Below are positions 1 through 64,000 of a stretch of 64,000 bases of DNA, one piece after another; the first letter of the stretch is position 1; each line of letters opens with the position of its first letter. Source of the DNA: Ulvibacter antarcticus. Lineage in GTDB: Bacteria > Bacteroidota > Bacteroidia > Flavobacteriales > Flavobacteriaceae. The position numbers and the translations under genes are program-made. The stretch is taken from assembly GCF_003688405.1 (NCBI RefSeq), contig NZ_REFC01000011.1, positions 558,001 through 622,000 of the forward strand. The letters are read 5' to 3'. The notes under the pieces are model-generated. The model was not told where the DNA came from. It saw only the letters and a list, made by a program, of their open reading frames with translations, and did not search any database.

Positions 1-100
1 CTAATTTAGGAGTAGGTCGAAGCTTAGCCGAATAGATCGTTGAAAAATGACCATTTCGAAACGGAAAGGCGGGTTGATATTTACTTTCTATAATTGGCAT
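1..100 (-). CDS. Alpha/beta hydrolase, YheT-like (N-terminus only; runs off the left edge)
   Basis: An ATG at 100 on the minus strand opens a frame that stays open to the window edge and gives 33 residues. They contain FPFRNGHFSTIY, which resembles the conserved start of YheT/UPF0017 alpha/beta hydrolases (proline-aromatic stretch, then NGH.QT/ST). The catalytic triad lies outside the window. It is divergent from the thioesterase at 188, and a TAnnTTTG box at 133-140 points at it. The family call rests on this short N-terminal motif alone. Confidence 0.6.
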   Translation of the reverse strand, partial: MPIIESKYQPAFPFRNGHFSTIYSAKLRPTPKL

Positions 101-132
101 ACAAGCACTAAAAATTTTAACAAAAATCTATG

Positions 133-140
133 CAAATATA
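133..140 (-). promoter_or_regulatory. -7 promoter box (TATATTTG) for the hydrolase at 1-100
   Basis: On the minus strand this reads TATATTTG, a perfect match to the Bacteroidota -7 consensus TAnnTTTG, 33 bp before the ATG at 100. A clear -33 TTTG at standard spacing is not visible. Confidence 0.45.
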
Positions 141-165
141 TTATGCAAGCATAGCAAAAGTAAAG

Positions 166-173
166 TAAATTTG
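166..173 (+). promoter_or_regulatory. -7 promoter box (TAAATTTG) for the thioesterase at 188
   Basis: TAAATTTG matches TAnnTTTG and lies 14 bp before the ATG at 188, so the mRNA leader would be very short. This supports ATG 188 over the upstream TTG at 182. It is divergent from the minus-strand box at 133-140. Confidence 0.45.
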
Positions 174-187
174 CATAAAAATTGATT

Positions 188-670
188 ATGTATACGAAAG
201 AGTTTGAAATCAGATGGAGTGATGTAGATGCCAATCGTCATCTGCGTAATAGTGCCTATATAGATTTCATGAGTCATACACGCATGAGCTTTTTTATGGA
301 TATTGGTTATGGACAAAGAGAGTTGGCTCAGCTTAACTTAGGCCCCGTGGCATTACATGAGCATATGTATTACTTTAAGGAAGTGTTCCCGGGAACTCCT
401 GTAAAAGTTTCCTTGCAATTAAAGAGTATTTCTGAAGACGGTATGTTCTTCGAGTTTATACATAACTTTTACGATGCTAAAGGTAGAAACGTAGCTCGTT
501 GTGAAATGATGGGCGCATGGATAGATCTAACCACCCGTAAATTAACTGGTTTGCCAAAAGAACTTTTTGGTTATTTGGAAGGTCTCGATAAAACAGATGA
601 TTTTAGAATCATGACTAAGGAAGATACCCGAAGATTCGGACAAGTTCCTAAGGATTTAGTAACTGTATAA
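188..670 (+). CDS. Acyl-CoA thioesterase (4HBT hot-dog family)
   Basis: 160-residue cytoplasmic hot-dog protein of the YbgC/FadM type, which hydrolyses acyl-CoA thioesters. Residues 9-21 carry RWSDVDANRHLRN, the D-x-D-x3-H-x2-N signature around the catalytic Asp, followed by YIDFMSHTR of the long helix. The length fits the family. I chose ATG 188; an in-frame TTG at 182 would add two residues but sits very close to the -7 box. It is followed by a long-stem hairpin and a convergent SnoaL-like gene. Substrate chain length cannot be read from sequence. A second hot-dog protein is at 63411-63806. Confidence 0.9.
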   Translation: MYTKEFEIRWSDVDANRHLRNSAYIDFMSHTRMSFFMDIGYGQRELAQLNLGPVALHEHMYYFKEVFPGTPVKVSLQLKSISEDGMFFEFIHNFYDAKGRNVARCEMMGAWIDLTTRKLTGLPKELFGYLEGLDKTDDFRIMTKEDTRRFGQVPKDLVTV

Positions 671-679
671 TTAATTATC

Positions 680-724
680 AATGTCCGATTGAGCCTGCCT
701 GTTACACAGATTCTATCGGACATT
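680..724. terminator. Hairpin between convergent genes, probable bidirectional terminator
   Basis: AATGTCCGAT (680-689) pairs perfectly with ATCGGACATT (715-724). The 25-nt interior can itself form a small CTGT/ACAG stem. It sits 10 bp after the thioesterase stop and 16 bp before the convergent gene's stop. The flanks are T-rich without a long uninterrupted U tract. Confidence 0.6.
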
Positions 725-739
725 TAGTTTGTTTTATAT

Positions 740-1099
740 TTACGGTTGATCGTAGAAAAACTGCTCTTTTACAATTTTCCCATCTTTTACCTGATACACA
801 CCAATTTCGGCCATTGTACTGCGATGACCACTTGGTTTATGTGTTGTGTCCATTTCATGACGTACGCTAAACCAGTTGTCGGCAACGGTAGGTGCACTAG
901 CCTTAGTACTATGAGTTTCGAAGGTTTCTTTCCACCATTCACCTTTTTTCTTAACTTCATCCATCCCTTTAGCTATAGGGTTTTCTCCGCCAGATTCTAC
1001 ACTTACGATATTTGGACTATACAATTCTTGGTAGCAACGTGCTTCTTGTCCGCTATTGCACCATTCTACAAGGTTGTTTGCGATTTCTTGAGTTTTCAT
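740..1099 (-). CDS. SnoaL-like / NTF2-fold protein
   Basis: 119-residue protein with the NTF2/SnoaL layout: an N-terminal helix (MKTQEIANNLVEWCNSG), then YSPNIVSVE, a WWKETFE helix, and C-terminal strands ending GVYQVKDGKIVKEQFFYD. That closing motif (V-x-DGKIV-x-E-x-FFYD) is typical of small polyketide-cyclase-like proteins. No signal peptide is visible, so a cytoplasmic location is likely. Members include enzymes and ligand-binding proteins, and no catalytic role can be assigned. It is downstream of the DMT transporter on the same strand, 95 bp away. Confidence 0.8.
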   Translation of the reverse strand: MKTQEIANNLVEWCNSGQEARCYQELYSPNIVSVESGGENPIAKGMDEVKKKGEWWKETFETHSTKASAPTVADNWFSVRHEMDTTHKPSGHRSTMAEIGVYQVKDGKIVKEQFFYDQP

Positions 1100-1194
1100 T
1101 CTTGAGGTTTTTATATTAGGAAACTAAAGATACGAAATTGTAAAGGCTATAGTGTTAAGAAACCTTTAAGCTCTGAAGTTTTTAATCATCTAGA

Positions 1195-2097
1195 TTATTT
1201 GGCTGTGCGAATCAATGATTTTTTTCGCGTGGAAAGAAATACCCCTATAAATATGAGTAGTGCGGCACCCAATCTTAGAGGGCTAAGCGTATCGGCACCT
1301 GCAAGGATCGCGAAGACAGCTGCTATAAGAGGTTGTAAGTAGATAAATGCACCAATGGTCGACGGACTTAGCTGTTTTAAGGCATAAATATTAAACAGAT
1401 AGGTGAGTACAGTTGTAGCAATAACAACAAATACTAATTTCCAAATAGCATCGAAAGAAAGCTGCGTCCAGGCAACATCGTTGAACTCATTTATACCAAT
1501 GGGAAGATTCATGATCAGCGCAAACAGAAAAAACAGCTTCATCAAGGTAATTGCATTGTATTTGGCCACTAATGGTTTTACCATAATGAGGTACACCGAA
1601 TAGGAAGCTGCATTAACTATAAATAGTAAATTCCCCAGAGGGATATTGGGAGCGTTAACCTGAGTTTTTACCCCAAACAATATGAGCACAAGTGCACCCA
1701 GTAAACCGAGTCCAATACCAATCGATTTTAACCAGGTAATCTTTTCCTTCAGAAAAATGGCGGACAATATTAGAAGCAGTACTGGCGATAAAGTAATCAC
1801 CACCGAACTATTGATAGGGGTTGATAGACTTAAGCCTTTAAAAAACATAAGCATATTAAGTACCATTCCGAAGAAAGCACAGGCAATAATTCGCAGCCAA
1901 TCCTTTTTATCGATCTTTTCCGAAGCATAAAAAAAACTGATAATCCAAAAAACCACTGCTGCACCCGAAACCCGCAGGAGAATGAATCCATAAGGTTGGA
2001 TAACATCCGGCATTAGACCTTTCGCTATGGTATGATTAATACCATAGATCGAACTAGCAAGTGTAGCTGCAATTAAAGCAAGAATGCGTACGTTCAT
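1195..2097 (-). CDS. EamA/DMT-family inner-membrane transporter
   Basis: 300 residues with about ten hydrophobic segments arranged as two EamA repeats, the fold of drug/metabolite exporters (RhtA/YdcZ type). The repeat signature ASSIYGINHTIAKG is near the N-terminus, and the second half carries VVIATTVLTYLFNIYALK and a helix near PSTIGAFIYLQPLIA. A basic C-terminus (RKKSLIRTAK) suggests a cytoplasmic end. It starts 3 bp after the stop of the ArsC-family gene, so the two are probably co-transcribed. The substrate is unknown. Confidence 0.88.
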   Translation of the reverse strand: MNVRILALIAATLASSIYGINHTIAKGLMPDVIQPYGFILLRVSGAAVVFWIISFFYASEKIDKKDWLRIIACAFFGMVLNMLMFFKGLSLSTPINSSVVITLSPVLLLILSAIFLKEKITWLKSIGIGLGLLGALVLILFGVKTQVNAPNIPLGNLLFIVNAASYSVYLIMVKPLVAKYNAITLMKLFFLFALIMNLPIGINEFNDVAWTQLSFDAIWKLVFVVIATTVLTYLFNIYALKQLSPSTIGAFIYLQPLIAAVFAILAGADTLSPLRLGAALLIFIGVFLSTRKKSLIRTAK

Positions 2098-2100
2098 TGG

Positions 2101-2454
2101 CTAAGAATTGATCGATATTTTAGCAGCATCGACGGTTTTTTTACTGTTGCCAATAAAAATTTCACTGCCATTTACAATCACAGGTCTTTTTAGAAAAGTG
2201 TAATGTTCCAGTATCATATTTCTATAATCCCGCTCTTCCAGTTTTTCATTTTTGAGGTTACGTTCCTTGTACAATTTTGCTCGTTTACTAAACAGCGCCT
2301 CATAGCTTCCAGCCAAACTGTGTAATTTTTCTAACTGTTTCACCGTAATCTCCTCATTTTTAATCTCCTGTTTTTCGAAGGAAGTGGGAAGTCCGACCTC
2401 TTTAATAATTCGTTTACAGGTATCGCAGGTGGCTAGATAATATACTTTTTGCAT
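2101..2454 (-). CDS. ArsC/Spx-family thioredoxin-fold protein
   Basis: 117 residues with an N-terminal CxxC (TCDTCKR, Cys10 and Cys13), then LKRPVIVNG near residue 90, the cis-Pro loop of the ArsC/Spx/YffB family. Family members are glutaredoxin-coupled arsenate reductases or Spx-like regulators; true plasmid-type ArsC uses CX2R-type contexts, so a redox or Spx-like role is as likely as arsenate reduction. It leads the DMT transporter gene by 3 bp and lies far from the real ars operon at 57.8 kb. I would not call it an arsenate reductase. Confidence 0.8.
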   Translation of the reverse strand: MQKVYYLATCDTCKRIIKEVGLPTSFEKQEIKNEEITVKQLEKLHSLAGSYEALFSKRAKLYKERNLKNEKLEERDYRNMILEHYTFLKRPVIVNGSEIFIGNSKKTVDAAKISINS

Positions 2455-2537
2455 GGTGAAGAATTAAATGACTAAACAACCGCAAAATAACCTCTTTTAT
2501 AAGGAAAATCCCTTAATTTTATCTAAAAATAACAGCT

Positions 2538-2993
2538 ATGGACTTTAGTTTTGATACTACATTAAAAACCCGAATTATCTTTTTACAGCAGTTGGAGACG
2601 CTGTCTTTGGAACAATTAAATGCAATTCCAACAGGTTTTAGCAATAATATTTTTTGGAACATTAAGCATGTAGTAGTTACCCAACAGTTGTTGGTTTATG
2701 GCTTATCGAATTTACCAATGCAGGTTTCAGAAACCGAAGTCAATGCTTTTCGAAAAGGAACCAAGCCAAATCAAGAAGCTACTAAAGAAGATGTTGAATT
2801 GCTAAAAAATCAGTTGCTTTCAACCTTGGAACAGACAAAAAATGACTACAAAAACGGCATATTTAAAACCTATAATGAGTACACTGTTACAACAAAGTCA
2901 ACGTTAACAAGTGCTGAGGATGCCATTATTTTTAATAATTTTCATGAAGGTATACATTTGGGTTACATTCTTGCCCTCAAGCATTTGATTTAA
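2538..2993 (+). CDS. DinB-family four-helix metalloprotein
   Basis: 151-residue DinB-like protein. The putative metal-binding His triad is visible: His44 in WNIKHVVV, then His136 and His140 in FHEGIHLGY, spaced as in the DinB/YfiT family of thiol-dependent transferases. The start at 2538 is the only good ATG after the divergent ArsC-like gene. Its stop overlaps that of the convergent lipoprotein gene in the palindrome TTAA (2990-2993). The substrate is unknown. Confidence 0.85.
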   Translation: MDFSFDTTLKTRIIFLQQLETLSLEQLNAIPTGFSNNIFWNIKHVVVTQQLLVYGLSNLPMQVSETEVNAFRKGTKPNQEATKEDVELLKNQLLSTLEQTKNDYKNGIFKTYNEYTVTTKSTLTSAEDAIIFNNFHEGIHLGYILALKHLI

Positions 2994-3745
2994 AAATTAA
3001 GAAAAGGCTCCACATCTTTTAATGGGATCTTTAATTCAATAGGTCCGTCGGCATAGCTCGCGATATCATATTGATTGTACAGCAAAAGCAATGCACTTTT
3101 TGAAACACCTATGGATTCGGGCAGGTGAAATTGATCGTTTTCAAACGAAAACCCGTTAGAATTGATATTTTCATTCTTGGCAATTCCGAATTTCTCTCTA
3201 AATCTTTCTTCAGCAAATTGAGTGAAGCGATTAATATCCTTTATAATTTCTTCGGAAGGAATTTCTTCTCCGGTTTGAGGGTCGATATTTAAAAATGAAA
3301 GCTTTTCATACCCATGCGCCCCACCTGTATATAGATATTTTCTGAAGCTTAATGAGATTAGATCTGAGGTGTGGAACATTTCAGAAACGGTAATTTCAGC
3401 GAAATAATCGGTTGCCATATCGGGAAATTCGGCGCTGTGTAGGCGGTAAGTCTTAATAAAATCTGTGGCAGCTTCGGAAATAGTTGCGGCATGGGCAATG
3501 CTATCGTCGCCAATATTAAGCGCCTCAATGATAAATTTATTGATCTTAGCGTTTATCTTTTCAGAAACTTCTCCTTCCGAAGAAACAGACAGATAATTTA
3601 TAGTAATCTCCGGACAGCCAATGGTTTTACAGCTTTCAAGAGCGTTTTCTGTAAAGTTTTCCGAAGAAAAAACGACGAACGAATTCCTTTTACAACCATG
3701 GAGGGTTATTATTAGAACAAGTAGTAGGGCAATTTTATTATTCAT
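2990..3745 (-). CDS. DUF3298/DUF4163 (RsiV-like) lipoprotein
   Basis: 251 residues. A hydrophobic N-terminus ends in a lipobox (LHGC, Cys18), so it is probably a lipoprotein. The body matches the DUF4163 then DUF3298 arrangement: ITINYLSVSSEG early, then YTGGAHGYEKLSFLN, and a C-terminal LLLLYNQYDIASYADGP motif followed by the IPLKDVEPFL ending. The fold is shared with B. subtilis RsiV, which binds lysozyme. There is no anti-sigma domain here, so the role is open. It is convergent with DinB, the stop codons sharing bases. Confidence 0.85.
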   Translation of the reverse strand: MNNKIALLLVLIITLHGCKRNSFVVFSSENFTENALESCKTIGCPEITINYLSVSSEGEVSEKINAKINKFIIEALNIGDDSIAHAATISEAATDFIKTYRLHSAEFPDMATDYFAEITVSEMFHTSDLISLSFRKYLYTGGAHGYEKLSFLNIDPQTGEEIPSEEIIKDINRFTQFAEERFREKFGIAKNENINSNGFSFENDQFHLPESIGVSKSALLLLYNQYDIASYADGPIELKIPLKDVEPFLNF

Positions 3746-3788
3746 TCGTTAAAAATACTCAAGATTTAATAATATAAGTTGAAACAGT

Positions 3789-3796
3789 TACTTTTG
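3789..3796 (+). promoter_or_regulatory. -7 promoter box (TACTTTTG) for the cystathionine gamma-synthase gene
   Basis: TACTTTTG fits TAnnTTTG and lies 17 bp before the ATG at 3814, giving a short leader. No -33 element at standard spacing is evident. Confidence 0.4.
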
Positions 3797-3813
3797 TTGC
3801 TTTAAAATTATAT

Positions 3814-4956
3814 ATGAAATTTAACACCAAAACGATACATGGAGGACAACATGATGTCGACCCTGCTTATGGCTCGGTTATGCCTCCTATTTATCAAACA
3901 ACTACCTACTCTCAAACTACACCCGGCGGCCACAAAGGCTTCGAGTATTCCCGAAGTGGTAATCCAACCAGAGCGGCCCTTGAACGTGCGTTTGCGAGCT
4001 TGGAAAATGGAGAATTCGGACTAGCTTTCGGAAGCGGTTTGGCTGCGATAGATGCAGTTGTGAAATTATTGAAACCTGGAGATGAAGTAATTTCTACCAA
4101 TGATCTTTATGGCGGATCTTATCGTTTGTTTACTAAGATCTATGAGGATTTTGGCATCAAATTTCATTTTATTGGAATGGAAAATGCCGCAAACATAGAG
4201 AATTTTGTAAATGATAAAACCAAATTGATTTGGGCAGAAACGCCTACCAATCCAATGATGAATATCATCGATATAAAAGCAGCAGCAAAAATTGCTAAAA
4301 AACATAAATTGTTGCTTGCCGTAGACAATACCTTTGCTACACCGTATCTGCAACAACCTCTTGAGCTTGGAGCCGACATTGTAATGCACAGTGCCACCAA
4401 ATACCTTGGAGGGCACAGTGATGTAGTAATGGGCGCATTAATTGTAAAAGATAAAGAGCTTGCAGATCGGTTGTATTTTATACAAAATGCAAGTGGTGCG
4501 GTTTGTGGACCACAAGACAGTTTTTTAATGCTTCGTGGTTTAAAAACCTTACATGTACGTATGCAACGTCACTGTGAGAATGGAAAGAAAATTGCTGAAT
4601 ACCTTGGCAGCCATCCAAAAATTGAAAAAGTATATTGGCCAGGGTTCGAAAATCATCCTAATCATGCCATTGCAAAGTCACAGATGAATGATTTTGGAGG
4701 AATGATATCATTCGTTACTAAGGGGAACAATTATAAAGATGCTATTCACATCGTTGAGAACTTGAAAATTTTCACCCTGGCAGAAAGCCTAGGTGGTGTT
4801 GAAAGTTTGGCAGGACACCCAGCTAGTATGACACATGCGAGTATTCCAAAAGAGGAGCGTGAAAAGATAGGTGTTGTAGATGCCTTGATACGTTTAAGTG
4901 TTGGAATTGAAGATGCAGATGATTTAATTGCCGATTTGAAACAGGCTATTGGATAA
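3814..4956 (+). CDS. metB: Cystathionine gamma-synthase (Cys/Met metabolism PLP enzyme)
   Basis: 380 residues, full length for the trans-sulfuration PLP family. Signatures seen: YSRSGNPTR near residue 45, a Gly-rich FGSGLAAID at 72-80, DNTFATPYLQQP at 171-182, and the PLP-binding Lys196 in SATKYLGGHSD. The C-terminal SLGGVESLAGHPASMTH is typical of gamma-synthase/gamma-lyase members. It joins an activated homoserine to cysteine (synthase) or cleaves cystathionine; homology does not separate these well. Cytoplasmic, monocistronic, ending at a strong terminator. Confidence 0.92.
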   Translation: MKFNTKTIHGGQHDVDPAYGSVMPPIYQTTTYSQTTPGGHKGFEYSRSGNPTRAALERAFASLENGEFGLAFGSGLAAIDAVVKLLKPGDEVISTNDLYGGSYRLFTKIYEDFGIKFHFIGMENAANIENFVNDKTKLIWAETPTNPMMNIIDIKAAAKIAKKHKLLLAVDNTFATPYLQQPLELGADIVMHSATKYLGGHSDVVMGALIVKDKELADRLYFIQNASGAVCGPQDSFLMLRGLKTLHVRMQRHCENGKKIAEYLGSHPKIEKVYWPGFENHPNHAIAKSQMNDFGGMISFVTKGNNYKDAIHIVENLKIFTLAESLGGVESLAGHPASMTHASIPKEEREKIGVVDALIRLSVGIEDADDLIADLKQAIG

Positions 4957-4978
4957 CTGAATATCATAAAATAAAATA

Positions 4979-5012
4979 AAAAGCCCGATTTCATTTGAAA
5001 TCGGGCTTTTTT
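4979..5012. terminator. Bidirectional rho-independent terminator
   Basis: A 14-bp stem with AAAAGCCCGATTTC as left arm, ATTT loop and GAAATCGGGC as right arm runs into a T tract on the plus strand. On the minus strand it is followed by T-rich sequence, so it can serve both metB and the convergent outer-membrane protein gene. Confidence 0.9.
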
Positions 5013-5038
5013 GTATGTTATTTAAAATACTAGCTTTT

Positions 5039-5839
5039 TTAATCCAGATAATAGATATATCCAAGATTTAACCAGTAGATCCAGTCGTTTGCTTTGTTTT
5101 CAGGTACTGCAACTACTCCGTTGTTCTCTAGACTTGGATTTAAACCATCGACCCAATTTGAGAAGTAATATTCCCAACGGCTGTCGAGCATTAAATCACT
5201 AACAGGTGTTAACTTATATCGAACCCCAATACTCGTAACAAAACTCCAGGTATTGCCCGGTTCTTGTTGAAAAGAGTTTAAATATTTTGGTGGAGTTGTA
5301 AGCGGAGTATTAAGTTGTCCTAAATCTGAAGATATCTCAGGATCGTAGCTTACCCAGTGAAATCCAAGACTAATAAACGGCGCAACCTTATAGGCTCCAG
5401 CGGCATGGTCACGAATACTCATTGGAAAGAATTCAAGTTGAGATCCAATTTCAAAAACTGTCGTCGACCCATGCATAGCACGTAACTGATCTGCAGTAAT
5501 TGATGTTTGAGAAGGATCTACAAATTCACCGAAATGCTCCAAGTTTGTTTTATGGTAGTCAATTTCGTTCCGTATTTTAAAGTGATCGTTAAAGAATTTA
5601 TCTTTTGTGTAGCAATTACAATCTGCTCTATAAGAGAAATTAAGGTAATGGACTAGACCAATACCAAATCCAACGTTTCCGGAATTTGTTTCGAAATCAT
5701 TTCGAACACCGAAATCGGAGTAAAAAGCAACAGGACCGGTAATGAGTCCTACTTCGTGAGAGAAGCCAAATTGGCTATATACTTCCTGATTAGAAACAGC
5801 AAAAAGTAAAAATACCAATAGCAAAGTTCTGGTATTCAT
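5039..5839 (-). CDS. Outer-membrane beta-barrel-like protein conserved in Flavobacteriia
   Basis: 266 residues with a signal peptide (hydrophobic to about residue 22, YSQ cleavage region). The rest is aromatic-rich alternating strands ending in LNLGYIYYLD, a typical barrel-closing strand. The pattern FGFSHEVGLITGPVAFYSD and the FGIGLVHYLNFSY motif resemble a flavobacterial family annotated THC0290_0291, whose function I do not know. A CNCY motif at about residue 76 may form a disulfide. Divergent from gdhA; a -7 box lies 29 bp upstream. Confidence 0.75.
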   Translation of the reverse strand: MNTRTLLLVFLLFAVSNQEVYSQFGFSHEVGLITGPVAFYSDFGVRNDFETNSGNVGFGIGLVHYLNFSYRADCNCYTKDKFFNDHFKIRNEIDYHKTNLEHFGEFVDPSQTSITADQLRAMHGSTTVFEIGSQLEFFPMSIRDHAAGAYKVAPFISLGFHWVSYDPEISSDLGQLNTPLTTPPKYLNSFQQEPGNTWSFVTSIGVRYKLTPVSDLMLDSRWEYYFSNWVDGLNPSLENNGVVAVPENKANDWIYWLNLGYIYYLD

Positions 5840-5867
5840 TGTAAATTAGGTTTAGATTGAGACGGAA

Positions 5868-5875
5868 CAAATATA
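5868..5875 (-). promoter_or_regulatory. -7 promoter box (TATATTTG) for the outer-membrane protein gene
   Basis: Minus-strand TATATTTG, perfect TAnnTTTG, 28 bp before the ATG at 5839. Confidence 0.5.
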
Positions 5876-5958
5876 TAAAAACATATGAAATGGGGAAATT
5901 TAATGTTGATATTTCGCTTATTTATATAATTTTAGCAAACTTTTTTTTACATATAACT

Positions 5959-5966
5959 TATATTTG
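5959..5966 (+). promoter_or_regulatory. -7 promoter box (TATATTTG) for gdhA
   Basis: Perfect TAnnTTTG match 147 bp before gdhA, implying a leader of about 140 nt. The leader is AT-rich; I see no recognisable riboswitch in it. Confidence 0.45.
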
Positions 5967-6113
5967 CCTTCTAAATTAACGAAAACAATTTCAATAAATT
6001 ATTTGATTTTAAAGAAAGACTAGATTGAATTTTGAAATTTTTCTTATAGATCAAAGTAATACTCTAATTAAAATGGGTTGTGGCCCAAAAAATATTAAAC
6101 CAAAAATAAACAG

Positions 6114-7457
6114 ATGAAACAAAGCATTAAAGAGTTCATTGCCGGAGTTGAGAAAATGAATCCCAATGAACCGGAATTTCTTCAGGCGGTTACTGAGGTG
6201 GCCGAAACAGTAATTCCTTTCATTGAAAAAAATGAAAAATATCAGGGAAAGAAATTACTGGAACGAATGGTTGAGCCGGAACGCACCTTAATGTTTAGAG
6301 TACCATGGACCGATGAAAAAGGAGAAATTCAGGTGAATCGTGGTTACAGAATCGAATTTAACTCAGCTATCGGACCTTATAAAGGTGGATTGCGTTTTCA
6401 CCCATCTGTGAATTTGAGCATCTTGAAATTTTTAGGATTCGAACAAACATTTAAAAATAGTTTAACTACGCTACCAATGGGAGGTGGAAAAGGAGGATCC
6501 GATTTCGACCCTAAAGGTAAAAGTGATGCTGAAGTAATGCGTTTTTGTCAAAGTTTTATGACCGAACTTTCAAGACATATAGGGCCAAATACAGATGTGC
6601 CTGCAGGTGATATAGGTGTTGGAGGACGAGAAATTGGATATATGTTTGGACAATACAAGCGTATTAGAAATGAGTTTACTGGTGTTCTTACCGGTAAAGG
6701 TATGTCTTACGGTGGATCCCTAATTCGTCCTGAGGCAACTGGTTATGGAAATGTTTATTTTGCAAAAAATATGCTTGCAACTCAGGGAGAGAGCTTTAAA
6801 GGAAAAACGGTAGTAATATCGGGATCTGGAAATGTGGCTCAATACGCTGCCGAAAAAGTAATTGAATTTGGCGGAAAAGTGGTGACCATGTCAGATTCTG
6901 ATGGATTTATTCATGATGAAGATGGTATCAACGAAGAAAAGTTGGCATACATCATGGAATTAAAGAATGAAAAAAGAGATAGAATTAAAGCCTATGTTTC
7001 AAAATATCCTTCTGCTAAGTTTAAAGAAGGTAAACGACCTTGGGCTGTAAAATGTGATATTGCACTTCCATGTGCCACTCAGAACGAGTTAAACAAGGAA
7101 GAAGCAGCTACATTGGTGAAAAACGGATGTATCTGTGTAAGTGAAGGAGCAAATATGCCTACTACGCCAGACGCAATTGAAGTATTCCATAAAGCAAAAA
7201 TTTTGTTTGCCCCAGGAAAAGCATCAAATGCCGGTGGAGTTTCGACTTCAGGGCTTGAAATGTCTCAGAATTCGTTACGGCTAAACTGGACAGCCACTGA
7301 GGTTGATGAGAAGTTACATACTATAATGAACGATATTCATGCAGCTTGTGTAAAATATGGAAAAGACGGTAATGGATATGTGGATTACGTTAAAGGTGCA
7401 AACGTAGCAGGTTTTGTAAAAGTGGCTGATGCAATGTTGGCTCAAGGGGTAGTATAA
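6114..7457 (+). CDS. gdhA: NADP-type glutamate dehydrogenase
   Basis: 447 residues, the expected length for the hexameric NADP-dependent enzyme that makes glutamate from 2-oxoglutarate and ammonia. Motifs: the substrate-binding GPYKGGLRFHPSVN near residue 90, catalytic-lysine loop LPMGGGKGGSDFDPKGKSD near 120, AGDIGVGGREIG near 165, and the dinucleotide-binding VVISGSGNVAQYAAEK near 240. Cytoplasmic nitrogen assimilation. It has its own promoter box and a strong terminator, so it is probably monocistronic. Confidence 0.96.
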   Translation: MKQSIKEFIAGVEKMNPNEPEFLQAVTEVAETVIPFIEKNEKYQGKKLLERMVEPERTLMFRVPWTDEKGEIQVNRGYRIEFNSAIGPYKGGLRFHPSVNLSILKFLGFEQTFKNSLTTLPMGGGKGGSDFDPKGKSDAEVMRFCQSFMTELSRHIGPNTDVPAGDIGVGGREIGYMFGQYKRIRNEFTGVLTGKGMSYGGSLIRPEATGYGNVYFAKNMLATQGESFKGKTVVISGSGNVAQYAAEKVIEFGGKVVTMSDSDGFIHDEDGINEEKLAYIMELKNEKRDRIKAYVSKYPSAKFKEGKRPWAVKCDIALPCATQNELNKEEAATLVKNGCICVSEGANMPTTPDAIEVFHKAKILFAPGKASNAGGVSTSGLEMSQNSLRLNWTATEVDEKLHTIMNDIHAACVKYGKDGNGYVDYVKGANVAGFVKVADAMLAQGVV

Positions 7458-7479
7458 CGTTGCCTTGTTTTTAATAATA

Positions 7480-7511
7480 AAAAAGGTTGTCTCAGTATTG
7501 ACAACCTTTTT
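7480..7511 (+). terminator. Rho-independent terminator after gdhA
   Basis: AAAAAGGTTGTC pairs with GACAACCTTTTT around an 8-nt loop, 12-bp stem ending in a T tract, 23 bp after the gdhA stop. Confidence 0.9.
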
Positions 7512-7575
7512 CATTTATAATTTGCAATAAATAATATTTTAGATTGTTATCTTTTCTGAAGGAACCTCAGACCAT

Positions 7576-9867
7576 ATGAAACATTTAGTAACTATTATTA
7601 TGATTTTGACTGCCGCAACTTTTTTGCAGGCTCAAAATTTTGAAGATTTATGGACTGGGCATTTCTCTTATGTTTCGGTGAAAAGTATTTCTCAGGGAAA
7701 TGATAAAATATATGTAGCTTCTGAAAATGCTATTTTTACTTATGACCTCTCAACTCAAGAGGTAAGCACCATATCTACAGTTAACGGTCTTTCGGGAGAG
7801 TTAATCTCTACAATTTATTACAGTGAAGCTAATTCGGTTTTAGTAATTGGATATGAAAATGGATTAATGGAAGTCGTGATCGATGATGAAGAGAATATTC
7901 TTACCGTTGTCGATATTTTTGATAAAGCTAATATTCCTCCAGATAGGAAAAACATCAACCATTTTAACGAGTATAACAACAATCTTTATATTTCTACCGA
8001 ATATGGAATCTCTGTTTTCGATTTGGCGGCTCTCGAATTTGGGGACACTTATTTTATAGGGGATTTAGGAGGACAGATTGATATTTCACAAACAACCGTA
8101 GAGGAACCCTATATTTTCGCTTCGACTTCAAACAATGGAATAAAAAGAGCGTTGGTAGAAGATGACGATCTAATCGATTACCAAAGCTGGGAGCCTATTG
8201 TTCCTTCCGGGGGATTCACAGGAGTTCAGAATTTAAATGGGGAGTTGTATGTTGCAAATACCGTGAATCAAGTCGCCAGAATGACTATTGATGGAACGTT
8301 GAACAATGTTGAAAATTTTCCATCAAATATTGTTGAATTCAACTCAAACGGGATTTATTTAACAATTGCTACCGCCTCTACAATAAAAGCATTTACCGCT
8401 GGATATGTGCAAGTAGCTGCTGTAAACAACTTACCCGAATTCGATTATGAATTGCAATCGGGATTTGCTTTTAATCAGATGATGTATCTTGGAACTACAG
8501 AAAATGGGATACTTGCTGTTCCCTTCGGAACAAATACTGCAGAGCAAATACTTCCCGATGGTCCTTTGTTTAACAATTCGTTTGCCATTGATGCTTCTGC
8601 AGGTCAACTTTGGACTGCCTATGGTGATGTCGACGTTGGTTATGATCCGTCGCCACCAGTCTTTAAAGGAATAAGCAATTTAAGAGATGGAGCATGGAAT
8701 AACATCACCTACAGCGAATTGTTTGCGGAAGTTGGTAGAATTAACGAATTGGTTTATGTAACCATTAACCCGCAAGCGCCCAATGAAGTCTACTTTTCTT
8801 CCTATTCGAATGGATTGCTGAAAGTTGATGGCCTTGATGTTTTCACCTTGTTTAATGAGAGTAATGGATTATCACTTCCATTTAATGCTGCTGCAGGGAT
8901 TCGTATTTATGGTTCAGATTTCGACAGACAAGGGAACTTATGGTTTGTACAATCACTTTTGAAGGAAGGCTTAATAAAAATGAGCCCCGGCGGACAGTTT
9001 CAAATGATCGATCTTACTCCTATTATTATCAATGAAAGTGAACAAGCGTTGTCTGATGTTGCAGTTAGCAGAGAAGGGAATGTATTCTTCGGTTCGGGAG
9101 AAAGTGGATTGATGGGTTATAATCCAAATACTAATCGTTTTAACAGACTAGAAGATGGAGAAGGAAACGGTAATATTCCTTTAAACAGCGTTAGGGCCTT
9201 ATCGTTTGATGCTCAAAACAGACTGTGGATTGGTACTGCTAGAGGGTTGCGTGTATTATTTAATGTAGGTGGCTTCTTTGAACCGGATGCAGAAATTGAT
9301 GCCCAGCCGATTATTATTTTAGAAGACGGGGTGCCACAAGAGTTATTGTTCGAGCTATTTATCTCAGATATCGAAACAGATGGTTCCAATAATAAATGGA
9401 TAGCGACCTCGACTTCAGGCGTATTTCAGGTTTCACCTAATGGACAAGAGACTTTAAATAGATTTACAAAGAGTAATTCACCGCTTCCGTCGGATGTGGT
9501 GTTGGATATTACGATCGATCCATTTACAGGGACTGTGTACTTTGCCACACTTAATGGTCTCGTTGCATTTAAAGGTACTGCTACAGCTCCAAGGGATAAT
9601 TTAGATGAGGTTTATGCTTTTCCGAATCCGGTGCGTCCCGGTTTTGAAGGCAATGTTACAATAGATGGATTAACAGCAGATGCCAATGTGAAAATCACAG
9701 ACATTACAGGGAATCTTGTTTTCGAGCAAACTTCGGAAGGTGGGAGCGTTCTATGGGATACCACTGCTTTTGGAAAATATAAAGTGGCTTCAGGGGTGTA
9801 TCTGGTGCTAATTACTACTGATGATGCATTGGAAACAAAAGTTTCAAAAATCATGGTGATCAGATAA
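7576..9867 (+). CDS. porZ: PorZ: T9SS-linked two-propeller surface protein
   Basis: 763 residues, close to the 776 of Porphyromonas PorZ. Signal peptide (cut near LQAQ), two successive beta-propellers of two-component-regulator type (repeated units such as NLWFVQS, NRLWIGTARGLRVL, NNKWIATSTSGVFQ), then a T9SS C-terminal domain with FPNPVRPG at about residue 680 and a KIMVIR ending. PorZ belongs to the attachment complex that delivers anionic LPS to T9SS cargo at the outer surface. Its stop overlaps the recO start by one base (TAATG), a neighbour relation common in flavobacteria. Confidence 0.93.
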   Translation: MKHLVTIIMILTAATFLQAQNFEDLWTGHFSYVSVKSISQGNDKIYVASENAIFTYDLSTQEVSTISTVNGLSGELISTIYYSEANSVLVIGYENGLMEVVIDDEENILTVVDIFDKANIPPDRKNINHFNEYNNNLYISTEYGISVFDLAALEFGDTYFIGDLGGQIDISQTTVEEPYIFASTSNNGIKRALVEDDDLIDYQSWEPIVPSGGFTGVQNLNGELYVANTVNQVARMTIDGTLNNVENFPSNIVEFNSNGIYLTIATASTIKAFTAGYVQVAAVNNLPEFDYELQSGFAFNQMMYLGTTENGILAVPFGTNTAEQILPDGPLFNNSFAIDASAGQLWTAYGDVDVGYDPSPPVFKGISNLRDGAWNNITYSELFAEVGRINELVYVTINPQAPNEVYFSSYSNGLLKVDGLDVFTLFNESNGLSLPFNAAAGIRIYGSDFDRQGNLWFVQSLLKEGLIKMSPGGQFQMIDLTPIIINESEQALSDVAVSREGNVFFGSGESGLMGYNPNTNRFNRLEDGEGNGNIPLNSVRALSFDAQNRLWIGTARGLRVLFNVGGFFEPDAEIDAQPIIILEDGVPQELLFELFISDIETDGSNNKWIATSTSGVFQVSPNGQETLNRFTKSNSPLPSDVVLDITIDPFTGTVYFATLNGLVAFKGTATAPRDNLDEVYAFPNPVRPGFEGNVTIDGLTADANVKITDITGNLVFEQTSEGGSVLWDTTAFGKYKVASGVYLVLITTDDALETKVSKIMVIR

Positions 9868-10586
9868 TGTTAGTTTCGACCAACGCAATTGTATTTTCAA
9901 GTTTAAAGTATTCCGAAGCCGATTTAATTGTAAGTTGTTTTACGGAAACTGACGGAATTAAAAGTTATCTACTCCGCGGCATTCTGAAATCCAGAAAGGG
10001 AAAACTTAAAAGCTCTTTCTTCCAGCCGCTTACACAACTCGAACTTATAGCTTTCCATAAAAATAAAGGCACTCTCGAGAGTATTCGAGAGGCCAAAGTG
10101 ATCAACCCTTACCAAAGTTTACATACAGATATTGTTAAAACAGGAATGGTGATGTTTCTTTCTGAAATGCTTAAGAATTGCATTAAAGAGGAAGAAAAAA
10201 ACGAATTACTTTATGAATATCTGGAACATGCTTTTTATTGGTTGGACCAGCATGATGAAATAGCAAATTTTCATATTCTTTTTCTTCTGAAATTATCAAG
10301 TCATTTAGGCTTTTATCCGGATGCGTCAGACATTGAAACTGAGTATTTTAATCTTTTAGAAGGATGTTTTCAGAAAATTGAAACCAACAATTACTGTCAA
10401 AACGGAAGCACCATCCAGTTTTTTAAAAGATTCTTCGGCATAAATTTTGATGGTATCAGCAGCATAAAATTAACCAAAAAAGAACGATTAGAGGTGCTTA
10501 ATTTGTTGCTGACGTATTATCAATTACATTTGCAAGGCTATAAAAAACCAAAGTCTCTTTTAGTCCTTAACCAACTATTTCAATAA
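9867..10586 (+). CDS. recO: DNA repair protein RecO
   Basis: 239 residues. The N-terminal OB-fold shows AIVFSSLKYSEADLIVSCFTE and the loop GILKSRKGKLKSSFFQPLTQ, both typical of RecO. The helical C-terminal half lacks the usual four-cysteine zinc site (only CIKEEE, GCFQK and NYCQ cysteines), as in other Bacteroidota RecO. It works with RecF/RecR to load RecA on SSB-coated gaps. ATG overlaps the porZ stop, so it is translationally coupled; the TonB receptor follows 7 bp later. Confidence 0.93.
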   Translation: MLVSTNAIVFSSLKYSEADLIVSCFTETDGIKSYLLRGILKSRKGKLKSSFFQPLTQLELIAFHKNKGTLESIREAKVINPYQSLHTDIVKTGMVMFLSEMLKNCIKEEEKNELLYEYLEHAFYWLDQHDEIANFHILFLLKLSSHLGFYPDASDIETEYFNLLEGCFQKIETNNYCQNGSTIQFFKRFFGINFDGISSIKLTKKERLEVLNLLLTYYQLHLQGYKKPKSLLVLNQLFQ

Positions 10587-10593
10587 AGTATCT

Positions 10594-13002
10594 ATGCGCT
10601 TACTAATACTTCTTGCTGTTGTATTTTTTCTACATCTAACAGCCTTTGCACAACAAATTCAAGTGGTGGAAAATGAAAGTCAGACCCCAATAATGGGAGT
10701 GGCGGTTTTCAATGAATCTAAATCTAAAAGTGGAATAACAGATTTCGATGGAAATGTAGATATTACCGCGTTTTCAGATTCTGAAATTATTGTTTTTCAG
10801 CATATTTCTCATCAATCTTTAAGCCTTAAAAAGAGTGAAATTGTTTCAGAAAAAAACATTGTTCACTTACAATTAAGTGCTAGTAATCTTGATGAAGTAG
10901 TGCTTTCAGTAGCTAAATTTGGACAAAATAAGCGTGATATTCCACAGCAAGTAGCAAGTGTTACCAGTGAGGATGTGCTATTTAACAACCCTCAAACAGC
11001 AGCCGATCTTTTAGAATCCACCGGTAAGGTTTATATTCAAAAAAGTCAGATGGGCGGAGGAAGCCCAAATATTAGAGGGTTTTCTACTAATCGTTTGCTA
11101 ATTACAGTCGATGGCGTTCGTTTTAACACGGCAATTTTCCGAAGCGGAAATGTACAAAATGTGATTTCTATCGATCCATTTTCAATCGAAAGAACCGAGG
11201 TAATTTTAGGACCTGGATCAGTAGTCTATGGAAGTGATGCTGTAGGTGGCGTTATGAATTTTTATACTAAGAAGCCAAAATTCTCACTAGTTGAAGGCAG
11301 CTCATTTTCGGGAAATGCAGTGGCGAGATATGCCTCTGCAAGTGAAGAAAAGACCGGTCATTTCGATTTTAATATTGGCACTAAAGAATGGGCTTTTCTA
11401 ACAAGTGTGAGCTATACAGATTTTGGGGATTTACGTATGGGGAAAAACGGCCCGGATGATTATTTACGAAATGAATACGTAGAAACTATCAATGGAGAGG
11501 ACGTCCAAGTTGAAAACGATAATCCGCTTATACAGGTTGCGACGGGCTATCATCAAATCAATGCTATGCAAAAAGTTCGATATATGCCTTCGGAAAAATG
11601 GGATTTCAATTTGGGGCTTTTTTATTCTACGACAGGAGATTATCCAAGATATGACAGATTAATTCGTAAAAGAGGTGATAATTTAAGATCTGCCGAATGG
11701 TACTACGGACCACAAGAATGGCTCGCTGGAAACTTGCAAGCGGTAAATAAAGCCTATAATGAAGGAATCTACGATGAAAGTCTTATCACGATTTCGTATC
11801 AACGGTTTAAGGAAGGCCGGAACGACAGGGATTTTGGTGAAACGACACTTTTTGAAACTGATGAAAAGGTAACCGGTTATAGCGGTGCCTGGGATTTTGA
11901 AAAAGATTTGAATTTTGGGAAACTACATTACGGCGTAGAATATGTTTATAATAAAGTGAATTCTGAAGGCAAGAAAACTGATATTACAACGGGTGCTTCG
12001 GAAGAGGATGCCTCCAGATATCCGGATGGGTCTACCTGGCAGTCGCTAGCGGCCTATAGTAGTTTGCTTTATAAGTTAGCTGAAAATTTATCTCTTCAAG
12101 GAGGTTTGCGATATAATCATATTTTGGTAGATGCTACTTTTGATAATAGGTTTTATGATTTCCCTTTTTCCGAAGCAAATATCAATACAGGCGCATTAAC
12201 GGGAAGCTTAGGGCTTTCTTGGAATCCAAATAAAGTTCTTGGATGGCGAATGAACTTCGGAACCGCTTTTAGAGCACCAAATATTGACGATGTAGGAAAA
12301 ATTTTCGATAGCGAACCGGGAAGTGTTGTGGTCCCAAATCCTGATTTAAAACCTGAATATGCAACCACAGGAGAAGTTGGTGCCACATTAAATTTTGATA
12401 ATGTTTTAAAATTTGACGCTGCTGTTTATGTGACGCATTTAAAGGATGCTTTAGTGCGTCGCGATTTTGAAATTGAAGGAGAGACTGTAATTGACTATCA
12501 GGGAGAACCTAGTAATGTTCAGGCTATTCAAAATGCAGCGAGAGCAGAAGTATATGGTTTTGAAGTGGGAATGGAAGTGAATTTTACTAAACAACTCAAA
12601 CTAACCAGTCAGTACAACATCACAGACGGATTTGAAGAAGACGACAACGGAGATCGCAACCCTGTGAGGAGTGCGGCACCTCAATTTGGTAACAGTCATT
12701 TGATATTTAAAGCTAAGAAGTTAAAACTTGATGCCTTTGTGGAATATAATGGTCAGTTTGATTTCGAAGACCTCGCGCCATCACAACAAAGCAATGATTA
12801 TTTATACGCAGCAGATGAAAATGGAAACCCGTATTCACCAAATTGGCACACTTTAAATTTGGCTGCACAGTACAACATTACAGCTGCACTTCAAATCAAT
12901 GCAACACTAGAGAACATTTCTGACCAGAGATATCGTCCTTATTCCAGTGGAATAGCTGCTCCTGGCCGAAACTTAATAGTTGCGGCTAATTATACGTTTT
13001 AG
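10594..13002 (+). CDS. TonB-dependent receptor with carboxypeptidase-regulatory-like N-domain
   Basis: 802 residues, outer membrane. Signal peptide to about residue 20; a CarboxypepD_reg-like domain at about 21-105 (GVAVFNESKSKSGITDFDG); plug domain at about 110-225 with PNIRGFSTNRLLITVDGVR and a GPGSVVYGSDAVGGVMNF motif; then a 22-strand-type barrel with DLKPEYATTGEVG and an RNLIVAANYTF closing strand. This fits CirA/FepA-like receptors rather than SusC (shorter, no SusD partner). The ligand is unknown; iron chelates or cofactors are typical. It lies in the porZ-recO transcript. Confidence 0.93.
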   Translation: MRLLILLAVVFFLHLTAFAQQIQVVENESQTPIMGVAVFNESKSKSGITDFDGNVDITAFSDSEIIVFQHISHQSLSLKKSEIVSEKNIVHLQLSASNLDEVVLSVAKFGQNKRDIPQQVASVTSEDVLFNNPQTAADLLESTGKVYIQKSQMGGGSPNIRGFSTNRLLITVDGVRFNTAIFRSGNVQNVISIDPFSIERTEVILGPGSVVYGSDAVGGVMNFYTKKPKFSLVEGSSFSGNAVARYASASEEKTGHFDFNIGTKEWAFLTSVSYTDFGDLRMGKNGPDDYLRNEYVETINGEDVQVENDNPLIQVATGYHQINAMQKVRYMPSEKWDFNLGLFYSTTGDYPRYDRLIRKRGDNLRSAEWYYGPQEWLAGNLQAVNKAYNEGIYDESLITISYQRFKEGRNDRDFGETTLFETDEKVTGYSGAWDFEKDLNFGKLHYGVEYVYNKVNSEGKKTDITTGASEEDASRYPDGSTWQSLAAYSSLLYKLAENLSLQGGLRYNHILVDATFDNRFYDFPFSEANINTGALTGSLGLSWNPNKVLGWRMNFGTAFRAPNIDDVGKIFDSEPGSVVVPNPDLKPEYATTGEVGATLNFDNVLKFDAAVYVTHLKDALVRRDFEIEGETVIDYQGEPSNVQAIQNAARAEVYGFEVGMEVNFTKQLKLTSQYNITDGFEEDDNGDRNPVRSAAPQFGNSHLIFKAKKLKLDAFVEYNGQFDFEDLAPSQQSNDYLYAADENGNPYSPNWHTLNLAAQYNITAALQINATLENISDQRYRPYSSGIAAPGRNLIVAANYTF

Positions 13003-13011
13003 AAATAACGA

Positions 13012-13173
13012 ATGGCAAAAAAGGGAAAAGCAAAGAATAGTAAGAATAAAGCAAAGCATTCCAAATTGATGGACCGCAAGCAAAACAAACTCCGAAAGGA
13101 GAAGGAGACGCGGGCCACCAAATTAAAAGAGATTATCCAAAAAGCTAATAATACCCAAGGGCAAGATTTATAA
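13012..13173 (+). CDS. Small, very basic hypothetical protein (53 residues)
   Basis: An ATG 9 bp after the receptor stop opens a 53-codon frame ending one base before the ferritin stop. It starts MAKKGKAKNSKNKAKHSKL and ends KANNTQGQDL. About a third of residues are Lys or Arg and there are no cysteines, so binding to nucleic acid or the ribosome is a fair guess. The middle (RKQNKLRKEKETRATKLKE) should be helical. Codon choice and tight spacing favour a real gene at the end of the porZ-recO-receptor run. I do not recognise a family. Confidence 0.6.
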   Translation: MAKKGKAKNSKNKAKHSKLMDRKQNKLRKEKETRATKLKEIIQKANNTQGQDL

Positions 13174-13174
13174 T

Positions 13175-13729
13175 TTATTCAGGATTGTCAGAAGAAGCTT
13201 CACGAGCTAATGGGACAGAATCTTTGGCTTTACCTAGTGCTTTATCCAGTATGAATAATGATTCGTTAGATGCTTTTAGACCTCCGGCAATTTTAAGTTT
13301 GTCCAGTAAATCCATGATTAATTTCTCCTCTTCAATTTGTTCTTTCACGAACCATTGTGCAAAATTATAGGTTGCCCAGTCTTTTTCCTCATGTGCAAGA
13401 TTAACAATGCCGTAAATGGCAGTGGTATTATCAACCTCGTGGTTGAATGTTTTTTCAAAACAATCCTGTAAGTTTTTAGGGTCTTTTGAAGGGGCAGCTA
13501 TAGCAGAAATTTTTGGTCTTCCACCACGTTCCATGATATACTGCATTACTTTCATCATATGATTTCGCTCTTCCTGAGCATGTCTAAATAAGAAATTAGC
13601 AATACCACCGTAGCCTTCACTATCGGCCCATGAGCCATACGATAAATAGACTTGTGAAGCTTCGGCTTCTTTGGTGATTTGCTTGTTTAAAATGTCTTCG
13701 ATCTTTTTTGAAAGTCGGTTGGTATTCAT
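13175..13729 (-). CDS. Bacterial non-haem ferritin
   Basis: 184 residues. Ferroxidase ligands align with E. coli FtnA: Glu21 (KEAEAS), Glu54 and His57 in HAQEERNHM, a Glu in FNHEVDN, and Gln/Glu in QWFVKEQIEEEK. The C-terminus is about 15 residues longer than FtnA and is Ser/Asp-rich. It stores iron as a 24-mer in the cytoplasm. Convergent with the small basic protein gene, one base between stops. The upstream region is the gene-free stretch at 13730-14113. Confidence 0.95.
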   Translation of the reverse strand: MNTNRLSKKIEDILNKQITKEAEASQVYLSYGSWADSEGYGGIANFLFRHAQEERNHMMKVMQYIMERGGRPKISAIAAPSKDPKNLQDCFEKTFNHEVDNTTAIYGIVNLAHEEKDWATYNFAQWFVKEQIEEEKLIMDLLDKLKIAGGLKASNESLFILDKALGKAKDSVPLAREASSDNPE

Positions 13730-14113
13730 AGTAGTCTTTTTTCTTTTAAGTAATAAAGTTACGACAACTAAGGGTGATTCTTAGTTAAAGAGTTGTTAGT
13801 GTTTGTAAAAGTGGGGTTAAAGTTTAAGGGTGCAGAAAACGATGAATATTTTGGTAAACAATTGATTTACATTTAATTGTGTAAAAATGATGAACAATTC
13901 CAAACACTTACAAGCGTTTGTAAACGACTATAAACGAAAGTAAGTGACTAACAACCAACTATTATTTTGAATGGTTTATATGTTTGTACCATTGAATCGT
14001 CGCTCTTAGGTTGTAGTGTACAGATAACTCTCAAGTTGCGATTCAGTTCGATAGATCTGCAGGACGAATCTGTAGATAATACTTAACTGTTTAATTATTA
14101 AAATTTAGAAATT
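13730..14113. other. 384-bp gene-free stretch between ferritin and ssb
   Basis: No credible gene. It holds several small dyads: ACAATT/AATTGT (13858-13880), CACTTAC (13905-13911) with GTAAGTG (13940-13946), the latter pair enclosing two TAAACGA copies 10 bp apart (13921, 13931). It also has a -7 box at 13979-13986 and about 120 nt of likely ssb leader. In that leader TACAGAT (about 14019) can pair with ATCTGTA (about 14069). An 18-codon frame from 13890 is too short to support. Confidence 0.6.
13979..13986 (+). promoter_or_regulatory. -7 promoter box (TATGTTTG) for ssb
   Basis: Perfect TAnnTTTG, 128 bp before the ssb ATG. A TTTTG 10 bp upstream is too close for a normal -33 element. Confidence 0.4.
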
Positions 14114-14449
14114 ATGAGCACACTTAGAAACAAAGTACAGTTGATTGGAAACTTAGGAAATGACCCGGAAATCGTAACATTAGAATCCGGAAAGAAATTG
14201 GCGAAATTTAGTATCGCTACCAACGAATCTTATAAAAATAAAGAGGGCGAGCGGGTAACCGATACACAATGGCATAATGTAGTTGCCTGGGGTAAAACCG
14301 CCGACATCGTAGAAAGCTATGTTACCAAAGGAAAAGAAATTGCTGTGGAAGGAAAATTAACCTCCAGAAGCTATGACGATAAGGATGGAAACAAGCGATA
14401 TATCACCGAGGTAGTTTGCAATGAACTGCTGCTTTTAGGTAGTAAATAA
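14114..14449 (+). CDS. ssb: Short single-stranded DNA-binding protein without acidic tail
   Basis: 111 residues forming one OB fold: NKVQLIGNLGNDPEI at the start, FSIATNESYKN, TQWHNVVAWGKTADIV, GKEIAVEGKLTSRSY. It stops right after the last strand (ELLLLGSK), so the Gly-rich linker and acidic DDDIPF-type tip that recruit RecO, PriA and others are missing. Short SSBs of this kind occur in flavobacteria beside a full-length copy, so this is probably an accessory paralogue. Own promoter and terminator. Confidence 0.92.
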   Translation: MSTLRNKVQLIGNLGNDPEIVTLESGKKLAKFSIATNESYKNKEGERVTDTQWHNVVAWGKTADIVESYVTKGKEIAVEGKLTSRSYDDKDGNKRYITEVVCNELLLLGSK

Positions 14450-14458
14450 GCAAAGAGA

Positions 14459-14492
14459 AATAGCATCGGAATTTAATGATTCCGGTGCTATT
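14459..14492 (+). terminator. Rho-independent terminator after ssb
   Basis: AATAGCATCGGAAT pairs with ATTCCGGTGCTATT (one G-T wobble) around a 6-nt loop, followed by TTATTTTA. It starts 10 bp after the ssb stop. Confidence 0.88.
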
Positions 14493-14521
14493 TTATTTTA
14501 TGATTCTCTATTTTTACCGCC

Positions 14522-16630
14522 ATGTTACAAACGACCTCAATCAAGGATGTATTAAAAAACTATTTTGGTTACGACAGTTTTCGTCCTAATCAGGAAGCAG
14601 TGATCTCAAACCTGTTGAGTGGTAAGGATTCTCTTGCAATTATGCCCACGGGCGGAGGAAAATCATTGTGTTTTCAGCTACCCGCTATTTATTTAGAAGG
14701 AACAGCGATTGTCATTTCCCCTTTGATTGCATTAATGAAGGATCAGGTAGATGCATTGCATACTAACGGGGTTAGCGCCGCATTTTTTAATAGCAGTCAG
14801 CCCGAACACGAGCAACAAAAAGTACTAAAAGATTTAGAAAACGGCGAATTGGATCTCTTCTATGTGGCTCCGGAAAGCCTATTTTTATTGGAAAATGTAT
14901 TAGGAACGATAAAGATCAACCTCTTCGCCATTGATGAAGCACATTGTATTTCTTCATGGGGTCATGATTTTAGACCCGCCTACACCCGCCTAGGAACTCT
15001 CAAGAAACAGTTCCCGGATGTTCCCGTGATTGCCTTAACGGCCACAGCCGATAAAGCCACGCAAACAGATATTTTAAATCAGTTATCTATTCCCAAAGCC
15101 AAACGGTTTATTTCTTCCTTCGACCGTGCAAATTTATATTTAGACGTAAGAGCAGGGCAGAATAGAATAAAGCAGATTCTTGGGTTTTTGAAAAACAGAG
15201 CTTCCGAAAGTGGAATAGTTTATTGTTTAAGTAGAAAAAGCACCGAGAAGCTAGCAGACAAATTGAATGCTTCCGGTTTTGAGGCAAAAGCCTATCATGC
15301 CGGACTCTCTTCCGAAGAGCGAAATAACATTCAGGATGATTTTGTAAATGATCGCGTTCCGGTAATTGTTGCTACGATTGCCTTCGGAATGGGGATTGAT
15401 AAAAGCAATGTTCGTTGGGTTATACATTATAATATGCCCAAGAATATTGAAGGATATTATCAGGAAATCGGTCGCGGCGGAAGGGATGGCTTAGCTGCAC
15501 ATGCGTTATTGTTTTACAGTTATGCAGATGTTATTCAGCTTCGGAAGTTTGCCGAAGGTACCGCGACTCAGGAGGTGCAATTGGCAAAACTGGAACGGAT
15601 GCAGCAGTTTTCTGAAGCTTTGAGTTGTCGAAGGAAAGCGCTTTTAAATTATTTCGGTGAGTACATTTATGAAGATTGTGCGAATTGTGATATCTGCAAA
15701 TCTCCTCCTCAGTATTTTGATGGCACCTTATTAGCCCAAAAGGTATGTTCGGTAATCACGCGATTAAAAGAACAGGAATCCATTGGGATGGTGATTGATG
15801 TATTAAGAGGCGCAAAAAATGCTACTGTTTTTAACAAAGGTTATCAGAATATCAAAACATATGGGGCTATTACGGATGTTTCATGGATTGATTTGCAACA
15901 ATATGTCATTCAACTTTTGAATCAAGGCGTTTTGGAGATCTGGTTTCATGAGAACGGTAGATTACTTCTCACTCCTATGGCGAAAAGGATACTTTTTGAA
16001 GGCCACAAAGTACAATTGGCACATCTTGGTGAAAAACAAAAGCAGGAAGTTACAGCCGCTCCAACCGAAACTTCTACAAGTAATTTATTCGATAAATTAA
16101 AGTTGCTTCGTTCGGTGTTAGCTAAAGATCTGGGGGTTCCGGCTTATGTGGTTTTTAGTGATGCCAGTTTGAAGGATATGGAGGCGAAATTACCTCAAAC
16201 AGAAGAGGATTTTTCGGAAATACTAGGAGTAGGAAGGGCTAAGTTAGAAAAATATGCAGCCTCTTTTCTGAAAGTGATTGCACAACATCAATCATTTCCG
16301 CAGAAAAAGAAAAAATCTAGAAAAAGAAAAGGGTCCAAAACCGAGACTCATATAGAAAGTTTCGAATTGTTTCAACAAGGACTTTCGGTTCAGGAAATTT
16401 CAGAGACTAGAGGATTAAAGGAAAACACCATCTATAGTCACTTAATTAAAGTCCATGAACTGGGAAGTGAAATCGACTTGCATCAGTTAATTCCTTCAGA
16501 AGAAATAGAAAAAATTCAAAAAGCGAGATTTGAATTAGAGAATCCGGCTGGATTGCGTTCTTACTATGAGTTTTTTGAAGAGAAGGTTCCTTATTGGAAA
16601 ATTAAATTGGCATTTGCTTTAATAGATTAG
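14522..16630 (+). CDS. recQ: ATP-dependent DNA helicase RecQ
   Basis: 702 residues in full RecQ architecture. Walker A MPTGGGKSLCFQLP at about 41-54, DEAH box (AIDEAHCISSWGHDFR) at about 138, helicase-C motifs (ATIAFGMGIDKSNVRWVIH, QEIGRGGRDG), zinc-binding RQC (CRRKALLNYFGE then DCANCDICK), winged helix, HRDC at about 525-600, and a C-terminal helix-turn-helix extension. A 3'-5' helicase for recombination intermediates. The start at 14522 is 30 bp after the ssb terminator, so it is probably its own unit. Confidence 0.96.
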   Translation: MLQTTSIKDVLKNYFGYDSFRPNQEAVISNLLSGKDSLAIMPTGGGKSLCFQLPAIYLEGTAIVISPLIALMKDQVDALHTNGVSAAFFNSSQPEHEQQKVLKDLENGELDLFYVAPESLFLLENVLGTIKINLFAIDEAHCISSWGHDFRPAYTRLGTLKKQFPDVPVIALTATADKATQTDILNQLSIPKAKRFISSFDRANLYLDVRAGQNRIKQILGFLKNRASESGIVYCLSRKSTEKLADKLNASGFEAKAYHAGLSSEERNNIQDDFVNDRVPVIVATIAFGMGIDKSNVRWVIHYNMPKNIEGYYQEIGRGGRDGLAAHALLFYSYADVIQLRKFAEGTATQEVQLAKLERMQQFSEALSCRRKALLNYFGEYIYEDCANCDICKSPPQYFDGTLLAQKVCSVITRLKEQESIGMVIDVLRGAKNATVFNKGYQNIKTYGAITDVSWIDLQQYVIQLLNQGVLEIWFHENGRLLLTPMAKRILFEGHKVQLAHLGEKQKQEVTAAPTETSTSNLFDKLKLLRSVLAKDLGVPAYVVFSDASLKDMEAKLPQTEEDFSEILGVGRAKLEKYAASFLKVIAQHQSFPQKKKKSRKRKGSKTETHIESFELFQQGLSVQEISETRGLKENTIYSHLIKVHELGSEIDLHQLIPSEEIEKIQKARFELENPAGLRSYYEFFEEKVPYWKIKLAFALID

Positions 16631-16644
16631 AGTCCGGTAATACA

Positions 16645-16691
16645 ACAAAAAACTATGAACCCAAGATGTTATTCTCTAAGGGTCCATAGTT
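16645..16691 (-). terminator. Rho-independent terminator for the gene at 16719-17261
   Basis: AACTATGAACCC (16651-16662) and GGGTCCATAGTT (16680-16691) form a 12-bp stem with one mismatch. On the minus strand the stem is followed directly by six T residues. Confidence 0.75.
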
Positions 16692-16718
16692 TAATGACCA
16701 ATCAACTTGCATTTTTAC

Positions 16719-17261
16719 TTAAGCAACTGCTTCCGTTTCCAGTACGGGTGCTTGTGGAAAATCAATAGGAATTTGTGTGGTGTTGTTGATGTAATTTGAA
16801 ATCGTTTTATCTCCAACCAGGGAAATAGTATCGATTAAATTTTCTTTCGAAAAACCTGCTGCGAAAAAATTATCTAGAATTTTTGCATCCGTATTTCCCC
16901 TGTTTTCAGTGATATTTCTTGCCAATGCAGCCAACGCATTAAATTTAGGATCGAAAGAGGATTTCCCGGCACGCAGCTCTAGAATTTCGTCCTCCGAAAA
17001 TTTGTTCATTTTGGCAATAGCGGTATGTGCTGACAGGCAATAGAGGCAATCGTTTACTTGGCTAACGGCTAAATTAACAACTTCTTTTTCTCTCGAAGAA
17101 AGCGACGTTTTCGCATTGCTAAAATTAAGATAGTTTTCTAAGGCGTTGTCGCTATGGGCGTATGTGGCAAACAAGTTGGGGACGAAGCCGAGTTTAGATT
17201 GCAGCGAATCGAAAATTGCCTGATTATTTGTACTTACTTGGTCTCTTGTTGGAATATTCAT
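16719..17261 (-). CDS. Carboxymuconolactone decarboxylase / AhpD-like protein
   Basis: 180 residues, CMD fold. The redox motif is DCLYCLSAH with Cys72, Cys75 and His79, the CxxCxxxH proton-relay arrangement of AhpD-like peroxidase partners. N-terminal LGFVPNLFATYAHSDNALENYL is typical of this subgroup. It probably reduces peroxides or reacts with small oxidised compounds in the cytoplasm. A 16-bp perfect palindrome lies 20 bp upstream of the start (17281-17296), a good operator candidate. An AraC regulator lies 0.9 kb upstream on the same strand. Confidence 0.9.
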   Translation of the reverse strand: MNIPTRDQVSTNNQAIFDSLQSKLGFVPNLFATYAHSDNALENYLNFSNAKTSLSSREKEVVNLAVSQVNDCLYCLSAHTAIAKMNKFSEDEILELRAGKSSFDPKFNALAALARNITENRGNTDAKILDNFFAAGFSKENLIDTISLVGDKTISNYINNTTQIPIDFPQAPVLETEAVA

Positions 17262-17280
17262 TGTTTTCGTTTGTTTGAGT

Positions 17281-17296
17281 TCCGATTTAAATCGGA
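17281..17296. promoter_or_regulatory. 16-bp perfect palindrome upstream of the AhpD-like gene
   Basis: TCCGATTTAAATCGGA reads the same on both strands and lies 20-35 bp before the start codon at 17261. It has no loop, which suits a dimeric repressor operator better than an RNA hairpin. Confidence 0.5.
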
Positions 17297-17395
17297 GCTG
17301 ATTATTATTATATTTAAAGTCAAAGGTGTAACATAAAGCAGGTCAATTCAATGCATGTATTTCCTTACTTAATGTCAATTTTTCTTTAATTCAAT

Positions 17396-17557
17396 TTAGT
17401 TTTGATTTATAAAAGGTCTCTCGGCATCGCAGTAATAGTCATGCAGACTGCTTTTTTCACAATGAGCTAAAGGATTAAATTTTTTGATTGCCTTTCCAGC
17501 TCCTTGTCGGAAAATTTCGATAAGATTAAAAAGAGAGATAATGTGTCCAGTGTTCAT
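17396..17557 (-). CDS. Small hypothetical protein (53 residues)
   Basis: An ATG at 17557 opens a 53-codon frame, MNTGHIISLFNLIEIFRQG at the start and AERPFINQN at the end. It holds two Cys and three His (AHCEKSSLHDYYCD at about 31-44), possibly a small metal site. It starts 12 bp after the stop of the secreted protein at 17570-18040 on the same strand, as expected for a short last gene of that unit. No family is recognised; an alternative is a random open frame. Confidence 0.45.
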   Translation of the reverse strand: MNTGHIISLFNLIEIFRQGAGKAIKKFNPLAHCEKSSLHDYYCDAERPFINQN

Positions 17558-17569
17558 AATGATTGATTT

Positions 17570-18040
17570 TTAGAGTGAAAATTCGGTGGCTATATCGTGA
17601 AGTTTCCCGTGAAGGGAATTTTTTCTTGAAATTTCATAAAGCTTATTGTTGGTGCTCTCCTGCTCAAGATAAGTTTCGATTTGCGGAAGACGTTTTACTA
17701 TAAAATTGGTGAAAGAAGTAACACTTTCACTTCTATTTGCAGCTTTTCGAATCATTTTTAAGTATTCCGATTTTTCTATAGAGTAATAGCTGTCTTCATA
17801 AAAAAACACTAAAACCTCTTCTGCTTTTTCAGCTTTCTTTATTTGATAACTAAATCTAAAATCTCTCAACGAAATTAGTTCAGTATTATATGCTGTAAGC
17901 AAACTTGATTTGATGTCCTGCTTTTTCACAACTGTTAAATACACAGGGGCCAAAGAGTCCTGATATTCCTGTGCTGACGTATGGAATGAAGCTGTTAAGA
18001 CTAAAGTGATTACGATTAGGGTTTTAAATAGTGTTTTCAT
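17570..18040 (-). CDS. Secreted hypothetical protein (156 residues)
   Basis: Signal peptide (MKTLFKTLIVITLVLTASF, cleaved near TSAQ). The mature part is charged and mostly helical with no cysteines; a Tyr/Phe-rich strand region (EEVLVFFYEDSYYSIEKSEY) sits in the middle. I do not recognise a domain. It is directly downstream of an araC gene. Its 5' region has a CATCTTTG -7-like box (18094-18101, minus) and, about 60 bp further up, a copy of the 14-bp motif also found in front of araC, so control by that regulator is likely. Confidence 0.7.
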   Translation of the reverse strand: MKTLFKTLIVITLVLTASFHTSAQEYQDSLAPVYLTVVKKQDIKSSLLTAYNTELISLRDFRFSYQIKKAEKAEEVLVFFYEDSYYSIEKSEYLKMIRKAANRSESVTSFTNFIVKRLPQIETYLEQESTNNKLYEISRKNSLHGKLHDIATEFSL

Positions 18041-18144
18041 GAGTTTGTATTTTTTCTGAAATGATATCAGAATTAAACTTTAATTGAACACTACAAAGAT
18101 GCGATGAATTGAGAGGTGAAAGAATGGACAGAATTCCCTAGAAC

Positions 18145-18158
18145 ATGTCGATTCTTCC
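18145..18158. promoter_or_regulatory. 14-bp repeated motif, copy upstream of the gene at 17570-18040
   Basis: ATGTCGATTCTTCC, identical to 19021-19034. It lies 105-118 bp before the start codon and roughly 60 bp before the likely transcription start, where AraC-type activators bind. Confidence 0.55.
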
Positions 18159-18176
18159 CTTTTTAAAAAAAACGAA

Positions 18177-19013
18177 TTAATTAATCGTGGATTTTAACCG
18201 AAAGTGAGTTGGAGAGCTCCCGGTTTGCTTTTTGAACATCCTACTTAAATGTGACGCATCATCAAAACCAATATCATAGGCAATTTCTTTGGAGGTTTTA
18301 TTGGTATAAATAAACTGTCGCTTTGCTTCAAGTATAATACGATCATGGATAATCTTAAGGGGTGTTTTCTTTAATTTTGAAAAAATATTCGAAATAGTTT
18401 TTGGAGATTTATTTAGCTTGCCTGCGTAAAATGCAACAGAATGCTCTTTTTTAAAATGCGCTTCCACCAATAAATTAAACTGACGGACTAATTCTTGTTT
18501 ATTATCTGTAATTGCTTCGGAAGCAGATTCGGATTTCAATAATCTTGTGGTTTTTATAATAAATCTGGAAAGCAACATGCGAAGCATTTCAGACTGAATA
18601 GCATCCTTATTCTCAAATTCTTCGATAAATACACTATGTAATGCACTATAGCTTTTTTGTTCTTTATCGTCCAATGGGATAATGGGGCTATACATATCTC
18701 CAAAGAATAGAGATCCGGCACAACCAACTTCTTTATCGTGATCCTGAATGCAATAAAAGGAACGATTAAATTGATAAACAATAAGATCTTTCCCAGCTTC
18801 AAACTGAAGAAACTGAAGGGGAGTTAGCGCTAAAATACTATGCTGTGGAATCCTAATAGGAATGTTATCTACGATTACTCTTGCCGAGTTTTGTCGGGCC
18901 CATATAAATGTAAAAACGCCAAGCTGTTCTCCAACTCGATATTTTTCTAGTAAGCTTTCGTCCCCTATCTGAAACATCGCTTCAGTATTGAATTCTGAAA
19001 ATTTCATGATCAT
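18177..19013 (-). CDS. AraC-family transcriptional regulator
   Basis: 278 residues. N-terminal cupin-like sensor half (IRIPQHSILALTPLQFLQFE), C-terminal double HTH at about 180-275: KLNKSPKTISNIFSKL in the first helix-turn-helix and EIAYDIGFDDASHLSRMFKK in the second, the canonical AraC signature. ATG occurs at 19013 and 19007; either is possible. One 14-bp motif copy sits 8 bp before the start, suggesting autorepression, and a second precedes the next gene down, suggesting it is the target. The ligand is unknown. Confidence 0.92.
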   Translation of the reverse strand: MIMKFSEFNTEAMFQIGDESLLEKYRVGEQLGVFTFIWARQNSARVIVDNIPIRIPQHSILALTPLQFLQFEAGKDLIVYQFNRSFYCIQDHDKEVGCAGSLFFGDMYSPIIPLDDKEQKSYSALHSVFIEEFENKDAIQSEMLRMLLSRFIIKTTRLLKSESASEAITDNKQELVRQFNLLVEAHFKKEHSVAFYAGKLNKSPKTISNIFSKLKKTPLKIIHDRIILEAKRQFIYTNKTSKEIAYDIGFDDASHLSRMFKKQTGSSPTHFRLKSTIN

Positions 19014-19020
19014 TATAGAT

Positions 19021-19034
19021 ATGTCGATTCTTCC
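19021..19034. promoter_or_regulatory. 14-bp repeated motif, copy upstream of araC
   Basis: ATGTCGATTCTTCC, same orientation and sequence as 18145-18158, 8 bp from the araC start. Both copies are followed by a T/A-rich tract. The best reading is an operator of the neighbouring AraC protein. Confidence 0.55.
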
Positions 19035-19117
19035 TTCTAAAAATTACAACCTTAATAAATATTCTTTTGAAGTATAGCGAATTAGTGGTGTTAAAAGCAG
19101 CTTAGTTGCGCTTATTA

Positions 19118-19244
19118 TCCCTCACCCCAGCCCTCTCCCGCTGAGAGGGAGTTATTGTTGGTCCCTCACCCCAGCCCTCTCCCGCTGAGAGGGAGTTATT
19201 TTTGGTCCCTCACCCCAGCCCTCTCCCGCTGAGAGGGAGTTATT
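19118..19244. repeat. Three tandem GC-rich hairpin repeats (44-bp period)
   Basis: Three near-identical 39-bp units begin at 19118, 19162 and 19206, separated by short TTGGT-type linkers. Each has CCCTCACCCCAG followed by a perfect hairpin CCCTCTC-ccgct-GAGAGGG. The last unit touches the tex stop codon (19240-19242). Composition is far more GC-rich than the surroundings. CCCTCACCCCAGCCCTCTCC-type hairpins are widespread REP-like elements in bacterial intergenic DNA. Transcribed, they could shield the tex mRNA 3' end. Confidence 0.85.
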
Positions 19245-21372
19245 TATAAAGCTTTAGTTGAATTCGTTTTCGGGCCACATCCACATCCAATACTTTTACG
19301 ATGATTTGTTGGTGTAGATGCACATGTTCGCTTACATCCGAAACATAGGCATCTGCGAGATTTGAAATATGAATCAAACCGCTTTCCTTTATTCCTACAT
19401 CAACAAAACAACCAAAATTGGTAATATTGTTCACGATCCCCGGGAGCAATTGCCCTTCATGTAAGTCGGTAATGGTTTTAATATTTTGGTTAAAAGTAAA
19501 GACCTTAGCTTCCTCCCGAATGTCAAGACCCGGTTTTTCCAACTCTTTCAAAATGTCTTTTAAGGTTGGAAGTCCGATGTTTTCATTGCAATATTGTTCC
19601 GCTTTTATTTTCTGAAGAATGGTTTTGTTACCTATTAATTCTGAAACTGCTACACTTTGATCTTTTGCCATTTGTTGCACCACCGAATAACTTTCAGGAT
19701 GTACCGAAGAATCATCCAATGGATTTTTGGCCTCTTTAATTCGTAGAAATCCCGCTGCTTGTTCGAAAGCTTTGCCTCCCAAGCGAGGAACTTTTTTAAT
19801 GTTATTTCGGGATGTAAATGCGCCCTGATCGTCTCGATAAGCGACTATGTTTTCTGCCAGTTTTGGACCAATACCCGAAACATAACTCAACAAAGAAGTG
19901 CTAGCAGTATTAATGTTGACTCCAACAGCATTTACACATAGTTCAACGGTAATGTCCAAGGAACTTTTCAACTTTGATTGATCTACATCATGCTGATATT
20001 GCCCTACACCAATGGATTTGGCATCAATTTTAACCAGTTCGGCTAAAGGATCCTGTAATCTACGACCTATAGAAACCGAACCTCGAACAGTAACATCGTA
20101 ATTGGGAAATTCGTCTCTCGCAATTTTGGATGCCGAATAAATAGAAGCTCCAGCCTCGCTCACCACAAATACTTGGATGTCACGATTAAAGTGAATTCTT
20201 CTGATTATAGTTTCTGTTTCCCGGGATGCTGTTCCGTTCCCTATGGCGATTGCATCAATTTTATAGGCTTCAACCAGGGTGCTGATTTTTTTAATGGCAC
20301 CGGTAGCATCGTTTTTTGGAGGATGCGGGTATATGGTTTCATTGTGTTTTAGTCCGCCTTGTGCATCTAAACAAACAATTTTACATCCGCTTCGAATACC
20401 CGGATCGATTGCAAGTACTCTTTTTTCGCCCAGAGGTGAGCCCAGTAATAGTTGTTTTAGGTTTTTGGCGAATACTTCAATTGCCGTCTGATCCGCTTTT
20501 TCTTTTGCTATACCTAGGGTTTCATTCGATAAAGCAGGAAAAAGAAGGCGTTTGTAAGCATCCTCGATCGCTAATTTAATTTGAGCGGCGCATTCATTGT
20601 TCGAACGAATTATGCGTTCTTCAATTTTATATAACGCCTTTTCATCATCGATCTCAATTTTCATTCTTAAAAAGCCTTCCGAAGTGGCTCTTAAAATGGC
20701 CAGTAATCTATGAGACGGAATTCGTGATAAACTCTCGTTCCAATCGAAGTAATCTCTAAATTTTTGAGCCTTCTCATCATCAGCTTTTGATTTTACCACC
20801 TTAGTTGCAATTACAGCAAAACGTTCCAGTTGTCTACGCAATGAATTTCGAACGTCAGTACGCTCGTTAATCCATTCTGAAATGATATGTCGGGCGCCTT
20901 CCAGTGCTTCTTCTTCGGAAGTGATTTCGCCTTTAATATATTTTAATGCTATTGAAGAAAGCCCTGAAACATTTTGGGTCATGATGATCTTCGCTAAAGG
21001 CTCCAGACCATTTTTTCTGGCAGTTTCTGCCTTTGTTTTCCGTTTCTTTTTGAAGGGTAGATATAGATCTTCGAGAGTTATAAGATCGGAGGTATCGTTT
21101 ATTTTTTTCTGAAGCTCGGGTGTTAATTCACCCTGTTCTTCTATTGCTTTTAGAATGCTTGTTTTACGTTTTTCAAGCGCTTCAAACTGTTCTTTGTACT
21201 TTACAATTTCTCCAATTTGCACCTCATCTAGGTTTCCTGTTCGCTCTTTTCGATAGCGAGAAATAAACGGAATGGTGCAGTCTTCATTTAGAAGAGATAC
21301 CGTATTTTTAATCCCTTCCGAAGGGAGATTAGTATTAGAAATTATATAATTAAAAAGCTGGTTCACAAGCAA
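19240..21372 (-). CDS. tex: RNA-binding transcriptional accessory protein Tex
   Basis: 710 residues. Tex N-terminal helical domain (IPFISRYRKERTGNLDEVQI at about 33-52), YqgF/RNase H-like domain from about 325 (VLAIDPGIRSGCKIV), helix-hairpin-helix DNA-binding region at about 490-560 (YVSGIGPKLAENIVAYR), and a C-terminal S1 RNA-binding domain (GIVNNITNFGCFVDVGIKES). Cytoplasmic nucleic-acid-binding factor of the Spt6-like family affecting transcription. Slightly short of E. coli YhgF, as usual in Bacteroidota. Confidence 0.95.
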   Translation of the reverse strand: MLVNQLFNYIISNTNLPSEGIKNTVSLLNEDCTIPFISRYRKERTGNLDEVQIGEIVKYKEQFEALEKRKTSILKAIEEQGELTPELQKKINDTSDLITLEDLYLPFKKKRKTKAETARKNGLEPLAKIIMTQNVSGLSSIALKYIKGEITSEEEALEGARHIISEWINERTDVRNSLRRQLERFAVIATKVVKSKADDEKAQKFRDYFDWNESLSRIPSHRLLAILRATSEGFLRMKIEIDDEKALYKIEERIIRSNNECAAQIKLAIEDAYKRLLFPALSNETLGIAKEKADQTAIEVFAKNLKQLLLGSPLGEKRVLAIDPGIRSGCKIVCLDAQGGLKHNETIYPHPPKNDATGAIKKISTLVEAYKIDAIAIGNGTASRETETIIRRIHFNRDIQVFVVSEAGASIYSASKIARDEFPNYDVTVRGSVSIGRRLQDPLAELVKIDAKSIGVGQYQHDVDQSKLKSSLDITVELCVNAVGVNINTASTSLLSYVSGIGPKLAENIVAYRDDQGAFTSRNNIKKVPRLGGKAFEQAAGFLRIKEAKNPLDDSSVHPESYSVVQQMAKDQSVAVSELIGNKTILQKIKAEQYCNENIGLPTLKDILKELEKPGLDIREEAKVFTFNQNIKTITDLHEGQLLPGIVNNITNFGCFVDVGIKESGLIHISNLADAYVSDVSEHVHLHQQIIVKVLDVDVARKRIQLKLYK

Positions 21373-21424
21373 CGATTTATAGATAAAAAGTGTTAACCCA
21401 ATGATTGGTATAGGTACGTTTTAT

Positions 21425-22873
21425 TTACATTTTGATTATGCGATAATACTTATCCCGCATATCGAAAAATCCAAAATATAAACTGTCATTATGGAAAAAA
21501 ACATCTTCAGCCGTGATGCGTTCAATATTTTTCTTATACTCTTGAATTCTATCAAAGACATCGGTCTCAACATCTTTCTTTACATAGTTAAAATCCTGGT
21601 CGAAGTGAGTGTTGAAAAAAGTAGATTTTGTTGAAGTATACAACGAATAAGAATAAAACGTTGGGTTGTATATCATAACGGTAACTGCACCACCAACGCC
21701 AAAAGACGCACCGCCGCCGCCCATCATCATCATACCTCCTCCTCCGGTTGCAACTTCTTTGTATCCACCTATGGTAGCGTTATAACCCATATCATCTTTG
21801 TAGGCGGTAATTCCTATTTTACCGCCAGAAACCTTTCGCAGAAACTTTGAAGTCTCTTCCATTTCTCGTCGGTTGACAAAAGGAATAGCCGTTGTCCCTT
21901 CTTGAATAATTGGAGAATTTTTTATGTCAATAGGAGTCTCTTTTTCTAAGTAATGCTCTTTAATAATTCCCCCATCGAAGTTTTTTACTTCAATCTGCAT
22001 CTCCAAGTTACTACTTCCCAATTGAATGATATGATCGTCCAAAATAAAAGAGTTGTATCTATTAAACTCTTCTAATTTTCCTTTTGGATAATTATATTCA
22101 CTAGACGTTAATTCTAAGGTTTCAAGATCAATAATGTACAATTTTGTGGCAGTCTCATCATCATCGTCGAAAGTTAAATAGAGCTTGTTATTTTGCTGGT
22201 AAAGTTTCGTTTGATTTGCAGCTTGCTCGATCGACGTTGGGACTCTATTGTCGATCTTTGTAATATTCGATTTCAATGGAGCCATAAACATAAAGACGTC
22301 TCTTTTTAATAGTCTCTGATTCTTTTCAGTTTTTCCGTCACCAATTTCAATCGTATTGATTATTTCAGCTTCCATTTTATCATTCAGAATACGTAAGACA
22401 AATTCGTTGTCCTTATTTGCTGAAATTATATAAAGCTGATTTTTATATTGAACCGTTTCTAAAAATTCTTCTTTGCCAAAATCAATTTCTATTTCCTGGG
22501 CTTCTCCCTTTTTTTTGTCAAAATCTAATAAAAGAAGTGCAAATTTTTGAAGCGATCTATTTGACGCCACCAAATAGTATTTATTGTCAATTATCTTGTA
22601 CCCAAGAACATTGCTGTATTTGCTTTTTAGTGCATCTGTATCAAAGGAAGATATATTTTGAAAATCTTTGTCAAATAGCTTTGCATATACCTTCTTTTTT
22701 TCGATTAGTACAATGGCAAGATCTCCATTTATCGTGTTTGAGAACGAGTAGCTCTCTTTATGTTTTATTAAATAAACACTTTCCTCAATTTTAAAAGAAA
22801 CAACTTCTTCCTGAGCATGACCAAAGGATATGACAAAAACGGTCATAATCAATAGGGAAATAAAATTTTTCAT
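21425..22873 (-). CDS. Secreted hypothetical protein with Gly/Met-rich tract
   Basis: 482 residues with a signal peptide (cut near GHAQ). The body is a run of short beta-strand pairs separated by loops (YKIIDNKYYLVASN, YKNQLYIISANKD, QQNNKLYLTFDDDD, NDSLYFGFFDMRDKYY), suggesting a propeller-like fold. At about residues 373-395 there is a striking low-complexity segment of four Gly, four Met and four Gly followed by ASFGVGGA. I do not recognise the family. Located between metG and tex on the same strand; 25 bp after metG, so possibly co-transcribed with it. Confidence 0.75.
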   Translation of the reverse strand: MKNFISLLIMTVFVISFGHAQEEVVSFKIEESVYLIKHKESYSFSNTINGDLAIVLIEKKKVYAKLFDKDFQNISSFDTDALKSKYSNVLGYKIIDNKYYLVASNRSLQKFALLLLDFDKKKGEAQEIEIDFGKEEFLETVQYKNQLYIISANKDNEFVLRILNDKMEAEIINTIEIGDGKTEKNQRLLKRDVFMFMAPLKSNITKIDNRVPTSIEQAANQTKLYQQNNKLYLTFDDDDETATKLYIIDLETLELTSSEYNYPKGKLEEFNRYNSFILDDHIIQLGSSNLEMQIEVKNFDGGIIKEHYLEKETPIDIKNSPIIQEGTTAIPFVNRREMEETSKFLRKVSGGKIGITAYKDDMGYNATIGGYKEVATGGGGMMMMGGGGASFGVGGAVTVMIYNPTFYSYSLYTSTKSTFFNTHFDQDFNYVKKDVETDVFDRIQEYKKNIERITAEDVFFHNDSLYFGFFDMRDKYYRIIKM

Positions 22874-22898
22874 AAGTATGTTTTGGGGTAAAAATATT

Positions 22899-24971
22899 TT
22901 AGTTTATCGTCGCACCATTGTCAACACCGTCTGTGTCCGGATTCACAAACACCAATTTCCCATCGGGAGTTTCGGTCATTAGTATCATGCCTTCACTATC
23001 GACTCCACGTAAGGCTCGAGGTGCGAGATTCACTAAAACAGTTACTTTTTTACCAATAATCTCTTCAGCAGTAAAACTCTCTGCAATCCCCGAAACAATC
23101 GTACGTATAGCTATACCGGTATCTACTTTTAAAACCAATAACTTTTTCGCTTTCGGCATTTTCTCGGCTTCAATTATAGTACCAACCCTCATGTCTAGTT
23201 TGGTAAAATCGTCGAAAGTACAAGTGTCTTTTTGTGGTGTTATGGTTCTATTTGCTGCTTCATTCATCGCTTTACTGGCTTGTAATTTATCTAATTGTTT
23301 CTGAATTTGTTCGTCTTCTATTTTGCTGAAAAGTAGTTCTCCTTTTCCAATGGTGTGGCCGGTTGGGAGTAACTCTTGTTTTAAAGAAACATCATTCCAA
23401 GCTAGAGACCCCTCGACTGCGCTCGGGGAGACATTGAGCATTTTTTTCAACTTTTCCGAAGTAAATGGCAAAAAGGGTTCACTTAAAACTGCTAATACTG
23501 AAGCAATTTGCAATGCGACATACATAACAGTTTTTGTACGTTCCTCATCAGTTTTGATTGATTTCCAGGGTTCTTCGTCGGCTAGATATTTATTTCCTAA
23601 TCTGGCGACATTCATGAGTTCCATTTGCGCTTCGCGGAAACGATATCTTTCTATCGAACTTTCAATAACGGCAGGATAGGCTTGTAATTCCTTCAAAGTT
23701 TGTTCGTCAACTTCAGAAAAATCTGAAGCTGCCGGAACTACGCCATTATAATATTTGTGGGTTAAAACAACCACTCTATTGATGAAGTTTCCGAAGATAG
23801 CCACCAACTCATTATTGTTACGCGCCTGAAAATCGGCCCATGTAAAATCATTGTCTTTAGTTTCAGGGGCATTTGCAGTTAATGCATATCGAAGTACATC
23901 CTGCTGATTAGGGAAGTCTTCCAAATATTCGTGCAACCAAACCGCCCAATTCTTACTTGTTGAAATTTTATTGCCTTCCAGATTTAAAAATTCATTAGCA
24001 GGCACATTGTTAGGTAAAATATAACTTCCGTCGGCTTTTAACATACTCGGAAAAATAATACAATGAAAAACGATATTATCTTTCCCGATAAAATGTAGCA
24101 ATTTGGTGTCTTCATCTTTCCAATAAGGCTCCCAGTCTTTTCCCTCACGCTTAGCCCATTCTTTGGTGGACGAAATGTATCCAATGGGAGCGTCGAACCA
24201 AACATATAAGACCTTCCCTTCAGCACCTGGAGCCGGCACGGGAATTCCCCAATCCAGATCTCTAGTTACCGCTCTAGGGCGTAAACCGTCGTCGATCCAT
24301 GATTTGCACTGTCCGTAAACGTTGGTTTTCCAGTCTTTTTTATGCCCTTCAACGATCCATTCTTTTAACCAAGGTTCATATTGATCTAAAGGCAAGAACC
24401 AATGTTTCGTTTCTTTTAAGGTTGGAGTCGCACCGGTAATGGCACTTTTTGGATTGATTAGATCGGTTGCATTATGAGATGTTCCGCAGTTTTCGCATTG
24501 ATCACCATAACTTTCTTCAAAGCCACATTTTGGGCAGGTTCCTACAATAAAACGATCTGCTAAAAACTGATTAGCTTCAGCATCGTACAATTGTTCAGTT
24601 ACTTCTTCGATGAACTTTCCGTCCTTATACAATTTTTCAAAAAAATCGGATGCTGTATCGTGATGAATTTTAGCAGAAGTTCTTGAGTAGTTATCAAAAG
24701 TAATTCCGAAGTCTTCAAACGACTTTTTAATGATAGCATGATACTTATCGACTACTTGTTGAGGAGTTATTCCTTCTTTTTTCGCCTTGATTGTGATTGG
24801 TACACCATGTTCATCACTTCCGCAGACAAAGGCCACATCCTTCCCTTGCAATCGTTGAAAACGTGCATAAATATCTGCTGGCACATAAACCCCTGCCAGA
24901 TGTCCAATATGAACGGGACCATTGGTATAGGGTAATGCGGCTGTAATTGTATATCTTTTTGGTGTACTCAT
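22899..24971 (-). CDS. metG: Methionyl-tRNA synthetase
   Basis: 690 residues, long form with C-terminal tRNA-binding (EMAP/Trbp111) domain at about 585-690 ([20 protein letters not shown]). HIGH motif at 21-24, zinc knuckle [18 protein letters not shown] near 143-160, and KISTS in place of KMSKS near 336. Charges tRNA-Met in the cytoplasm. Around residues 514-522 the sequence SPSAVEGS is encoded by a palindromic dispersed-repeat-like DNA element lying in frame, between the anticodon-binding domain and the linker. A TACATTTG box lies 19 bp upstream of the start. Confidence 0.96.
23404..23432. repeat. Palindromic repeat-like element inside metG reading frame
   Basis: CCCCTCGACTGCGCTCGGGG (23409-23428), flanked on both sides by GAGAC-type sequence, is an imperfect hairpin (CCCC/GGGG with inner GA/TC pairs). 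It is much richer in GC than flanking codons. CCTCGACTGCGCTCGG-type elements are common dispersed intergenic repeats in Flavobacteriia. Here one is translated as SPSAVEGS. Confidence 0.6.
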
Positions 24972-24989
24972 AATTCTTCAAATAATGCA

Positions 24990-24997
24990 CAAATGTA
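24990..24997 (-). promoter_or_regulatory. -7 promoter box (TACATTTG) for metG
   Basis: Minus-strand TACATTTG fits TAnnTTTG and lies 18 bp before the metG ATG. A TTTG at 25024-25027 is somewhat too far away for a standard -33 element. Confidence 0.4.
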
Positions 24998-25057
24998 CCA
25001 TTTTCATGAAGAATTTTTAGTTGCAAAGACCAACTAAAGACAAAGAATATGATCTAT

Positions 25058-26677
25058 CTATTTTATCAAAATTGATTTGCTGTAAAATTGCCCACCGGTT
25101 GCAATTCTGTAGACGTATTGACCATATGCAAGACGGGAGTTGATCTGCGCTCTCACATCTATAGTATGCCTGCCGTTAAACAGTACTTCATTGGCAAGTA
25201 CTCCTATTTCTTTGCCTAAAATATCATAGAGTCGAATATCAACATTGGCCGTCGCCGGCATGGAAATTTCAATGTAAGTTCGGTCGTTTTGATAGAATGG
25301 AGCATGAACCAGACGTGTTGTATTACTAAAATCTGAAGTGGATAATACGTTACAATCGAAACCAAGATCCATATTATCATAGGTCTGATTGAGTAAGATG
25401 AGATCCACGACTGAAGGATCCAAACAAAACCAATCGGTTAATACTGTAGAATACACATCTCTAAAGTCGGAGGTTGGGATTAGGTTATCATCTGCATCCC
25501 AAACACTTAAATCAGGGTGGTTACCAACAAACCCGCTACCATTTAGTCCTGAGCCAAATAGCATCACCGGAGAAGCGGCACCATGATCTGTACCATCTGA
25601 ACCATTTTCGTAAGGACGTCGGCCAAATTCTGAAATGGTCATCGTTAATACCTTATTATCTAAGCCAGAACTGGCAAGATCGGTGTAAAAGTTTTTTATA
25701 GAATCGGCTAGATCTTCCAATAGAGCTCTATGATCGTCGACTTGGTTGGCGTGAGTGTCGAATCCGTTAAGGGTAACCATATAGACCTTGGTATTTAAAC
25801 CTCCTTTGATCATTCGGGCGCAAATTGCTAACTGATTCGAAAGTTCTTCATCTTCATATGGTGCGTTATTAGTCGAAGCCATATAAGCATCATTTAGCAC
25901 TTGAGAGTATAAAAATGTGGTGTTCGCAGTAGATCGCATAAACAACAATTTATCACCGTAAACACAATCGGGAACGTTTAAAACATCATGTACTGTGCCG
26001 TTTTCAGCAATAGCTGCTAACTGTGCCGGGTTCGCAACCGAGAAGGAATAATTGCTGTCATTTCCATCAAAAACAAGATTTCCAATCGAACCTATTTGAA
26101 TAGCAGGCGGGTGTTCCGGGGGATTGATCAAATAGTCTGGATAGAGGTCTTCAAAATAACGTCCCCACCATCCCGTTGGTTCAAAATTTACTTCGTTTGT
26201 TGACGCCCATATTTCCGAAGAACGAAAATGCGATAAATTCTGTTGCGGATATCCTACTCCGTGAATCACTTTCATCTTGCCCTCACCCCAAACCGTTTCA
26301 AGGCTGTTCATGTAATTGGGAATTCCGAAATCGGCATTTAAGTTGATCAAGTCATTTTGCTGATGTCGAATCGTGGGTCTAAGATTGGCATAGGTTGCAT
26401 AATCATAAACAGGGACAATGGTGTTAAGTCCGTCGTTACCACCTTTTAGTCTTACAATTATAAGAATATTGTCGTTGTCCACCTGTGATAAAGCAACCGA
26501 TAATGGAGATGGTTTTGAAGCAGTTATTGCCGCACGGCCTAAAGTCATACTTCCTGCTCCTACTAAACCAAGTGCCTGAATAAATGATCTACGACTCCAT
26601 GCTGAATGTTCTTTATCGTGAATATTTTTCTCGCTTTTAGCGCTATTTTTTTTGGGAATATCGTGGTTGTTACACAT
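25058..26677 (-). CDS. DUF1501 protein with Tat-like signal and T9SS sorting domain
   Basis: 539 residues. N-terminal WSRRSFIQALGLVGAGSMTL is a twin-arginine-type signal preceded by a 28-residue charged extension. The central DUF1501 (sulfatase-like fold) shows RLKGGNDGLNTIVPVYDY, GGLNTKVYMVTLNGFDTHANQ and ISEFGRRPYENGSDGTDHG. The last 75 residues (IRLYDILGKEIGVL, YVYRIATGGQFYSKSILIK) are a T9SS C-terminal domain, so it is predicted to be surface-exposed or secreted. It follows the DUF1800 gene by 8 bp. Pair function is not established. Confidence 0.88.
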   Translation of the reverse strand: MCNNHDIPKKNSAKSEKNIHDKEHSAWSRRSFIQALGLVGAGSMTLGRAAITASKPSPLSVALSQVDNDNILIIVRLKGGNDGLNTIVPVYDYATYANLRPTIRHQQNDLINLNADFGIPNYMNSLETVWGEGKMKVIHGVGYPQQNLSHFRSSEIWASTNEVNFEPTGWWGRYFEDLYPDYLINPPEHPPAIQIGSIGNLVFDGNDSNYSFSVANPAQLAAIAENGTVHDVLNVPDCVYGDKLLFMRSTANTTFLYSQVLNDAYMASTNNAPYEDEELSNQLAICARMIKGGLNTKVYMVTLNGFDTHANQVDDHRALLEDLADSIKNFYTDLASSGLDNKVLTMTISEFGRRPYENGSDGTDHGAASPVMLFGSGLNGSGFVGNHPDLSVWDADDNLIPTSDFRDVYSTVLTDWFCLDPSVVDLILLNQTYDNMDLGFDCNVLSTSDFSNTTRLVHAPFYQNDRTYIEISMPATANVDIRLYDILGKEIGVLANEVLFNGRHTIDVRAQINSRLAYGQYVYRIATGGQFYSKSILIK

Positions 26678-26685
26678 TGCGGTTG

Positions 26686-28152
26686 TTATTTAAGTTGAAA
26701 TTCGGGCATTTTTCCAATATGCTGAAGTAGCAGTAACACCTGATAAGGTGCAGAAGACCAGCTAAGATTCCAGAGGCCCTCGTCATAATAGTTTTGAGGT
26801 ACATCCCATTTAAATATGTCGGTCGCAATAGTATAGTCTAGTGGCGAATGCAAGGGTTTTGCCATAAAATGATCTACAAGAACTTGCGTAATGTAATTGG
26901 GATCTATACTATCGTTGGTAAGATCCCTTGCGAGATCGGTTAGTGTAAATTCATTCTGATCGAATAGAAACCAGATATAAAGATCCACTAACTGCCAACG
27001 TCCGGTTAAGGTCGAAGAATTAATCCAGGTTTCATCCCGTTGCCATCCCGATACATCTGGGGGATCATAAATATCCTGACCCATAAGACTGTTATAATAT
27101 ACTATGGTTTCGATGAGCTCATCATCGTAGTAAAAACCTGTTTCTTTTAGGTATGCAAGTATTACATCATACGGACTTTTTACGGTAACGCCTAAAGCAC
27201 GCTCATTGAAAAAATGTTCGCTTTTAAAAAGCTGTTTTAATACAGGAACAATCTCAAAATCATTGTTAATAAATGTGTCCACCAATGGCTGGATAATATC
27301 CTGTTCAATAACGGCATCTACAGCCGGACTCACAAAAAAGCGATACAATTTTTCGCAGATATAAAAGGCGATTTCTTCACCACGCTCCTGAAACAGTAAG
27401 TTTATAACATCATCGTAGCCCCATTCTCCGGTTTGTCCGAAGATCGTTTTTTCTCCACTGTCGAAAGTACTGGGGTCGAAATAGATAATATCTCCATAAT
27501 CGTTCCAGTGATTATATCCTGTTAGAGCACGAGCAGTTTCTACTATGTCTTCTTGAGTATAACCATTACCTTCCCCTAGTGTAAATAATTCGAACAATTC
27601 ACGCGCAAAGTTTTCATTAGGATCGAATTGAGTATTTTGAAAGCCATTGAGATAAATGAGCATGGTGGAATTTACACCTACAGCTCTTACAAACTGCTTA
27701 AAATTCCCAACACAATTAAATTGCATGGTATTGTAATACTGAAAAGCATAGGGTGAGTGTCCGTAGGTCTCAAACTCAGTAACAAAATGATTCATCCAAA
27801 AAAATGTCATCCGACCTCGAAGATCTTCATTCATAAAATCATTAACCGTTTGAATTCTCCATTCATTAAAAAATGGAAAGTTTTGGTTTTCATAATCGGT
27901 AAAATCATTGTACGAATAATAGCCCCAGGGAGGTGCCGGCGTGGTGGGAAGATTAAAAGCGGTATCGACCAGCATATCTATAAAATCACCCGGAGACATA
28001 GCCAATGCGGCGTCTATTGTTTGTTGTGAAGCTCCAAATCCTAATCGTCTATAGGCATGTGTTACTTTAGTTGTATTCCATGGATCGGCTGTTGTTGGAA
28101 TAAAAGGTGCGATAGACGCATCATTACAGGAGGGGGGAGTAGCTGTTATCAT
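26686..28152 (-). CDS. DUF1800 protein, partner of DUF1501
   Basis: 488 residues matching DUF1800: THAYRRLGFGASQQTIDAAL near the N-terminus, RGRMTFFWMNHFVTE, NENFARELFELFTLGEGNGYTQEDIVETARALTG split over about 185-220, and VSGWQRDETWINSSTL near 375. No signal peptide is visible from the ATG at 28152, although its partner has one. DUF1800/DUF1501 pairs are very common in Bacteroidota and Planctomycetes and their joint role is unknown. It leads a two-gene unit with the DUF1501 gene. Confidence 0.85.
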   Translation of the reverse strand: MITATPPSCNDASIAPFIPTTADPWNTTKVTHAYRRLGFGASQQTIDAALAMSPGDFIDMLVDTAFNLPTTPAPPWGYYSYNDFTDYENQNFPFFNEWRIQTVNDFMNEDLRGRMTFFWMNHFVTEFETYGHSPYAFQYYNTMQFNCVGNFKQFVRAVGVNSTMLIYLNGFQNTQFDPNENFARELFELFTLGEGNGYTQEDIVETARALTGYNHWNDYGDIIYFDPSTFDSGEKTIFGQTGEWGYDDVINLLFQERGEEIAFYICEKLYRFFVSPAVDAVIEQDIIQPLVDTFINNDFEIVPVLKQLFKSEHFFNERALGVTVKSPYDVILAYLKETGFYYDDELIETIVYYNSLMGQDIYDPPDVSGWQRDETWINSSTLTGRWQLVDLYIWFLFDQNEFTLTDLARDLTNDSIDPNYITQVLVDHFMAKPLHSPLDYTIATDIFKWDVPQNYYDEGLWNLSWSSAPYQVLLLLQHIGKMPEFQLK

Positions 28153-28272
28153 TGGTGGGAATCATGTTAGGTTGTGCATAAAGATATTGAAAATAAGCTA
28201 ATTAGAATAAAAAGGATAGTTATTAAACCCGAAAAATTAAATTTTAGTATTTTCAAACTTTTAAATTTTACT

Positions 28273-29172
28273 ATGAAAACCCCTACTTATTTATCGAAAG
28301 GAGATTGTGTTGGTATCGTTTCTACCGCCAGAAAAATTACTGCATCGGAATTGCAACCATTTTTAAATTTGTTGGAGTCCTGGGGGCTTTGTTATAAGTT
28401 GGGAAGGACAATTGATGCTTCCTATCATCAGTTTGCTGGTGACGATGAGCTTAGATCGCAAGACCTTCAGCAGTTTCTGGATGATGATGAAATCAAAGCT
28501 GTTTGGTGTGCACGAGGCGGCTATGGAACAGTTCGTTTTATTGACACGCTGGATTTTTCAGAGTTTAAAAAGAACCCAAAATGGATTATAGGTTATAGTG
28601 ATATCACGGTTTTGCATTCGCATATTCATAACTTCGGAATAGAAACCCTTCATGCTAATATGGCAATGGAGTTGGATATTAAGACTGAAGCTACGCGGAC
28701 TTCGGTGCATGATGTTCTCTTCGGAAAAGAGTACGGGAGCGAAATTGCTTCCGAAGAAAATAAACTAAACAGAATAGGCATGGCTGAAGGTGCATTGGTC
28801 GGTGGAAATTTATCGCTACTATATTCACTCATCGGAAGCCCTTCAGATATAAAAACCGACGGAAAAATACTTTTTATTGAAGATCTGGATGAAATGCTGT
28901 ATCATATTGACAGAATGATGCAAAATCTGAAACGTACAGGTATGCTTAAAAATCTCGCAGGTCTTATTGTGGGAGGCATGAGCGATATGCGGGACAACAC
29001 AATTCCATTTGGAAAAACTGCAGAAGAAATTATTAATGATGCCATCTCCGAGTATGATTATCCTGTGTGTTATCAGTTTCCTGCCGGGCATATTATGGAT
29101 AATAGGGCCTTGGTTCTAGGTAGAAAAGTTATCTTAGAGGTAGAAAAAAAGAGTGTAAAATTGAGTTTTTAG
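28273..29172 (+). CDS. LD-carboxypeptidase (murein tetrapeptide carboxypeptidase, S66)
   Basis: 299 residues from the ATG at 28273; the frame is open further upstream but that part is basic and not family-like. Catalytic triad visible: Ser109 in GYSDITVLHS, Glu203 in FIEDLDE, His273 in PAGHIMDNRAL. The N-terminal KGDCVGIVSTARK is typical. It removes the terminal D-Ala from murein tetrapeptides during recycling in the cytoplasm. It is followed 38 bp later by yraN. Confidence 0.92.
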   Translation: MKTPTYLSKGDCVGIVSTARKITASELQPFLNLLESWGLCYKLGRTIDASYHQFAGDDELRSQDLQQFLDDDEIKAVWCARGGYGTVRFIDTLDFSEFKKNPKWIIGYSDITVLHSHIHNFGIETLHANMAMELDIKTEATRTSVHDVLFGKEYGSEIASEENKLNRIGMAEGALVGGNLSLLYSLIGSPSDIKTDGKILFIEDLDEMLYHIDRMMQNLKRTGMLKNLAGLIVGGMSDMRDNTIPFGKTAEEIINDAISEYDYPVCYQFPAGHIMDNRALVLGRKVILEVEKKSVKLSF

Positions 29173-29186
29173 AATAATAAATAAAG

Positions 29187-29207
29187 ATCCCTGCCTGCGC
29201 TGGGAGT
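29187..29207. repeat. Short imperfect hairpin, possible dispersed-repeat remnant
   Basis: TCCCTGCCTGCGCTGGGA (29188-29205) forms TCCC/GGGA plus GC/GC pairs around a CTGC loop. It lies between the LD-carboxypeptidase stop and yraN start and is GC-rich relative to its surroundings, resembling CCTGCCTGCGCAGG-type elements of flavobacteria. Confidence 0.35.
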
Positions 29208-29210
29208 ATT

Positions 29211-29570
29211 ATGGCATATCATAACGAACTTGGTAAAATGGGAGAGCAGTTGGCTGTTAACTATTTGCTGCGGAATGGTTTTAGCATTTTGGAACGAAAT
29301 TTTATATTCCAGAAAGCAGAAATTGATATCATAGCCCAAAAGGATGATAAGATAATTGTTATTGAAGTGAAAACCCGAAACAGTGCTTTTTTTGGGGATC
29401 CTCAGGATTTTGTTACCAAATCGAAAATAAAATTATTGGTGAAAGCTGCGAACGAATATTTAGTTTCTAATACCATAGAAAAGGAAGTGCGATTCGATAT
29501 AATCGCTATTCTAAAAAACAAAAATATTGAGAAAATTGAGCATTTTGAAAATGCCTTTTATCATTTCTGA
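29211..29570 (+). CDS. UPF0102 / YraN-family endonuclease-like protein
   Basis: 119 residues covering the whole UPF0102 domain: GKMGEQLAVNYLLRNGF, then NFIFQKAEIDIIAQKDD and IVIEVKTRNS, which supply the E...D...ExK active-site pattern of restriction-endonuclease-like folds. Cytoplasmic; the biological substrate is unresolved. Likely in one transcript with the LD-carboxypeptidase. Confidence 0.92.
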   Translation: MAYHNELGKMGEQLAVNYLLRNGFSILERNFIFQKAEIDIIAQKDDKIIVIEVKTRNSAFFGDPQDFVTKSKIKLLVKAANEYLVSNTIEKEVRFDIIAILKNKNIEKIEHFENAFYHF

Positions 29571-29621
29571 AGGAAATATTTAATGAACTAAACCGCTCAC
29601 TTAAAACGTGAAATTACAACT

Positions 29622-30449
29622 TTAACGCGGCTGAAATTTCGCCTTTATGAGATCTCTAATCTTGTATAAAAGTATAATCTGAAGCAATACGGCCGGGATT
29701 AGAAAAATGTATCCCAACCACAACAAAAAAACCATTAAGAAAAAGAATCCGCTTGCAAGGGTTATTCCTCCAGTAATAGTGGCTAGTTTTCCAACAGATA
29801 AGTTTAGTCTTAAAAGAACAAATCCGAATATCAAACTTACTATTCCATAAAATAATGAATGAACGACAATAACATACTCTATATAGAATAATTCGGTGCA
29901 AAGAGAAATCATATCATATCCATAAAAAATGATATTGACTGAAATCATGGCGATCGCAGCGATTTTAAGCAAGTATTCTTTGAAGATGTTTCCCATTATG
30001 AAGAACCCACGCATAAAGTAAATATAACTACCCAGTATAATAAATTTTAGGCTTAAATAACCGGCTTTTCCAAAGATGAGATCGTCCTCATAATAGCGTG
30101 CGTAATCCACAGCAAACTCTATAAAACCTGTAAGAAAATAGATAAGTCCACAGATCCAGGCAATATTAAGATGGCTGGAATAAAACGAAGCTTCCTTGAT
30201 GTCTTTTATTCCTGTAAGAAAAATAGCGGAGTCCTTTTTTTCTTCGGAAGTCGTTTGCATTGCTTCAAAATCGAAATCAAGAATATTGAAAATTGTTTTT
30301 AGGGTATAACTTCTAGGCGTCACTTCTCCGGCTTCGATTCGTTGAATAGTGCGCACATTAATATTACACAAGTCAACTAATTCTTCCTGAGTGAGTCCTT
30401 TTTGTTTCCGAAGCTCTATTATTTTGCGACCGAGTTCTGGCTGTTTCAT
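29622..30449 (-). CDS. XRE-family regulator with C-terminal membrane domain
   Basis: 275 residues. Residues 1-60 are an XRE helix-turn-helix (RKIIELRKQKGLTQEELVD, then NVRTIQRIEAGEVTPRSYTL). From about 90 on there are five or six hydrophobic segments, so the DNA-binding domain is tethered to the inner membrane. The sensed signal is unknown. An 11-bp direct repeat at 30515-30536, 66 bp upstream, is a plausible autoregulatory operator. Confidence 0.85.
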   Translation of the reverse strand: MKQPELGRKIIELRKQKGLTQEELVDLCNINVRTIQRIEAGEVTPRSYTLKTIFNILDFDFEAMQTTSEEKKDSAIFLTGIKDIKEASFYSSHLNIAWICGLIYFLTGFIEFAVDYARYYEDDLIFGKAGYLSLKFIILGSYIYFMRGFFIMGNIFKEYLLKIAAIAMISVNIIFYGYDMISLCTELFYIEYVIVVHSLFYGIVSLIFGFVLLRLNLSVGKLATITGGITLASGFFFLMVFLLWLGYIFLIPAVLLQIILLYKIRDLIKAKFQPR

Positions 30450-30514
30450 TTATAGATCATTATTATGGCAATAGTACGATTGAACTAGAAATCGTGCAAA
30501 AAATTAGAAGGAAT

Positions 30515-30536
30515 TTCACCCGACATTCACCCGACA
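30515..30536. repeat. Tandem 11-bp repeat upstream of the XRE regulator
   Basis: TTCACCCGACA occurs twice in a row, one helical turn apart, 66-87 bp before the XRE start codon and 69 bp after the next gene's stop. Same-face spacing suggests cooperative protein binding. Confidence 0.5.
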
Positions 30537-30604
30537 TTTCAGTCTGTACTCACAATAGAGGCTCAAAAATTGAATCGTTTTAACTAAAGATCTTTAATGA
30601 TTAT

Positions 30605-31933
30605 TTATTTTGACGGAGTGTTCAAAAGTTTTAATACGTCTTCAACCATTTCTGGTTTGGCGATGATCTGTTTGTCTTTATCAAGTACAAAGTAAGTAGG
30701 CGTTGCGTCAATACCGTAGTCATTACCAATTGGATTCTCCCATTTCCCTAAGCCAAGGATGTTGGTAAATTCAGGAAAGTCGAAAACTTTATTTTGCCAA
30801 TCGTAAGGTTCGTCTTCAAGACCTATGGCGATCACCTTGAATTTCCCTTTTTCCAAAGTGGTTATTTTAGAATGTAATACAGGCATTTCGGCTAAACAAT
30901 GAGAACACATGCTGCTCCAGAAAACAATAATATAATTTTCTGCCGTGTCTAACTTGTATAGAGAATTAGGAATTGTTTTACCATCAATGTCATCTTCCCA
31001 GTTAAAATCGGGTGCTTTTTCACCAATCGAAGTGTTTTTGAATATCGTAAGTTGTTCTGCAAGTTCTGTGTTGTTAAGAGATTTGCTCAAGGGAATTAAG
31101 TACTTTTTGGCAATATAGTTTGCGGTTTCAATTCTGTCGATATCGACGAATTTATTCCAGAGTTCCATTAAGAAAGCCTGCTGAAAGGGTTTTTCACCTT
31201 TCTGTAATTTTTTAAACACCTGGTCCATATTCTGTGCATAGGCGATGGGAACATCATCATCTTGACCTACATATACCGTGATATAGTTGAAAACAGTCTC
31301 CAATAAGAAATTAGACGATTGTAGGGTCGGATTTGTAAAATCTATATGATCAAAATAATGTTCTTTAGACTTTTCTATATAAGATTTAACAGTCACATTC
31401 TCATTAGGAATATATGGTCTGTTGGCAATAATAAAATTCAATACTAATTTATCTTTTGCTGCTGCTTCAAAGGCTCTTTGTTCTTTTTCTAATGTTTCAA
31501 AAGCTTCAGAAAGTTCTTTGCCTCCTTTAGAGAATTTATTCTTTATATCAATTTGTAATTTCTGCATTTCATATTGATATGCCGCCAGCAAACTATTCTC
31601 TTCCGAAGCTAAAAAACGGATGCCTTTTTCTTCATTGAATGTAAGCTCAATATCTTCTTTTCCGTCGTAAATAATGTCGAAATTATAGATGTCCTGAGGC
31701 AACGCATATACCAATCGATACATCCCCTTAGTAACTGTAGAATCAAGCATTAAGGTGAAATTTCCAATAGAATCGGTTTGTGTATCTGCGGCATACAAAG
31801 CGTTGGTCGGGGTGACTTTGTAAAGGATAGCCCATTTAAAGTCTTCTGCCGGTGAAAATGTGCCTTTAATAGTGTGCTGGGCAGAAGCTAAAAGGGGGAA
31901 AAGAAAGATGGTTAGGAGTGCTTTTTTATACAT
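30605..31933 (-). CDS. TlpA-like thioredoxin-domain protein (secreted)
   Basis: 442 residues from the ATG at 31933; a TTG three codons upstream is less likely. Signal peptide (cut near ASAQ), an N-terminal beta domain of DUF4369 type (GTFSPAEDFKWAILYKV), a long helical linker at about 115-290, then a C-terminal thioredoxin fold with WSSMCSHCLAEMP (CxxC). Bacteroidota proteins of this build are periplasmic or lipid-anchored thiol oxidoreductases. A TATATTTG box lies only 7 bp before the ATG, hinting at a leaderless transcript. Confidence 0.85.
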   Translation of the reverse strand: MYKKALLTIFLFPLLASAQHTIKGTFSPAEDFKWAILYKVTPTNALYAADTQTDSIGNFTLMLDSTVTKGMYRLVYALPQDIYNFDIIYDGKEDIELTFNEEKGIRFLASEENSLLAAYQYEMQKLQIDIKNKFSKGGKELSEAFETLEKEQRAFEAAAKDKLVLNFIIANRPYIPNENVTVKSYIEKSKEHYFDHIDFTNPTLQSSNFLLETVFNYITVYVGQDDDVPIAYAQNMDQVFKKLQKGEKPFQQAFLMELWNKFVDIDRIETANYIAKKYLIPLSKSLNNTELAEQLTIFKNTSIGEKAPDFNWEDDIDGKTIPNSLYKLDTAENYIIVFWSSMCSHCLAEMPVLHSKITTLEKGKFKVIAIGLEDEPYDWQNKVFDFPEFTNILGLGKWENPIGNDYGIDATPTYFVLDKDKQIIAKPEMVEDVLKLLNTPSK

Positions 31934-31939
31934 AATGAA

Positions 31940-31947
31940 CAAATATA
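31940..31947 (-). promoter_or_regulatory. -7 box (TATATTTG) immediately before the TlpA-like gene
   Basis: Minus-strand TATATTTG, perfect TAnnTTTG, 6 bp from the ATG at 31933. If functional, transcription would start at or within a few bases of the start codon. Confidence 0.35.
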
Positions 31948-31980
31948 GTAAATGTAATGAGTGTATGCCTTAAACAAGAA

Positions 31981-34900
31981 TTAGACCATAAACAATTCCA
32001 AAGATTTTAGCGCTTTATCGATCGAATTGATATGATCAAAAGTCATTAGCAATCTAAGTCCGGATCGTGTTTGTTTTTCTTTCATGGTCACTACTTTCGA
32101 ATGACTTTGCACGTATTGAAGGACCTTTGTAAAAGAATGACTCTGATAAAAAGGACTTTGCTGATCGGCTACAAAATAACCCACCATTTTTCCTTTCTTC
32201 ATCACAACACGTTCTAATCCCATTGCAATTGCGATCCACTTAATACGAACACTATTTAGCAGATCGTTGACAGGTGTTGGAATTTCTCCGAATCTATCTA
32301 CCAATTCTTTTTCAAATTTCTCAAGGTCTGCTTCCTTTTTCAAATCACCCAATTTACTGTATAAATTAAGTCGTTCAGTGATGTTATTTACGTAATCATC
32401 CGGAAACAAAAGTTCAAAATCTGTGTCTATTACGGTTTCCTTTACGAACTCTTTTTTCTCATGTTCGGTCCCTTCGTATAGGTCTTTGAATTCTTTTTCT
32501 TTAAGTTCGTCTATGGCTTCCGCGAGAATCTTTTGATAGGTTTCGAAACCAATTTCGTTGATAAAACCACTCTGTTCTCCACCAAGTAAATCTCCTGCAC
32601 CTCTTATTTCAAGGTCTTTCATGGCGATATTCAAACCACTTCCCAAGTCGCTAAATTGTTCAAGAGCAGTGATTCGCTTTCGCGCATCGTCGGTCATAGC
32701 AGATTCGGGCGGCGTAATAAAATAACAGAACGCTTTTTTATTACTACGCCCCACACGACCTCGCATTTGATGCAAATCTGAAAGCCCAAAATTATTGGCG
32801 TTGTTAATAAAAATCGTATTTGCATTGGGAACATCAAGACCGCTCTCGATAATGGTGGTTGAAACAAGCACATCGAATTCATTATTCATAAATGCGAGCA
32901 TTAGATTCTCCAATTTTTTACCTTCCATTTGCCCGTGTCCAATTCCAATTTTGGCATCGGGGACAAGACGTTGAAGCATTCCTGCTACTTCTTTGATGTT
33001 TTCAATCCTGTTGTGAACAAAAAACACTTGTCCTCCACGAGATATTTCATAGCGCACAGCATCCCTTATGGTTTCTTCGGAAAAACGGATCACATTCGTT
33101 TCGATTGGATATCGGTTGGGCGGTGCAGTGGTAATGACCGACAAGTCCCGCGCAGCCATCAAACTAAACTGAAGCGTCCGCGGAATAGGAGTGGCAGTCA
33201 AAGTAAGGGTATCGACATTCTCCTTAATTGTTTTTAACTTGTCTTTTACCGCAACTCCAAATTTTTGTTCTTCGTCGATAATCAGTAAACCGAGATCCTT
33301 AAATTCTACCGATTTATTCACTAATTGATGAGTCCCAATTACGATATCCAACTTTCCTGATTTCAGATTTTCGATGACCGATCTTCTTTCCTTTGTAGTT
33401 CGGAAGCGATTGAGGTAATCTACATTCACCGGCATTTCAGATAGTCGTTCTGAAAAAGTTTTGAAATGCTGAAACGCAAGTATAGTTGTAGGCACGAGTA
33501 TAGCAACCTGTTTTCCGTTATCGACAGCTTTAAAAGCAGCGCGAATAGCCACTTCGGTCTTTCCGAAACCAACGTCTCCACAAACCAGCCTGTCCATTGG
33601 AAGATCGCTTTCCATATCTCGTTTTACATCTTCGGTAGAAGTGATTTGATCGGGGGTATCTTCATAAATAAATGAGGACTCTAACTCCAATTGTAAATAC
33701 GAATCGGGATCGAAAGCAAATCCTTTCTGAAGTCGTCGTTTTGCGTATAGCTCAATAAGATTAAACGCGATTAGCTTAACCCTGGCCTTTGTTTTTTGCT
33801 TTAAATTTTTCCAGGCAGCACTTCCTAATTTGTATATTTTAGGGGCTGTTCCGTCCTTGCCGTTGTATTTGGAAATCTTGTGAAGTGAATGAATACTGAG
33901 GTATAGAATATCACGTTCGCCATAAATAAGTTTGATGGCTTCTTGTTTTTTTCCTTCTACATCGATTTTTTGCAAACCTCCAAATTTTCCAATTCCATGG
34001 TCGATATGCGTAACATAATCTCCCACTTCCAGATTGGTTAGTTCTTTTAGAGTGATCGCCTGTTTTTTGGCGTAGCCATTTTTGAGTTGAAATTTATGGT
34101 AACGTTCAAAAATCTGATGGTCTGTATAGCAAACATTTTTACCATCATGGTCTATAAAGCCTTGATATAACGGAAAAACAACCGTTTCAAATTGGGTGAC
34201 CATTTGTTCGGCATCTTCAAAAATGTCGTGAAATCGCTTGGCCTGCTGTTCGCTACTACAAAAGATGTAATTTTTATATCCATCGTCCGCATTCGTATTG
34301 AGATTGTCAATAAGAAGATTGAACTGCTTGTTAAACGACGGCTGCGGTTTTACATTAAAAGGTATATTGCTATTTGACGATGATAATATATTACTGTTGA
34401 GTCTAACAGAGGTGAATTCTGCTAATTGTTGTTTAAGTAAGGTTGAGGTACAAAACAATTCGACCGGAGGACTCATTTTAATTTCTCCTTGCTGGGCTTC
34501 AAAGGCAGTCGTGGCTTTTTGAAATAGTTTGTCGATACTGCTGCTGAACAATTCTTCATTTTTCAGAAATACAACCGTTTTTGAAGCAATATATTTTAGA
34601 AAGCTCTCCCGACTTTCCTGCATCATTTTATTTTCCACATTCGGGATGATGGAAATTTTCTTTAGTTGTTCCAGAGAGAGTTGCGTTTCTACATCGAAGG
34701 TTCGAATACTATCCACATCATCTCCAAAAAACTCGATCCGATAAGGTTCGTCATTACTAAAAGAAAACACATCTAAAATTCCTCCTCGGACAGAAAATTC
34801 GCCCGGTTCGGTGACAAAATCGGTGCGTTTAAAGCGATATTCGAACAAGACTTCGTTCACAAAATCGATAGAAAGATTGTCGTCTACAGCAATTTTTAGC

Positions 34901-35349
34901 GTATTCTTTTCAAGATCTTTTCGAGTAACCACCTTTTCGAAAAGCGCTTCGGGATAGGAAACGATAAGCGATGGTTTTTTACGGGAATTGATCCTATTAA
35001 GTACTTCAGAGCGCAACAAGATATTTGCGTTATCGGTTTCGTCAATTTGATAAGGACGGCGGTAGCTTCCGGGGTAGAACAATACATTTTGATCACCCAA
35101 TAAATTCTCAAGGTCGTTGAGATGATAGGCAGCTTCTTCCTTATCGTTAAAAATTAGAAGAAATGGTTTTTCCGAAGTCTTAAAAACGGTGGCGATTACT
35201 ATTGACAGTGATGAACCTGCTAAGCCCGAAACACTCAGTTTTTCTTGAGTTTCAGAAGCATTTTTAGGATCAGATTGGGCAATAGTTTCCCCTAGTTTCC
35301 TGGTTTTTGGAGACTGTGAAAAAAGCGAAGTAACAAGGGCTTTACTCAT
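31981..35349 (-). CDS. mfd: Transcription-repair coupling factor Mfd
   Basis: 1122 residues. N-terminal UvrB-homology region (FNDKEEAAYHLNDLENLLG, GGILDVFSFSNDEPYRIEFFGD), RNA-polymerase-interacting CarD-like domain at about 430-500 (VGDYVTHIDHGIGKFGGLQK), RecG-like translocase with Walker A GDVGFGKTEVAIRAAF near 590 and DEEQKFGV near 688, and a C-terminal TRCF domain. It releases stalled RNA polymerase and recruits UvrA. Slightly shorter than E. coli Mfd (1148), as in relatives. A TATCTTTG box lies 9 bp upstream. Confidence 0.96.
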   Translation of the reverse strand: MSKALVTSLFSQSPKTRKLGETIAQSDPKNASETQEKLSVSGLAGSSLSIVIATVFKTSEKPFLLIFNDKEEAAYHLNDLENLLGDQNVLFYPGSYRRPYQIDETDNANILLRSEVLNRINSRKKPSLIVSYPEALFEKVVTRKDLEKNTLKIAVDDNLSIDFVNEVLFEYRFKRTDFVTEPGEFSVRGGILDVFSFSNDEPYRIEFFGDDVDSIRTFDVETQLSLEQLKKISIIPNVENKMMQESRESFLKYIASKTVVFLKNEELFSSSIDKLFQKATTAFEAQQGEIKMSPPVELFCTSTLLKQQLAEFTSVRLNSNILSSSNSNIPFNVKPQPSFNKQFNLLIDNLNTNADDGYKNYIFCSSEQQAKRFHDIFEDAEQMVTQFETVVFPLYQGFIDHDGKNVCYTDHQIFERYHKFQLKNGYAKKQAITLKELTNLEVGDYVTHIDHGIGKFGGLQKIDVEGKKQEAIKLIYGERDILYLSIHSLHKISKYNGKDGTAPKIYKLGSAAWKNLKQKTKARVKLIAFNLIELYAKRRLQKGFAFDPDSYLQLELESSFIYEDTPDQITSTEDVKRDMESDLPMDRLVCGDVGFGKTEVAIRAAFKAVDNGKQVAILVPTTILAFQHFKTFSERLSEMPVNVDYLNRFRTTKERRSVIENLKSGKLDIVIGTHQLVNKSVEFKDLGLLIIDEEQKFGVAVKDKLKTIKENVDTLTLTATPIPRTLQFSLMAARDLSVITTAPPNRYPIETNVIRFSEETIRDAVRYEISRGGQVFFVHNRIENIKEVAGMLQRLVPDAKIGIGHGQMEGKKLENLMLAFMNNEFDVLVSTTIIESGLDVPNANTIFINNANNFGLSDLHQMRGRVGRSNKKAFCYFITPPESAMTDDARKRITALEQFSDLGSGLNIAMKDLEIRGAGDLLGGEQSGFINEIGFETYQKILAEAIDELKEKEFKDLYEGTEHEKKEFVKETVIDTDFELLFPDDYVNNITERLNLYSKLGDLKKEADLEKFEKELVDRFGEIPTPVNDLLNSVRIKWIAIAMGLERVVMKKGKMVGYFVADQQSPFYQSHSFTKVLQYVQSHSKVVTMKEKQTRSGLRLLMTFDHINSIDKALKSLELFMV

Positions 35350-35357
35350 AAAAGAGG

Positions 35358-35365
35358 CAAAGATA
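35358..35365 (-). promoter_or_regulatory. -7 box (TATCTTTG) for mfd
   Basis: Minus-strand TATCTTTG matches TAnnTTTG, 8 bp before the mfd start, so the leader would be a few bases at most. Confidence 0.4.
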
Positions 35366-35403
35366 GTACGTTGCTTTTAGTTTTACTCATTAGGAGCGCA
35401 ATT

Positions 35404-35418
35404 TTATCATTTTGATAA
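35404..35418. promoter_or_regulatory. 15-bp dyad in the mfd / oxidoreductase divergent region
   Basis: TTATCA-TTT-TGATAA is a perfect dyad 36-50 bp before the oxidoreductase start and 55 bp from mfd. Candidate regulator site; it could also be chance in AT-rich DNA. Confidence 0.35.
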
Positions 35419-35453
35419 CACACATACCGTAAAGGATTGGTTAAATTTCTTGA

Positions 35454-36806
35454 ATGGGAATCAAAGAATACGATGTTTTCGTGATCGGTACAGGTACAGC
35501 CGGAAAAACAGTTGCTATAGAATGTGCTGCCGAAGGGTTGAAAGTGGCAATAGCCGACAATCGGGAATATGGTGGAACGTGTCCTAATAGAGGGTGCGAT
35601 CCTAAAAAAGTTCTAGTCGGAATTACAGAGGTGATTCAATTAGCCACAGATTTAAAAGGAAAAGGGATTACTACGGTTCCTGAATTAAATTGGCAAGAAT
35701 TACAACAGTTTAAATCTACATTTACATCTGCAGTACCTGCTGCCACAGAAAAGAAATTAAAAAAGGCTGGAATAGATTTATATCATCAATCTCCGGAATT
35801 TTTAGACATGAACACCTTATCGGTTGAAGGTAAAACAGTGAAGGTTAAGAAAATCGTTATTGCCACCGGACAGAAATCAATGGAATTGAGGATTCCCGGT
35901 CGGGAGCATCTTTTACTAAGTGACGCCTTTCTTGACTTAGAATCCTTACCAGATAAAATGGTTTTTATTGGTGCGGGATATATTGGAATGGAATTCGCAC
36001 ATATTGCTGCCCGTTTTGGGGTAAAGGTCACAATCGTTGAGTTTGGGGCAAGTCCGCTTCAAAATTTTGAGAAAGACATAGTTGATCACTTAGTGTCAGC
36101 TTCAGAAGAATTAGGAATTCAATTTATTTTCAATGCTGAAGTAACCCAAGTTGAAAAGCTTAGGAAAAATTTCCGAATTACATTTCAGAAAAATGGCAAA
36201 TCAGAAACCATCACCACACCTATGGTCTTTAACACTGCCGGCCGTGTCCCTTCTATTGATGAACTCGCACTTGAAAAAGGAAATGTAGCTTCAGAAAAAG
36301 GGGGTATATCGGTGAACGAGTATCTACAAAGTACAACCAATCCTTCTGTCTATGCCTGTGGTGATGTATCTGCCAGTGGATCCCTTCCTTTAACGCCTAC
36401 ATCTTCTCAGGAATCACGGATTGTGAGTTTGAATATTAGAAAAGGGAATCATACTAAAATGGATTTTCCTCCGGTGCCTTCGGTGGTATTTACCATCCCG
36501 CAATTAGCCAGTATTGGACTAACAGAGGCAGAAGCCAAAGAAAAAGGATATCAGTATCAAATAGAATATAAAAGTGTGCCCAAGTGGTTTAATGCCAAGC
36601 GCGTTAACTCTAGAACCTATGCTTATAAAACGATTGTGGATACAGATAGAAATCTGATTCTAGGCGCTCATATTATTGCCCCTCATGCAGGGGAGATGAT
36701 CAATTTATTTGTTCTTGCTTTATGCGGAAAACTTAAACCTGAGGTATTGAAACAAATGATTTTTGCATATCCTACATGGGGGAAAGATATTAAAGGTATG
36801 GTTTAA
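35454..36806 (+). CDS. Class I FAD-dependent pyridine nucleotide-disulfide oxidoreductase
   Basis: 450 residues. FAD motif VFVIGTGTAGKTVA at 9-22, redox-active GGTCPNRGCDPKK (Cys43, Cys48), NAD(P) motif FIGAGYIGMEFAHIAARFG near 173, second FAD motif VYACGDVSASGSLP near 300, and the dimerisation domain ending HAGEMINLF. The CX4C pair and HAGE ending fit glutathione-reductase / mercuric-reductase-like members rather than lipoamide dehydrogenase (HxTxxE-type). No lipoyl enzyme or mer genes are nearby, so the substrate is open. Confidence 0.88.
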   Translation: MGIKEYDVFVIGTGTAGKTVAIECAAEGLKVAIADNREYGGTCPNRGCDPKKVLVGITEVIQLATDLKGKGITTVPELNWQELQQFKSTFTSAVPAATEKKLKKAGIDLYHQSPEFLDMNTLSVEGKTVKVKKIVIATGQKSMELRIPGREHLLLSDAFLDLESLPDKMVFIGAGYIGMEFAHIAARFGVKVTIVEFGASPLQNFEKDIVDHLVSASEELGIQFIFNAEVTQVEKLRKNFRITFQKNGKSETITTPMVFNTAGRVPSIDELALEKGNVASEKGGISVNEYLQSTTNPSVYACGDVSASGSLPLTPTSSQESRIVSLNIRKGNHTKMDFPPVPSVVFTIPQLASIGLTEAEAKEKGYQYQIEYKSVPKWFNAKRVNSRTYAYKTIVDTDRNLILGAHIIAPHAGEMINLFVLALCGKLKPEVLKQMIFAYPTWGKDIKGMV

Positions 36807-36812
36807 GAATCG

Positions 36813-37964
36813 TTAATACTCAAGAAAACAATCGAGCAATTTTTCAATTTCATCTTTTGAATTATAGACATTTGGTGAAACGCGAATTGATTTTCCTCTA
36901 AAGGAAACAATGATTTTCTTTTCTGAAATTTTTTCCTTAATCTTTTCAAGCTTGTATTCTTCAGACGGAAAAATTCCGAATAAATGATGCGCACGATACT
37001 CAGGTTCTTCAATAAATATACCCAGATTTTGAATCCTTAGTATCGATTCTTCGGAAATTTCCCGGCAATAACTTTGAATTGCCTCTGGAGTCCAAAGAAT
37101 TAACTGTCGGATTGCTTCGGAAAGCATTGGCACTAAATTAAAATTACTGGACTCACCTATATCGTAGCGCGCGGCTTTAGGCTTAAATAGCGGATTGTAA
37201 TTTATAAGATTCGAGAAGTTTTCGGCACCTTCATGGTTCATCCAGTTATTGTCCAGTGGTACACCATGATCAAAACGTTCGCCAAAGTAGGCTACACCAA
37301 GGCTATAAGGTCCTAACAACCATTTGTAGCCACCACAAATAAGGGCATCAGGTTGAATTTCCTTTACTGAAAATGGAAGCGCCCCTACACTTTGAGTGCC
37401 GTCAATTATAAGATATGCATTCACCTCTTTAGATCGCTTCCGAATGGCTCTTAGATCGTACTTGGTACCATCGGCCCAATGAACATGTGGAATAGCAATA
37501 CATTTGGTTTTTGAAGTAATCGCTTCCAAAATACGTTGGTTCCATAATTTACCACGGTCTTTTCCGATTTCCGGGGCATCGATAATCTTTAGTTTCACTC
37601 CTATCTCATCAACAAGCGCTGCCCAAGCGTAGTAATTACTTGGAAATTGTTCCTTTAAGAGAATAATTTCGTCATTTCTTCGGAAGGGAATATTTTTCAG
37701 AACGGTACCTATGCCAAATGAGACTGATGGTATGATGGCTATTCGTTGTGGATCATCACAGCCAATAAGTTGTGAAAATCTCTTCCGAAGTACTTCTTTA
37801 TCACTAAAAAAATCATTTTCAGAGATTAAGTATGGCTGTGATTTTTTACGAAGCGCATCTAATCCAACTTGTTCAACCGATTTTAACTGAGGCGACATAT
37901 AAGAGCCATTGAGATAAGTGATTTCTTCGGAAAGGCTAAAAAGATGTTTTTGATTCGGTATCAT
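36813..37964 (-). CDS. Class V aminotransferase-fold PLP enzyme
   Basis: 383 residues of the cysteine desulfurase / kynureninase-like fold. N-terminal ITYLNGSYMSPQLKSVEQVG, DGTQSVGALPF (PLP phosphate/ring Asp region) near 198, and the Schiff-base Lys in GGYKWLLGPYSLG near 224. No catalytic Cys loop typical of IscS is seen. Its start overlaps the stop of the TspO-like gene by one base (TAATG), so the two are translationally coupled. It is convergent with the oxidoreductase, 6 bp between stops. The substrate is unknown. Confidence 0.85.
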   Translation of the reverse strand: MIPNQKHLFSLSEEITYLNGSYMSPQLKSVEQVGLDALRKKSQPYLISENDFFSDKEVLRKRFSQLIGCDDPQRIAIIPSVSFGIGTVLKNIPFRRNDEIILLKEQFPSNYYAWAALVDEIGVKLKIIDAPEIGKDRGKLWNQRILEAITSKTKCIAIPHVHWADGTKYDLRAIRKRSKEVNAYLIIDGTQSVGALPFSVKEIQPDALICGGYKWLLGPYSLGVAYFGERFDHGVPLDNNWMNHEGAENFSNLINYNPLFKPKAARYDIGESSNFNLVPMLSEAIRQLILWTPEAIQSYCREISEESILRIQNLGIFIEEPEYRAHHLFGIFPSEEYKLEKIKEKISEKKIIVSFRGKSIRVSPNVYNSKDEIEKLLDCFLEY

Positions 37965-38761
37965 TAGCGTTTATAGTGTTGCATGATTTTAGTAAAGGGA
38001 CTTGTTGAGCGATTTTTTATAGCATGTATTGCTGCACAACTAAGTAAAAAAGCTGCAGTAAAGATAGCAGTAAAAGTAACCGTTTGATTGCTGTCCCAGT
38101 TTGCTACGGCAATTGCTGTGAGTGCCCATGAACCAACTAAGGTAAATTCCCGCATATTGCGTTTCAGAATGACCAAGACATTAATAATTCCGGCAATTAT
38201 TATCATTATTAGGGTCCAGGTAGTTTCAGAAATACCCCAACCATTCCAACCAATACTCGAAAGATAGGCCGAAACATTTGCAATGCTAGCGACGGTAACC
38301 CAACCACTATAGACAACAAAAGGCCACCAAAGAAAAAATATTACGGGGAGAGAGGCATCCCATAATTCCATTCGGTTTAGCAAAACAATTTTCAGTAAAG
38401 AAAATAAGAGTACAAAGATGGCTAGTATTGAAAACGCGAAATAGCCATATAACCAGAATAGTACCCAGACGCTATTTGCAATACACGAAAGGACAAACCA
38501 CCAGCCGGTTGTTTCTATAAATGTATCATCTTTTACGGTCGTAAATAAACTCCGACTCTGATAAATGACGAAGCCAAAAAGAAGAAGATAGATCAACCCC
38601 CAAATTGAAAACGCATAAGTCGCGGGTGTAAATAACGTATGAACCGATTTTGAAACTTCTCCAATGGTCGTATTGTTTATAAGTCCGGTGTTTGAGAAAT
38701 AATTGACAAGAATTACAATAACAAACAAGAGTATATTGGCAATTTGAAGTGTTTGTTTCAT
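37964..38761 (-). CDS. TspO/MBR-related tryptophan-rich membrane protein
   Basis: 265 residues with seven or so hydrophobic segments, Trp-rich. The TspO-like features are FSIWGLIYLLLFGFVIYQSR, a W-x-L-x-Y pattern around VLFWLYGYFAF and WWPFVVYSGWVTVA. It is longer than classical TspO (about 160), as in the larger bacterial tryptophan-rich sensory-like group. Inner membrane; possible ligands include porphyrins or sterol-like molecules, but nothing here shows that. Upstream partner of the PLP enzyme. Confidence 0.8.
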   Translation of the reverse strand: MKQTLQIANILLFVIVILVNYFSNTGLINNTTIGEVSKSVHTLFTPATYAFSIWGLIYLLLFGFVIYQSRSLFTTVKDDTFIETTGWWFVLSCIANSVWVLFWLYGYFAFSILAIFVLLFSLLKIVLLNRMELWDASLPVIFFLWWPFVVYSGWVTVASIANVSAYLSSIGWNGWGISETTWTLIMIIIAGIINVLVILKRNMREFTLVGSWALTAIAVANWDSNQTVTFTAIFTAAFLLSCAAIHAIKNRSTSPFTKIMQHYKR

Positions 38762-38912
38762 AGGTATTGATACAGCTTAGTTGCTTAAAATTACATAATT
38801 GGAAAGTAATTGCTTCGGAATTAAGGAAAGATTAAGGATATTGGTTGGAGTAAGGGATTTAAAATTTCTTAAAAGATTCCCTTGGGATACTCGGAATATT
38901 TGTAGCTTAGAT

Positions 38913-38920
38913 TATATTTG
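38913..38920 (+). promoter_or_regulatory. -7 promoter box (TATATTTG) for the TerB-like gene
   Basis: Perfect TAnnTTTG 17 bp before the ATG at 38938. A TTTG at 38899-38902 is too close for a standard -33. Confidence 0.45.
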
Positions 38921-38937
38921 CAGTATAAAATTTTACT

Positions 38938-39363
38938 ATGGCATTTACAGACTTATTTGAGAGCGGAGAACACAGTAGAAATCTTGGACATTTCGCTTCT
39001 ATTGCCAATCTTGCTTCGATCGACGGGGAAATTAACCCGGAAGAGGAAAAATTGTTAAGACGCTTTGCGAGAAAGCTTGATATCGATGAGATTGAGTACG
39101 AAGCTGTATTGAAAAATCCTTCGAAATATCCAATTAACCCACCAAACACTTCCGACAAACGTCTTGAGCGGATGCACGACCTCTTTGAAATGATATTTGT
39201 TGATCACACAATCGACGATCACGAACGATTTTTAATCGAGCGATATGCTATTGGTTTGGGTTATTCTGCAGATTTAGCGCAAAAACTAATTAAACGATCT
39301 ATTAGTATCTATTCTGGAGGACTGGATCTTGAAGACTATAGATATCTTTTGAATAAAAAGTAA
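38938..39363 (+). CDS. TerB-like helical protein
   Basis: 141 residues, all-alpha, with the acidic metal-binding pattern of TerB/DjlA-N domains: ASIDGEINPEEEKLLRRFA (37-55) and a second copy-like motif IFVDHTIDDHERFLIERYA. TerB domains bind divalent metal and occur in many stress-related settings; no other ter genes are present, so a tellurite role is not supported. Its stop shares a 20-bp palindrome with the stop of the convergent histidine kinase. Confidence 0.85.
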   Translation: MAFTDLFESGEHSRNLGHFASIANLASIDGEINPEEEKLLRRFARKLDIDEIEYEAVLKNPSKYPINPPNTSDKRLERMHDLFEMIFVDHTIDDHERFLIERYAIGLGYSADLAQKLIKRSISIYSGGLDLEDYRYLLNKK

Positions 39364-39375
39364 GCTTACTTTTTT
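39355..39375. terminator. Palindrome covering both convergent stop codons
   Basis: AAAAAGTAAGCTTACTTTTT is a perfect 20-bp palindrome. It contains the TAA of the TerB-like gene (39361-39363) and the reverse TAA of the kinase (39366-39368). It gives an 8-bp AT-rich stem with an AGCT loop and a T tract on both strands, so a weak bidirectional terminator is plausible. Confidence 0.5.
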
Positions 39376-40889
39376 AGTACGTTATCAATCTTTGCGAAAA
39401 GCTCTTTCTTGGTATAAGGTTTAGAAAGGAATTGAGATGCACCAGCTGCAATTACTGCATCTTGTTCATCTTTCATATTGCTGCCACTAACCACAAGGAC
39501 TGGAAGTGTTTGTAGATTATTGTTGGAATTATTACGTAAGTGACGTAAAATTTCATAACCATTCATATCTGGAAGGTCCATTTTAAGAAGCACCAAATTA
39601 TACTTTCTGTTTTCAATAAAATCAATTGCCTGTGCACCATCACGGGCAATTTCTATTAAATAGCCATCATCATTCGATAAAAAAGTTTTCATCATTAGCA
39701 TTTGAGTGATCTCGTCGTTTTCGACTATTAAGATGCGCTTGCTAATTACAATCCCTGTACCTTTTGGAACAGATTTTTTCTTAGTTTCTTTCTTTTGTCT
39801 TTCTTCAAAGGGTATGGTAACTGCATAAGTGGTTCCTTCGCCAACAATACTTTCAACTTTTATTTGCCCCTGCATTAACCCTACCAAATCCTTTACTATT
39901 TTAAGTCCTAATCCTTCACCAATTGGTTTTATTTGGTCGAACTCTAATTGGTGATAAGAATCAAAAATAAAAGGAAGCTCCTTTTTTGGTATTCCTACTC
40001 CCGTATCTGAAATAACAATCGTAAAAAATGTTCTATTTAACTTATCGTCTTTTTTCTTAACCGAAAGATGAATGGAAATCCCTCCTTTTTTGGTATTTCT
40101 ATATGCGTTTTCAATAAGATTGAATACTATTTGATTAAGTCTTGTAGGGTCTCCTAGTAATCGGATAGGTAAGTCATCGTCCATTTCAAGCTCTAACTGA
40201 ACTTCTTTCTTGTCGTATTTTAACTTAAAATGCTTTACCAGACTGTTGAACACCTGAGAAAGACTAAAAGGAATATGTTTAACAACGGTGATTCCTTTTT
40301 CAATTTTTGAAATATCTAATAAATCATCAAGTAACACTTTTAAATGTGTACCTGTTTTATTCATGATATTTAGTGTCTCCTTTTGCTCATAAGACAGTTT
40401 GGTGTTATCGAGTATTTCCATGAATCCCAGCATATTATTCAAGGGGTTACGGATTTCATGATTAAGATGAGCTAGAAATTGATTTTTAAGGTCTTCTTTA
40501 GCAATAAGAATATCTCGTTCGAAGGATAGCTTGTGCTTTAGGATAGAGGCTTCGTTTTTTTCCTGTACCAGAGGTTGTGATTCTTGATAATGCGTTGTAA
40601 AATCGAAGATGAGAATTATAATCTTGCCATTTTCCGGGATAATATCTATATCAGCAATGATTATTTTTTCAGAGAATTGTAAATTGACACAGGGGAAATT
40701 AATTTTTTCTGAAAGCTTTTCAAAAAGAGGCAATATACCCTCAAAAAAGGGATGAACATCCTTGATGTTTTGAGATTTATGAAGCTTAAAAAGTGAATCT
40801 TCACTTTCAATTATGCTTCCTTTTAAATCTACTTCAACGATCTGTATTTTACGGTTGTAAATTTCATCTTTATATTTTCCTAACTCCAT
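39366..40889 (-). CDS. Cytoplasmic hybrid histidine kinase with degenerate receiver
   Basis: 507 residues, no membrane segment. Residues 1-105 form a sensor-like domain shared with the two small proteins upstream (HPFFEGI at 46-52, FPCV at 65-68). DHp at about 120-200 with phospho-His144 in HLNHEIRNPLNNML; HATPase with N257/N261, DTGVGIP at 295-301 and GEGLGLKIV at 324-332; receiver at about 385-507. In the receiver, Lys436 stands where the phosphorylated Asp should be (four residues before Pro440), although Lys490 is kept. It is last in the GTPase cluster, 2 bp after GTPase B. Confidence 0.92.
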   Translation of the reverse strand: MELGKYKDEIYNRKIQIVEVDLKGSIIESEDSLFKLHKSQNIKDVHPFFEGILPLFEKLSEKINFPCVNLQFSEKIIIADIDIIPENGKIIILIFDFTTHYQESQPLVQEKNEASILKHKLSFERDILIAKEDLKNQFLAHLNHEIRNPLNNMLGFMEILDNTKLSYEQKETLNIMNKTGTHLKVLLDDLLDISKIEKGITVVKHIPFSLSQVFNSLVKHFKLKYDKKEVQLELEMDDDLPIRLLGDPTRLNQIVFNLIENAYRNTKKGGISIHLSVKKKDDKLNRTFFTIVISDTGVGIPKKELPFIFDSYHQLEFDQIKPIGEGLGLKIVKDLVGLMQGQIKVESIVGEGTTYAVTIPFEERQKKETKKKSVPKGTGIVISKRILIVENDEITQMLMMKTFLSNDDGYLIEIARDGAQAIDFIENRKYNLVLLKMDLPDMNGYEILRHLRNNSNNNLQTLPVLVVSGSNMKDEQDAVIAAGASQFLSKPYTKKELFAKIDNVLKK

Positions 40890-40891
40890 TA

Positions 40892-41383
40892 TTACAGCAT
40901 CTGTTTTGTGATCTTTTGAAACACATTTTCAACATTGTTTCCTTCCTTAGCACTCGTAAAATCGCAATCTTTATATTGTTCTTGTTCAAAGAATTCTTTG
41001 GCGTTTTCTGTGAGTAGTAAATCCGATTTGTTTCCTATTTTACACACCGGAATGGAAGGGAAATTATTTGCAAGAAAATCCATTTCATCTTCTAAGTTTT
41101 CAAAAGTTTCCGGTCGGGTGACATCAAAGACATAAAGAAAACCATGTGTTCCGGTTAAATATGATTTTCGAGCTTTTGAAATGGAAGAATTTCCTTCAAT
41201 ATCCCATATGATAAGCGTTACTTTCGCATCGTCGATCGTTACCACTTTTTTCTTCACTTGAACTCCAAGAGTTACAAGATAGTCCTCGCTAAACATACTG
41301 TCTACAAATCGCCGAACTAAACTCGTCTTTCCTACTCCAAAGTGACCTAATATTACAATCTTTTTTGATTGAGAACTATTCAT
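40892..41383 (-). CDS. Ras-like small GTPase B
   Basis: 163-residue single-domain Rab/Ras-like GTPase. G1 GHFGVGKTS at 13-21, G2 Thr38 in TLGVQ, G3 WDIEG at 60-64, G4 NKSD at 118-121, G5 SAK at 144-146. The residue after G3 Gly is Asn65 rather than Gln, so intrinsic hydrolysis should be slow unless a partner completes the site. No membrane anchor or lipidation site. It resembles MglA/Rup-type bacterial GTPases. Paralogous to GTPase A (42624-43121), and 2 bp upstream of the kinase gene, suggesting it controls or reads that kinase. Confidence 0.9.
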   Translation of the reverse strand: MNSSQSKKIVILGHFGVGKTSLVRRFVDSMFSEDYLVTLGVQVKKKVVTIDDAKVTLIIWDIEGNSSISKARKSYLTGTHGFLYVFDVTRPETFENLEDEMDFLANNFPSIPVCKIGNKSDLLLTENAKEFFEQEQYKDCDFTSAKEGNNVENVFQKITKQML

Positions 41384-41490
41384 TTTTTAAATTGGATTAT
41401 ATATAAATGGAAAATCGACACTAATATAGCCACAAATAATATTACTTAAGTGTTTTCTCTGATTTGATTCTCAGAAACCCAAAAATACGG

Positions 41491-41874
41491 TTATAAAACA
41501 TTAGTTGCACCTATTTTTTTGAGATGCGCATTTAGCTGCTGTTGATTTTTCTGAGATTCGATGTTGTGGAGTTTCTCATATCGCTCTGAGTAGTTAAAAA
41601 GTATAAAGGCTAAAAAGCCATTTTCCCGCTTCACTGTTACATCACAATAGCACTTTTTATTATTGATATAGAAATTTACACAAGGGTAAACAAAAAAAGT
41701 TTTGTTGGAAGTAAGAAATTGCTCTTTTAAACTTTCAAAAAACGGATCTACTTCAAATAAATTAGAAAAAGATTCTAAATTATAAATGGTATTATTGCCT
41801 CCAATAATGGTTCCGTCAGGTTTAATGATGATCTCCTGAAGGACATCTAAAAATGGTTTTTCTATAGTAGACAT
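41491..41874 (-). CDS. Small PAS-like sensor protein of the GTPase cluster (127 residues)
   Basis: The whole protein is one copy of the domain found at the kinase N-terminus and in the 198-residue neighbour: DPFFESL at 43-49, YPCV at 63-66, a C-x-C-D strand at 75-78, and GFLAFILFNYS at 86-96, ending in a short helix. Alternating strands and the length suggest a PAS/GAF-like fold, which is inference. It has its own -7 box and a palindrome at its 5' end, so it can be expressed apart from the upstream genes. No known family name. Confidence 0.75.
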   Translation of the reverse strand: MSTIEKPFLDVLQEIIIKPDGTIIGGNNTIYNLESFSNLFEVDPFFESLKEQFLTSNKTFFVYPCVNFYINNKKCYCDVTVKRENGFLAFILFNYSERYEKLHNIESQKNQQQLNAHLKKIGATNVL

Positions 41875-41912
41875 AACGAGGGGGCGTTTTCGTTTATCTA
41901 AACAAGCAAATC

Positions 41913-41928
41913 TGCTTGAAAGATATTT
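41913..41928. promoter_or_regulatory. 16-bp dyad at the predicted transcription start of the 127-residue gene
   Basis: CAAGCA-AATC-TGCTTG is a perfect dyad lying just downstream of the -7 box at 41933-41940 and 39-54 bp before the start codon. Either an operator or a 5' mRNA hairpin. Confidence 0.45.
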
Positions 41929-41932
41929 CTTA

Positions 41933-41940
41933 CAAATATA
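41933..41940 (-). promoter_or_regulatory. Internal -7 promoter box (TATATTTG) in the GTPase cluster
   Basis: Minus-strand TATATTTG, perfect TAnnTTTG, 59 bp before the start of the gene at 41491-41874, in the 160-bp gap that splits the cluster. Confidence 0.45.
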
Positions 41941-42034
41941 TAATTTATTTTTTAAATGTTGAACTATAGAGATAAATTAGGGCGCTTATTCTAAATTGAT
42001 TAGAAATCTTGATCTTCAATAAAAACGAATTTGG

Positions 42035-42631
42035 CTAATCGAGATCTATTTCTACTCCCTTTTTTATTTGTAACGCTTTTGAGTGTAGGATGGCAATTTT
42101 CGCTTCAATTTTATGAAAGATGGTGAGTTGATTGTTGTTTAAAGTTGTGTGTTTTAAGTCGTTTAAATCACTGATAATGATTTCCAATTCGCCTACTATT
42201 TTAGAATCAATACGCTCACGAATAAATTCCAAATACGCTCTTTTTTCTTCAGAATACTTGGTGTTGAGTTCATGTGCTTGTTCATTGAGCATTGCAGTTT
42301 TCTTTACCTGCGCTGCTTCGTGTAAATTTTGATAATGGTTGGAATAATCGAATAGTAGGATTGCTAAAAACCCCAATTCTTTTTTAATTGTAATATCACA
42401 AATCAGTTCCTGTTTTTCCATTTCTAATTGAACACAGGGAAATGCCAAACTAGTTTCATTGCATTCTAAAAGGGTTCTTTGCAAGCTTTCAAAAAAAGGA
42501 TGAATCGTAAAGATATTCTCACCAAGCCTTAAATCAAAAATGGTATCGCTACTTTGTGTTATTTTACCATCCAAATTAGTATGAATCTCCTGAACCTTGT
42601 TAGAGAAAAAAGTGTTTCCTTGTTTATTCAT
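42035..42631 (-). CDS. PAS-like sensor protein with C-terminal helical hairpin (198 residues)
   Basis: I place the start at the ATG at 42631, which overlaps the GTPase A stop by eight bases (ATGAATAA); a longer frame upstream would run far into that gene. Residues 12-100 are the cluster-specific domain (HPFFESL 44-50, FPCV 64-67, GFLAILLFDYS 87-97). Residues 105-195 are two long helices that resemble a DHp hairpin in layout but lack an H-E/D-x-x-N/P motif. It could be a sensor or an adaptor that dimerises with the kinase. No known family. Confidence 0.78.
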   Translation of the reverse strand: MNKQGNTFFSNKVQEIHTNLDGKITQSSDTIFDLRLGENIFTIHPFFESLQRTLLECNETSLAFPCVQLEMEKQELICDITIKKELGFLAILLFDYSNHYQNLHEAAQVKKTAMLNEQAHELNTKYSEEKRAYLEFIRERIDSKIVGELEIIISDLNDLKHTTLNNNQLTIFHKIEAKIAILHSKALQIKKGVEIDLD

Positions 42632-43121
42632 TTGAACCAATTTTAAAAGCAATATGTCTAAAAATTTCCTCGACACCTTCTCCTGTTTTAGCACTGCAAA
42701 AACCATGAACTTTAAGATTCTTATTTGCTAGATATTCTTCTATACTACTTGAATCCTTTAGGTCATTTTTATTTCCAATGATTTTTAAACATACATTGGG
42801 GTAATTTTTTTCAATATAATCTATTTCTTCTCTCAGATTAAAATAGGTTACAGGCCTTGTAAGGTCAAATACATAAATAAAACCATCGGAGCCAATTAAG
42901 TAAGAAGTTCTGGTATTAGAAACTGAAGAAAAACCTTCCAGGTCCCAAATAATCATAGATAGTTTTTTACCGGAAGGAAGCGTGATTTCTTTTTTCTTTA
43001 TCTGAACACCGAGCGTAGTTTTATAATCTACTTCGAACACGTTCGTCATAAATCGCCTGAGAAGAGACGTTTTACCAACGCCGAACTGCCCCAATAACAC
43101 TATTTTTTTTGTACCCTCCAT
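42624..43121 (-). CDS. Ras-like small GTPase A
   Basis: 165 residues. G1 GQFGVGKTS at 11-19, G2 Thr36 in TTLGVQ, G3 WDLEG at 59-63, G4 NKND at 117-120, G5 SAK at 143-145. As in GTPase B the catalytic Gln after G3 is missing (Phe64 here). The switch-adjacent YLIGSDGFIYVFDLTRPVT is close to the equivalent stretch of GTPase B, showing a local duplication. It overlaps the 3' end of the Roadblock-like gene by 22 bp and the start of the sensor gene by 8 bp, so the three are tightly coupled. Confidence 0.9.
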   Translation of the reverse strand: MEGTKKIVLLGQFGVGKTSLLRRFMTNVFEVDYKTTLGVQIKKKEITLPSGKKLSMIIWDLEGFSSVSNTRTSYLIGSDGFIYVFDLTRPVTYFNLREEIDYIEKNYPNVCLKIIGNKNDLKDSSSIEEYLANKNLKVHGFCSAKTGEGVEEIFRHIAFKIGSNE

Positions 43122-43927
43122 TTTTTAAAGAATTCAATTAAAACGCCATCAATTGCTTCTTTTGTTAAAGTAGAAATTCTAGGGGAGAGGCTTTTAGATA
43201 ATTTAAGTAATCGATTTTCAAGTTTGTTTTCAAAACTTTTGGTGTATGTACCTGAAATAACAACTGCAATATAATAGGTGTGAAAATTTTGAATATGAAT
43301 CGAATATAGCTCGTAATTAATCGCTTCTAGATCTTGTCCGCCACCTTCAAAAGCATCTTCAACAAAACTTTTAATTGCCGTAAGCATTCCGGAAATCATA
43401 TCTTTATCGACCGTTGCCGTATGGCTAAGGTTACCTAACAAGATACCAGATCCTTTTTGTATAACAAACACTTCATTGACGTTAGGAGCATCAAGCTCAC
43501 TAAGCATTAAATCGCTTTCTTTTACACCTGTGAATAGTGCGCGAAATTTTCGCTTAACGGCAACGACAGAAAAGGTGTCGTTAACCTTTCTATTCATGTT
43601 TTCAGACAGTAATTCTATTTCACTTTGAATATAGCGCTTAATCATTTTACCCATTATAGGGTATAATGCTTCGACTACCTGATCTTTGGATTCGGCGATC
43701 TGTTTTTTAAGTGTATCGGTTATAACAGGGCCTAAAGAAAGTGGAATTTCTTCCACAAAAAGTTTAAGCCTTTCTTCAATAATTGGATCCACTTTTTCCG
43801 AAAGTTTTTCCCTTCGTTCTATAGTATCTGTTATAGTCTCAATACGTCGATTTATGGCTTGAGCGACCTCTCTGTCGTCAATCAACAGAATGTCTCTTAG
43901 AAGCTGTAATTTGTCTTCTTTAACCAT
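43100..43927 (-). CDS. Helical protein with probable Roadblock/LC7-like C-terminal domain
   Basis: 275 residues, no signal peptide. Residues 1-140 are charged helices. Residues 148-275 follow the Roadblock strand-strand-helix-strand-strand order: VNEVFVIQKGSGILLGNLS, DKDMISGMLTAIKSFVEDAF, then INYELYSIHIQNFHTYYIAV. The same VF-I-x(4)-GLLL ... VSGMLTAI-FV-DSF pattern occurs N-terminal to OmpA domains in some cyanobacterial proteins; here there is no OmpA domain. Roadblock proteins act as GAPs or platforms for Ras-like GTPases (MglB), and the next gene is such a GTPase, overlapping by 22 bp. Confidence 0.75.
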   Translation of the reverse strand: MVKEDKLQLLRDILLIDDREVAQAINRRIETITDTIERREKLSEKVDPIIEERLKLFVEEIPLSLGPVITDTLKKQIAESKDQVVEALYPIMGKMIKRYIQSEIELLSENMNRKVNDTFSVVAVKRKFRALFTGVKESDLMLSELDAPNVNEVFVIQKGSGILLGNLSHTATVDKDMISGMLTAIKSFVEDAFEGGGQDLEAINYELYSIHIQNFHTYYIAVVISGTYTKSFENKLENRLLKLSKSLSPRISTLTKEAIDGVLIEFFKKWRVQKK

Positions 43928-43944
43928 AAATTAATTGAAATGTA

Positions 43945-44295
43945 CTATGAGATAATTTTTTCGCCTAGGTTGATAAGTAGCTTGCCAAGTTCTCTACGAT
44001 CCATTTTCTTTTCTGAAAGAGAATCGGTTTTAGCAGCCAACGAATTTTCTAGGTCAGTAATGCGAATATTCACATCTGTACTAAGAGAATCAATAGATTG
44101 CATAAGTTCGTTTCGAACCTCATCTATGTAATTTTCAAGGGTTTCTTTTTTATTCTGAAGGTCCTTTTTGAGCGTGTCAAATTCAGTGTCATATTGAACC
44201 ATATTTTCACCAAAAATAAGATTCTTGATCGCTTCAATTTTTGAAGCAGAATCTACAGATTCAACCTCTTTTGGTGGTGTAGTTTTTTTGCTCAT
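43945..44295 (-). CDS. Coiled-coil protein, first gene of the GTPase cluster (116 residues)
   Basis: 116 residues, Lys/Glu/Asp-rich. After a disordered start (SKKTTPPKEVESVDSASK) it has IEAIKNLIFGENMVQYDTEF and then near-continuous heptads to about residue 95 (LENYIDEVRNELMQSIDSL, ITDLENSLAAKTDSL), closing with MDRRELGKLLINLGEKI. Probably a dimeric scaffold. It is 17 bp upstream of the Roadblock-like gene on the same strand. I know no named family. Confidence 0.75.
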   Translation of the reverse strand: MSKKTTPPKEVESVDSASKIEAIKNLIFGENMVQYDTEFDTLKKDLQNKKETLENYIDEVRNELMQSIDSLSTDVNIRITDLENSLAAKTDSLSEKKMDRRELGKLLINLGEKIIS

Positions 44296-44355
44296 TGTTA
44301 CATGTTTGTTAACATAAAATTAAAAAAAAAATAGACAAATTAACTGTTTTCTAGG

Positions 44356-45363
44356 TTATTCTGCATTTTTCATAAACTCTTCTGCTTTTTCGACCATCAA
44401 TTTACTTCCGCAGAAAAAAGGAACTCTTTGATGTAATTGTGTTGGCTTAATATCTAATATTCGCATAAATCCATTGCTGGCCTTAGCTCCCGCTTGCTCT
44501 GCAATATAAGCTATCGGATTGCATTCGTACAACAACCGTAGTTTCCCTTCAGGATCTTTGGATGTATTCGGATAAATATAAATTCCGCCTTTAATCATAT
44601 TTCTATGGAAATCTGATACTAAAGATCCAATATACCGTGATGTATAAGGGCGATCACCTTCTTCCTGCTGACAGTATTTTATATAGTTTTTTACTCCCTG
44701 AGGGAAATGAATATAGTTCCCTTCATTTACAGAATAGATATTTCCGGTTTCAGGAAACCTCATATTTGGATGTGATAAATAATAGGTTCCAATGGCGGGA
44801 TTAAGAGTAAATCCATTAACTCCATGCCCAGTGCTGTAAACGATCATTGTGGAAGTTCCATAAACAATATATCCTGCCGCGACCTGTAGATTTCCCGGCT
44901 GTAAAAAATCTTCCATGGTAACCGGAGTACCAGACGCAGTAACCCTTCTATAAATTGAAAATATTGTCCCTACAGAAACATTTACATCTATATTTGAAGA
45001 TCCGTCTAATGGATCAATTAGGACTATGTATTTATTGTCGTTTTTTTCATTGCGCCCTTTAATTGTAATAAAATCATCTTCTTCTTCACTTGCAATCCCA
45101 CAAACGATTTCACGATTGGTTAAGGTTTTAATAAAAACCTCATTAGCATACACATCCAGTTTTTGTTGGTCTTCTCCTTGAATGTTGGTTTCACCTGCGG
45201 TACCTAAGATGTCCACAAGTCCTGCTTTATTTACCTCATGGTTTACTACTTTGGCTGCTAGACGAATAGAGTTGATCAATCTGGAGAGTTCTCCAGAAGA
45301 ATATTGAAATTCACTTTGATTTTCAATGATAAACTCTCCGAGTGTCTGATTTTTTTTAGGCAT
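44356..45363 (-). CDS. fbp: Class I fructose-1,6-bisphosphatase
   Basis: 335 residues, full length. Metal and substrate motifs: SEEEDD at 92-97, [20 protein letters not shown] at 117-136, [20 protein letters not shown] near 240, and [19 protein letters not shown] near 276. It hydrolyses fructose-1,6-bisphosphate in gluconeogenesis. It is divergent from an acetyltransferase-aspartokinase pair, with a perfect 12-bp inverted repeat between them. The GTPase cluster follows 60 bp downstream on the same strand. Confidence 0.96.
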
Positions 45364-45387
45364 TTTGCTGTGTTGTAGTGAATTTCG

Positions 45388-45429
45388 AACAAATATCGGG
45401 ATTTTTCAGAAATTGAACCGATATTTGTT
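45388..45429. promoter_or_regulatory. 12-bp inverted repeat between fbp and the acetyltransferase gene
   Basis: AACAAATATCGG (45388-45399) and CCGATATTTGTT (45418-45429) are exact reverse complements 18 nt apart. Each arm read outward contains GATATTTG, one base off the TAnnTTTG -7 box, at 24 bp from fbp and 17 bp from the ATG at 45446. They may be mirror-image -7 elements, a shared operator, or both. Confidence 0.55.
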
Positions 45430-45445
45430 TAGCAAAACACCATTT

Positions 45446-45922
45446 ATGAATATTGAGATTCGAAAAGCCACTAAAGAGGATATGACAAAGGTGTTGGAGC
45501 TTATTACTGAACTGGCAATTTTTGAAAAAGAACCCAATGCTGTAGAAGTGACAGTTTCTGACCTCCAAAAAAGTGGATTTGGCGAGGATCCCATGTTCAA
45601 ATGCTGGGTCGCAGAGGTAAATCGCGAAGTGGTGGGAATGGCCTTGGTATATTTTCGCTTTTCTACATGGAAAGGGAAAACTGTACATTTAGAAGACCTG
45701 GTCGTAAAAGAAAGCATGCGTGGAAAAGGAGTTGGAGAAGCTTTATACACTGAGGTAATGAAGTATGGACATTCCAAAGGCGTAAAAAGAATACAATGGG
45801 AAGTACTTGGTTGGAATGAAGGCGCCATTAAATTTTACGAACGAAGTGGAGCCCATGTTTTAAGAGATTGGCATGTGGTACATATGAGCGAAGAAGGAAT
45901 TGAAAATTATATCAAAAAATAG
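45446..45922 (+). CDS. GNAT-family N-acetyltransferase
   Basis: 158 residues from the ATG at 45446; the frame is open upstream but that would cross the promoter arms. GNAT motif A is clear (HLEDLVVKESMRGKGVGEALY, split at about 75-95), with VLGWNEGAIKFYERSGA as motif B. Similar to the spermidine/spermine acetyltransferase-like group. The substrate is unknown. Probably co-transcribed with the aspartokinase 47 bp downstream. Confidence 0.9.
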   Translation: MNIEIRKATKEDMTKVLELITELAIFEKEPNAVEVTVSDLQKSGFGEDPMFKCWVAEVNREVVGMALVYFRFSTWKGKTVHLEDLVVKESMRGKGVGEALYTEVMKYGHSKGVKRIQWEVLGWNEGAIKFYERSGAHVLRDWHVVHMSEEGIENYIKK

Positions 45923-45969
45923 GTTTCAGGCGAGTTTAGCTTTAATACCATAAAACAGAACTTTACTAG

Positions 45970-47229
45970 GTGATTAAAATATTCAAATTTGGGGGAGCAT
46001 CGGTTAAGGATGCTAAGGGGGTGATAAATCTGGCCTCAGTTATAGAAACAACAGCAGAGAAAAACCTAATCGTCATTGTTTCTGCGATGGGAAAAATGAC
46101 CAACAGCCTCGAAAATGTAGTTTCTAACTATTTTTCTAATGCTTCGGAAGTAGATGCTGCTGTAAGTGAAGTGTACAATTATCATCATAAAATTCTTTCA
46201 GAATTATTTCCAAATAGTTCTCATCCCGTTTATAAGGATATCCAGCAAATATTTAAGAAACTTACTTACTTTCTGAAAAATACGCGATCCAAAAACCACT
46301 CATTCGTCTATGACCAAATTGTTTCAGTTGGAGAATTAGCATCTACCACAATTGTTTCCGCATACCTTTCCGAAGTACATATAAAAAACACTTTTCTCGA
46401 TGTTAGAAGCTGCATTAAAACGGATGCCAATCATCGTGATGCCAATGTCGATTGGGAGGTAACTCAGCAACAAATTAAAGCTCATGTGAACCCTAAAGGA
46501 ATTACTGTAACTCAAGGATTTTTGGGAGCCGAAGACACCAATAATTTCACCACTACTCTTGGTCGTGAAGGGAGTGATTATACGGCAGCTATCTTCGGAT
46601 ATTGCCTAAATGCAGAAAATGTAACTATCTGGAAAGATGTTCCAGGAGTTCTAAATGCCGACCCGAGGTTCTTTTCTAAAACCCAGTTGCTACATCATAT
46701 TTCTTACAGGGAAGCAATCGAACTTGCGTTTTACGGAGCATCGGTGATACACCCAAAGACATTACAACCCTTACAACGAAAGGAGATTCCTTTGTTTGTA
46801 AAATCATTTTTGAATCCGCTGGATCCAGGAACTTGCGTGGGTAAAGGAGTTACTTTAGATCCGAAAGTTTCTTGTTTCATACTTAAAAAGAATCAAGTAC
46901 TGATTTCACTGCAGTCGCTGGATTTTTCTTTTATGATGGAAAACAATATAAGTGAGGTTTTTAATCTATTGCACCTTTATAAAATGAGGGTTGAGCTAAT
47001 TCAAAACTCGGCCATTAGTTTTTCAGTATGTGTAGACAATAAATTTAACAATCTGGAACCTTTACTTTCAGAGCTTCGGAAGAAGTTTAAAGTGAAGTGG
47101 AATGAAGGGGTTACTCTTTACACGATACGCCATTCAAAACCTTCAGAAATAAAGGCGTTAACTGACAACAAGCTAGTTATGGTGAAGCAGGAAAGTAGAG
47201 ATACTGTGCAACTGGTTATAAAGGAATAG
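45970..47229 (+). CDS. Aspartate kinase (monofunctional)
   Basis: 419 residues from a GTG start at 45970. N-terminal KFGGASVKDAKG (ATP site), IVIVSAMGKMTN-like loop near 35, GREGSDYTAAIFGYCLNAENVTIW split near 195-218, KDVPGVLNADPR, and a C-terminal regulatory region of ACT type from about 300 (SLQSLDFSFMMEN). It phosphorylates aspartate, the first step to lysine, threonine and methionine. No homoserine dehydrogenase is fused, unlike ThrA. Confidence 0.92.
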   Translation: MIKIFKFGGASVKDAKGVINLASVIETTAEKNLIVIVSAMGKMTNSLENVVSNYFSNASEVDAAVSEVYNYHHKILSELFPNSSHPVYKDIQQIFKKLTYFLKNTRSKNHSFVYDQIVSVGELASTTIVSAYLSEVHIKNTFLDVRSCIKTDANHRDANVDWEVTQQQIKAHVNPKGITVTQGFLGAEDTNNFTTTLGREGSDYTAAIFGYCLNAENVTIWKDVPGVLNADPRFFSKTQLLHHISYREAIELAFYGASVIHPKTLQPLQRKEIPLFVKSFLNPLDPGTCVGKGVTLDPKVSCFILKKNQVLISLQSLDFSFMMENNISEVFNLLHLYKMRVELIQNSAISFSVCVDNKFNNLEPLLSELRKKFKVKWNEGVTLYTIRHSKPSEIKALTDNKLVMVKQESRDTVQLVIKE

Positions 47230-47244
47230 TTAGATTGGTTTCGC

Positions 47245-47252
47245 TATATTTG
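47245..47252 (+). promoter_or_regulatory. -7 promoter box (TATATTTG) for the bifunctional acyltransferase
   Basis: Perfect TAnnTTTG 27 bp before the ATG at 47279 and 16 bp after the aspartokinase stop. Confidence 0.45.
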
Positions 47253-47278
47253 TGACTCGTATCAACCTTAAAAAATAG

Positions 47279-49093
47279 ATGGGATTAGTTACTGCAAAAG
47301 AAATTGCGAAGGCAATTAATGTCGATAAGTTCGGATTTGCGGGCACTACTATGGGCTGGGTATTGATGAAGATGCTCAATATTACCACCATGAACAAAAT
47401 CTATGATCGCAATAAGCATTTAAACGATCTTGAGTTTATAAATGCACTTCTCGATGAATTCGAAATTAAGTTTGAAATTCCCGAAGAGGATCTTAAACGA
47501 ATTCCTAAAACCGGATCTTTTGTTACAATTTCTAATCATCCATTAGGAGGGATTGACGGCATCCTACTACTAAAACTGCTTCTCGAACAGCGTACAGATT
47601 TTAAAATCATAGCAAATTTTTTATTGCATCGCATTGAGCCACTGAAGCCTTATGTAATGCCGGTAAACCCATTTGAAGAGCATAAAGATGCAAAATCCAG
47701 TTTACATGGTATAAAAGCTGCATTGACTCACATAAAGGAAGGGCACCCCTTAGGAATTTTTCCGGCTGGAGAGGTTTCTACATATAGAGATGGAAGATTA
47801 CTGATAGACAAACCATGGGAGGAAAGTGCCATGAAGATTGTAAAAAAAGCCAATGTCCCGGTGTTGCCTATTTACTTTCACGCCAAAAACAGTAAAATGT
47901 TCTATCGATTGGCTAAGTTGAGTGATAAATTTAGAACGGCAAAATTACCGTCAGAATTATTGACGCAAAAAGATAGGGTAATCAAGGTGCGTATTGGGAA
48001 CCCTATTTCTACAACAGATCAGGATGAACATCAATCTCTTGAAGAGTTTACAGAATTTCTTCGGAAGAAAACTTATGTTTTGGCAAATCCTTTTCAGAAG
48101 AAAAAATTATTGGATACCATCCCTAAGAACTTAAAACTTCCAAAGGCTCCAAAAAAAATAGCAGGTGCAGTTCCATTGGCCTCAATGGAAAAAGAAATAG
48201 AAATACTTCGCGAAAATGACAAGCGCCTCTTAGTAAGTAAAAATTATGAAGTGTTCTTGGCGCAGGCGGCTCATATTCCAAATATTTTGCAGGAAATTGG
48301 ACGTTTACGGGAAATAACATTTAGAGAAGTTGGTGAAGGTACAAATAACGCGACCGATCTTGATAAGTTTGATTCTTACTACCACCATATGTTTTTATGG
48401 GATACTGAAGCTAAGAAAATGGCAGGTGCTTATCGAATGGGATTAGGGTCTAAAATATTTCCACAATTTGGAATAGACGGGTTTTATTTGCAGGATTTGT
48501 TTCGATTTGAACCGGAATTATATCCTATGATGAGTAAATCCATAGAAATGGGACGCGCTTTTATTATAAAGGAATATCAACTCCGCCCCATGCCATTGTT
48601 CCTACTTTGGAAAGGAATCGTGCATACTACCTTGCGTTTTCCGGAACATAAATTTCTTATTGGTGGTGTGAGTATAAGTAATAAGTTTTCTGAATTTTCG
48701 AAATCATTGATGATTGAGTTTATGAAGTCGAATTACTACGATCCCTATGTTGCTCAGTATATTAATCCTAAGAAAGAGTTCAAAGTAAAGCTGAAGGATG
48801 CCGATAAAGACTTTATCTTCGACGAAAGTGAAGCTGATCTTAACAAATTCGATAAAATTATTGATGAGGTAGAACCAGGAAGTTTACGACTGCCGGTGCT
48901 GATAAAAAAATACATCAAACAAAATGCGAAGGTGGTTGCGTTTAATGTAGATCCTTTGTTTAACAATGCAGTTGATGGCTTAATGTACATACGTATTGCA
49001 GATCTGCCCGAAAGCACCGTAAAGCCGGTGATGGAGGAGTTTCAAGAGGAACTGGAACGCAAATATGCCAACGGACAAAAAGAAGAAGAGTAA
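47279..49093 (+). CDS. olsF: Bifunctional acyltransferase of OlsF type (ornithine lipid synthesis)
   Basis: 604 residues with two enzymes fused. Residues about 1-290: lysophospholipid acyltransferase with ISNHPLGGIDG (His87) and the LGIFPAGEVS substrate loop. Residues about 310-550: GNAT-like N-acyltransferase of OlsB type (RLREITFREVGEGT, DGFYLQDLFRF, SIEMGRAFI). OlsF of Serratia and its Flavobacterium homologue make acyl-ornithine then ornithine lipid, a phosphate-free membrane lipid. Membrane-associated. About 50 extra residues follow the GNAT domain. Followed 36 bp later by the DUF5995 gene. Confidence 0.88.
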   Translation: MGLVTAKEIAKAINVDKFGFAGTTMGWVLMKMLNITTMNKIYDRNKHLNDLEFINALLDEFEIKFEIPEEDLKRIPKTGSFVTISNHPLGGIDGILLLKLLLEQRTDFKIIANFLLHRIEPLKPYVMPVNPFEEHKDAKSSLHGIKAALTHIKEGHPLGIFPAGEVSTYRDGRLLIDKPWEESAMKIVKKANVPVLPIYFHAKNSKMFYRLAKLSDKFRTAKLPSELLTQKDRVIKVRIGNPISTTDQDEHQSLEEFTEFLRKKTYVLANPFQKKKLLDTIPKNLKLPKAPKKIAGAVPLASMEKEIEILRENDKRLLVSKNYEVFLAQAAHIPNILQEIGRLREITFREVGEGTNNATDLDKFDSYYHHMFLWDTEAKKMAGAYRMGLGSKIFPQFGIDGFYLQDLFRFEPELYPMMSKSIEMGRAFIIKEYQLRPMPLFLLWKGIVHTTLRFPEHKFLIGGVSISNKFSEFSKSLMIEFMKSNYYDPYVAQYINPKKEFKVKLKDADKDFIFDESEADLNKFDKIIDEVEPGSLRLPVLIKKYIKQNAKVVAFNVDPLFNNAVDGLMYIRIADLPESTVKPVMEEFQEELERKYANGQKEEE

Positions 49094-49129
49094 ATATCCC
49101 CACATTTTTAATATTAAATTTCCTTGAAA

Positions 49130-49882
49130 ATGATAGCTAAAACTATTGACGAGGTCATTGTACAATTAAATGAGATAATTGCTGCCGAAACACTAAATGG
49201 ATCAGCAATGGCCTTCTTCCCTGTATTGTACAAAAAAGTGACCGTACGCATTAAAACCGGAATTGAATCCAATGAATTTGAAAATAACGCTCGAATGGAA
49301 AAGCTCGATGTGCTTTTTGCCAATCGATATATAGATGCATATCGACAGTCAACGAACCAAAAACCATGTTCCCTGAGTTGGACGAACGCATTTGGAGCCA
49401 CAAAAGAGAAAAATCTGTTGATTATGCAACATTTGCTTTTGGGAATCAATGCGCATATAAATTTGGATCTAGGGATAGCTGTAGCTAAAACAGTTGAGGA
49501 CGATGGAAATCTTATGGATTTTGAGAATGATTTTAATAAAATTAATGAGATTTTAGCGAGCATGGTTAATGATGTTCAGGATCGGATTGGGAAAGTATCT
49601 CCAATGTTTTATTTACTGGAAAAAGTTGGAAAGGGAAGGGAAGATAAAATTGCGTCATTTAGCATCAACATCGCACGCGACGGAGCCTGGTTGTTTGCAA
49701 ACCAATATCACATAGCCAACGACAAAGAGTTCGAAATTGAATGTAGGGATAAAATTATTGGCGCTTTGGCTATAAAATTAACCACATCTAAAAGTTGGTT
49801 GCTGCGTTCAACTGTGAAGACTATTCGCTTTTTCGAAACTAAAAATGTTCAAAAAGTAATTGAAATCTTGAACGCTGCTTAG
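49130..49882 (+). CDS. DUF5995 family protein
   Basis: 250 residues from the ATG at 49130. Helical protein with the family's His-rich core: FPVLYKKVTVRIKTGIE, FANRYIDAYR, LLIMQHLLLGINAHINLDLGIA (split around 105-125) and ISFSINIARDGAWLFANQ-like ending. The LLGINAHIN-x-DL motif is the hallmark. No established function. Just downstream of olsF on the same strand; its stop is 2 bp from the convergent YitT gene. Confidence 0.82.
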   Translation: MIAKTIDEVIVQLNEIIAAETLNGSAMAFFPVLYKKVTVRIKTGIESNEFENNARMEKLDVLFANRYIDAYRQSTNQKPCSLSWTNAFGATKEKNLLIMQHLLLGINAHINLDLGIAVAKTVEDDGNLMDFENDFNKINEILASMVNDVQDRIGKVSPMFYLLEKVGKGREDKIASFSINIARDGAWLFANQYHIANDKEFEIECRDKIIGALAIKLTTSKSWLLRSTVKTIRFFETKNVQKVIEILNAA

Positions 49883-49884
49883 AC

Positions 49885-50853
49885 TTATTTCAATGGCCGT
49901 TTTTTAATCATTCCGCCTTTGGCGTCCTTAATACTGTGCATTACAATAAATGCGTTCTTATCTATTTTATCCACTTCCGTTTGAAGTCTGGCAAGTTCGA
50001 GTCTTGTAATCAAGGTATAAATAATATCCGTATCCTTTAAACGGTCTCCTCTTTTACCAAAACCTCTTTTACCATTGTATATGGTACAGCCTCTCCCCAT
50101 TTTTTCTATCACTGCCATACGAATGTCCTCACTAAAATCTGAGATAATAGTAACTCCAATATACTCTTCTATTCCCGATACCACAAAATCTACAGTTTTA
50201 GATGCAGAAAGATATGTAAGCATGGCATATAATGCGATTTCAACTGAAAAAATATAGGCAGCGACCCCAAAAATCAAGATATTAAAAACTAAAATAACAT
50301 CTCCAATGGTTAGAGATGTTTTTTTACTGATAAATATTGCCAGAACTTCCGTTCCATCGATCACAGCGCCACCACGAATTGCGAGTCCGATTCCAGCTCC
50401 TAAAAAGAATCCTCCAAAAACAGCTATCAATAACTTATCATCTGTGATGATAGGGGCTTCAAAAAAGTGAACTGCAATTGCTAATCCTAATATGGCCAAA
50501 AGACTCCGAATCGCAAATTGACGCCCAATTGTTTTGAAACCAAGTATAATAAAAGGAACGTTTACGATGACTAAAAAAATCGCTAATGAGTAGCCTGTTA
50601 CATCTGTAAGTATAAGAGAAATCCCTGTAACACCGCCATCTATAAAGGCGTTGGGTAAAAGAAAACCCTTTAATCCAAAACTGGCTGATGCTATTCCCAA
50701 AATGATTAAGAAGCTTTCTTTGAGTAAATGTCTAAACTCAACTAGTGTTTCCTTAAAAGTCTTGTCGTATTGATTATTAGGGTGCTGGCGATTTCCTTTT
50801 TTCAGCTTATTTTTCGTCGCCTGTGTTACAATATATTGGTAGATAAAATTCAT
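49885..50853 (-). CDS. YitT-family membrane protein (DUF161/DUF2179)
   Basis: 322 residues. After an unusually long, basic N-terminus (about 45 residues) come five or six membrane segments with the YitT motifs FLLPNAFIDGGVTGISLIL and LGAGIGLAIRGGAVIDGTEVLA, then a cytoplasmic DUF2179 domain (GCTIYNGKRGFGKRGDRLKD, ITRLELARLQTEVDKIDKNA). The C-terminal domain resembles small-ligand-binding folds. Transport function is presumed but unproven. Confidence 0.9.
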   Translation of the reverse strand: MNFIYQYIVTQATKNKLKKGNRQHPNNQYDKTFKETLVEFRHLLKESFLIILGIASASFGLKGFLLPNAFIDGGVTGISLILTDVTGYSLAIFLVIVNVPFIILGFKTIGRQFAIRSLLAILGLAIAVHFFEAPIITDDKLLIAVFGGFFLGAGIGLAIRGGAVIDGTEVLAIFISKKTSLTIGDVILVFNILIFGVAAYIFSVEIALYAMLTYLSASKTVDFVVSGIEEYIGVTIISDFSEDIRMAVIEKMGRGCTIYNGKRGFGKRGDRLKDTDIIYTLITRLELARLQTEVDKIDKNAFIVMHSIKDAKGGMIKKRPLK

Positions 50854-50911
50854 CTTATTTTTTTACGAAGCTAGTAAAAAACAGTATGAATTTATGTGCA
50901 ATCTTATATTA

Positions 50912-51988
50912 TTACATCATGTTTTCAATGGCCGGTACAATAAAATCATTCATCATTTCATCCGAAAAACTATGTGCATTTCTATTGTTGAAATTTGTTG
51001 TGGTAATTACTACTGAAACATTGAGTTCGGGAATGGCTATCATTTTATTTCCGCCATTTCCAGCCATATAATATGCATCGTATTTTTTGTCTTTGCCAAA
51101 AGAATTAAGCCATATAAAGTAACCGTAATCAACATTCTCTCGCGCCGATACTTTTGGGGTTGTAGCTTTTTCAATCCAGGTTTCTGAAATAATTTGCTGT
51201 CCGTTCCATTTTCCTTTCTGAAGACATAGTTGTATCATTTTTAGAAAATCCCGACTTTTATATTCGCTACCTCCAGCCGTATTAAGAATCTTGGAAGGTG
51301 TATAATCAAGCTTATAGTCTGTAATCTCCAAGGGTGTTAAAAAATGCTTTTTGTAAAATTCATCGAGAGGAATTCCAACGGCAGTTTGCACAATTTCTGC
51401 TACAGCGGCTGCCTGAGCAGAAGAGTAGTGAAAAAATCGCCCAAAAGGCTGTTCAGACGGTGGCGGATTAAAAGGGTAGGATCGAATAGGCAAATCGAGC
51501 AAGAATTGCGTCCAATCTTCTATAAAATACATCCGCTCTTCATGACCGCGCGAAAAGTAGCTACTATCATCAGTCTCTAACATACAACTCATTGTGAGCA
51601 GGTCTTCAATAGTGATTTGCAGTTTCCGTGGATCTGGATTTTGAACCGGCAATTTATGCTTCAGATAATCAAAGATTTTATCCTTTTCCGAAGCTATAAA
51701 ACCCTTGTCTATCGCAATTCCAGTGAGGAAGGTAGCAACAGTTTTGGTGCTGGAACGGGTGTTATGTTTACTGTCTTTGTTAGCATCATTGTAATATTTT
51801 TCAAATAGCACTTTTCCATTCTGCGAAATTAAAACGCTTGTAATTTGCTCGTAATCACCATTGGAAATCTTTTGATTCATTTGTGACAAGAGTTCTGTCG
51901 TTTTTTTGTTGGCTTCGGAAAAATCCAATTGGGCAAGTAGTGATTGACTTCCAATTAATAATGCGAATATTAATCTAAATAGCTTCAT
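50912..51988 (-). CDS. Secreted serine hydrolase (class C beta-lactamase family)
   Basis: 358 residues with a signal peptide (cut near LLAQ). The active-site SxxK is Ser79-Lys82 in TRSSTKTVATFL, the Tyr motif is in FFHYSSAQAAAVAEI near 180, and the GNGGNKMIAIPE stretch near 320 replaces KTG. This pattern fits DD-peptidase/esterase-like members of the family more than true AmpC. Periplasmic. It is downstream of an AraC regulator gene on the same strand, 65 bp away. Confidence 0.88.
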   Translation of the reverse strand: MKLFRLIFALLIGSQSLLAQLDFSEANKKTTELLSQMNQKISNGDYEQITSVLISQNGKVLFEKYYNDANKDSKHNTRSSTKTVATFLTGIAIDKGFIASEKDKIFDYLKHKLPVQNPDPRKLQITIEDLLTMSCMLETDDSSYFSRGHEERMYFIEDWTQFLLDLPIRSYPFNPPPSEQPFGRFFHYSSAQAAAVAEIVQTAVGIPLDEFYKKHFLTPLEITDYKLDYTPSKILNTAGGSEYKSRDFLKMIQLCLQKGKWNGQQIISETWIEKATTPKVSARENVDYGYFIWLNSFGKDKKYDAYYMAGNGGNKMIAIPELNVSVVITTTNFNNRNAHSFSDEMMNDFIVPAIENMM

Positions 51989-52053
51989 AATGATTGATGT
52001 TTATTTCTGAAGTGTAAATATAAACCACACTTTTTTCAGAAAATAGAATGAAA

Positions 52054-52863
52054 TTAACATACGGTCAATTGCAACCGAAAATCTTTAGGGGTTTTCTGAA
52101 AATACAACTTAAAGGTACGTGTAAAATGACTCTGATCTGAAAATCCACAGAGATATGCAATTTCGGTGAGCGAATAGTTGGGGTTCATTAAATATCCAAG
52201 GGCTTGTTTAATCTTTTGTTGCCTAATATAATCACCGAGTGTAGTAGATAGATATTTGGGAATGGCTCTTGACAAATGAACCGGATGAACTTTCAAAGTG
52301 TCGGAAAGTCTTTGTAGGCTTAGATTCTCGCTATTTTCATGAATAAGGTCTTTTAAAGGAGCAATCCAGGATGGTTCTTTTGTTTGCTTCGGAATTTGAT
52401 CAATATTGGTGCTCTCACATAACTGAAGCAACAACAAATCGATTGAAACTTTAGAGTAATTATCCCTGCAATTGAATTCGAAGTAAATCTTTGCTAATAT
52501 ATGGTGCAGACGAGGATCTTCAATTAAATTGCTTCCCTCCCAAAGGTCAACGTCAATTTTCTTCTCCTGAAACCATTTTCGCTCAAACTCGATATGAAAA
52601 CCTCTGGCAGCCTTAGATTCCTTAGAGTTGAAATGTGGTTCCTGCCAATTGTGAAAAAGGAAACTCCCCGGCGGACAAGTGGTTTTTTGTTTTTTATTGA
52701 CATCCAACATATCGCCTTGCAGAACATACATAAAATAAGGGTTTTCGTGAAAATGCCAATCAGTTTTGGGATGGAGATACTGGTATTCGGACAAGATGAC
52801 GCCACTGCTGTCTACTTCCGAACGCATTTCACCGTAATAAGTACCTTTGGTTAGAATTTTCAT
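52054..52863 (-). CDS. AraC-family transcriptional regulator with cupin sensor
   Basis: 269 residues. N-terminal cupin (HFHENPYFMYVLQGDM; CPPGSFLFHNWQEPH), C-terminal double HTH (SLQRLSDTLKVHPVHLSRAI and LTEIAYLCGFSDQSHFTRTF, then YFQKTPKDFR). The start at 52863 directly follows AT-rich DNA. The serine hydrolase gene downstream is a candidate target. The ligand is unknown. Confidence 0.9.
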   Translation of the reverse strand: MKILTKGTYYGEMRSEVDSSGVILSEYQYLHPKTDWHFHENPYFMYVLQGDMLDVNKKQKTTCPPGSFLFHNWQEPHFNSKESKAARGFHIEFERKWFQEKKIDVDLWEGSNLIEDPRLHHILAKIYFEFNCRDNYSKVSIDLLLLQLCESTNIDQIPKQTKEPSWIAPLKDLIHENSENLSLQRLSDTLKVHPVHLSRAIPKYLSTTLGDYIRQQKIKQALGYLMNPNYSLTEIAYLCGFSDQSHFTRTFKLYFQKTPKDFRLQLTVC

Positions 52864-52912
52864 TTAAATCCTTTCCTTAAAGATACATTTTATATTGAAT
52901 TGTTACAGATAG

Positions 52913-53422
52913 TTACTTTTCAAGCTTCCAAAGATTGACTTTCTGCTCGAAGTTTAAATAGCCAGGAACGGTGATATGTTCTTTAACAAATGTAAATCCG
53001 AGTTTCTCTAATGTTCTGTTAGGTGCTGGATTGAGAGCATAAGGCTCGCAGTATAAAGTTTGTAACTGTAAATTTTTGAAAAAAACAGGAATAGATTGTT
53101 CTACTAGAGTTTTACCCAATCCTTTTTGTCGATTTTCAGACTCCCAAAGATGCAAATGCATATACGCTTCTTTCCCAAATTGGATTTGATTTACGTTGCA
53201 ATGACCTACAGCGAAATCGTTCAAAAACCAAATTAAGGCGTAAGATTGTTTTTTATCTAAAGGAAGTTCGATTTGTTCGGTCAAGGATTTATAAAGGCTT
53301 TCTTCGGAAGGTAATTTTGTAAGGTCGGCACCCATCGCCAACATATGTGCATCGCTGGAATTTACCCAATAGTGTATTAAAGACGATACATCATTTTTGG
53401 TTATTTCACGTACTGAAAGCAT
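52913..53422 (-). CDS. GNAT-family N-acetyltransferase (RimJ-like)
   Basis: 169 residues. GNAT core: FAVGHCNVNQIQFGKEAYMH, then LWESENRQKGLGKTLVEQSI (motif A, Q-x-x-G-x-G) and LNPAPNRTLEKLGFTFVKEH (motif B). Related to RimJ/RimL-type acetyltransferases. The substrate is unknown. It lies on the same strand as the AraC gene, 49 bp away. Confidence 0.86.
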   Translation of the reverse strand: MLSVREITKNDVSSLIHYWVNSSDAHMLAMGADLTKLPSEESLYKSLTEQIELPLDKKQSYALIWFLNDFAVGHCNVNQIQFGKEAYMHLHLWESENRQKGLGKTLVEQSIPVFFKNLQLQTLYCEPYALNPAPNRTLEKLGFTFVKEHITVPGYLNFEQKVNLWKLEK

Positions 53423-53459
53423 AAATAAACTTAATTTCTTAGATTAAATTTACGATTTA

Positions 53460-54176
53460 TTAGCGGTATTCAGGGTTTTCATAATTCCATCGAGTACCGT
53501 TATCCCATTCGGCTCTTGAATTCCCATAAGCAGGATATCCACCCTGCTCTTTCAGCATTTTTGCAAGATGTAGTAAGTTGTAGGTCATAAAAGTAGTATT
53601 TCGATTGGTGAAGTCGTTATGTTTCGCGTCACTTTCAGGATCCATATAACTTGGTCCCGGCCCTGCTTCTCCTATCCATCCACAATCGGCTTGCGGCGGA
53701 ATACTGTATCCTACATGTTGCAGCGCATAAAGCATCCCCATTGCGCAGTGTTTAATGCCGTCTTCATTACCGGTAATAATACATCCTCCCACTTTACCAT
53801 AGAAATAATATTGGCCTTTGTTATTTTGTAAACTGCTCATCGCATACAAACGTTCTATAAGTTTGGTCGCAACCGATGATTTTTCACCCAACCAAATTGG
53901 AGTTCCAATAATAAGTATATCGGCCGCATCCACTTTTTTCCAAATCTCAGGCCATTCGTCAATTTTTGCACCGTGTTCTTTCATATCCGGATAAACACCA
54001 TAGGCAATTTGATGATCGACCAGGCGTATATTTTCGAAAGTAACACCTTCAGCTTTTAAAATATTCTGAGACACATCCATCAAGCCTCGGGTATGACTTT
54101 GCTGCGGAGAATGTTTTAAGGTACAATTGATGTAAAGAACGTTGAGATTAGTAAAATCTGGCTTTTTAGCAGTCAT
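53460..54176 (-). CDS. Flavodoxin-fold NAD(P)H-dependent oxidoreductase
   Basis: 238 residues. FMN-binding flavodoxin-like fold: LNVLYINCTLKHSPQQSHTR at the start (phosphate loop), ILIIGTPIWLGEKSSVATKL near 90, YFYGKVGGCIITGNEDGIKH near 125, and QADCGWIGEAGPGPSY near 160. Belongs to the NADPH-dependent FMN reductase / WrbA-like superfamily. Probably a cytoplasmic reductase of quinones or flavins; no partner genes are adjacent. Confidence 0.88.
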   Translation of the reverse strand: MTAKKPDFTNLNVLYINCTLKHSPQQSHTRGLMDVSQNILKAEGVTFENIRLVDHQIAYGVYPDMKEHGAKIDEWPEIWKKVDAADILIIGTPIWLGEKSSVATKLIERLYAMSSLQNNKGQYYFYGKVGGCIITGNEDGIKHCAMGMLYALQHVGYSIPPQADCGWIGEAGPGPSYMDPESDAKHNDFTNRNTTFMTYNLLHLAKMLKEQGGYPAYGNSRAEWDNGTRWNYENPEYR

Positions 54177-54281
54177 AATGTGAGTTTTACGTTAGATTAA
54201 TTGAGTCGTTTTAAAACAACTATCCTTTCTGCTCGATTATATTCTGCTTCAGAATGTTGGTTTTAAGCTTTAAAAGTTTAA

Positions 54282-55262
54282 TTATAAATCGAACACATCA
54301 CCAAACTTAGCAACGTTAAAACCATTTTTAATCACAATTTTAAACGCATCACTATTGGTGTTCAAGACAGGATTGGTATGATTGAAATGGATAAATTGTA
54401 TTTTTTGTTTTTCTTCGGAAGGGAGGTCTTTAAGAAGCTCCATACTTTCAATGATAAAGGGATGCGGTATTCCTGAAATATCCCGGCTGTTGATTTCATC
54501 TCCATGGTAAAAGGTAGCATCGATAAATGCGTAATCTACGGTTGAAATAACTTCTTTGATGGAGGAAGACCATTTTTCCCATTTATCGATATCGGGTATA
54601 AAAAGTGCCAATTTATTGGGTCCGGCAATAATAAAACCAACAGTTTCTGAAAATTCATCCCGATGTGGAACCTTGAATGGTGTAACAGACAATGAGGATG
54701 ATAGCGTTATAGGCCATCCTTCTTTTAATTGTGAAATTGCAATATTACTATTTTTAACTAATTGACTCCATGGACCATTGGTTTCAAGATATTCTTTCAT
54801 CCTTGGCATAGCAAAAACGGGTGCCGAATCGGCATTTGTCGCCTCTTTCCCTAAATACATAAGGCCACTGTAATGACCGATGTGTGCATGAGTTAAAAAG
54901 ATTCCGTCGGGTAATTCTTTGTTGGAGGCGGTGATATGCTTCAGATGTTTTAGTTGTGTGCTAATGTCGGGAGTTGCTTCAAAGAGATAATTCTTGTTGT
55001 TTTTTGAATCAATTAAACCTAGTGATACCACCTTCCGAAGCGGATCGGGGTTTTCAAAAAATGAAGCACAACAGTCTTTATTACAGCCAATATGAGGTGA
55101 ACCTGCATCCTGAAGAGTACCAAGTACAACCAGCGATGCTTCAGAAGTGGTACGTATAACTTCAAATGTTGTTTGTGATTGCTCGTTTTTTTCCGAAGCC
55201 TTTTCCGAACAACTTAAAAAAAGGAGAACAAAGGAGAAAATTAACAAACAACTTTTTATCAC
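54282..55262 (-). CDS. PqqB-like metallo-beta-lactamase-fold lipoprotein
   Basis: 326 residues. Lipobox at Cys18 (LFLSC) after a hydrophobic start. The PqqB-type features are LGTLQDAGSPHIGC, a CNKDCC cluster near 58-63, FLTHAHIGHYSGLMYLG, PHRDEFSETVGFII and FIHFNHTNPV. In the metal motif Gly replaces the usual Asp (HAHIGH instead of HxHxDH), so metal binding or catalysis may differ. No other pqq genes are nearby, so PQQ synthesis is unlikely. Predicted to be outside the cytoplasm. Confidence 0.85.
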   Translation of the reverse strand: MIKSCLLIFSFVLLFLSCSEKASEKNEQSQTTFEVIRTTSEASLVVLGTLQDAGSPHIGCNKDCCASFFENPDPLRKVVSLGLIDSKNNKNYLFEATPDISTQLKHLKHITASNKELPDGIFLTHAHIGHYSGLMYLGKEATNADSAPVFAMPRMKEYLETNGPWSQLVKNSNIAISQLKEGWPITLSSSLSVTPFKVPHRDEFSETVGFIIAGPNKLALFIPDIDKWEKWSSSIKEVISTVDYAFIDATFYHGDEINSRDISGIPHPFIIESMELLKDLPSEEKQKIQFIHFNHTNPVLNTNSDAFKIVIKNGFNVAKFGDVFDL

Positions 55263-55350
55263 AGCAAAGATTTTCCTCTAAGATACCAAAAATGAAATAT
55301 TTTTAATAATCAAATTTGATACAATTTGAGGAGTATTAAATAGGCTTCCT

Positions 55351-57633
55351 TTATTTTTTTAAACGAAGTAAAAACGTAGTTCCTTTATTGACTTCGCTTT
55401 CAACATCAATAGTTCCTTTCATCACTTCAATTTGATTTTTAGAGATAAAGAGTCCTACACCCTGACTATCTTCGTTGTTGTGGAAAGTTTTATACAATCC
55501 AAAGACTTTGGATCCATATAACTCCAAATCGATACCAATACCGTTGTCTTCAAATTTTAAATCAATGTAATTAGTAGATGAGGTAGCGGTTATGTTAAGA
55601 AATGAATTAGCTTGTGGGTTTCTGTATTTAATAGCGTTTGTTAATAGGTTTAAGATAATGCTGTCTAAATAAGCCGGAATGGCTTTAACTGTTACATCTT
55701 CATCTACGACGATATTTATAATAAAACCGGTTTTAAGAATATTGGACGCAATATTAACCATTACCTTTTCTATTGTCTTTCTAAGGTTTACGCTTCTAAG
55801 TTTTTCATTTAATTGTTTATTTATACTAACTACCTCGTTTAATTGTGTGATTGTTTCGTTAAGATTACTAGCCGCTGTGTTCAGTAAAGGAAAATATTCG
55901 TTGTCCGTGGCCTCTGGAATATCATCTTTCATTAGGTCCAAAAGCATTGTAAAATTAGCGGAATGAGATCGCAAATTGTGAGATGCAATATGAGCGAAAT
56001 TTACAAGCCGTTTATTTTGTTCATTGGCAACATTTAATAGCGATTTTATTTTAATTTCCCCTTTCTTCTTTTCTGTAATATTTGTTATTTGAGCAACAAA
56101 ATGGAGCGGTTCGCCGACATCACTTTTTACTAAGGAAACGGCTAAAAATGCCCACACGATACTTCCATCTTTGTGAATGTACCTTTTCTCTGTTTGATGA
56201 AATTCCGTCTCACCACTAATCAATTGTGATTTAAATTTTAGTCCTATGTTAAGATCGTCTTTATGTGTTAGATCCTGGAATTTTAAATTTATAAATTCCT
56301 CCTTAGAGTATCCAAGCATATCACAGAGACTTTTGTTTACCCTTAGCCAGGTCCCGTCTAGATCTACTAATGACATGCCGTTCGCAGCATATTCGAATGT
56401 CTTACTTAACTGTTCTTCTTTAAAGGCAATTATTTTCGTTGCTTTTATTCTGTCAGTAATATCCCGCATTAGACCATAAAGGCCTGTGCATTTATTGTTT
56501 TCGAAAATTGGAATTCCAATAGCTCTAACCCATTTGTTATTCCCTTTAGCAGTTTTAATTTCAACTTCTAAATCATATTTTTCACCCTTGTTTATGCAGT
56601 TTTCAAATTTAGTTTTAATGAGATTTAAGTTATCTCCTTCTTTATAAAACATCATAGCATTTTCAACAGTGGGTTGATAGGTGCTTTCTACTTCGTGGAT
56701 GCCTTTGGTTGTTTTACACCAATCAAGTCGTCCGTTTTCCAAATTGAATTCCCAAGTGCCAATTTTAGCGGCTTCATTACTGCGTTCCAGCAGGTTTTTG
56801 TAATGTAATAAAGCTAAATGGTTTTCCTTTTGTTTTGTAATATCTTGATGTGACCCTGCGATCCACTCTGGTTTTCCATCTGAGGTATGGGAAATTATTT
56901 TACCCTTGTCATAGATCCAGACCCAATGCCCTTTTTTATGCTTCATTCGCGTCTCAGACTCGTAAAACGGGACTTGACCTTTAAAATGACGCTCTAAAAG
57001 CTTGGTCGCTTTTTCTAGATCTTCCGGATGGACTAATGACCTATACTTTTCTTCTGTCACAGGTTCAAGTTCCTCCAGTGTGTAACCAATTATTTGGGCC
57101 CAGTGTTCATTCAGGCGAAGTTCTTGAGTTTGCGCATTCCATTCCCAAGTACCAGTATGGGTTCCATCGATTATTGATTCGTATAATTTTAGTTTTTTAC
57201 TAGCAGACTTCTGCTTGCTTATATACTTGGTAACGTTTGTAAGAGCTATAAGTAATACTGGATTTCCTTGGGCGTCGTAAGATTTTGCGCCTTTAGCGTC
57301 CATCCAGATATCGGAGCCGTTTTTATGAATGAATTTTATTTCTTTTGCAAAACTATCCTCACTTTCCCACTTTTTCACAAAGTTCTTGAGGTCTTTCATG
57401 AATAAAGAAAGATCATCACCGTTGACTAAAGATTGCCAGGAAACAAGATTAAATTGAAGTTCATTTTGGGAATATCCAAGTAATTTCCAAAAGTTTGAAC
57501 TCATTGTGCCATTGAATGGAAATACGCTGCTGAGGATCCAAAAACCATCGTGTAAATTCCCTCTCATTGGTGAATTAACATCACTCAACGGGTAGGAATC
57601 ATAACCAATTCTATTTCCAATATAATTACTCAT
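55351..57633 (-). CDS. Multi-PAS sensor histidine kinase, cytoplasmic
   Basis: 760 residues without clear membrane segments. Four PAS domains at about 28-138, 150-268, 283-395 and 405-522 (for example LVDLDGTWLRVNKSLCDMLG; several PAC-type DITDR/NITEK ends). DHp with His552 in ASHNLRSHSANF, an HWE/ PAS-kinase-like H box; HATPase with Asn666 (LLTNAIKYRN), DNGIG at 697-701 and GVGLFIS at 725-731. No receiver is fused and no response regulator is adjacent. Two 20-bp repeats and a leader hairpin lie upstream. Confidence 0.93.
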   Translation of the reverse strand: MSNYIGNRIGYDSYPLSDVNSPMRGNLHDGFWILSSVFPFNGTMSSNFWKLLGYSQNELQFNLVSWQSLVNGDDLSLFMKDLKNFVKKWESEDSFAKEIKFIHKNGSDIWMDAKGAKSYDAQGNPVLLIALTNVTKYISKQKSASKKLKLYESIIDGTHTGTWEWNAQTQELRLNEHWAQIIGYTLEELEPVTEEKYRSLVHPEDLEKATKLLERHFKGQVPFYESETRMKHKKGHWVWIYDKGKIISHTSDGKPEWIAGSHQDITKQKENHLALLHYKNLLERSNEAAKIGTWEFNLENGRLDWCKTTKGIHEVESTYQPTVENAMMFYKEGDNLNLIKTKFENCINKGEKYDLEVEIKTAKGNNKWVRAIGIPIFENNKCTGLYGLMRDITDRIKATKIIAFKEEQLSKTFEYAANGMSLVDLDGTWLRVNKSLCDMLGYSKEEFINLKFQDLTHKDDLNIGLKFKSQLISGETEFHQTEKRYIHKDGSIVWAFLAVSLVKSDVGEPLHFVAQITNITEKKKGEIKIKSLLNVANEQNKRLVNFAHIASHNLRSHSANFTMLLDLMKDDIPEATDNEYFPLLNTAASNLNETITQLNEVVSINKQLNEKLRSVNLRKTIEKVMVNIASNILKTGFIINIVVDEDVTVKAIPAYLDSIILNLLTNAIKYRNPQANSFLNITATSSTNYIDLKFEDNGIGIDLELYGSKVFGLYKTFHNNEDSQGVGLFISKNQIEVMKGTIDVESEVNKGTTFLLRLKK

Positions 57634-57647
57634 ATTTAACTGTGTAA

Positions 57648-57663
57648 TCCCGAAAAATCGGGA
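57648..57663. promoter_or_regulatory. Hairpin in the leader of the PAS kinase gene
   Basis: TCCCGA-AAAA-TCGGGA, a perfect 6-bp GC-rich stem with tetraloop, 14 bp before the start codon at 57633. That position is where it could hinder ribosome access. Confidence 0.4.
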
Positions 57664-57743
57664 GCGGGGATTTCATTAAACAGTAATCGTGTGTAAAAAG
57701 GTCAATGGACCTTAAGTTAATATTTACAAAAATACACAATTTA

Positions 57744-57781
57744 ATCGATTAAAGTCAAATAATATCGATTAAAGTTAAATA
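57744..57781. repeat. Two 18-bp repeats at 20-bp spacing upstream of the PAS kinase gene
   Basis: ATCGATTAAAGTCAAATA (57744-57761) and ATCGATTAAAGTTAAATA (57764-57781) differ at one base. The period of 20 bp is about two helical turns. They lie 110-150 bp upstream of the kinase start, in the gap after arsC. Likely paired protein-binding sites. Confidence 0.55.
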
Positions 57782-57787
57782 TAAGCT

Positions 57788-57815
57788 GTTTTCTTAGAAA
57801 TAATGGTAAGAAAAC
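57788..57815. terminator. AT-rich hairpin at the arsC stop, weak terminator candidate
   Basis: GTTTTCTTA (57788-57796) pairs perfectly with TAAGAAAAC (57807-57815) around a 10-nt loop, touching the arsC stop codon. It is low in GC and lacks a T run directly after it on the minus strand, so termination would be inefficient. Confidence 0.35.
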
Positions 57816-58234
57816 TATTTTAGGTTAGAAGTTGCAAATTCCTGACAATATTCCTTAATTTCTTCTCTTGCAGTTACAAAAGCCTTAGCAATTTCCTCTT
57901 CAGTTCCTTTTACCTTAGAAGGGTCGTAAAAATTGTGGTGTAATCTCACAGCATTTTTAGAAGGGATGAACGGACAGTTTTCATTGGCGTGATCGCAGAC
58001 AGTGATAATGTAATCGAAGTCTACTGTGGTATATTCATCTACGTGATTTGAAGTGTGGTTTGAAATGTCAATTCCGTCATCCAACATAGTTTTGACCGCG
58101 CCAAGATTGAGCCCATGAGTTTCTATCCCAGCGCTATAAATTGTTGCTTTCCCTTCTGAAAACTTCTTTAAATACCCATGTGCCATCTGACTACGACAAC
58201 TATTCCCGGTACAAAGGACCAATACATTTTTCAT
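57815..58234 (-). CDS. arsC: Arsenate reductase, low-MW phosphatase (thioredoxin-coupled) type
   Basis: 139 residues. P-loop CTGNSCRS: Cys8, Cys13 and Arg14 (CX5R), plus Cys80 and Cys87 in TVCDHANENCP, matching the redox relay of the S. aureus pI258 enzyme (Cys10, 82, 89). NHVDEY near 63 supplies the conserved loop. It reduces arsenate to arsenite with thioredoxin in the cytoplasm. Last gene of the arsR-DUF6428-acetyltransferase-arsC unit, 10 bp after the acetyltransferase. Confidence 0.93.
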   Translation of the reverse strand: MKNVLVLCTGNSCRSQMAHGYLKKFSEGKATIYSAGIETHGLNLGAVKTMLDDGIDISNHTSNHVDEYTTVDFDYIITVCDHANENCPFIPSKNAVRLHHNFYDPSKVKGTEEEIAKAFVTAREEIKEYCQEFATSNLK

Positions 58235-58244
58235 AATTTTGATA

Positions 58245-58730
58245 TTAATTAAAAGCTTGACTTCTTCGTTCCATTATTATATTATCATGCCAAATGTTAT
58301 CTCGTTTTGCAATTTTTTCTCGCTCGCCTATTGTTCTGAAACCACAATTTTCATGTAGCTTAATACTAGCTTTGTTTTCTGAAAAAATTCCGGCCTGTAA
58401 AGTCCAGAAACCATTTTTTTCACTTTCAATAATTAAATGCATTAAAAGCATTTTGCCAAAACCTTTACCTTGACATTCTGGAGCAACATAGATGGTGTCT
58501 TCTGCCACTCCTTTGTAGACCGCTCGGTTAGATACCGCACTTAGTGCACACCATGCTTTTACTTGATCATTTTCCAATATAACGAATCTGGATATAGCTA
58601 AGAACTTCTTGTTCCAGGTGTCCCAATCAGGAATCTCCGTTTCAAATGTCGCTATCCCGCTTGAAATCCCAAGGCGATATATTTCAGATACCGCTGGATA
58701 ATGTTCCTTTTGTAATGCAATTATTTTCAT
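58245..58730 (-). CDS. GNAT acetyltransferase, ArsN-like
   Basis: 161 residues from the ATG at 58730, one base after the DUF6428 stop; a longer frame from 58745 would overlap that gene. It has phosphinothricin-acetyltransferase-like features: SSGIATFETEIPDW, VYVAPECQGKGFGKMLLMHL-type motif A (here TIYVAPECQGKGFGKML), SENKASIKLHENCGFRTIG. ArsN1 homologues in arsenic operons acetylate organoarsenicals such as arsinothricin. That substrate is inferred from operon context only. Confidence 0.85.
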   Translation of the reverse strand: MKIIALQKEHYPAVSEIYRLGISSGIATFETEIPDWDTWNKKFLAISRFVILENDQVKAWCALSAVSNRAVYKGVAEDTIYVAPECQGKGFGKMLLMHLIIESEKNGFWTLQAGIFSENKASIKLHENCGFRTIGEREKIAKRDNIWHDNIIMERRSQAFN

Positions 58731-58731
58731 A

Positions 58732-59223
58732 TTAACAGCAGCCACTTTCTGGCGAACAGCAAGAAGCTTCGGTCACTAATTCTGACGATTCTGGCAGGCC
58801 ACAACTTTCTTTTGCTTTGCAATCTGTTTTTTCGACTGCTAATTTAATCACTAAACGACTCTCTTGTATTTCGAAATCGTTAACAAATAGTTGCGCTGTG
58901 TGAAATATAGCGTTGCCATATTCAAATTTCACTTCGGAAGTGAGATCGTAAGCCTTCATAGTTCCAACTTTCTTAAGAATACCGATGGCTTTATAAGTAC
59001 CCATATATTCAGTATTGTTTATTTCTGAAGGGCTTTCCCATAATTGAATTATGGTTTCTTTCCAGGCATCAACACCCGCACCACAATCTACAGAATCGAT
59101 TGAAATATGCTTTACTTCGGTGATATGATAATTGGCTCCTACAAATTGATTAGGGGCATATTCAAATAATAAGGCCTTATCTTTATTTGCTTCTAGTAGT
59201 TGTAATAGCTCTTGTGTTTTCAT
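58732..59223 (-). CDS. DUF6428 protein with Cys-rich tail
   Basis: 163 residues. The body (LLFEYAPNQFVGANYHITEV, SVDCGAGVDAWKETIIQLWE) matches a family that recurs in flavobacterial arsenic operons. The last 30 residues add six cysteines in DCKAKESCG and ASCCSPESGCC, which could bind As(III) directly. A metallochaperone or As-sequestering role is inference. Between arsR and the acetyltransferase gene, which it precedes by one base. Confidence 0.8.
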   Translation of the reverse strand: MKTQELLQLLEANKDKALLFEYAPNQFVGANYHITEVKHISIDSVDCGAGVDAWKETIIQLWESPSEINNTEYMGTYKAIGILKKVGTMKAYDLTSEVKFEYGNAIFHTAQLFVNDFEIQESRLVIKLAVEKTDCKAKESCGLPESSELVTEASCCSPESGCC

Positions 59224-59319
59224 AATTAGAAACCGAAACTTCGGTGATTTAAGTTAGACTAAAGAGTTGAAGCCGGAAGTTTCAATCAATTAAATATAGA
59301 CCTCCAGCGTTCTAAAAAA

Positions 59320-59643
59320 TTAACAACATTTTTTTTCTGTTGTTTCAAAAAACTCATGAAATAATTCTTTTAAAGTTCCCAATCGCTCAGGATTAATTCG
59401 ATAATATTGACTTTTTCCTTCAAACTTACTTTTTAGCAAACCCGATTTTTTAATGATTTGTAAATGTTGAGAAGTGGTAGGTTGCGAAAGTCGAATCTTT
59501 TCAGAAATATCTTTACACAAACAACCATCGCAATCTCCAATGTAATTTAAAATGGAAATCCGAGCAGGGTGGGACAAAACTTTTGCTAAATCTGCCAGTT
59601 GATTTACACTCATGGAATGAATATGTCTTTTAGATACGCCCAT
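59320..59643 (-). CDS. arsR: ArsR-family metalloregulator
   Basis: 107 residues, winged helix (LADLAKVLSHPARISILNYI; RLSQPTTSQHLQIIKKSGLL recognition helix). The sensing loop is GDCDGCLCKD with Cys38, Cys41 and Cys43, extending the classical CVC arsenic site, and a C-terminal Cys106-Cys107 pair. It represses until As(III)/Sb(III) binds. First gene of the operon; a 12-bp palindrome 69 bp upstream is the likely operator. Confidence 0.92.
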   Translation of the reverse strand: MGVSKRHIHSMSVNQLADLAKVLSHPARISILNYIGDCDGCLCKDISEKIRLSQPTTSQHLQIIKKSGLLKSKFEGKSQYYRINPERLGTLKELFHEFFETTEKKCC

Positions 59644-59711
59644 AATAAATGATTTGTTTTAAGTATTTCGATCTATCCCTTTACGGCTAAATCAAAATAA
59701 ATTAATAATGT

Positions 59712-59723
59712 ATATTGCAATAT
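59712..59723. promoter_or_regulatory. 12-bp palindrome, candidate ArsR operator
   Basis: ATATTGCAATAT is a perfect palindrome 69-80 bp before the arsR start. On the minus strand a near -7 box (TATTTTG) follows about 20 bp later, so a bound repressor would cover the promoter. Confidence 0.5.
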
Positions 59724-59740
59724 TACGATGTTAAAATGTA

Positions 59741-59776
59741 ATAAAAAAGTCTTTGAGTGTTTTTCTCAAAGACTTT
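59741..59776 (-). terminator. Rho-independent terminator of the TM2 gene
   Basis: AAAGTCTTTGAG (59746-59757) and CTCAAAGACTTT (59765-59776) form a perfect 12-bp stem with a 7-nt loop; on the minus strand it runs into TTTTTTAT. It starts 6 bp after the TM2 stop. Confidence 0.88.
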
Positions 59777-59782
59777 ATATTT

Positions 59783-60136
59783 TTAGAACCAGCCTTTTTT
59801 ACCAACCTGGTATGTCTGGTAGAATTCCTCGTCACTTTTGGTAAGATAAATAATCCCTTCGATCAATCCAATAATACCACCAATACCACAGGTCACAACG
59901 GTAATTACAATCTGGATAATCCCTTCCTGTGTATATCCTAAGATAAACTTATGAATTCCTAATGAACCAATTACGATGGCAAGAATTCCGGCGATAAGCT
60001 TTTTGTTTTCACCATTGTGCGTTGCCTCATTCCAATTTTCTTTAAACTCGTTTGCCGCATCTTTGGCTTCATTACCAAATTCTGTCGCCTTATCCTTTAG
60101 CTCATCTCCTAGGTTGTCTTTATTGTCTTCACTCAT
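59783..60136 (-). CDS. TM2-domain membrane protein with LEA-like N-terminus
   Basis: 117 residues. Residues 1-45 are a charged amphipathic helix (LKDKATEFGNEAKDAANEFK, resembling LEA/CsbD-type repeats). Residues 48-110 are a TM2 domain: two hydrophobic segments with LGIHKFILGYTQEGIIQIV and a short turn. The C-terminus is YQVGKKGWF. TM2 proteins are small inner-membrane proteins of unknown role. Monocistronic with a strong terminator. Confidence 0.88.
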   Translation of the reverse strand: MSEDNKDNLGDELKDKATEFGNEAKDAANEFKENWNEATHNGENKKLIAGILAIVIGSLGIHKFILGYTQEGIIQIVITVVTCGIGGIIGLIEGIIYLTKSDEEFYQTYQVGKKGWF

Positions 60137-60183
60137 GATCTTTAATTGTTAGTTGATTAAATTATATCATAAAGCTACAAAAA

Positions 60184-60570
60184 TTATAAGGACGCACTAT
60201 CAATCGGTTCCCATAATTCTATTTTATTTCCTTCCGGATCCAGAATCCATCCAAATTTTCCATAATCGTACTCTTCAACTTTACCAACAATAGTGACGCC
60301 TTCAGATTTTAATAATTTTAGCAATTCATGAAGATTTTCTACCCTAAAGTTCATCATAAACTGCTTTTCACTTGGCTTAAAATAGTCTGTATCTTCCTTA
60401 AACGGACTCCATTGCGTAGAGCATTTATTCCCTTCTTCGTCCTTCCACCAGAACGTACAGCCATAATCATCGGTGTTTAAACCAAGGTGTTCGTTGTACC
60501 ATTTCTTGATGTTCTTCGGATCCTTCGTTTTGAAGAAGAACCCACCTAATCCTGTAACTCTTTTTTTCAT
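60184..60570 (-). CDS. VOC (glyoxalase/bleomycin-resistance fold) protein
   Basis: 128 residues with two VOC half-repeats: LGGFFFKTKDPKNIKKWYNE and then FMMNFRVENLHELLKLLKSE, ending FGWILDPEGNKIELWEP, the usual C-terminal metal Glu region. The substrate is unknown. Third gene of a likely DUF4199-DUF1801-VOC unit, 10 bp after DUF1801. Confidence 0.9.
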   Translation of the reverse strand: MKKRVTGLGGFFFKTKDPKNIKKWYNEHLGLNTDDYGCTFWWKDEEGNKCSTQWSPFKEDTDYFKPSEKQFMMNFRVENLHELLKLLKSEGVTIVGKVEEYDYGKFGWILDPEGNKIELWEPIDSASL

Positions 60571-60580
60571 AAAATTAGTT

Positions 60581-60988
60581 TTACCATTTCTTCATATCGA
60601 TCCACGATCTTTTTAGAAATTCAATTAATACTTCTTTATCTATATCATTCAATCTTTTAATATATAAGCAGCCTTTTCCGGTTTTATGCTTGCCTAAGGT
60701 ACTCATTAGATCAGCTTCTTTTTCAAATCCGCTAATAGCATAAATCGATATATTTTGCTTTCTAGGAGCAAAACCAATTTTAAACCATTCTCCGGAAGAA
60801 GATTTGCCTTTATAGGTATATTTTCCAAAGCCTATAATGGAACTGCCCCACATCTTAGGCTTCTCTTCAGAAATAGTTTCCATAAGCTTCATTAACTCTT
60901 CGAAATCTGGGTAGCGATCTTCATCTTGAAATCCTTCAAGAAATTTTGTAACATTCGCCTCATTTTGTTGCGTTATCGGGGTGTACAT
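60581..60988 (-). CDS. DUF1801 protein
   Basis: 135 residues. Recognised by MKLMETISEEKPKMWGSSIIGFG (split near 33-55), then KYTYKGKSSSGEWFKIGFAP and the ISIYAISGFEKEADLM and GKGCLYIKRLNDIDKEVL segments of DUF1801 (YdhG-like fold). No known function. It starts 2 bp after the DUF4199 stop. Confidence 0.88.
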   Translation of the reverse strand: MYTPITQQNEANVTKFLEGFQDEDRYPDFEELMKLMETISEEKPKMWGSSIIGFGKYTYKGKSSSGEWFKIGFAPRKQNISIYAISGFEKEADLMSTLGKHKTGKGCLYIKRLNDIDKEVLIEFLKRSWIDMKKW

Positions 60989-60990
60989 AA

Positions 60991-61497
60991 TTATTTTCGT
61001 TGCAGAATTATTGAGGAAATTAGAGAGATGATAAACCCTATCACCAAAACGGTCGATGCCATAATAGCGAAGTTCATAATCGGACTCATAAAAAGTTCTT
61101 TTTCAGCCTCAATTTCCGAACGTTTTATTTCAAACTCTGCTGCCGGCAGCTTTGCTTCTAGTTGTTTAAGGCTTTCGGCGTAGTATTCTGCAGTAAAATC
61201 AGGATTTATATATTTAACATATACAAGATCTAATAAGCCGAATGCAACGGCAGTGATCAGACTGATTAAAACTCCAATCAAAAGCGCCTTACCAAATGTA
61301 ACTTTTCCGTTGTTCTCTTGGTCACGAAAATGCTTTATTCCGAAGAAAACAAAAGACAGTGAAATAAGCATCGAAACATAACCGATAATCTCCTGAGTAG
61401 AAAAATCTAAACCGCCTGCAAAAATTAAACTTGCAGAGAATAAGACACAAATTAATAAGGCTCCGTAAAGACCGTAACGTAGAATGGTTGCTTTCAT
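60991..61497 (-). CDS. DUF4199 membrane protein
   Basis: 168 residues from the ATG at 61497. A TAnnTTTG box at 61522-61529 lies before this ATG and overlaps the alternative upstream start at 61524, so the shorter form is favoured. Four membrane segments and the DUF4199 pattern (FGIKHFRDQENNGKVTFGKA near 62-81). Common in Bacteroidota, function unknown. Heads a three-gene unit. Confidence 0.85.
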   Translation of the reverse strand: MKATILRYGLYGALLICVLFSASLIFAGGLDFSTQEIIGYVSMLISLSFVFFGIKHFRDQENNGKVTFGKALLIGVLISLITAVAFGLLDLVYVKYINPDFTAEYYAESLKQLEAKLPAAEFEIKRSEIEAEKELFMSPIMNFAIMASTVLVIGFIISLISSIILQRK

Positions 61498-61521
61498 AGT
61501 ATTTAAGTTAATCGATTTACA

Positions 61522-61529
61522 CAAAGCTA
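61522..61529 (-). promoter_or_regulatory. -7 promoter box (TAGCTTTG) for the DUF4199-DUF1801-VOC unit
   Basis: Minus-strand TAGCTTTG fits TAnnTTTG, 24 bp before the ATG at 61497, and decides the start choice. Confidence 0.5.
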
Positions 61530-61591
61530 CTTTCAGAAATCAATAACGGACTCATACTAAAGTACCAAAGTTCACAAACTTTAGTATTGTT

Positions 61592-62011
61592 TTACAGTTC
61601 GGGAATAATATTCAGGTCTTTTGCAATTTTTATAGCTTGTGTTCTTCTCTTCGCATCTAACTTTAGAAATAGTTTAGAAACGTGTGTTTTTATAGTGCTT
61701 TCTGAAACAAATAAGGTGTCTGCAATTTCTTTATTAGAGGCGCCTTTGGCAATTTCACATAAAACTTCGTACTCGCGCGAACTAATCTGAAGCTCTTCAA
61801 TTTTCTGCTCATCAATTTCAATGGATTCCTGTGATTTCCGATTATTGAGCCTTTTATTAATAAACAATCCTATAAAGAAAAATACAATTGCCATCACCCC
61901 AATGGCGAGCTCAATCGATAAATCCCCTTTGTAAATGGCATAGTTACTCAACTTGAAAAGAACTAAAATTGCAAGTATAAGCGCGCCAAATATAAGGATG
62001 GTTTTTTCCAT
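61592..62011 (-). CDS. Membrane-anchored LuxR-type HTH protein
   Basis: 139 residues: two membrane segments (about 4-23 and 35-53), a short linker, then a LuxR/GerE helix-turn-helix at about 75-135 (SSREYEVLCEIAKGASNKEI, FVSESTIKTHVSKLFLKLDA). No receiver domain. DNA-binding domain tethered at the inner membrane. It is 7 bp after the hydroxyacid dehydrogenase gene. Target genes are unknown. Confidence 0.9.
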   Translation of the reverse strand: MEKTILIFGALILAILVLFKLSNYAIYKGDLSIELAIGVMAIVFFFIGLFINKRLNNRKSQESIEIDEQKIEELQISSREYEVLCEIAKGASNKEIADTLFVSESTIKTHVSKLFLKLDAKRRTQAIKIAKDLNIIPEL

Positions 62012-62018
62012 TATTTTC

Positions 62019-62972
62019 TTATGCTTCGGAAGAATTCCTAAAAAAATCTATCATTTTCTCGGCACTTACATAGGCGAGTTTTTTCTTACTTTCTTCCGTC
62101 CAACCGGCAATGTGCGGACTCAATAGTACATTGTCGAATGTCATTAAATCACGAAGTGCTGCCGGTAATTCTTCCGAAGAAAAAAGCGATTCGAACGATA
62201 GTTTTTCATATTCCAGAACATCTAAACCGGCGCCAAGAATTTTACCATTTCGCAAGGCCGAGACAAGGTCGGCAGTAACAACACTGCGACCTCTTGCCGT
62301 ATTTATGAGCCAAAAGGGTTTTTTAAATGTTTCAATGAATTCTTTGTTGATCATTTTGTCGGTAAGAGGCGTCCAGGGCGTATGCAAACTGACCACATCT
62401 ACCATTTCCTGAAATGTTTTTAGTGAAACCTGCGTGGCATCCTTATTGCCGACATTTTCCTTTATATCGTAACAAAGTACGCTGCAGTTAAAACCTCGCA
62501 ACTTCTCGGCGAATGCCTTTCCCATGTTTCCATAACCGATGAGACCAATGATCTTTCCATCGATTTCGGTACCTCGATTGGATTCTCTATTCCACTGTCC
62601 GGATTTTACTTGCTTATCTGCGATATTCAGCTTGTTGAATAAGGATAGTAGCATTGCTAATGAATGTTCGCCAACGGCGTTTCTATTGCCTTCAGGAGCC
62701 GAAATTAAATGAATGCCTTTACTTTCTGCATAAGGTATATCGATGCTCTCAAGTCCGGCGCCCACTCTTGCAATACATTTTAATCGCTTCGCAGCATCCA
62801 AAAATTGCTTGTCTATAGAAAATCTGCTACGAATCACAATTCCATCGTATTTGCCAATAATTTTCTCAACATCCTCTTTAGACGCAGTATACTCTTCATG
62901 ATTGGTGAATCCTGCTTTTTGTAACTCTTCTAAGAGTATTGGGTGGTTGTTATCCAGATGAAGTATTTTCAC
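62019..62972 (-). CDS. D-2-hydroxyacid dehydrogenase (phosphoglycerate dehydrogenase-like)
   Basis: 317 residues. NAD-binding GLIGYGNMGKAFAEKL near 143, catalytic Arg in NTARGRSVV near 224, Glu in AGLDVLEYE near 250, and His in LLSPHIAGWTEES near 285. It lacks the C-terminal ACT domain of many SerA enzymes; similar short proteins serve serine synthesis or general 2-keto acid reduction. It starts 2 bp after the cupin gene. Confidence 0.9.
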   Translation of the reverse strand: MKILHLDNNHPILLEELQKAGFTNHEEYTASKEDVEKIIGKYDGIVIRSRFSIDKQFLDAAKRLKCIARVGAGLESIDIPYAESKGIHLISAPEGNRNAVGEHSLAMLLSLFNKLNIADKQVKSGQWNRESNRGTEIDGKIIGLIGYGNMGKAFAEKLRGFNCSVLCYDIKENVGNKDATQVSLKTFQEMVDVVSLHTPWTPLTDKMINKEFIETFKKPFWLINTARGRSVVTADLVSALRNGKILGAGLDVLEYEKLSFESLFSSEELPAALRDLMTFDNVLLSPHIAGWTEESKKKLAYVSAEKMIDFFRNSSEA

Positions 62973-62974
62973 AA

Positions 62975-63340
62975 TTAAATTTTTGGGTAGTGAGTCTGAG
63001 TCTTTTCGTCAATTACAGCACCGGTATGTGCCGTTGTTAGTTTTTCAAATAGCAACACATGTACTTCCTCTCCGTTTTTGGTCTTCGGACAGTGTTCTAC
63101 GCCTTTAGGCACTACAATTATTTCACCTTCTTTAATTATTTCGGTTTTATTTCTGAAGTGCATTTCGAGTGTGCCTTTTTGTACAAAGAACAATTCGTCT
63201 TCATCATCATGTTTATGCCATATAAAATCTCCCTGAAGTTTTGCCAATAGCACCTGCATATCGTCTACAACAGCGATTTGATGAGGATGCCAATGTTTTT
63301 TGAAACTTTGAAGTTTTTGATGAATATTAATGGTTTCCAT
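62975..63340 (-). CDS. Cupin-domain protein
   Basis: 121 residues, one cupin barrel: GDFIWHKHDDEDELFFVQKG (metal motif 1, HxH-x4-E) and VVPKGVEHCPKT (motif 2 His). Small metal-binding enzyme or sensor; the substrate is unknown. First gene of a cupin-dehydrogenase-LuxR unit. Confidence 0.9.
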   Translation of the reverse strand: METINIHQKLQSFKKHWHPHQIAVVDDMQVLLAKLQGDFIWHKHDDEDELFFVQKGTLEMHFRNKTEIIKEGEIIVVPKGVEHCPKTKNGEEVHVLLFEKLTTAHTGAVIDEKTQTHYPKI

Positions 63341-63410
63341 TGTTGCTTATTTTAAAAAGTGAATCTCAATTAAAGACATCATAGATACGAATCTTTAATT
63401 TTAAGATCGC

Positions 63411-63806
63411 TTAAACAAACAAGGTAAGAATTTCTTCGGGAATTTTTGTGGGACGAAGTGATTTTGCATCCAAAAAACACCAAAGTGTTTCGGCTTCAAC
63501 AAGAGTCTTGTTATCGGTTGTCCTCGTTATTCTGTAATGGCGTTTGCTTTTTACACCTTCAGTTTCAGTAACCCAGGTTTCGATGCGCAGTTCCTCTTTT
63601 TCAAAGGCTGAAGCTCTATACTGAATGTTGTGACTTAGTACATACCACACATATTTTTCTCTAAGGGCTTCAGATGTTTTCGATTTCCAGTGTGCTTCAG
63701 CAATGTCTAGACACCATTGTAAATACACCAAATTATTTACATGACCTCTTTCATCAATGGCGGAGGCAGGGACCTGAAACTGCTGTGTAAATTTTTCCGA
63801 AGTCAA
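63411..63806 (-). CDS. Acyl-CoA thioesterase (4HBT hot-dog family)
   Basis: 131 residues from a TTG start at 63806, as no ATG precedes the conserved region. The TTG overlaps the mgtE stop (TTGA), so coupling to mgtE supports it. Hot-dog motif AIDERGHVNNLVYLQW at 16-31 with catalytic Asp18, and the central strand HNIQYRASAFEKEELRIETW. Similar class to the thioesterase at 188-670. Confidence 0.88.
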   Translation of the reverse strand: MTSEKFTQQFQVPASAIDERGHVNNLVYLQWCLDIAEAHWKSKTSEALREKYVWYVLSHNIQYRASAFEKEELRIETWVTETEGVKSKRHYRITRTTDNKTLVEAETLWCFLDAKSLRPTKIPEEILTLFV

Positions 63807-64000
63807 AACCCTAAAATGAGTTTTGCAATTAAAAAATAAGTTAGAATTCCGAAGACATCGTTACTAGTTGTAATAAAAGGACCGGTAGCAACTGCGGGGT
63901 CAATCCCGTTTCTGTCCAGGAGAATAGGGACAAAGGTTCCAATTAATGCTGCCATAATTATCACAGAAATTAGAGCGATACAAATGCTAATAGATTCGCT
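63803..64000 (-). CDS. mgtE: MgtE magnesium transporter, C-terminal end (runs off the right edge)
   Basis: 65 residues to the stop at 63803; the start lies beyond the window. It has two membrane segments around GTFVPILLDRNGIDPAVATG and PFITTSNDVFGILTYFLIA, the highly conserved MgtE pore region (conserved Asp of the Mg2+ path in GIDPA and SND). Inner-membrane Mg2+ channel. The following thioesterase start overlaps its stop by four bases. Confidence 0.93.
   Translation of the reverse strand, partial: SESISICIALISVIIMAALIGTFVPILLDRNGIDPAVATGPFITTSNDVFGILTYFLIAKLILGF

Follow-up and report, generated by a model that had tools for sequence, protein, structure and literature searches.

Two Ras-like GTPase genes beside a histidine kinase gene in the marine flavobacterium Ulvibacter antarcticus raise the question which kind of signalling system such a cluster represents and in which direction a signal may pass through it. 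In the window, a stretch of 64,000 nt to which all positions refer, seven open reading frames (ORFs) occupy 39366-44295, all on the minus strand, in the order CC116-P275-RupA-S198-S127-RupB-kinase. The overlaps are 22 bp for P275/RupA and 8 bp for RupA/S198, and 2 bp separate RupB and the kinase; comparison with the ORF coordinates reproduced the strand, order, range, overlaps and gap given in an earlier note on this DNA. The 8-bp overlap requires an inner ATG at 42631, which yields an S198 of 198 aa instead of the 223 aa of the longest ORF and is backed by a 198-aa homologue in Cochleicola (G039). A scan of 38700-45500 revealed 26 promoter-like sites (26.2 expected) and one terminator-like site (3.9 expected) and gives no information on transcription. 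Pfam matches and the conservation of the cluster in relatives bore out the pairing of the Ras-like GTPases with a kinase by way of a repeated domain, beside a protein predicted to be of the broader Roadblock/longin fold, and the core gene order recurs in relatives far beyond chance. The cluster had been regarded as lacking a described counterpart, but its four-gene core corresponds to what PMC4316618 calls Group 1 Rup systems: a Rup GTPase, a coiled-coil protein, a protein with an unknown domain and an output kinase whose N-terminal region bears an invariant Gln. A link between GTPase and kinase is proposed there as well. Based on this description and the gene neighbourhood, the cluster is assigned as an enlarged Group 1 Rup system. 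Common to both are a GTPase without the G3 Gln, the coiled-coil and unknown-domain proteins, the Gln-bearing kinase and the gene neighbourhood, whereas U. antarcticus has a second Rup, two stand-alone PAS proteins (of which one carries a DHp lacking the His), a P275 without transmembrane (TM) stretch and OmpA, and a Lys in place of the receiver Asp. To the conserved core CC-P275-Rup-PAS-kinase, RupA, S198 (PAS-DHp) and S127 (a lone PAS) have been added. Taken as a whole with the mechanism proposed below, a Group 1 Rup signalling operon in expanded form is the best explanation, at a probability of roughly 0.6.

RupA (42624-43121, minus strand, 165 aa; Pfam Ras, E 9.3e-30) carries Phe and RupB (40892-41383, minus strand, 163 aa; Pfam Ras, E 1.7e-33) Asn at the position of Ras Gln61. 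Both have the G1-G5 motifs GxFGVGKTS, switch I T, WDxEG, NKxD and SAK. The catalytic Gln at G3 was absent in 61 of 62 Rups compared, and all 11 RupA-type GTPases had the Phe. In a tree of these 62 Rups, from which most loci above L060 and the RupA fragment of L020 were left out, RupA formed a single clade (11 rows, 100/99), while RupB joined the Rups that lie on the kinase side in the same genera (25 rows, 88/96). Rups have been described as the prokaryotic group closest to Rab/Rho/Ras/Ran (PMC4915359); PMC4316618 presents them as experimentally uncharacterised apart from one shown to be transcribed. The comparison with MglA/MglB drawn in the earlier note suggests a polarity-type module, a reading that we consider very improbable and, as far as membership goes, largely refuted already. 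In both systems a small GTPase is accompanied by a protein of the Roadblock/longin fold, in U. antarcticus by prediction for the C-terminal domain of P275. By its G3 motif the GTPase is of another family: both Rups keep the G3 aspartate (WDxEG), unlike MglA, where Thr replaces it (PMC3000849, PMC4316618). In addition, none of the 121 Rups treated in PMC4316618 was coupled to MglB, and a search of the U. antarcticus genome (G000) yielded no Robl_LC7 match.

P275 (43100-43927, minus strand, 275 aa) has a helical N-terminal part and a C-terminal domain and matched no Pfam family over the cut-off. It is without TM-like stretch and OmpA; among distant homologues a TM-like stretch was present in 12 of 12 genes and OmpA in all five scanned. 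P275 is homologous to the N-terminal part of the OmpA proteins beside distant Rups and is, judged by this homology, a form of the Group 1 'unknown domain' protein that lacks TM and OmpA. That protein 'often', not obligatorily, continues with a TM helix and OmpA (PMC4316618). DSSP applied to an AlphaFold2 model gave for the C-terminal domain the order strand-strand-helix-three strands-two helices, the longin topology, and residues 149-273 (43109-43483, minus strand) are thus predicted as a longin domain. The best structural match was the sigma-adaptin chain 4p6z_S (Z 13.7, 117 aligned residues, rmsd 2.6); a Lokiarchaeota longin (8yqg_B) reached Z 12.0. The best 50 matches of VIA-align (Z 10.8-13.7) are chains that are classed with the longin fold. 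Foldseek sets longin only mildly apart from Roadblock, with 4p6z_S at E 2.6e-4 (TMt 0.52) and MglB 6izw_C at E 3.8e-3 (TMt 0.53). MglB chains were among the best 50 rows of Foldseek and outside the best 50 of VIA-align, which leaves room for Roadblock likeness. The model is of middling quality, with a mean pLDDT of 67, and 55-66 over most of the helix 175-194. This helix is the most conserved stretch, with 10 of 20 residues invariant against 25 of 255 elsewhere, in an alignment of 54 sequences (U. antarcticus and 53 of 78 distinct named P275 sequences). The C-terminal domain appears to resemble bacterial Roadblock profiles weakly: hhalign gave P 0.0028 (probability 11 %) for 17 proteins, used out of 20 Roadblock loci, and P 4.4e-4 (34 %) for eight short ones, compared with a best P of 0.18 for 30 column shuffles and 0.017 for four other profiles. 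Roadblock/LC7 as the identity of P275 was rejected on the missing Robl_LC7 match in its own genome and the predicted longin topology; of the former designation 'Roadblock/LC7-like' the relation within the wider Roadblock/longin fold is retained by prediction.

Sequence searches with P275 returned no longin: none of the longin families appeared in Pfam at E<=10, where the HMMER filters drop most weak matches, and the PDB yielded one match for the sequence (LRO-C2-35, E 0.64) and one for the profile (a designed protein, E 0.25). A Pfam scan of the 54 P275 sequences gave weak, scattered matches alone among the matches listed (25 of 127 families). P275 shares a predicted longin domain with the longin-type Rab regulators Mon1-Ccz1, TRAPP and Fuzzy-Inturned, and here the gene neighbourhood links it to a Ras/Rab-type GTPase; it differs from them in that no match to longin families could be detected by sequence. 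A search of titles and abstract openings, mostly outside subscription journals, found nothing about longins in Rup systems or about experiments with a Rup protein. The first gene encodes CC116 (43945-44295, minus strand, 116 aa), a small helical, putative coiled-coil protein without TM-like stretch, for which Pfam gave only helical matches below the cut-off. All 80 named loci (the best 80 of 419 relatives) have a homologue next to the P275 gene, and 11 of the 12 distant OmpA-type stretches have one as well. CC and P275 have a short N-terminal motif in common (hhalign, P 0.0056), a likeness too slight to carry a conclusion.

The kinase (39366-40889, minus strand, 507 aa) has the order PAS-HisKA-HATPase-receiver, with Pfam matches to HisKA, HATPase_c and Response_reg. 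Alignments place an invariant Gln109 in its N-terminal PAS-like domain (residues 1-118, 40536-40889, minus strand); the equivalent Gln was found in 88 of 88 kinase N-domains and in the nine divergent or distant kinases read (three alignments; the kinases of L137 and L138 left out). We infer that it is the invariant Gln of the logo in PMC4316618. The designation as hybrid histidine kinase holds for the kinase part, which retains H144 and the N box (N261), and fails for the degenerate receiver, where Lys436 stands for the phospho-Asp. In a sample of 84 kinases over 450 aa, this Asp was replaced by Lys in 24 of the 25 kinases of the Ulvibacter-like clade. With the kinase N-domain as query, three matches at E<=0.001 were obtained in the own genome, all inside the cluster, in agreement with the earlier note, which had counted an unnamed domain three times; this repeated domain is PAS-like. 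PAS domains are commonly sensors. S198 (42035-42631, minus strand, 198 aa) consists of a PAS-like domain and a DHp-like helical hairpin and resembles the front half of the kinase. Its model (pLDDT 92) matched the PAS of FixL with Z 10.8 and the DHp of ERS1 with Z 9.4, although the latter value may reflect merely a common helical-hairpin arrangement. None of the 11 S198-type proteins has the phospho-His. S127 (41491-41874, minus strand, 127 aa), a stand-alone PAS-like domain homologous to the kinase N-domain, has Ser aligned to the invariant Gln position and a Gln one residue later. One alignment of the domain comprised 17 stand-alone domains and 35 kinases; the 18 stand-alone domains compared at the Gln position include the 65-aa fragment of L020. 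In a tree of 61 domains, thinned like the Rup tree and without the L020 fragment, S127 grouped with the stand-alone S proteins. S127 is divergent, and its flanks of 160 and 107 bp hold no ORF of this set.

Among 249 genomes of the family, P275 and Rup were both present in 52, both absent in 196, and P275 occurred without Rup in one, thus co-presence or co-absence in 248. Of 54 P275 copies in these genomes, 52 lay <=1 kb from a rup gene; the dispersal in relatives that had been proposed as a check on the cluster was seen for only one of the 54, and one more was without any Rup. In G636 the CC-P275 and Rup-kinase pairs are both kept, but separated; in G556, which has CC-P275, a search for Rup found none. 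Other classes of the phylum have the set as well, with Rup within the fetched stretch in nine of 12 distant cases and no Rup gene seen near the P275 homologue in the other three. Upstream of the cluster and on the same strand, fbp is present in 72 of 80 named loci; these are the best 80 of 419 relatives and therefore biased towards kin of U. antarcticus. Neighbours without a common pathway, held together by fbp-linked synteny, would fit this position of fbp, yet the co-occurrence of P275 and Rup, the recurrence in other classes and the retention of both pairs in G636 leave that reading the slightest of chances.

Among the loci examined, the two-Rup form is confined to the Ulvibacter-like clade, and the duplicated GTPase with the stand-alone PAS proteins is a clade-specific expansion of the four-gene Rup core. 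Within the clade, RupA is missing in 13 of 25 members, and another, L020, has a broken copy; the RupA branch is therefore dispensable, and the second GTPase was lost again several times. In 18 loci with a single Rup (five outside the clade), tblastn at E 0.05 recovered no remnant of RupA or S198 from the enlarged gap. These losses, together with the divergence of S127, its Ser and its flanks, would suit RupA-S198-S127 as a decaying duplication without present function, beside a RupB-kinase core that works alone. We regard this as unlikely, as 11 intact RupA/S198-type pairs have specific changes in common, the Phe at Gln61 and the lost phospho-His, and dN/dS was 0.18 for S198, while RupA gave 0.045-0.062 in three other pairs, though at dS of 2.5-2.9. 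The S198 value stems from the comparison with U. litoralis, which gave 0.08 for CC and 0.06 for P275 at dS of 1.4-2.3, a rough sign of purifying selection on the three genes; RupA, RupB and the kinase had reached saturation of dS.

For the expanded Rup operon, we infer the signal direction and all interactions as follows. The longin-like domain of P275 and the coiled-coil protein would bind the Rup GTPases and set their nucleotide state, as exchange factor or scaffold. RupB-GTP would dock on the PAS domain of the kinase and shift the kinase activity. Because the Rups are without a catalytic Gln of their own, GTP hydrolysis may be completed in trans by Gln109, which lies where the PAS domain meets the helix. 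RupA would act on S198, which could dimerise like a kinase but offers no usual His for phosphorylation, so that a RupA-S198(-S127) branch may compete with or tune the RupB-kinase branch. With the receiver Asp lost, the phosphate would have to go to a response regulator in another protein, or the kinase may work mainly by conformation. A reverse flow, as argued for conservons, with the PAS kinase as sensor, the GTPase as output and P275 and CC as envelope or cytoskeleton effectors, seems doubtful to us. It agrees with the usual sensor role of PAS domains, with the replaced Asp in 24 of 25 clade kinases, which renders a classical phosphorelay output doubtful, and with the CC-P275 pair persisting apart from Rup-kinase (G636) or without Rup (G556). 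The GTPase is placed as output in conservons by PMC4316618. A PAS domain as reader of the GTPase is the better fit to a stand-alone PAS beside a second GTPase and to the GGDEF/EAL output enzymes that stand behind an N-region with invariant Gln in other Rup systems (PMC4316618). The actinobacterial conservons or AGPS (CvnA-D) likewise unite a histidine kinase and a Ras-like GTPase in one operon, together with a Roadblock partner and with accessory proteins, of which CvnF8 is able to stimulate a conservon-type kinase (PMC13343842); compared by description, they differ by an MglA-family GTPase and an MglB-type Roadblock.

New are the PAS-like nature of the repeated domain, the predicted longin topology for P275 and the two-Rup form with its residue changes; the longin-Rup pairing is the most interesting part of the cluster. 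For longin domains, descent from MglB-type Roadblocks has been put forward as an explanation (PMC3521125). Tentatively, and as a possibility rather than an expectation, P275 could be a true bacterial longin that regulates kin of Rab and Ras, in a pairing that is pre-eukaryotic and parallel to MglA-Roadblock, and the clade could run a circuit of two GTPases, with RupA, locked in its GTP form (Phe at Gln61), pitting a kinase decoy that lacks the His against the branch of RupB and the kinase. A protein of longin topology tied to Rup in bacteria would be a candidate regulator for Rup. P275 is predicted to fold like the longins controlling Rab GTPases in human cells, thus an old GTPase-longin link would become testable in a bacterium, and the origin of the Rab-longin pairing with purified bacterial proteins. 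The expanded operon is a natural experiment, with a duplicated GTPase, a kinase-like decoy, a degenerate receiver and the repeated loss of the second GTPase.

The seven minus-strand open reading frames of the cluster (39366-44295) were borne out, with order, strand, overlaps and gap as the earlier note had stated. They encode a small coiled-coil protein (CC116, 43945-44295), a 275-residue protein (P275, 43100-43927), the Ras-like GTPase RupA (42624-43121), a PAS-DHp protein (S198, 42035-42631), a lone PAS protein (S127, 41491-41874), the Ras-like GTPase RupB (40892-41383) and a kinase of 507 residues (39366-40889). Pfam assigned both GTPases to the Ras family and found HisKA, HATPase_c and Response_reg domains in the last gene. 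No Pfam or NCBIfam family matched P275, S127 or S198 above its cut-off, S198 being scanned as its 223-residue open reading frame; the start of S198 lies at 42631, which gives 198 residues, and the homologue in genome G039 starts likewise. The claim that this arrangement has no described counterpart did not hold, as the Group 1 Rup systems have the core features. PMC4316618 describes for them GTPases with a G3 lacking Gln, a neighbouring coiled-coil protein and a protein whose unknown domain often continues into a transmembrane helix and OmpA. The output module encoded beside these, in the typical case a histidine kinase or a GGDEF/EAL fusion, carries an invariant Gln inside its N-terminal region. 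These features were found in the window, except that P275 ends without transmembrane helix and OmpA. The authors proposed a signaling complex and stated that no Rup was characterized yet and that transcription was shown for one.

By their coordinates, the genes mostly stay together in relatives: in 249 genomes of the family a Rup lay at most 1 kb from 52 of 54 P275 genes. P275 was present in 53 of these genomes and a Rup (E<=1e-20) in 52, each also bearing P275. Genome G636 carried CC-P275 and Rup-kinase as intact pairs on separate contigs, away from the ends, in G556 CC-P275 was present and Rup was not found, and G643 had two separate whole Rup operons (L175 and L176), L175 probably of the common type. 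Among the 80 named loci (best 80 of 419 relatives) the order CC-P275-Rup-PAS/kinase was found in 52, this core order with a second PAS-kinase in nine and with an extra kinase-like gene in one, the order CC-P275-PAS-Rup-PAS/kinase in five and the two-Rup form in 11, counting L020 with its fragmentary RupA and PAS protein; two loci ran off a contig end. Across the phylum, profile matches to P275 occurred in 15 of 392 genomes: 11 distant ones and four near ones, namely the own genome, two from the family and one from the class. The 12 distant homologues had open frames of about 600-740 codons, all with a transmembrane-like stretch, and OmpA in all five scanned. A CC homologue was present in 11 of the 12 fetched stretches and a Rup in nine, none being found in those of L140, L141 and L144. 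Sixty bp upstream of the cluster lies a gene (44356-45363, minus strand) which we take, from its sequence, to be fbp, fructose-1,6-bisphosphatase. Of the best 80 of 419 loci, 72 had a same-strand homologue upstream, 61 of them at a distance of 34-76 bp; fbp and the cluster are possibly one transcription unit, or else an old synteny. The kinase stop codon is separated by 2 bp from the end of a convergent gene (38938-39363, plus strand) whose product matches TerB above the Pfam cut-off (E 3.8e-6).

The C-terminal domain of P275 is predicted to be a longin. The model had longin topology (mean pLDDT 67), and among the 50 structure matches listed (Z 10.8-13.7) were sigma- and mu-adaptins, COPI coat chains, Sec22b, Ykt6, VAMP7, Mon1-Ccz1, TRAPP, Fuzzy-Inturned and a Lokiarchaeota longin (8yqg_B, Z 12.0). 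A search of PDB sequences and Pfam by sequence alone gave no longin match. Foldseek set longin and Roadblock folds apart mildly (4p6z_S, E 2.6e-4; MglB 6izw_C, E 3.8e-3), and hhalign matched eight short Roadblock proteins from bacteria to residues 147-226 in L020 numbering (P 4.4e-4, probability 34%; best P 0.18 in 30 shuffles and 0.017 with four other profiles). According to PMC10933270, longins differ from Roadblock proteins in lacking the N-terminal helix and having an extra C-terminal one. Such a C-terminal helix was seen in the model at residues 256-270; helix 175-194, the most conserved part of P275, was weakly predicted. CC116 (~IKNLIFG; 44295-44200, minus strand) and P275 (~LRDILL; 43927-43850, minus strand) begin with a similar motif, present in distant loci too (hhalign P 0.0056), which is perhaps a shared docking peptide.

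Two Rups in one place occurred in five of the 52 Rup-bearing family genomes (the own genome G000 as well as G062, G039, G475 and G539), and the window alone among 81 loci compared (named set, best 80 of 419) combined an S198-type with a short PAS protein. In the trees, RupA formed a single clade (11 rows, support 100/99), RupB grouped with Rups that occur singly in the same genera, that of L040 included (25 rows, 88/96, below the firm-support mark of the tree), the kinase PAS domains of those 25 loci formed a firm clade (99/93), and the PAS proteins outside kinases formed a single clade separate from kinase PAS domains (17 rows, 99/94, few columns). The simplest reading has a single duplication of Rup, along with a PAS protein derived from a kinase, close to the base of the Ulvibacter-like clade, and afterwards repeated loss of RupA, which is missing in 13 of 25 members and broken in L020. 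In this uncultured Ulvibacter MAG (L020 6968-7710 / L151) the RupA and S198-type fragments measure 109 and 65 residues. RupA was recovered there as two matches, and a TAA interrupts one of them internally; the fragments reflect either decay or an assembly error. Another lineage has duplicated the kinase itself (L055, L061, L068, L071, L076-L078, L080, L084).

At the position of Ras Gln61 all 11 RupA had F and RupB had N (11) or S (1), Gln occurring in one of 62 Rups overall. The invariant Gln of the kinase N-terminal PAS domain (Q109) was kept in 88/88 kinase and 16/18 stand-alone PAS domains, and in nine of nine divergent or distant kinases (three alignments); of the two domains that differ at the aligned position one is S127, where a Gln follows one residue later. 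N112 was kept in 88/88 kinases and replaced by K in 13/18 stand-alone domains. The phospho-His was present in 35/35 aligned kinases (81/84 in the wider set) and in 0/11 S198-type proteins. The receiver acceptor residue of 84 kinases was D in 36, K in 24, S in 11, N in nine, A in three and T in one; every K belonged to a RupB-clade kinase (24/25, L039 with D being the exception), and the second kinase copies of the duplicated-kinase lineage had Asn in 9/9. The S198 model (pLDDT 92) showed a PAS-like domain (FixL, Z 10.8) and a long helical hairpin (residues 101-197), DHp-like (ERS1, Z 9.4), a Z that may reflect a common helix arrangement only. In Foldseek, its top row was the blue-light photoreceptor 4gcz_A, with 207 columns but an rmsd of 9.6; chimeric LOV histidine kinases came next.

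Most likely, the signal would flow from the Rup state to the PAS domains and the kinase. P275 and CC would set the Rup state, the PAS domains would read Rup-GTP and their Gln may act in trans in hydrolysis, a role already raised in PMC4316618 for the invariant Gln described there. Flow in the reverse direction is a serious rival to a Rup acting on the kinase. Cvn8 (PMC13343842) gives a precedent of an accessory protein driving a kinase within a GTPase operon. RupA and S198 would form a second branch which, being unable to pass phosphate, would tune the first. The core of the system is already published, and its expansion and the longin reading of P275, neither of which appeared among the papers listed in literature searches, would be what is new.
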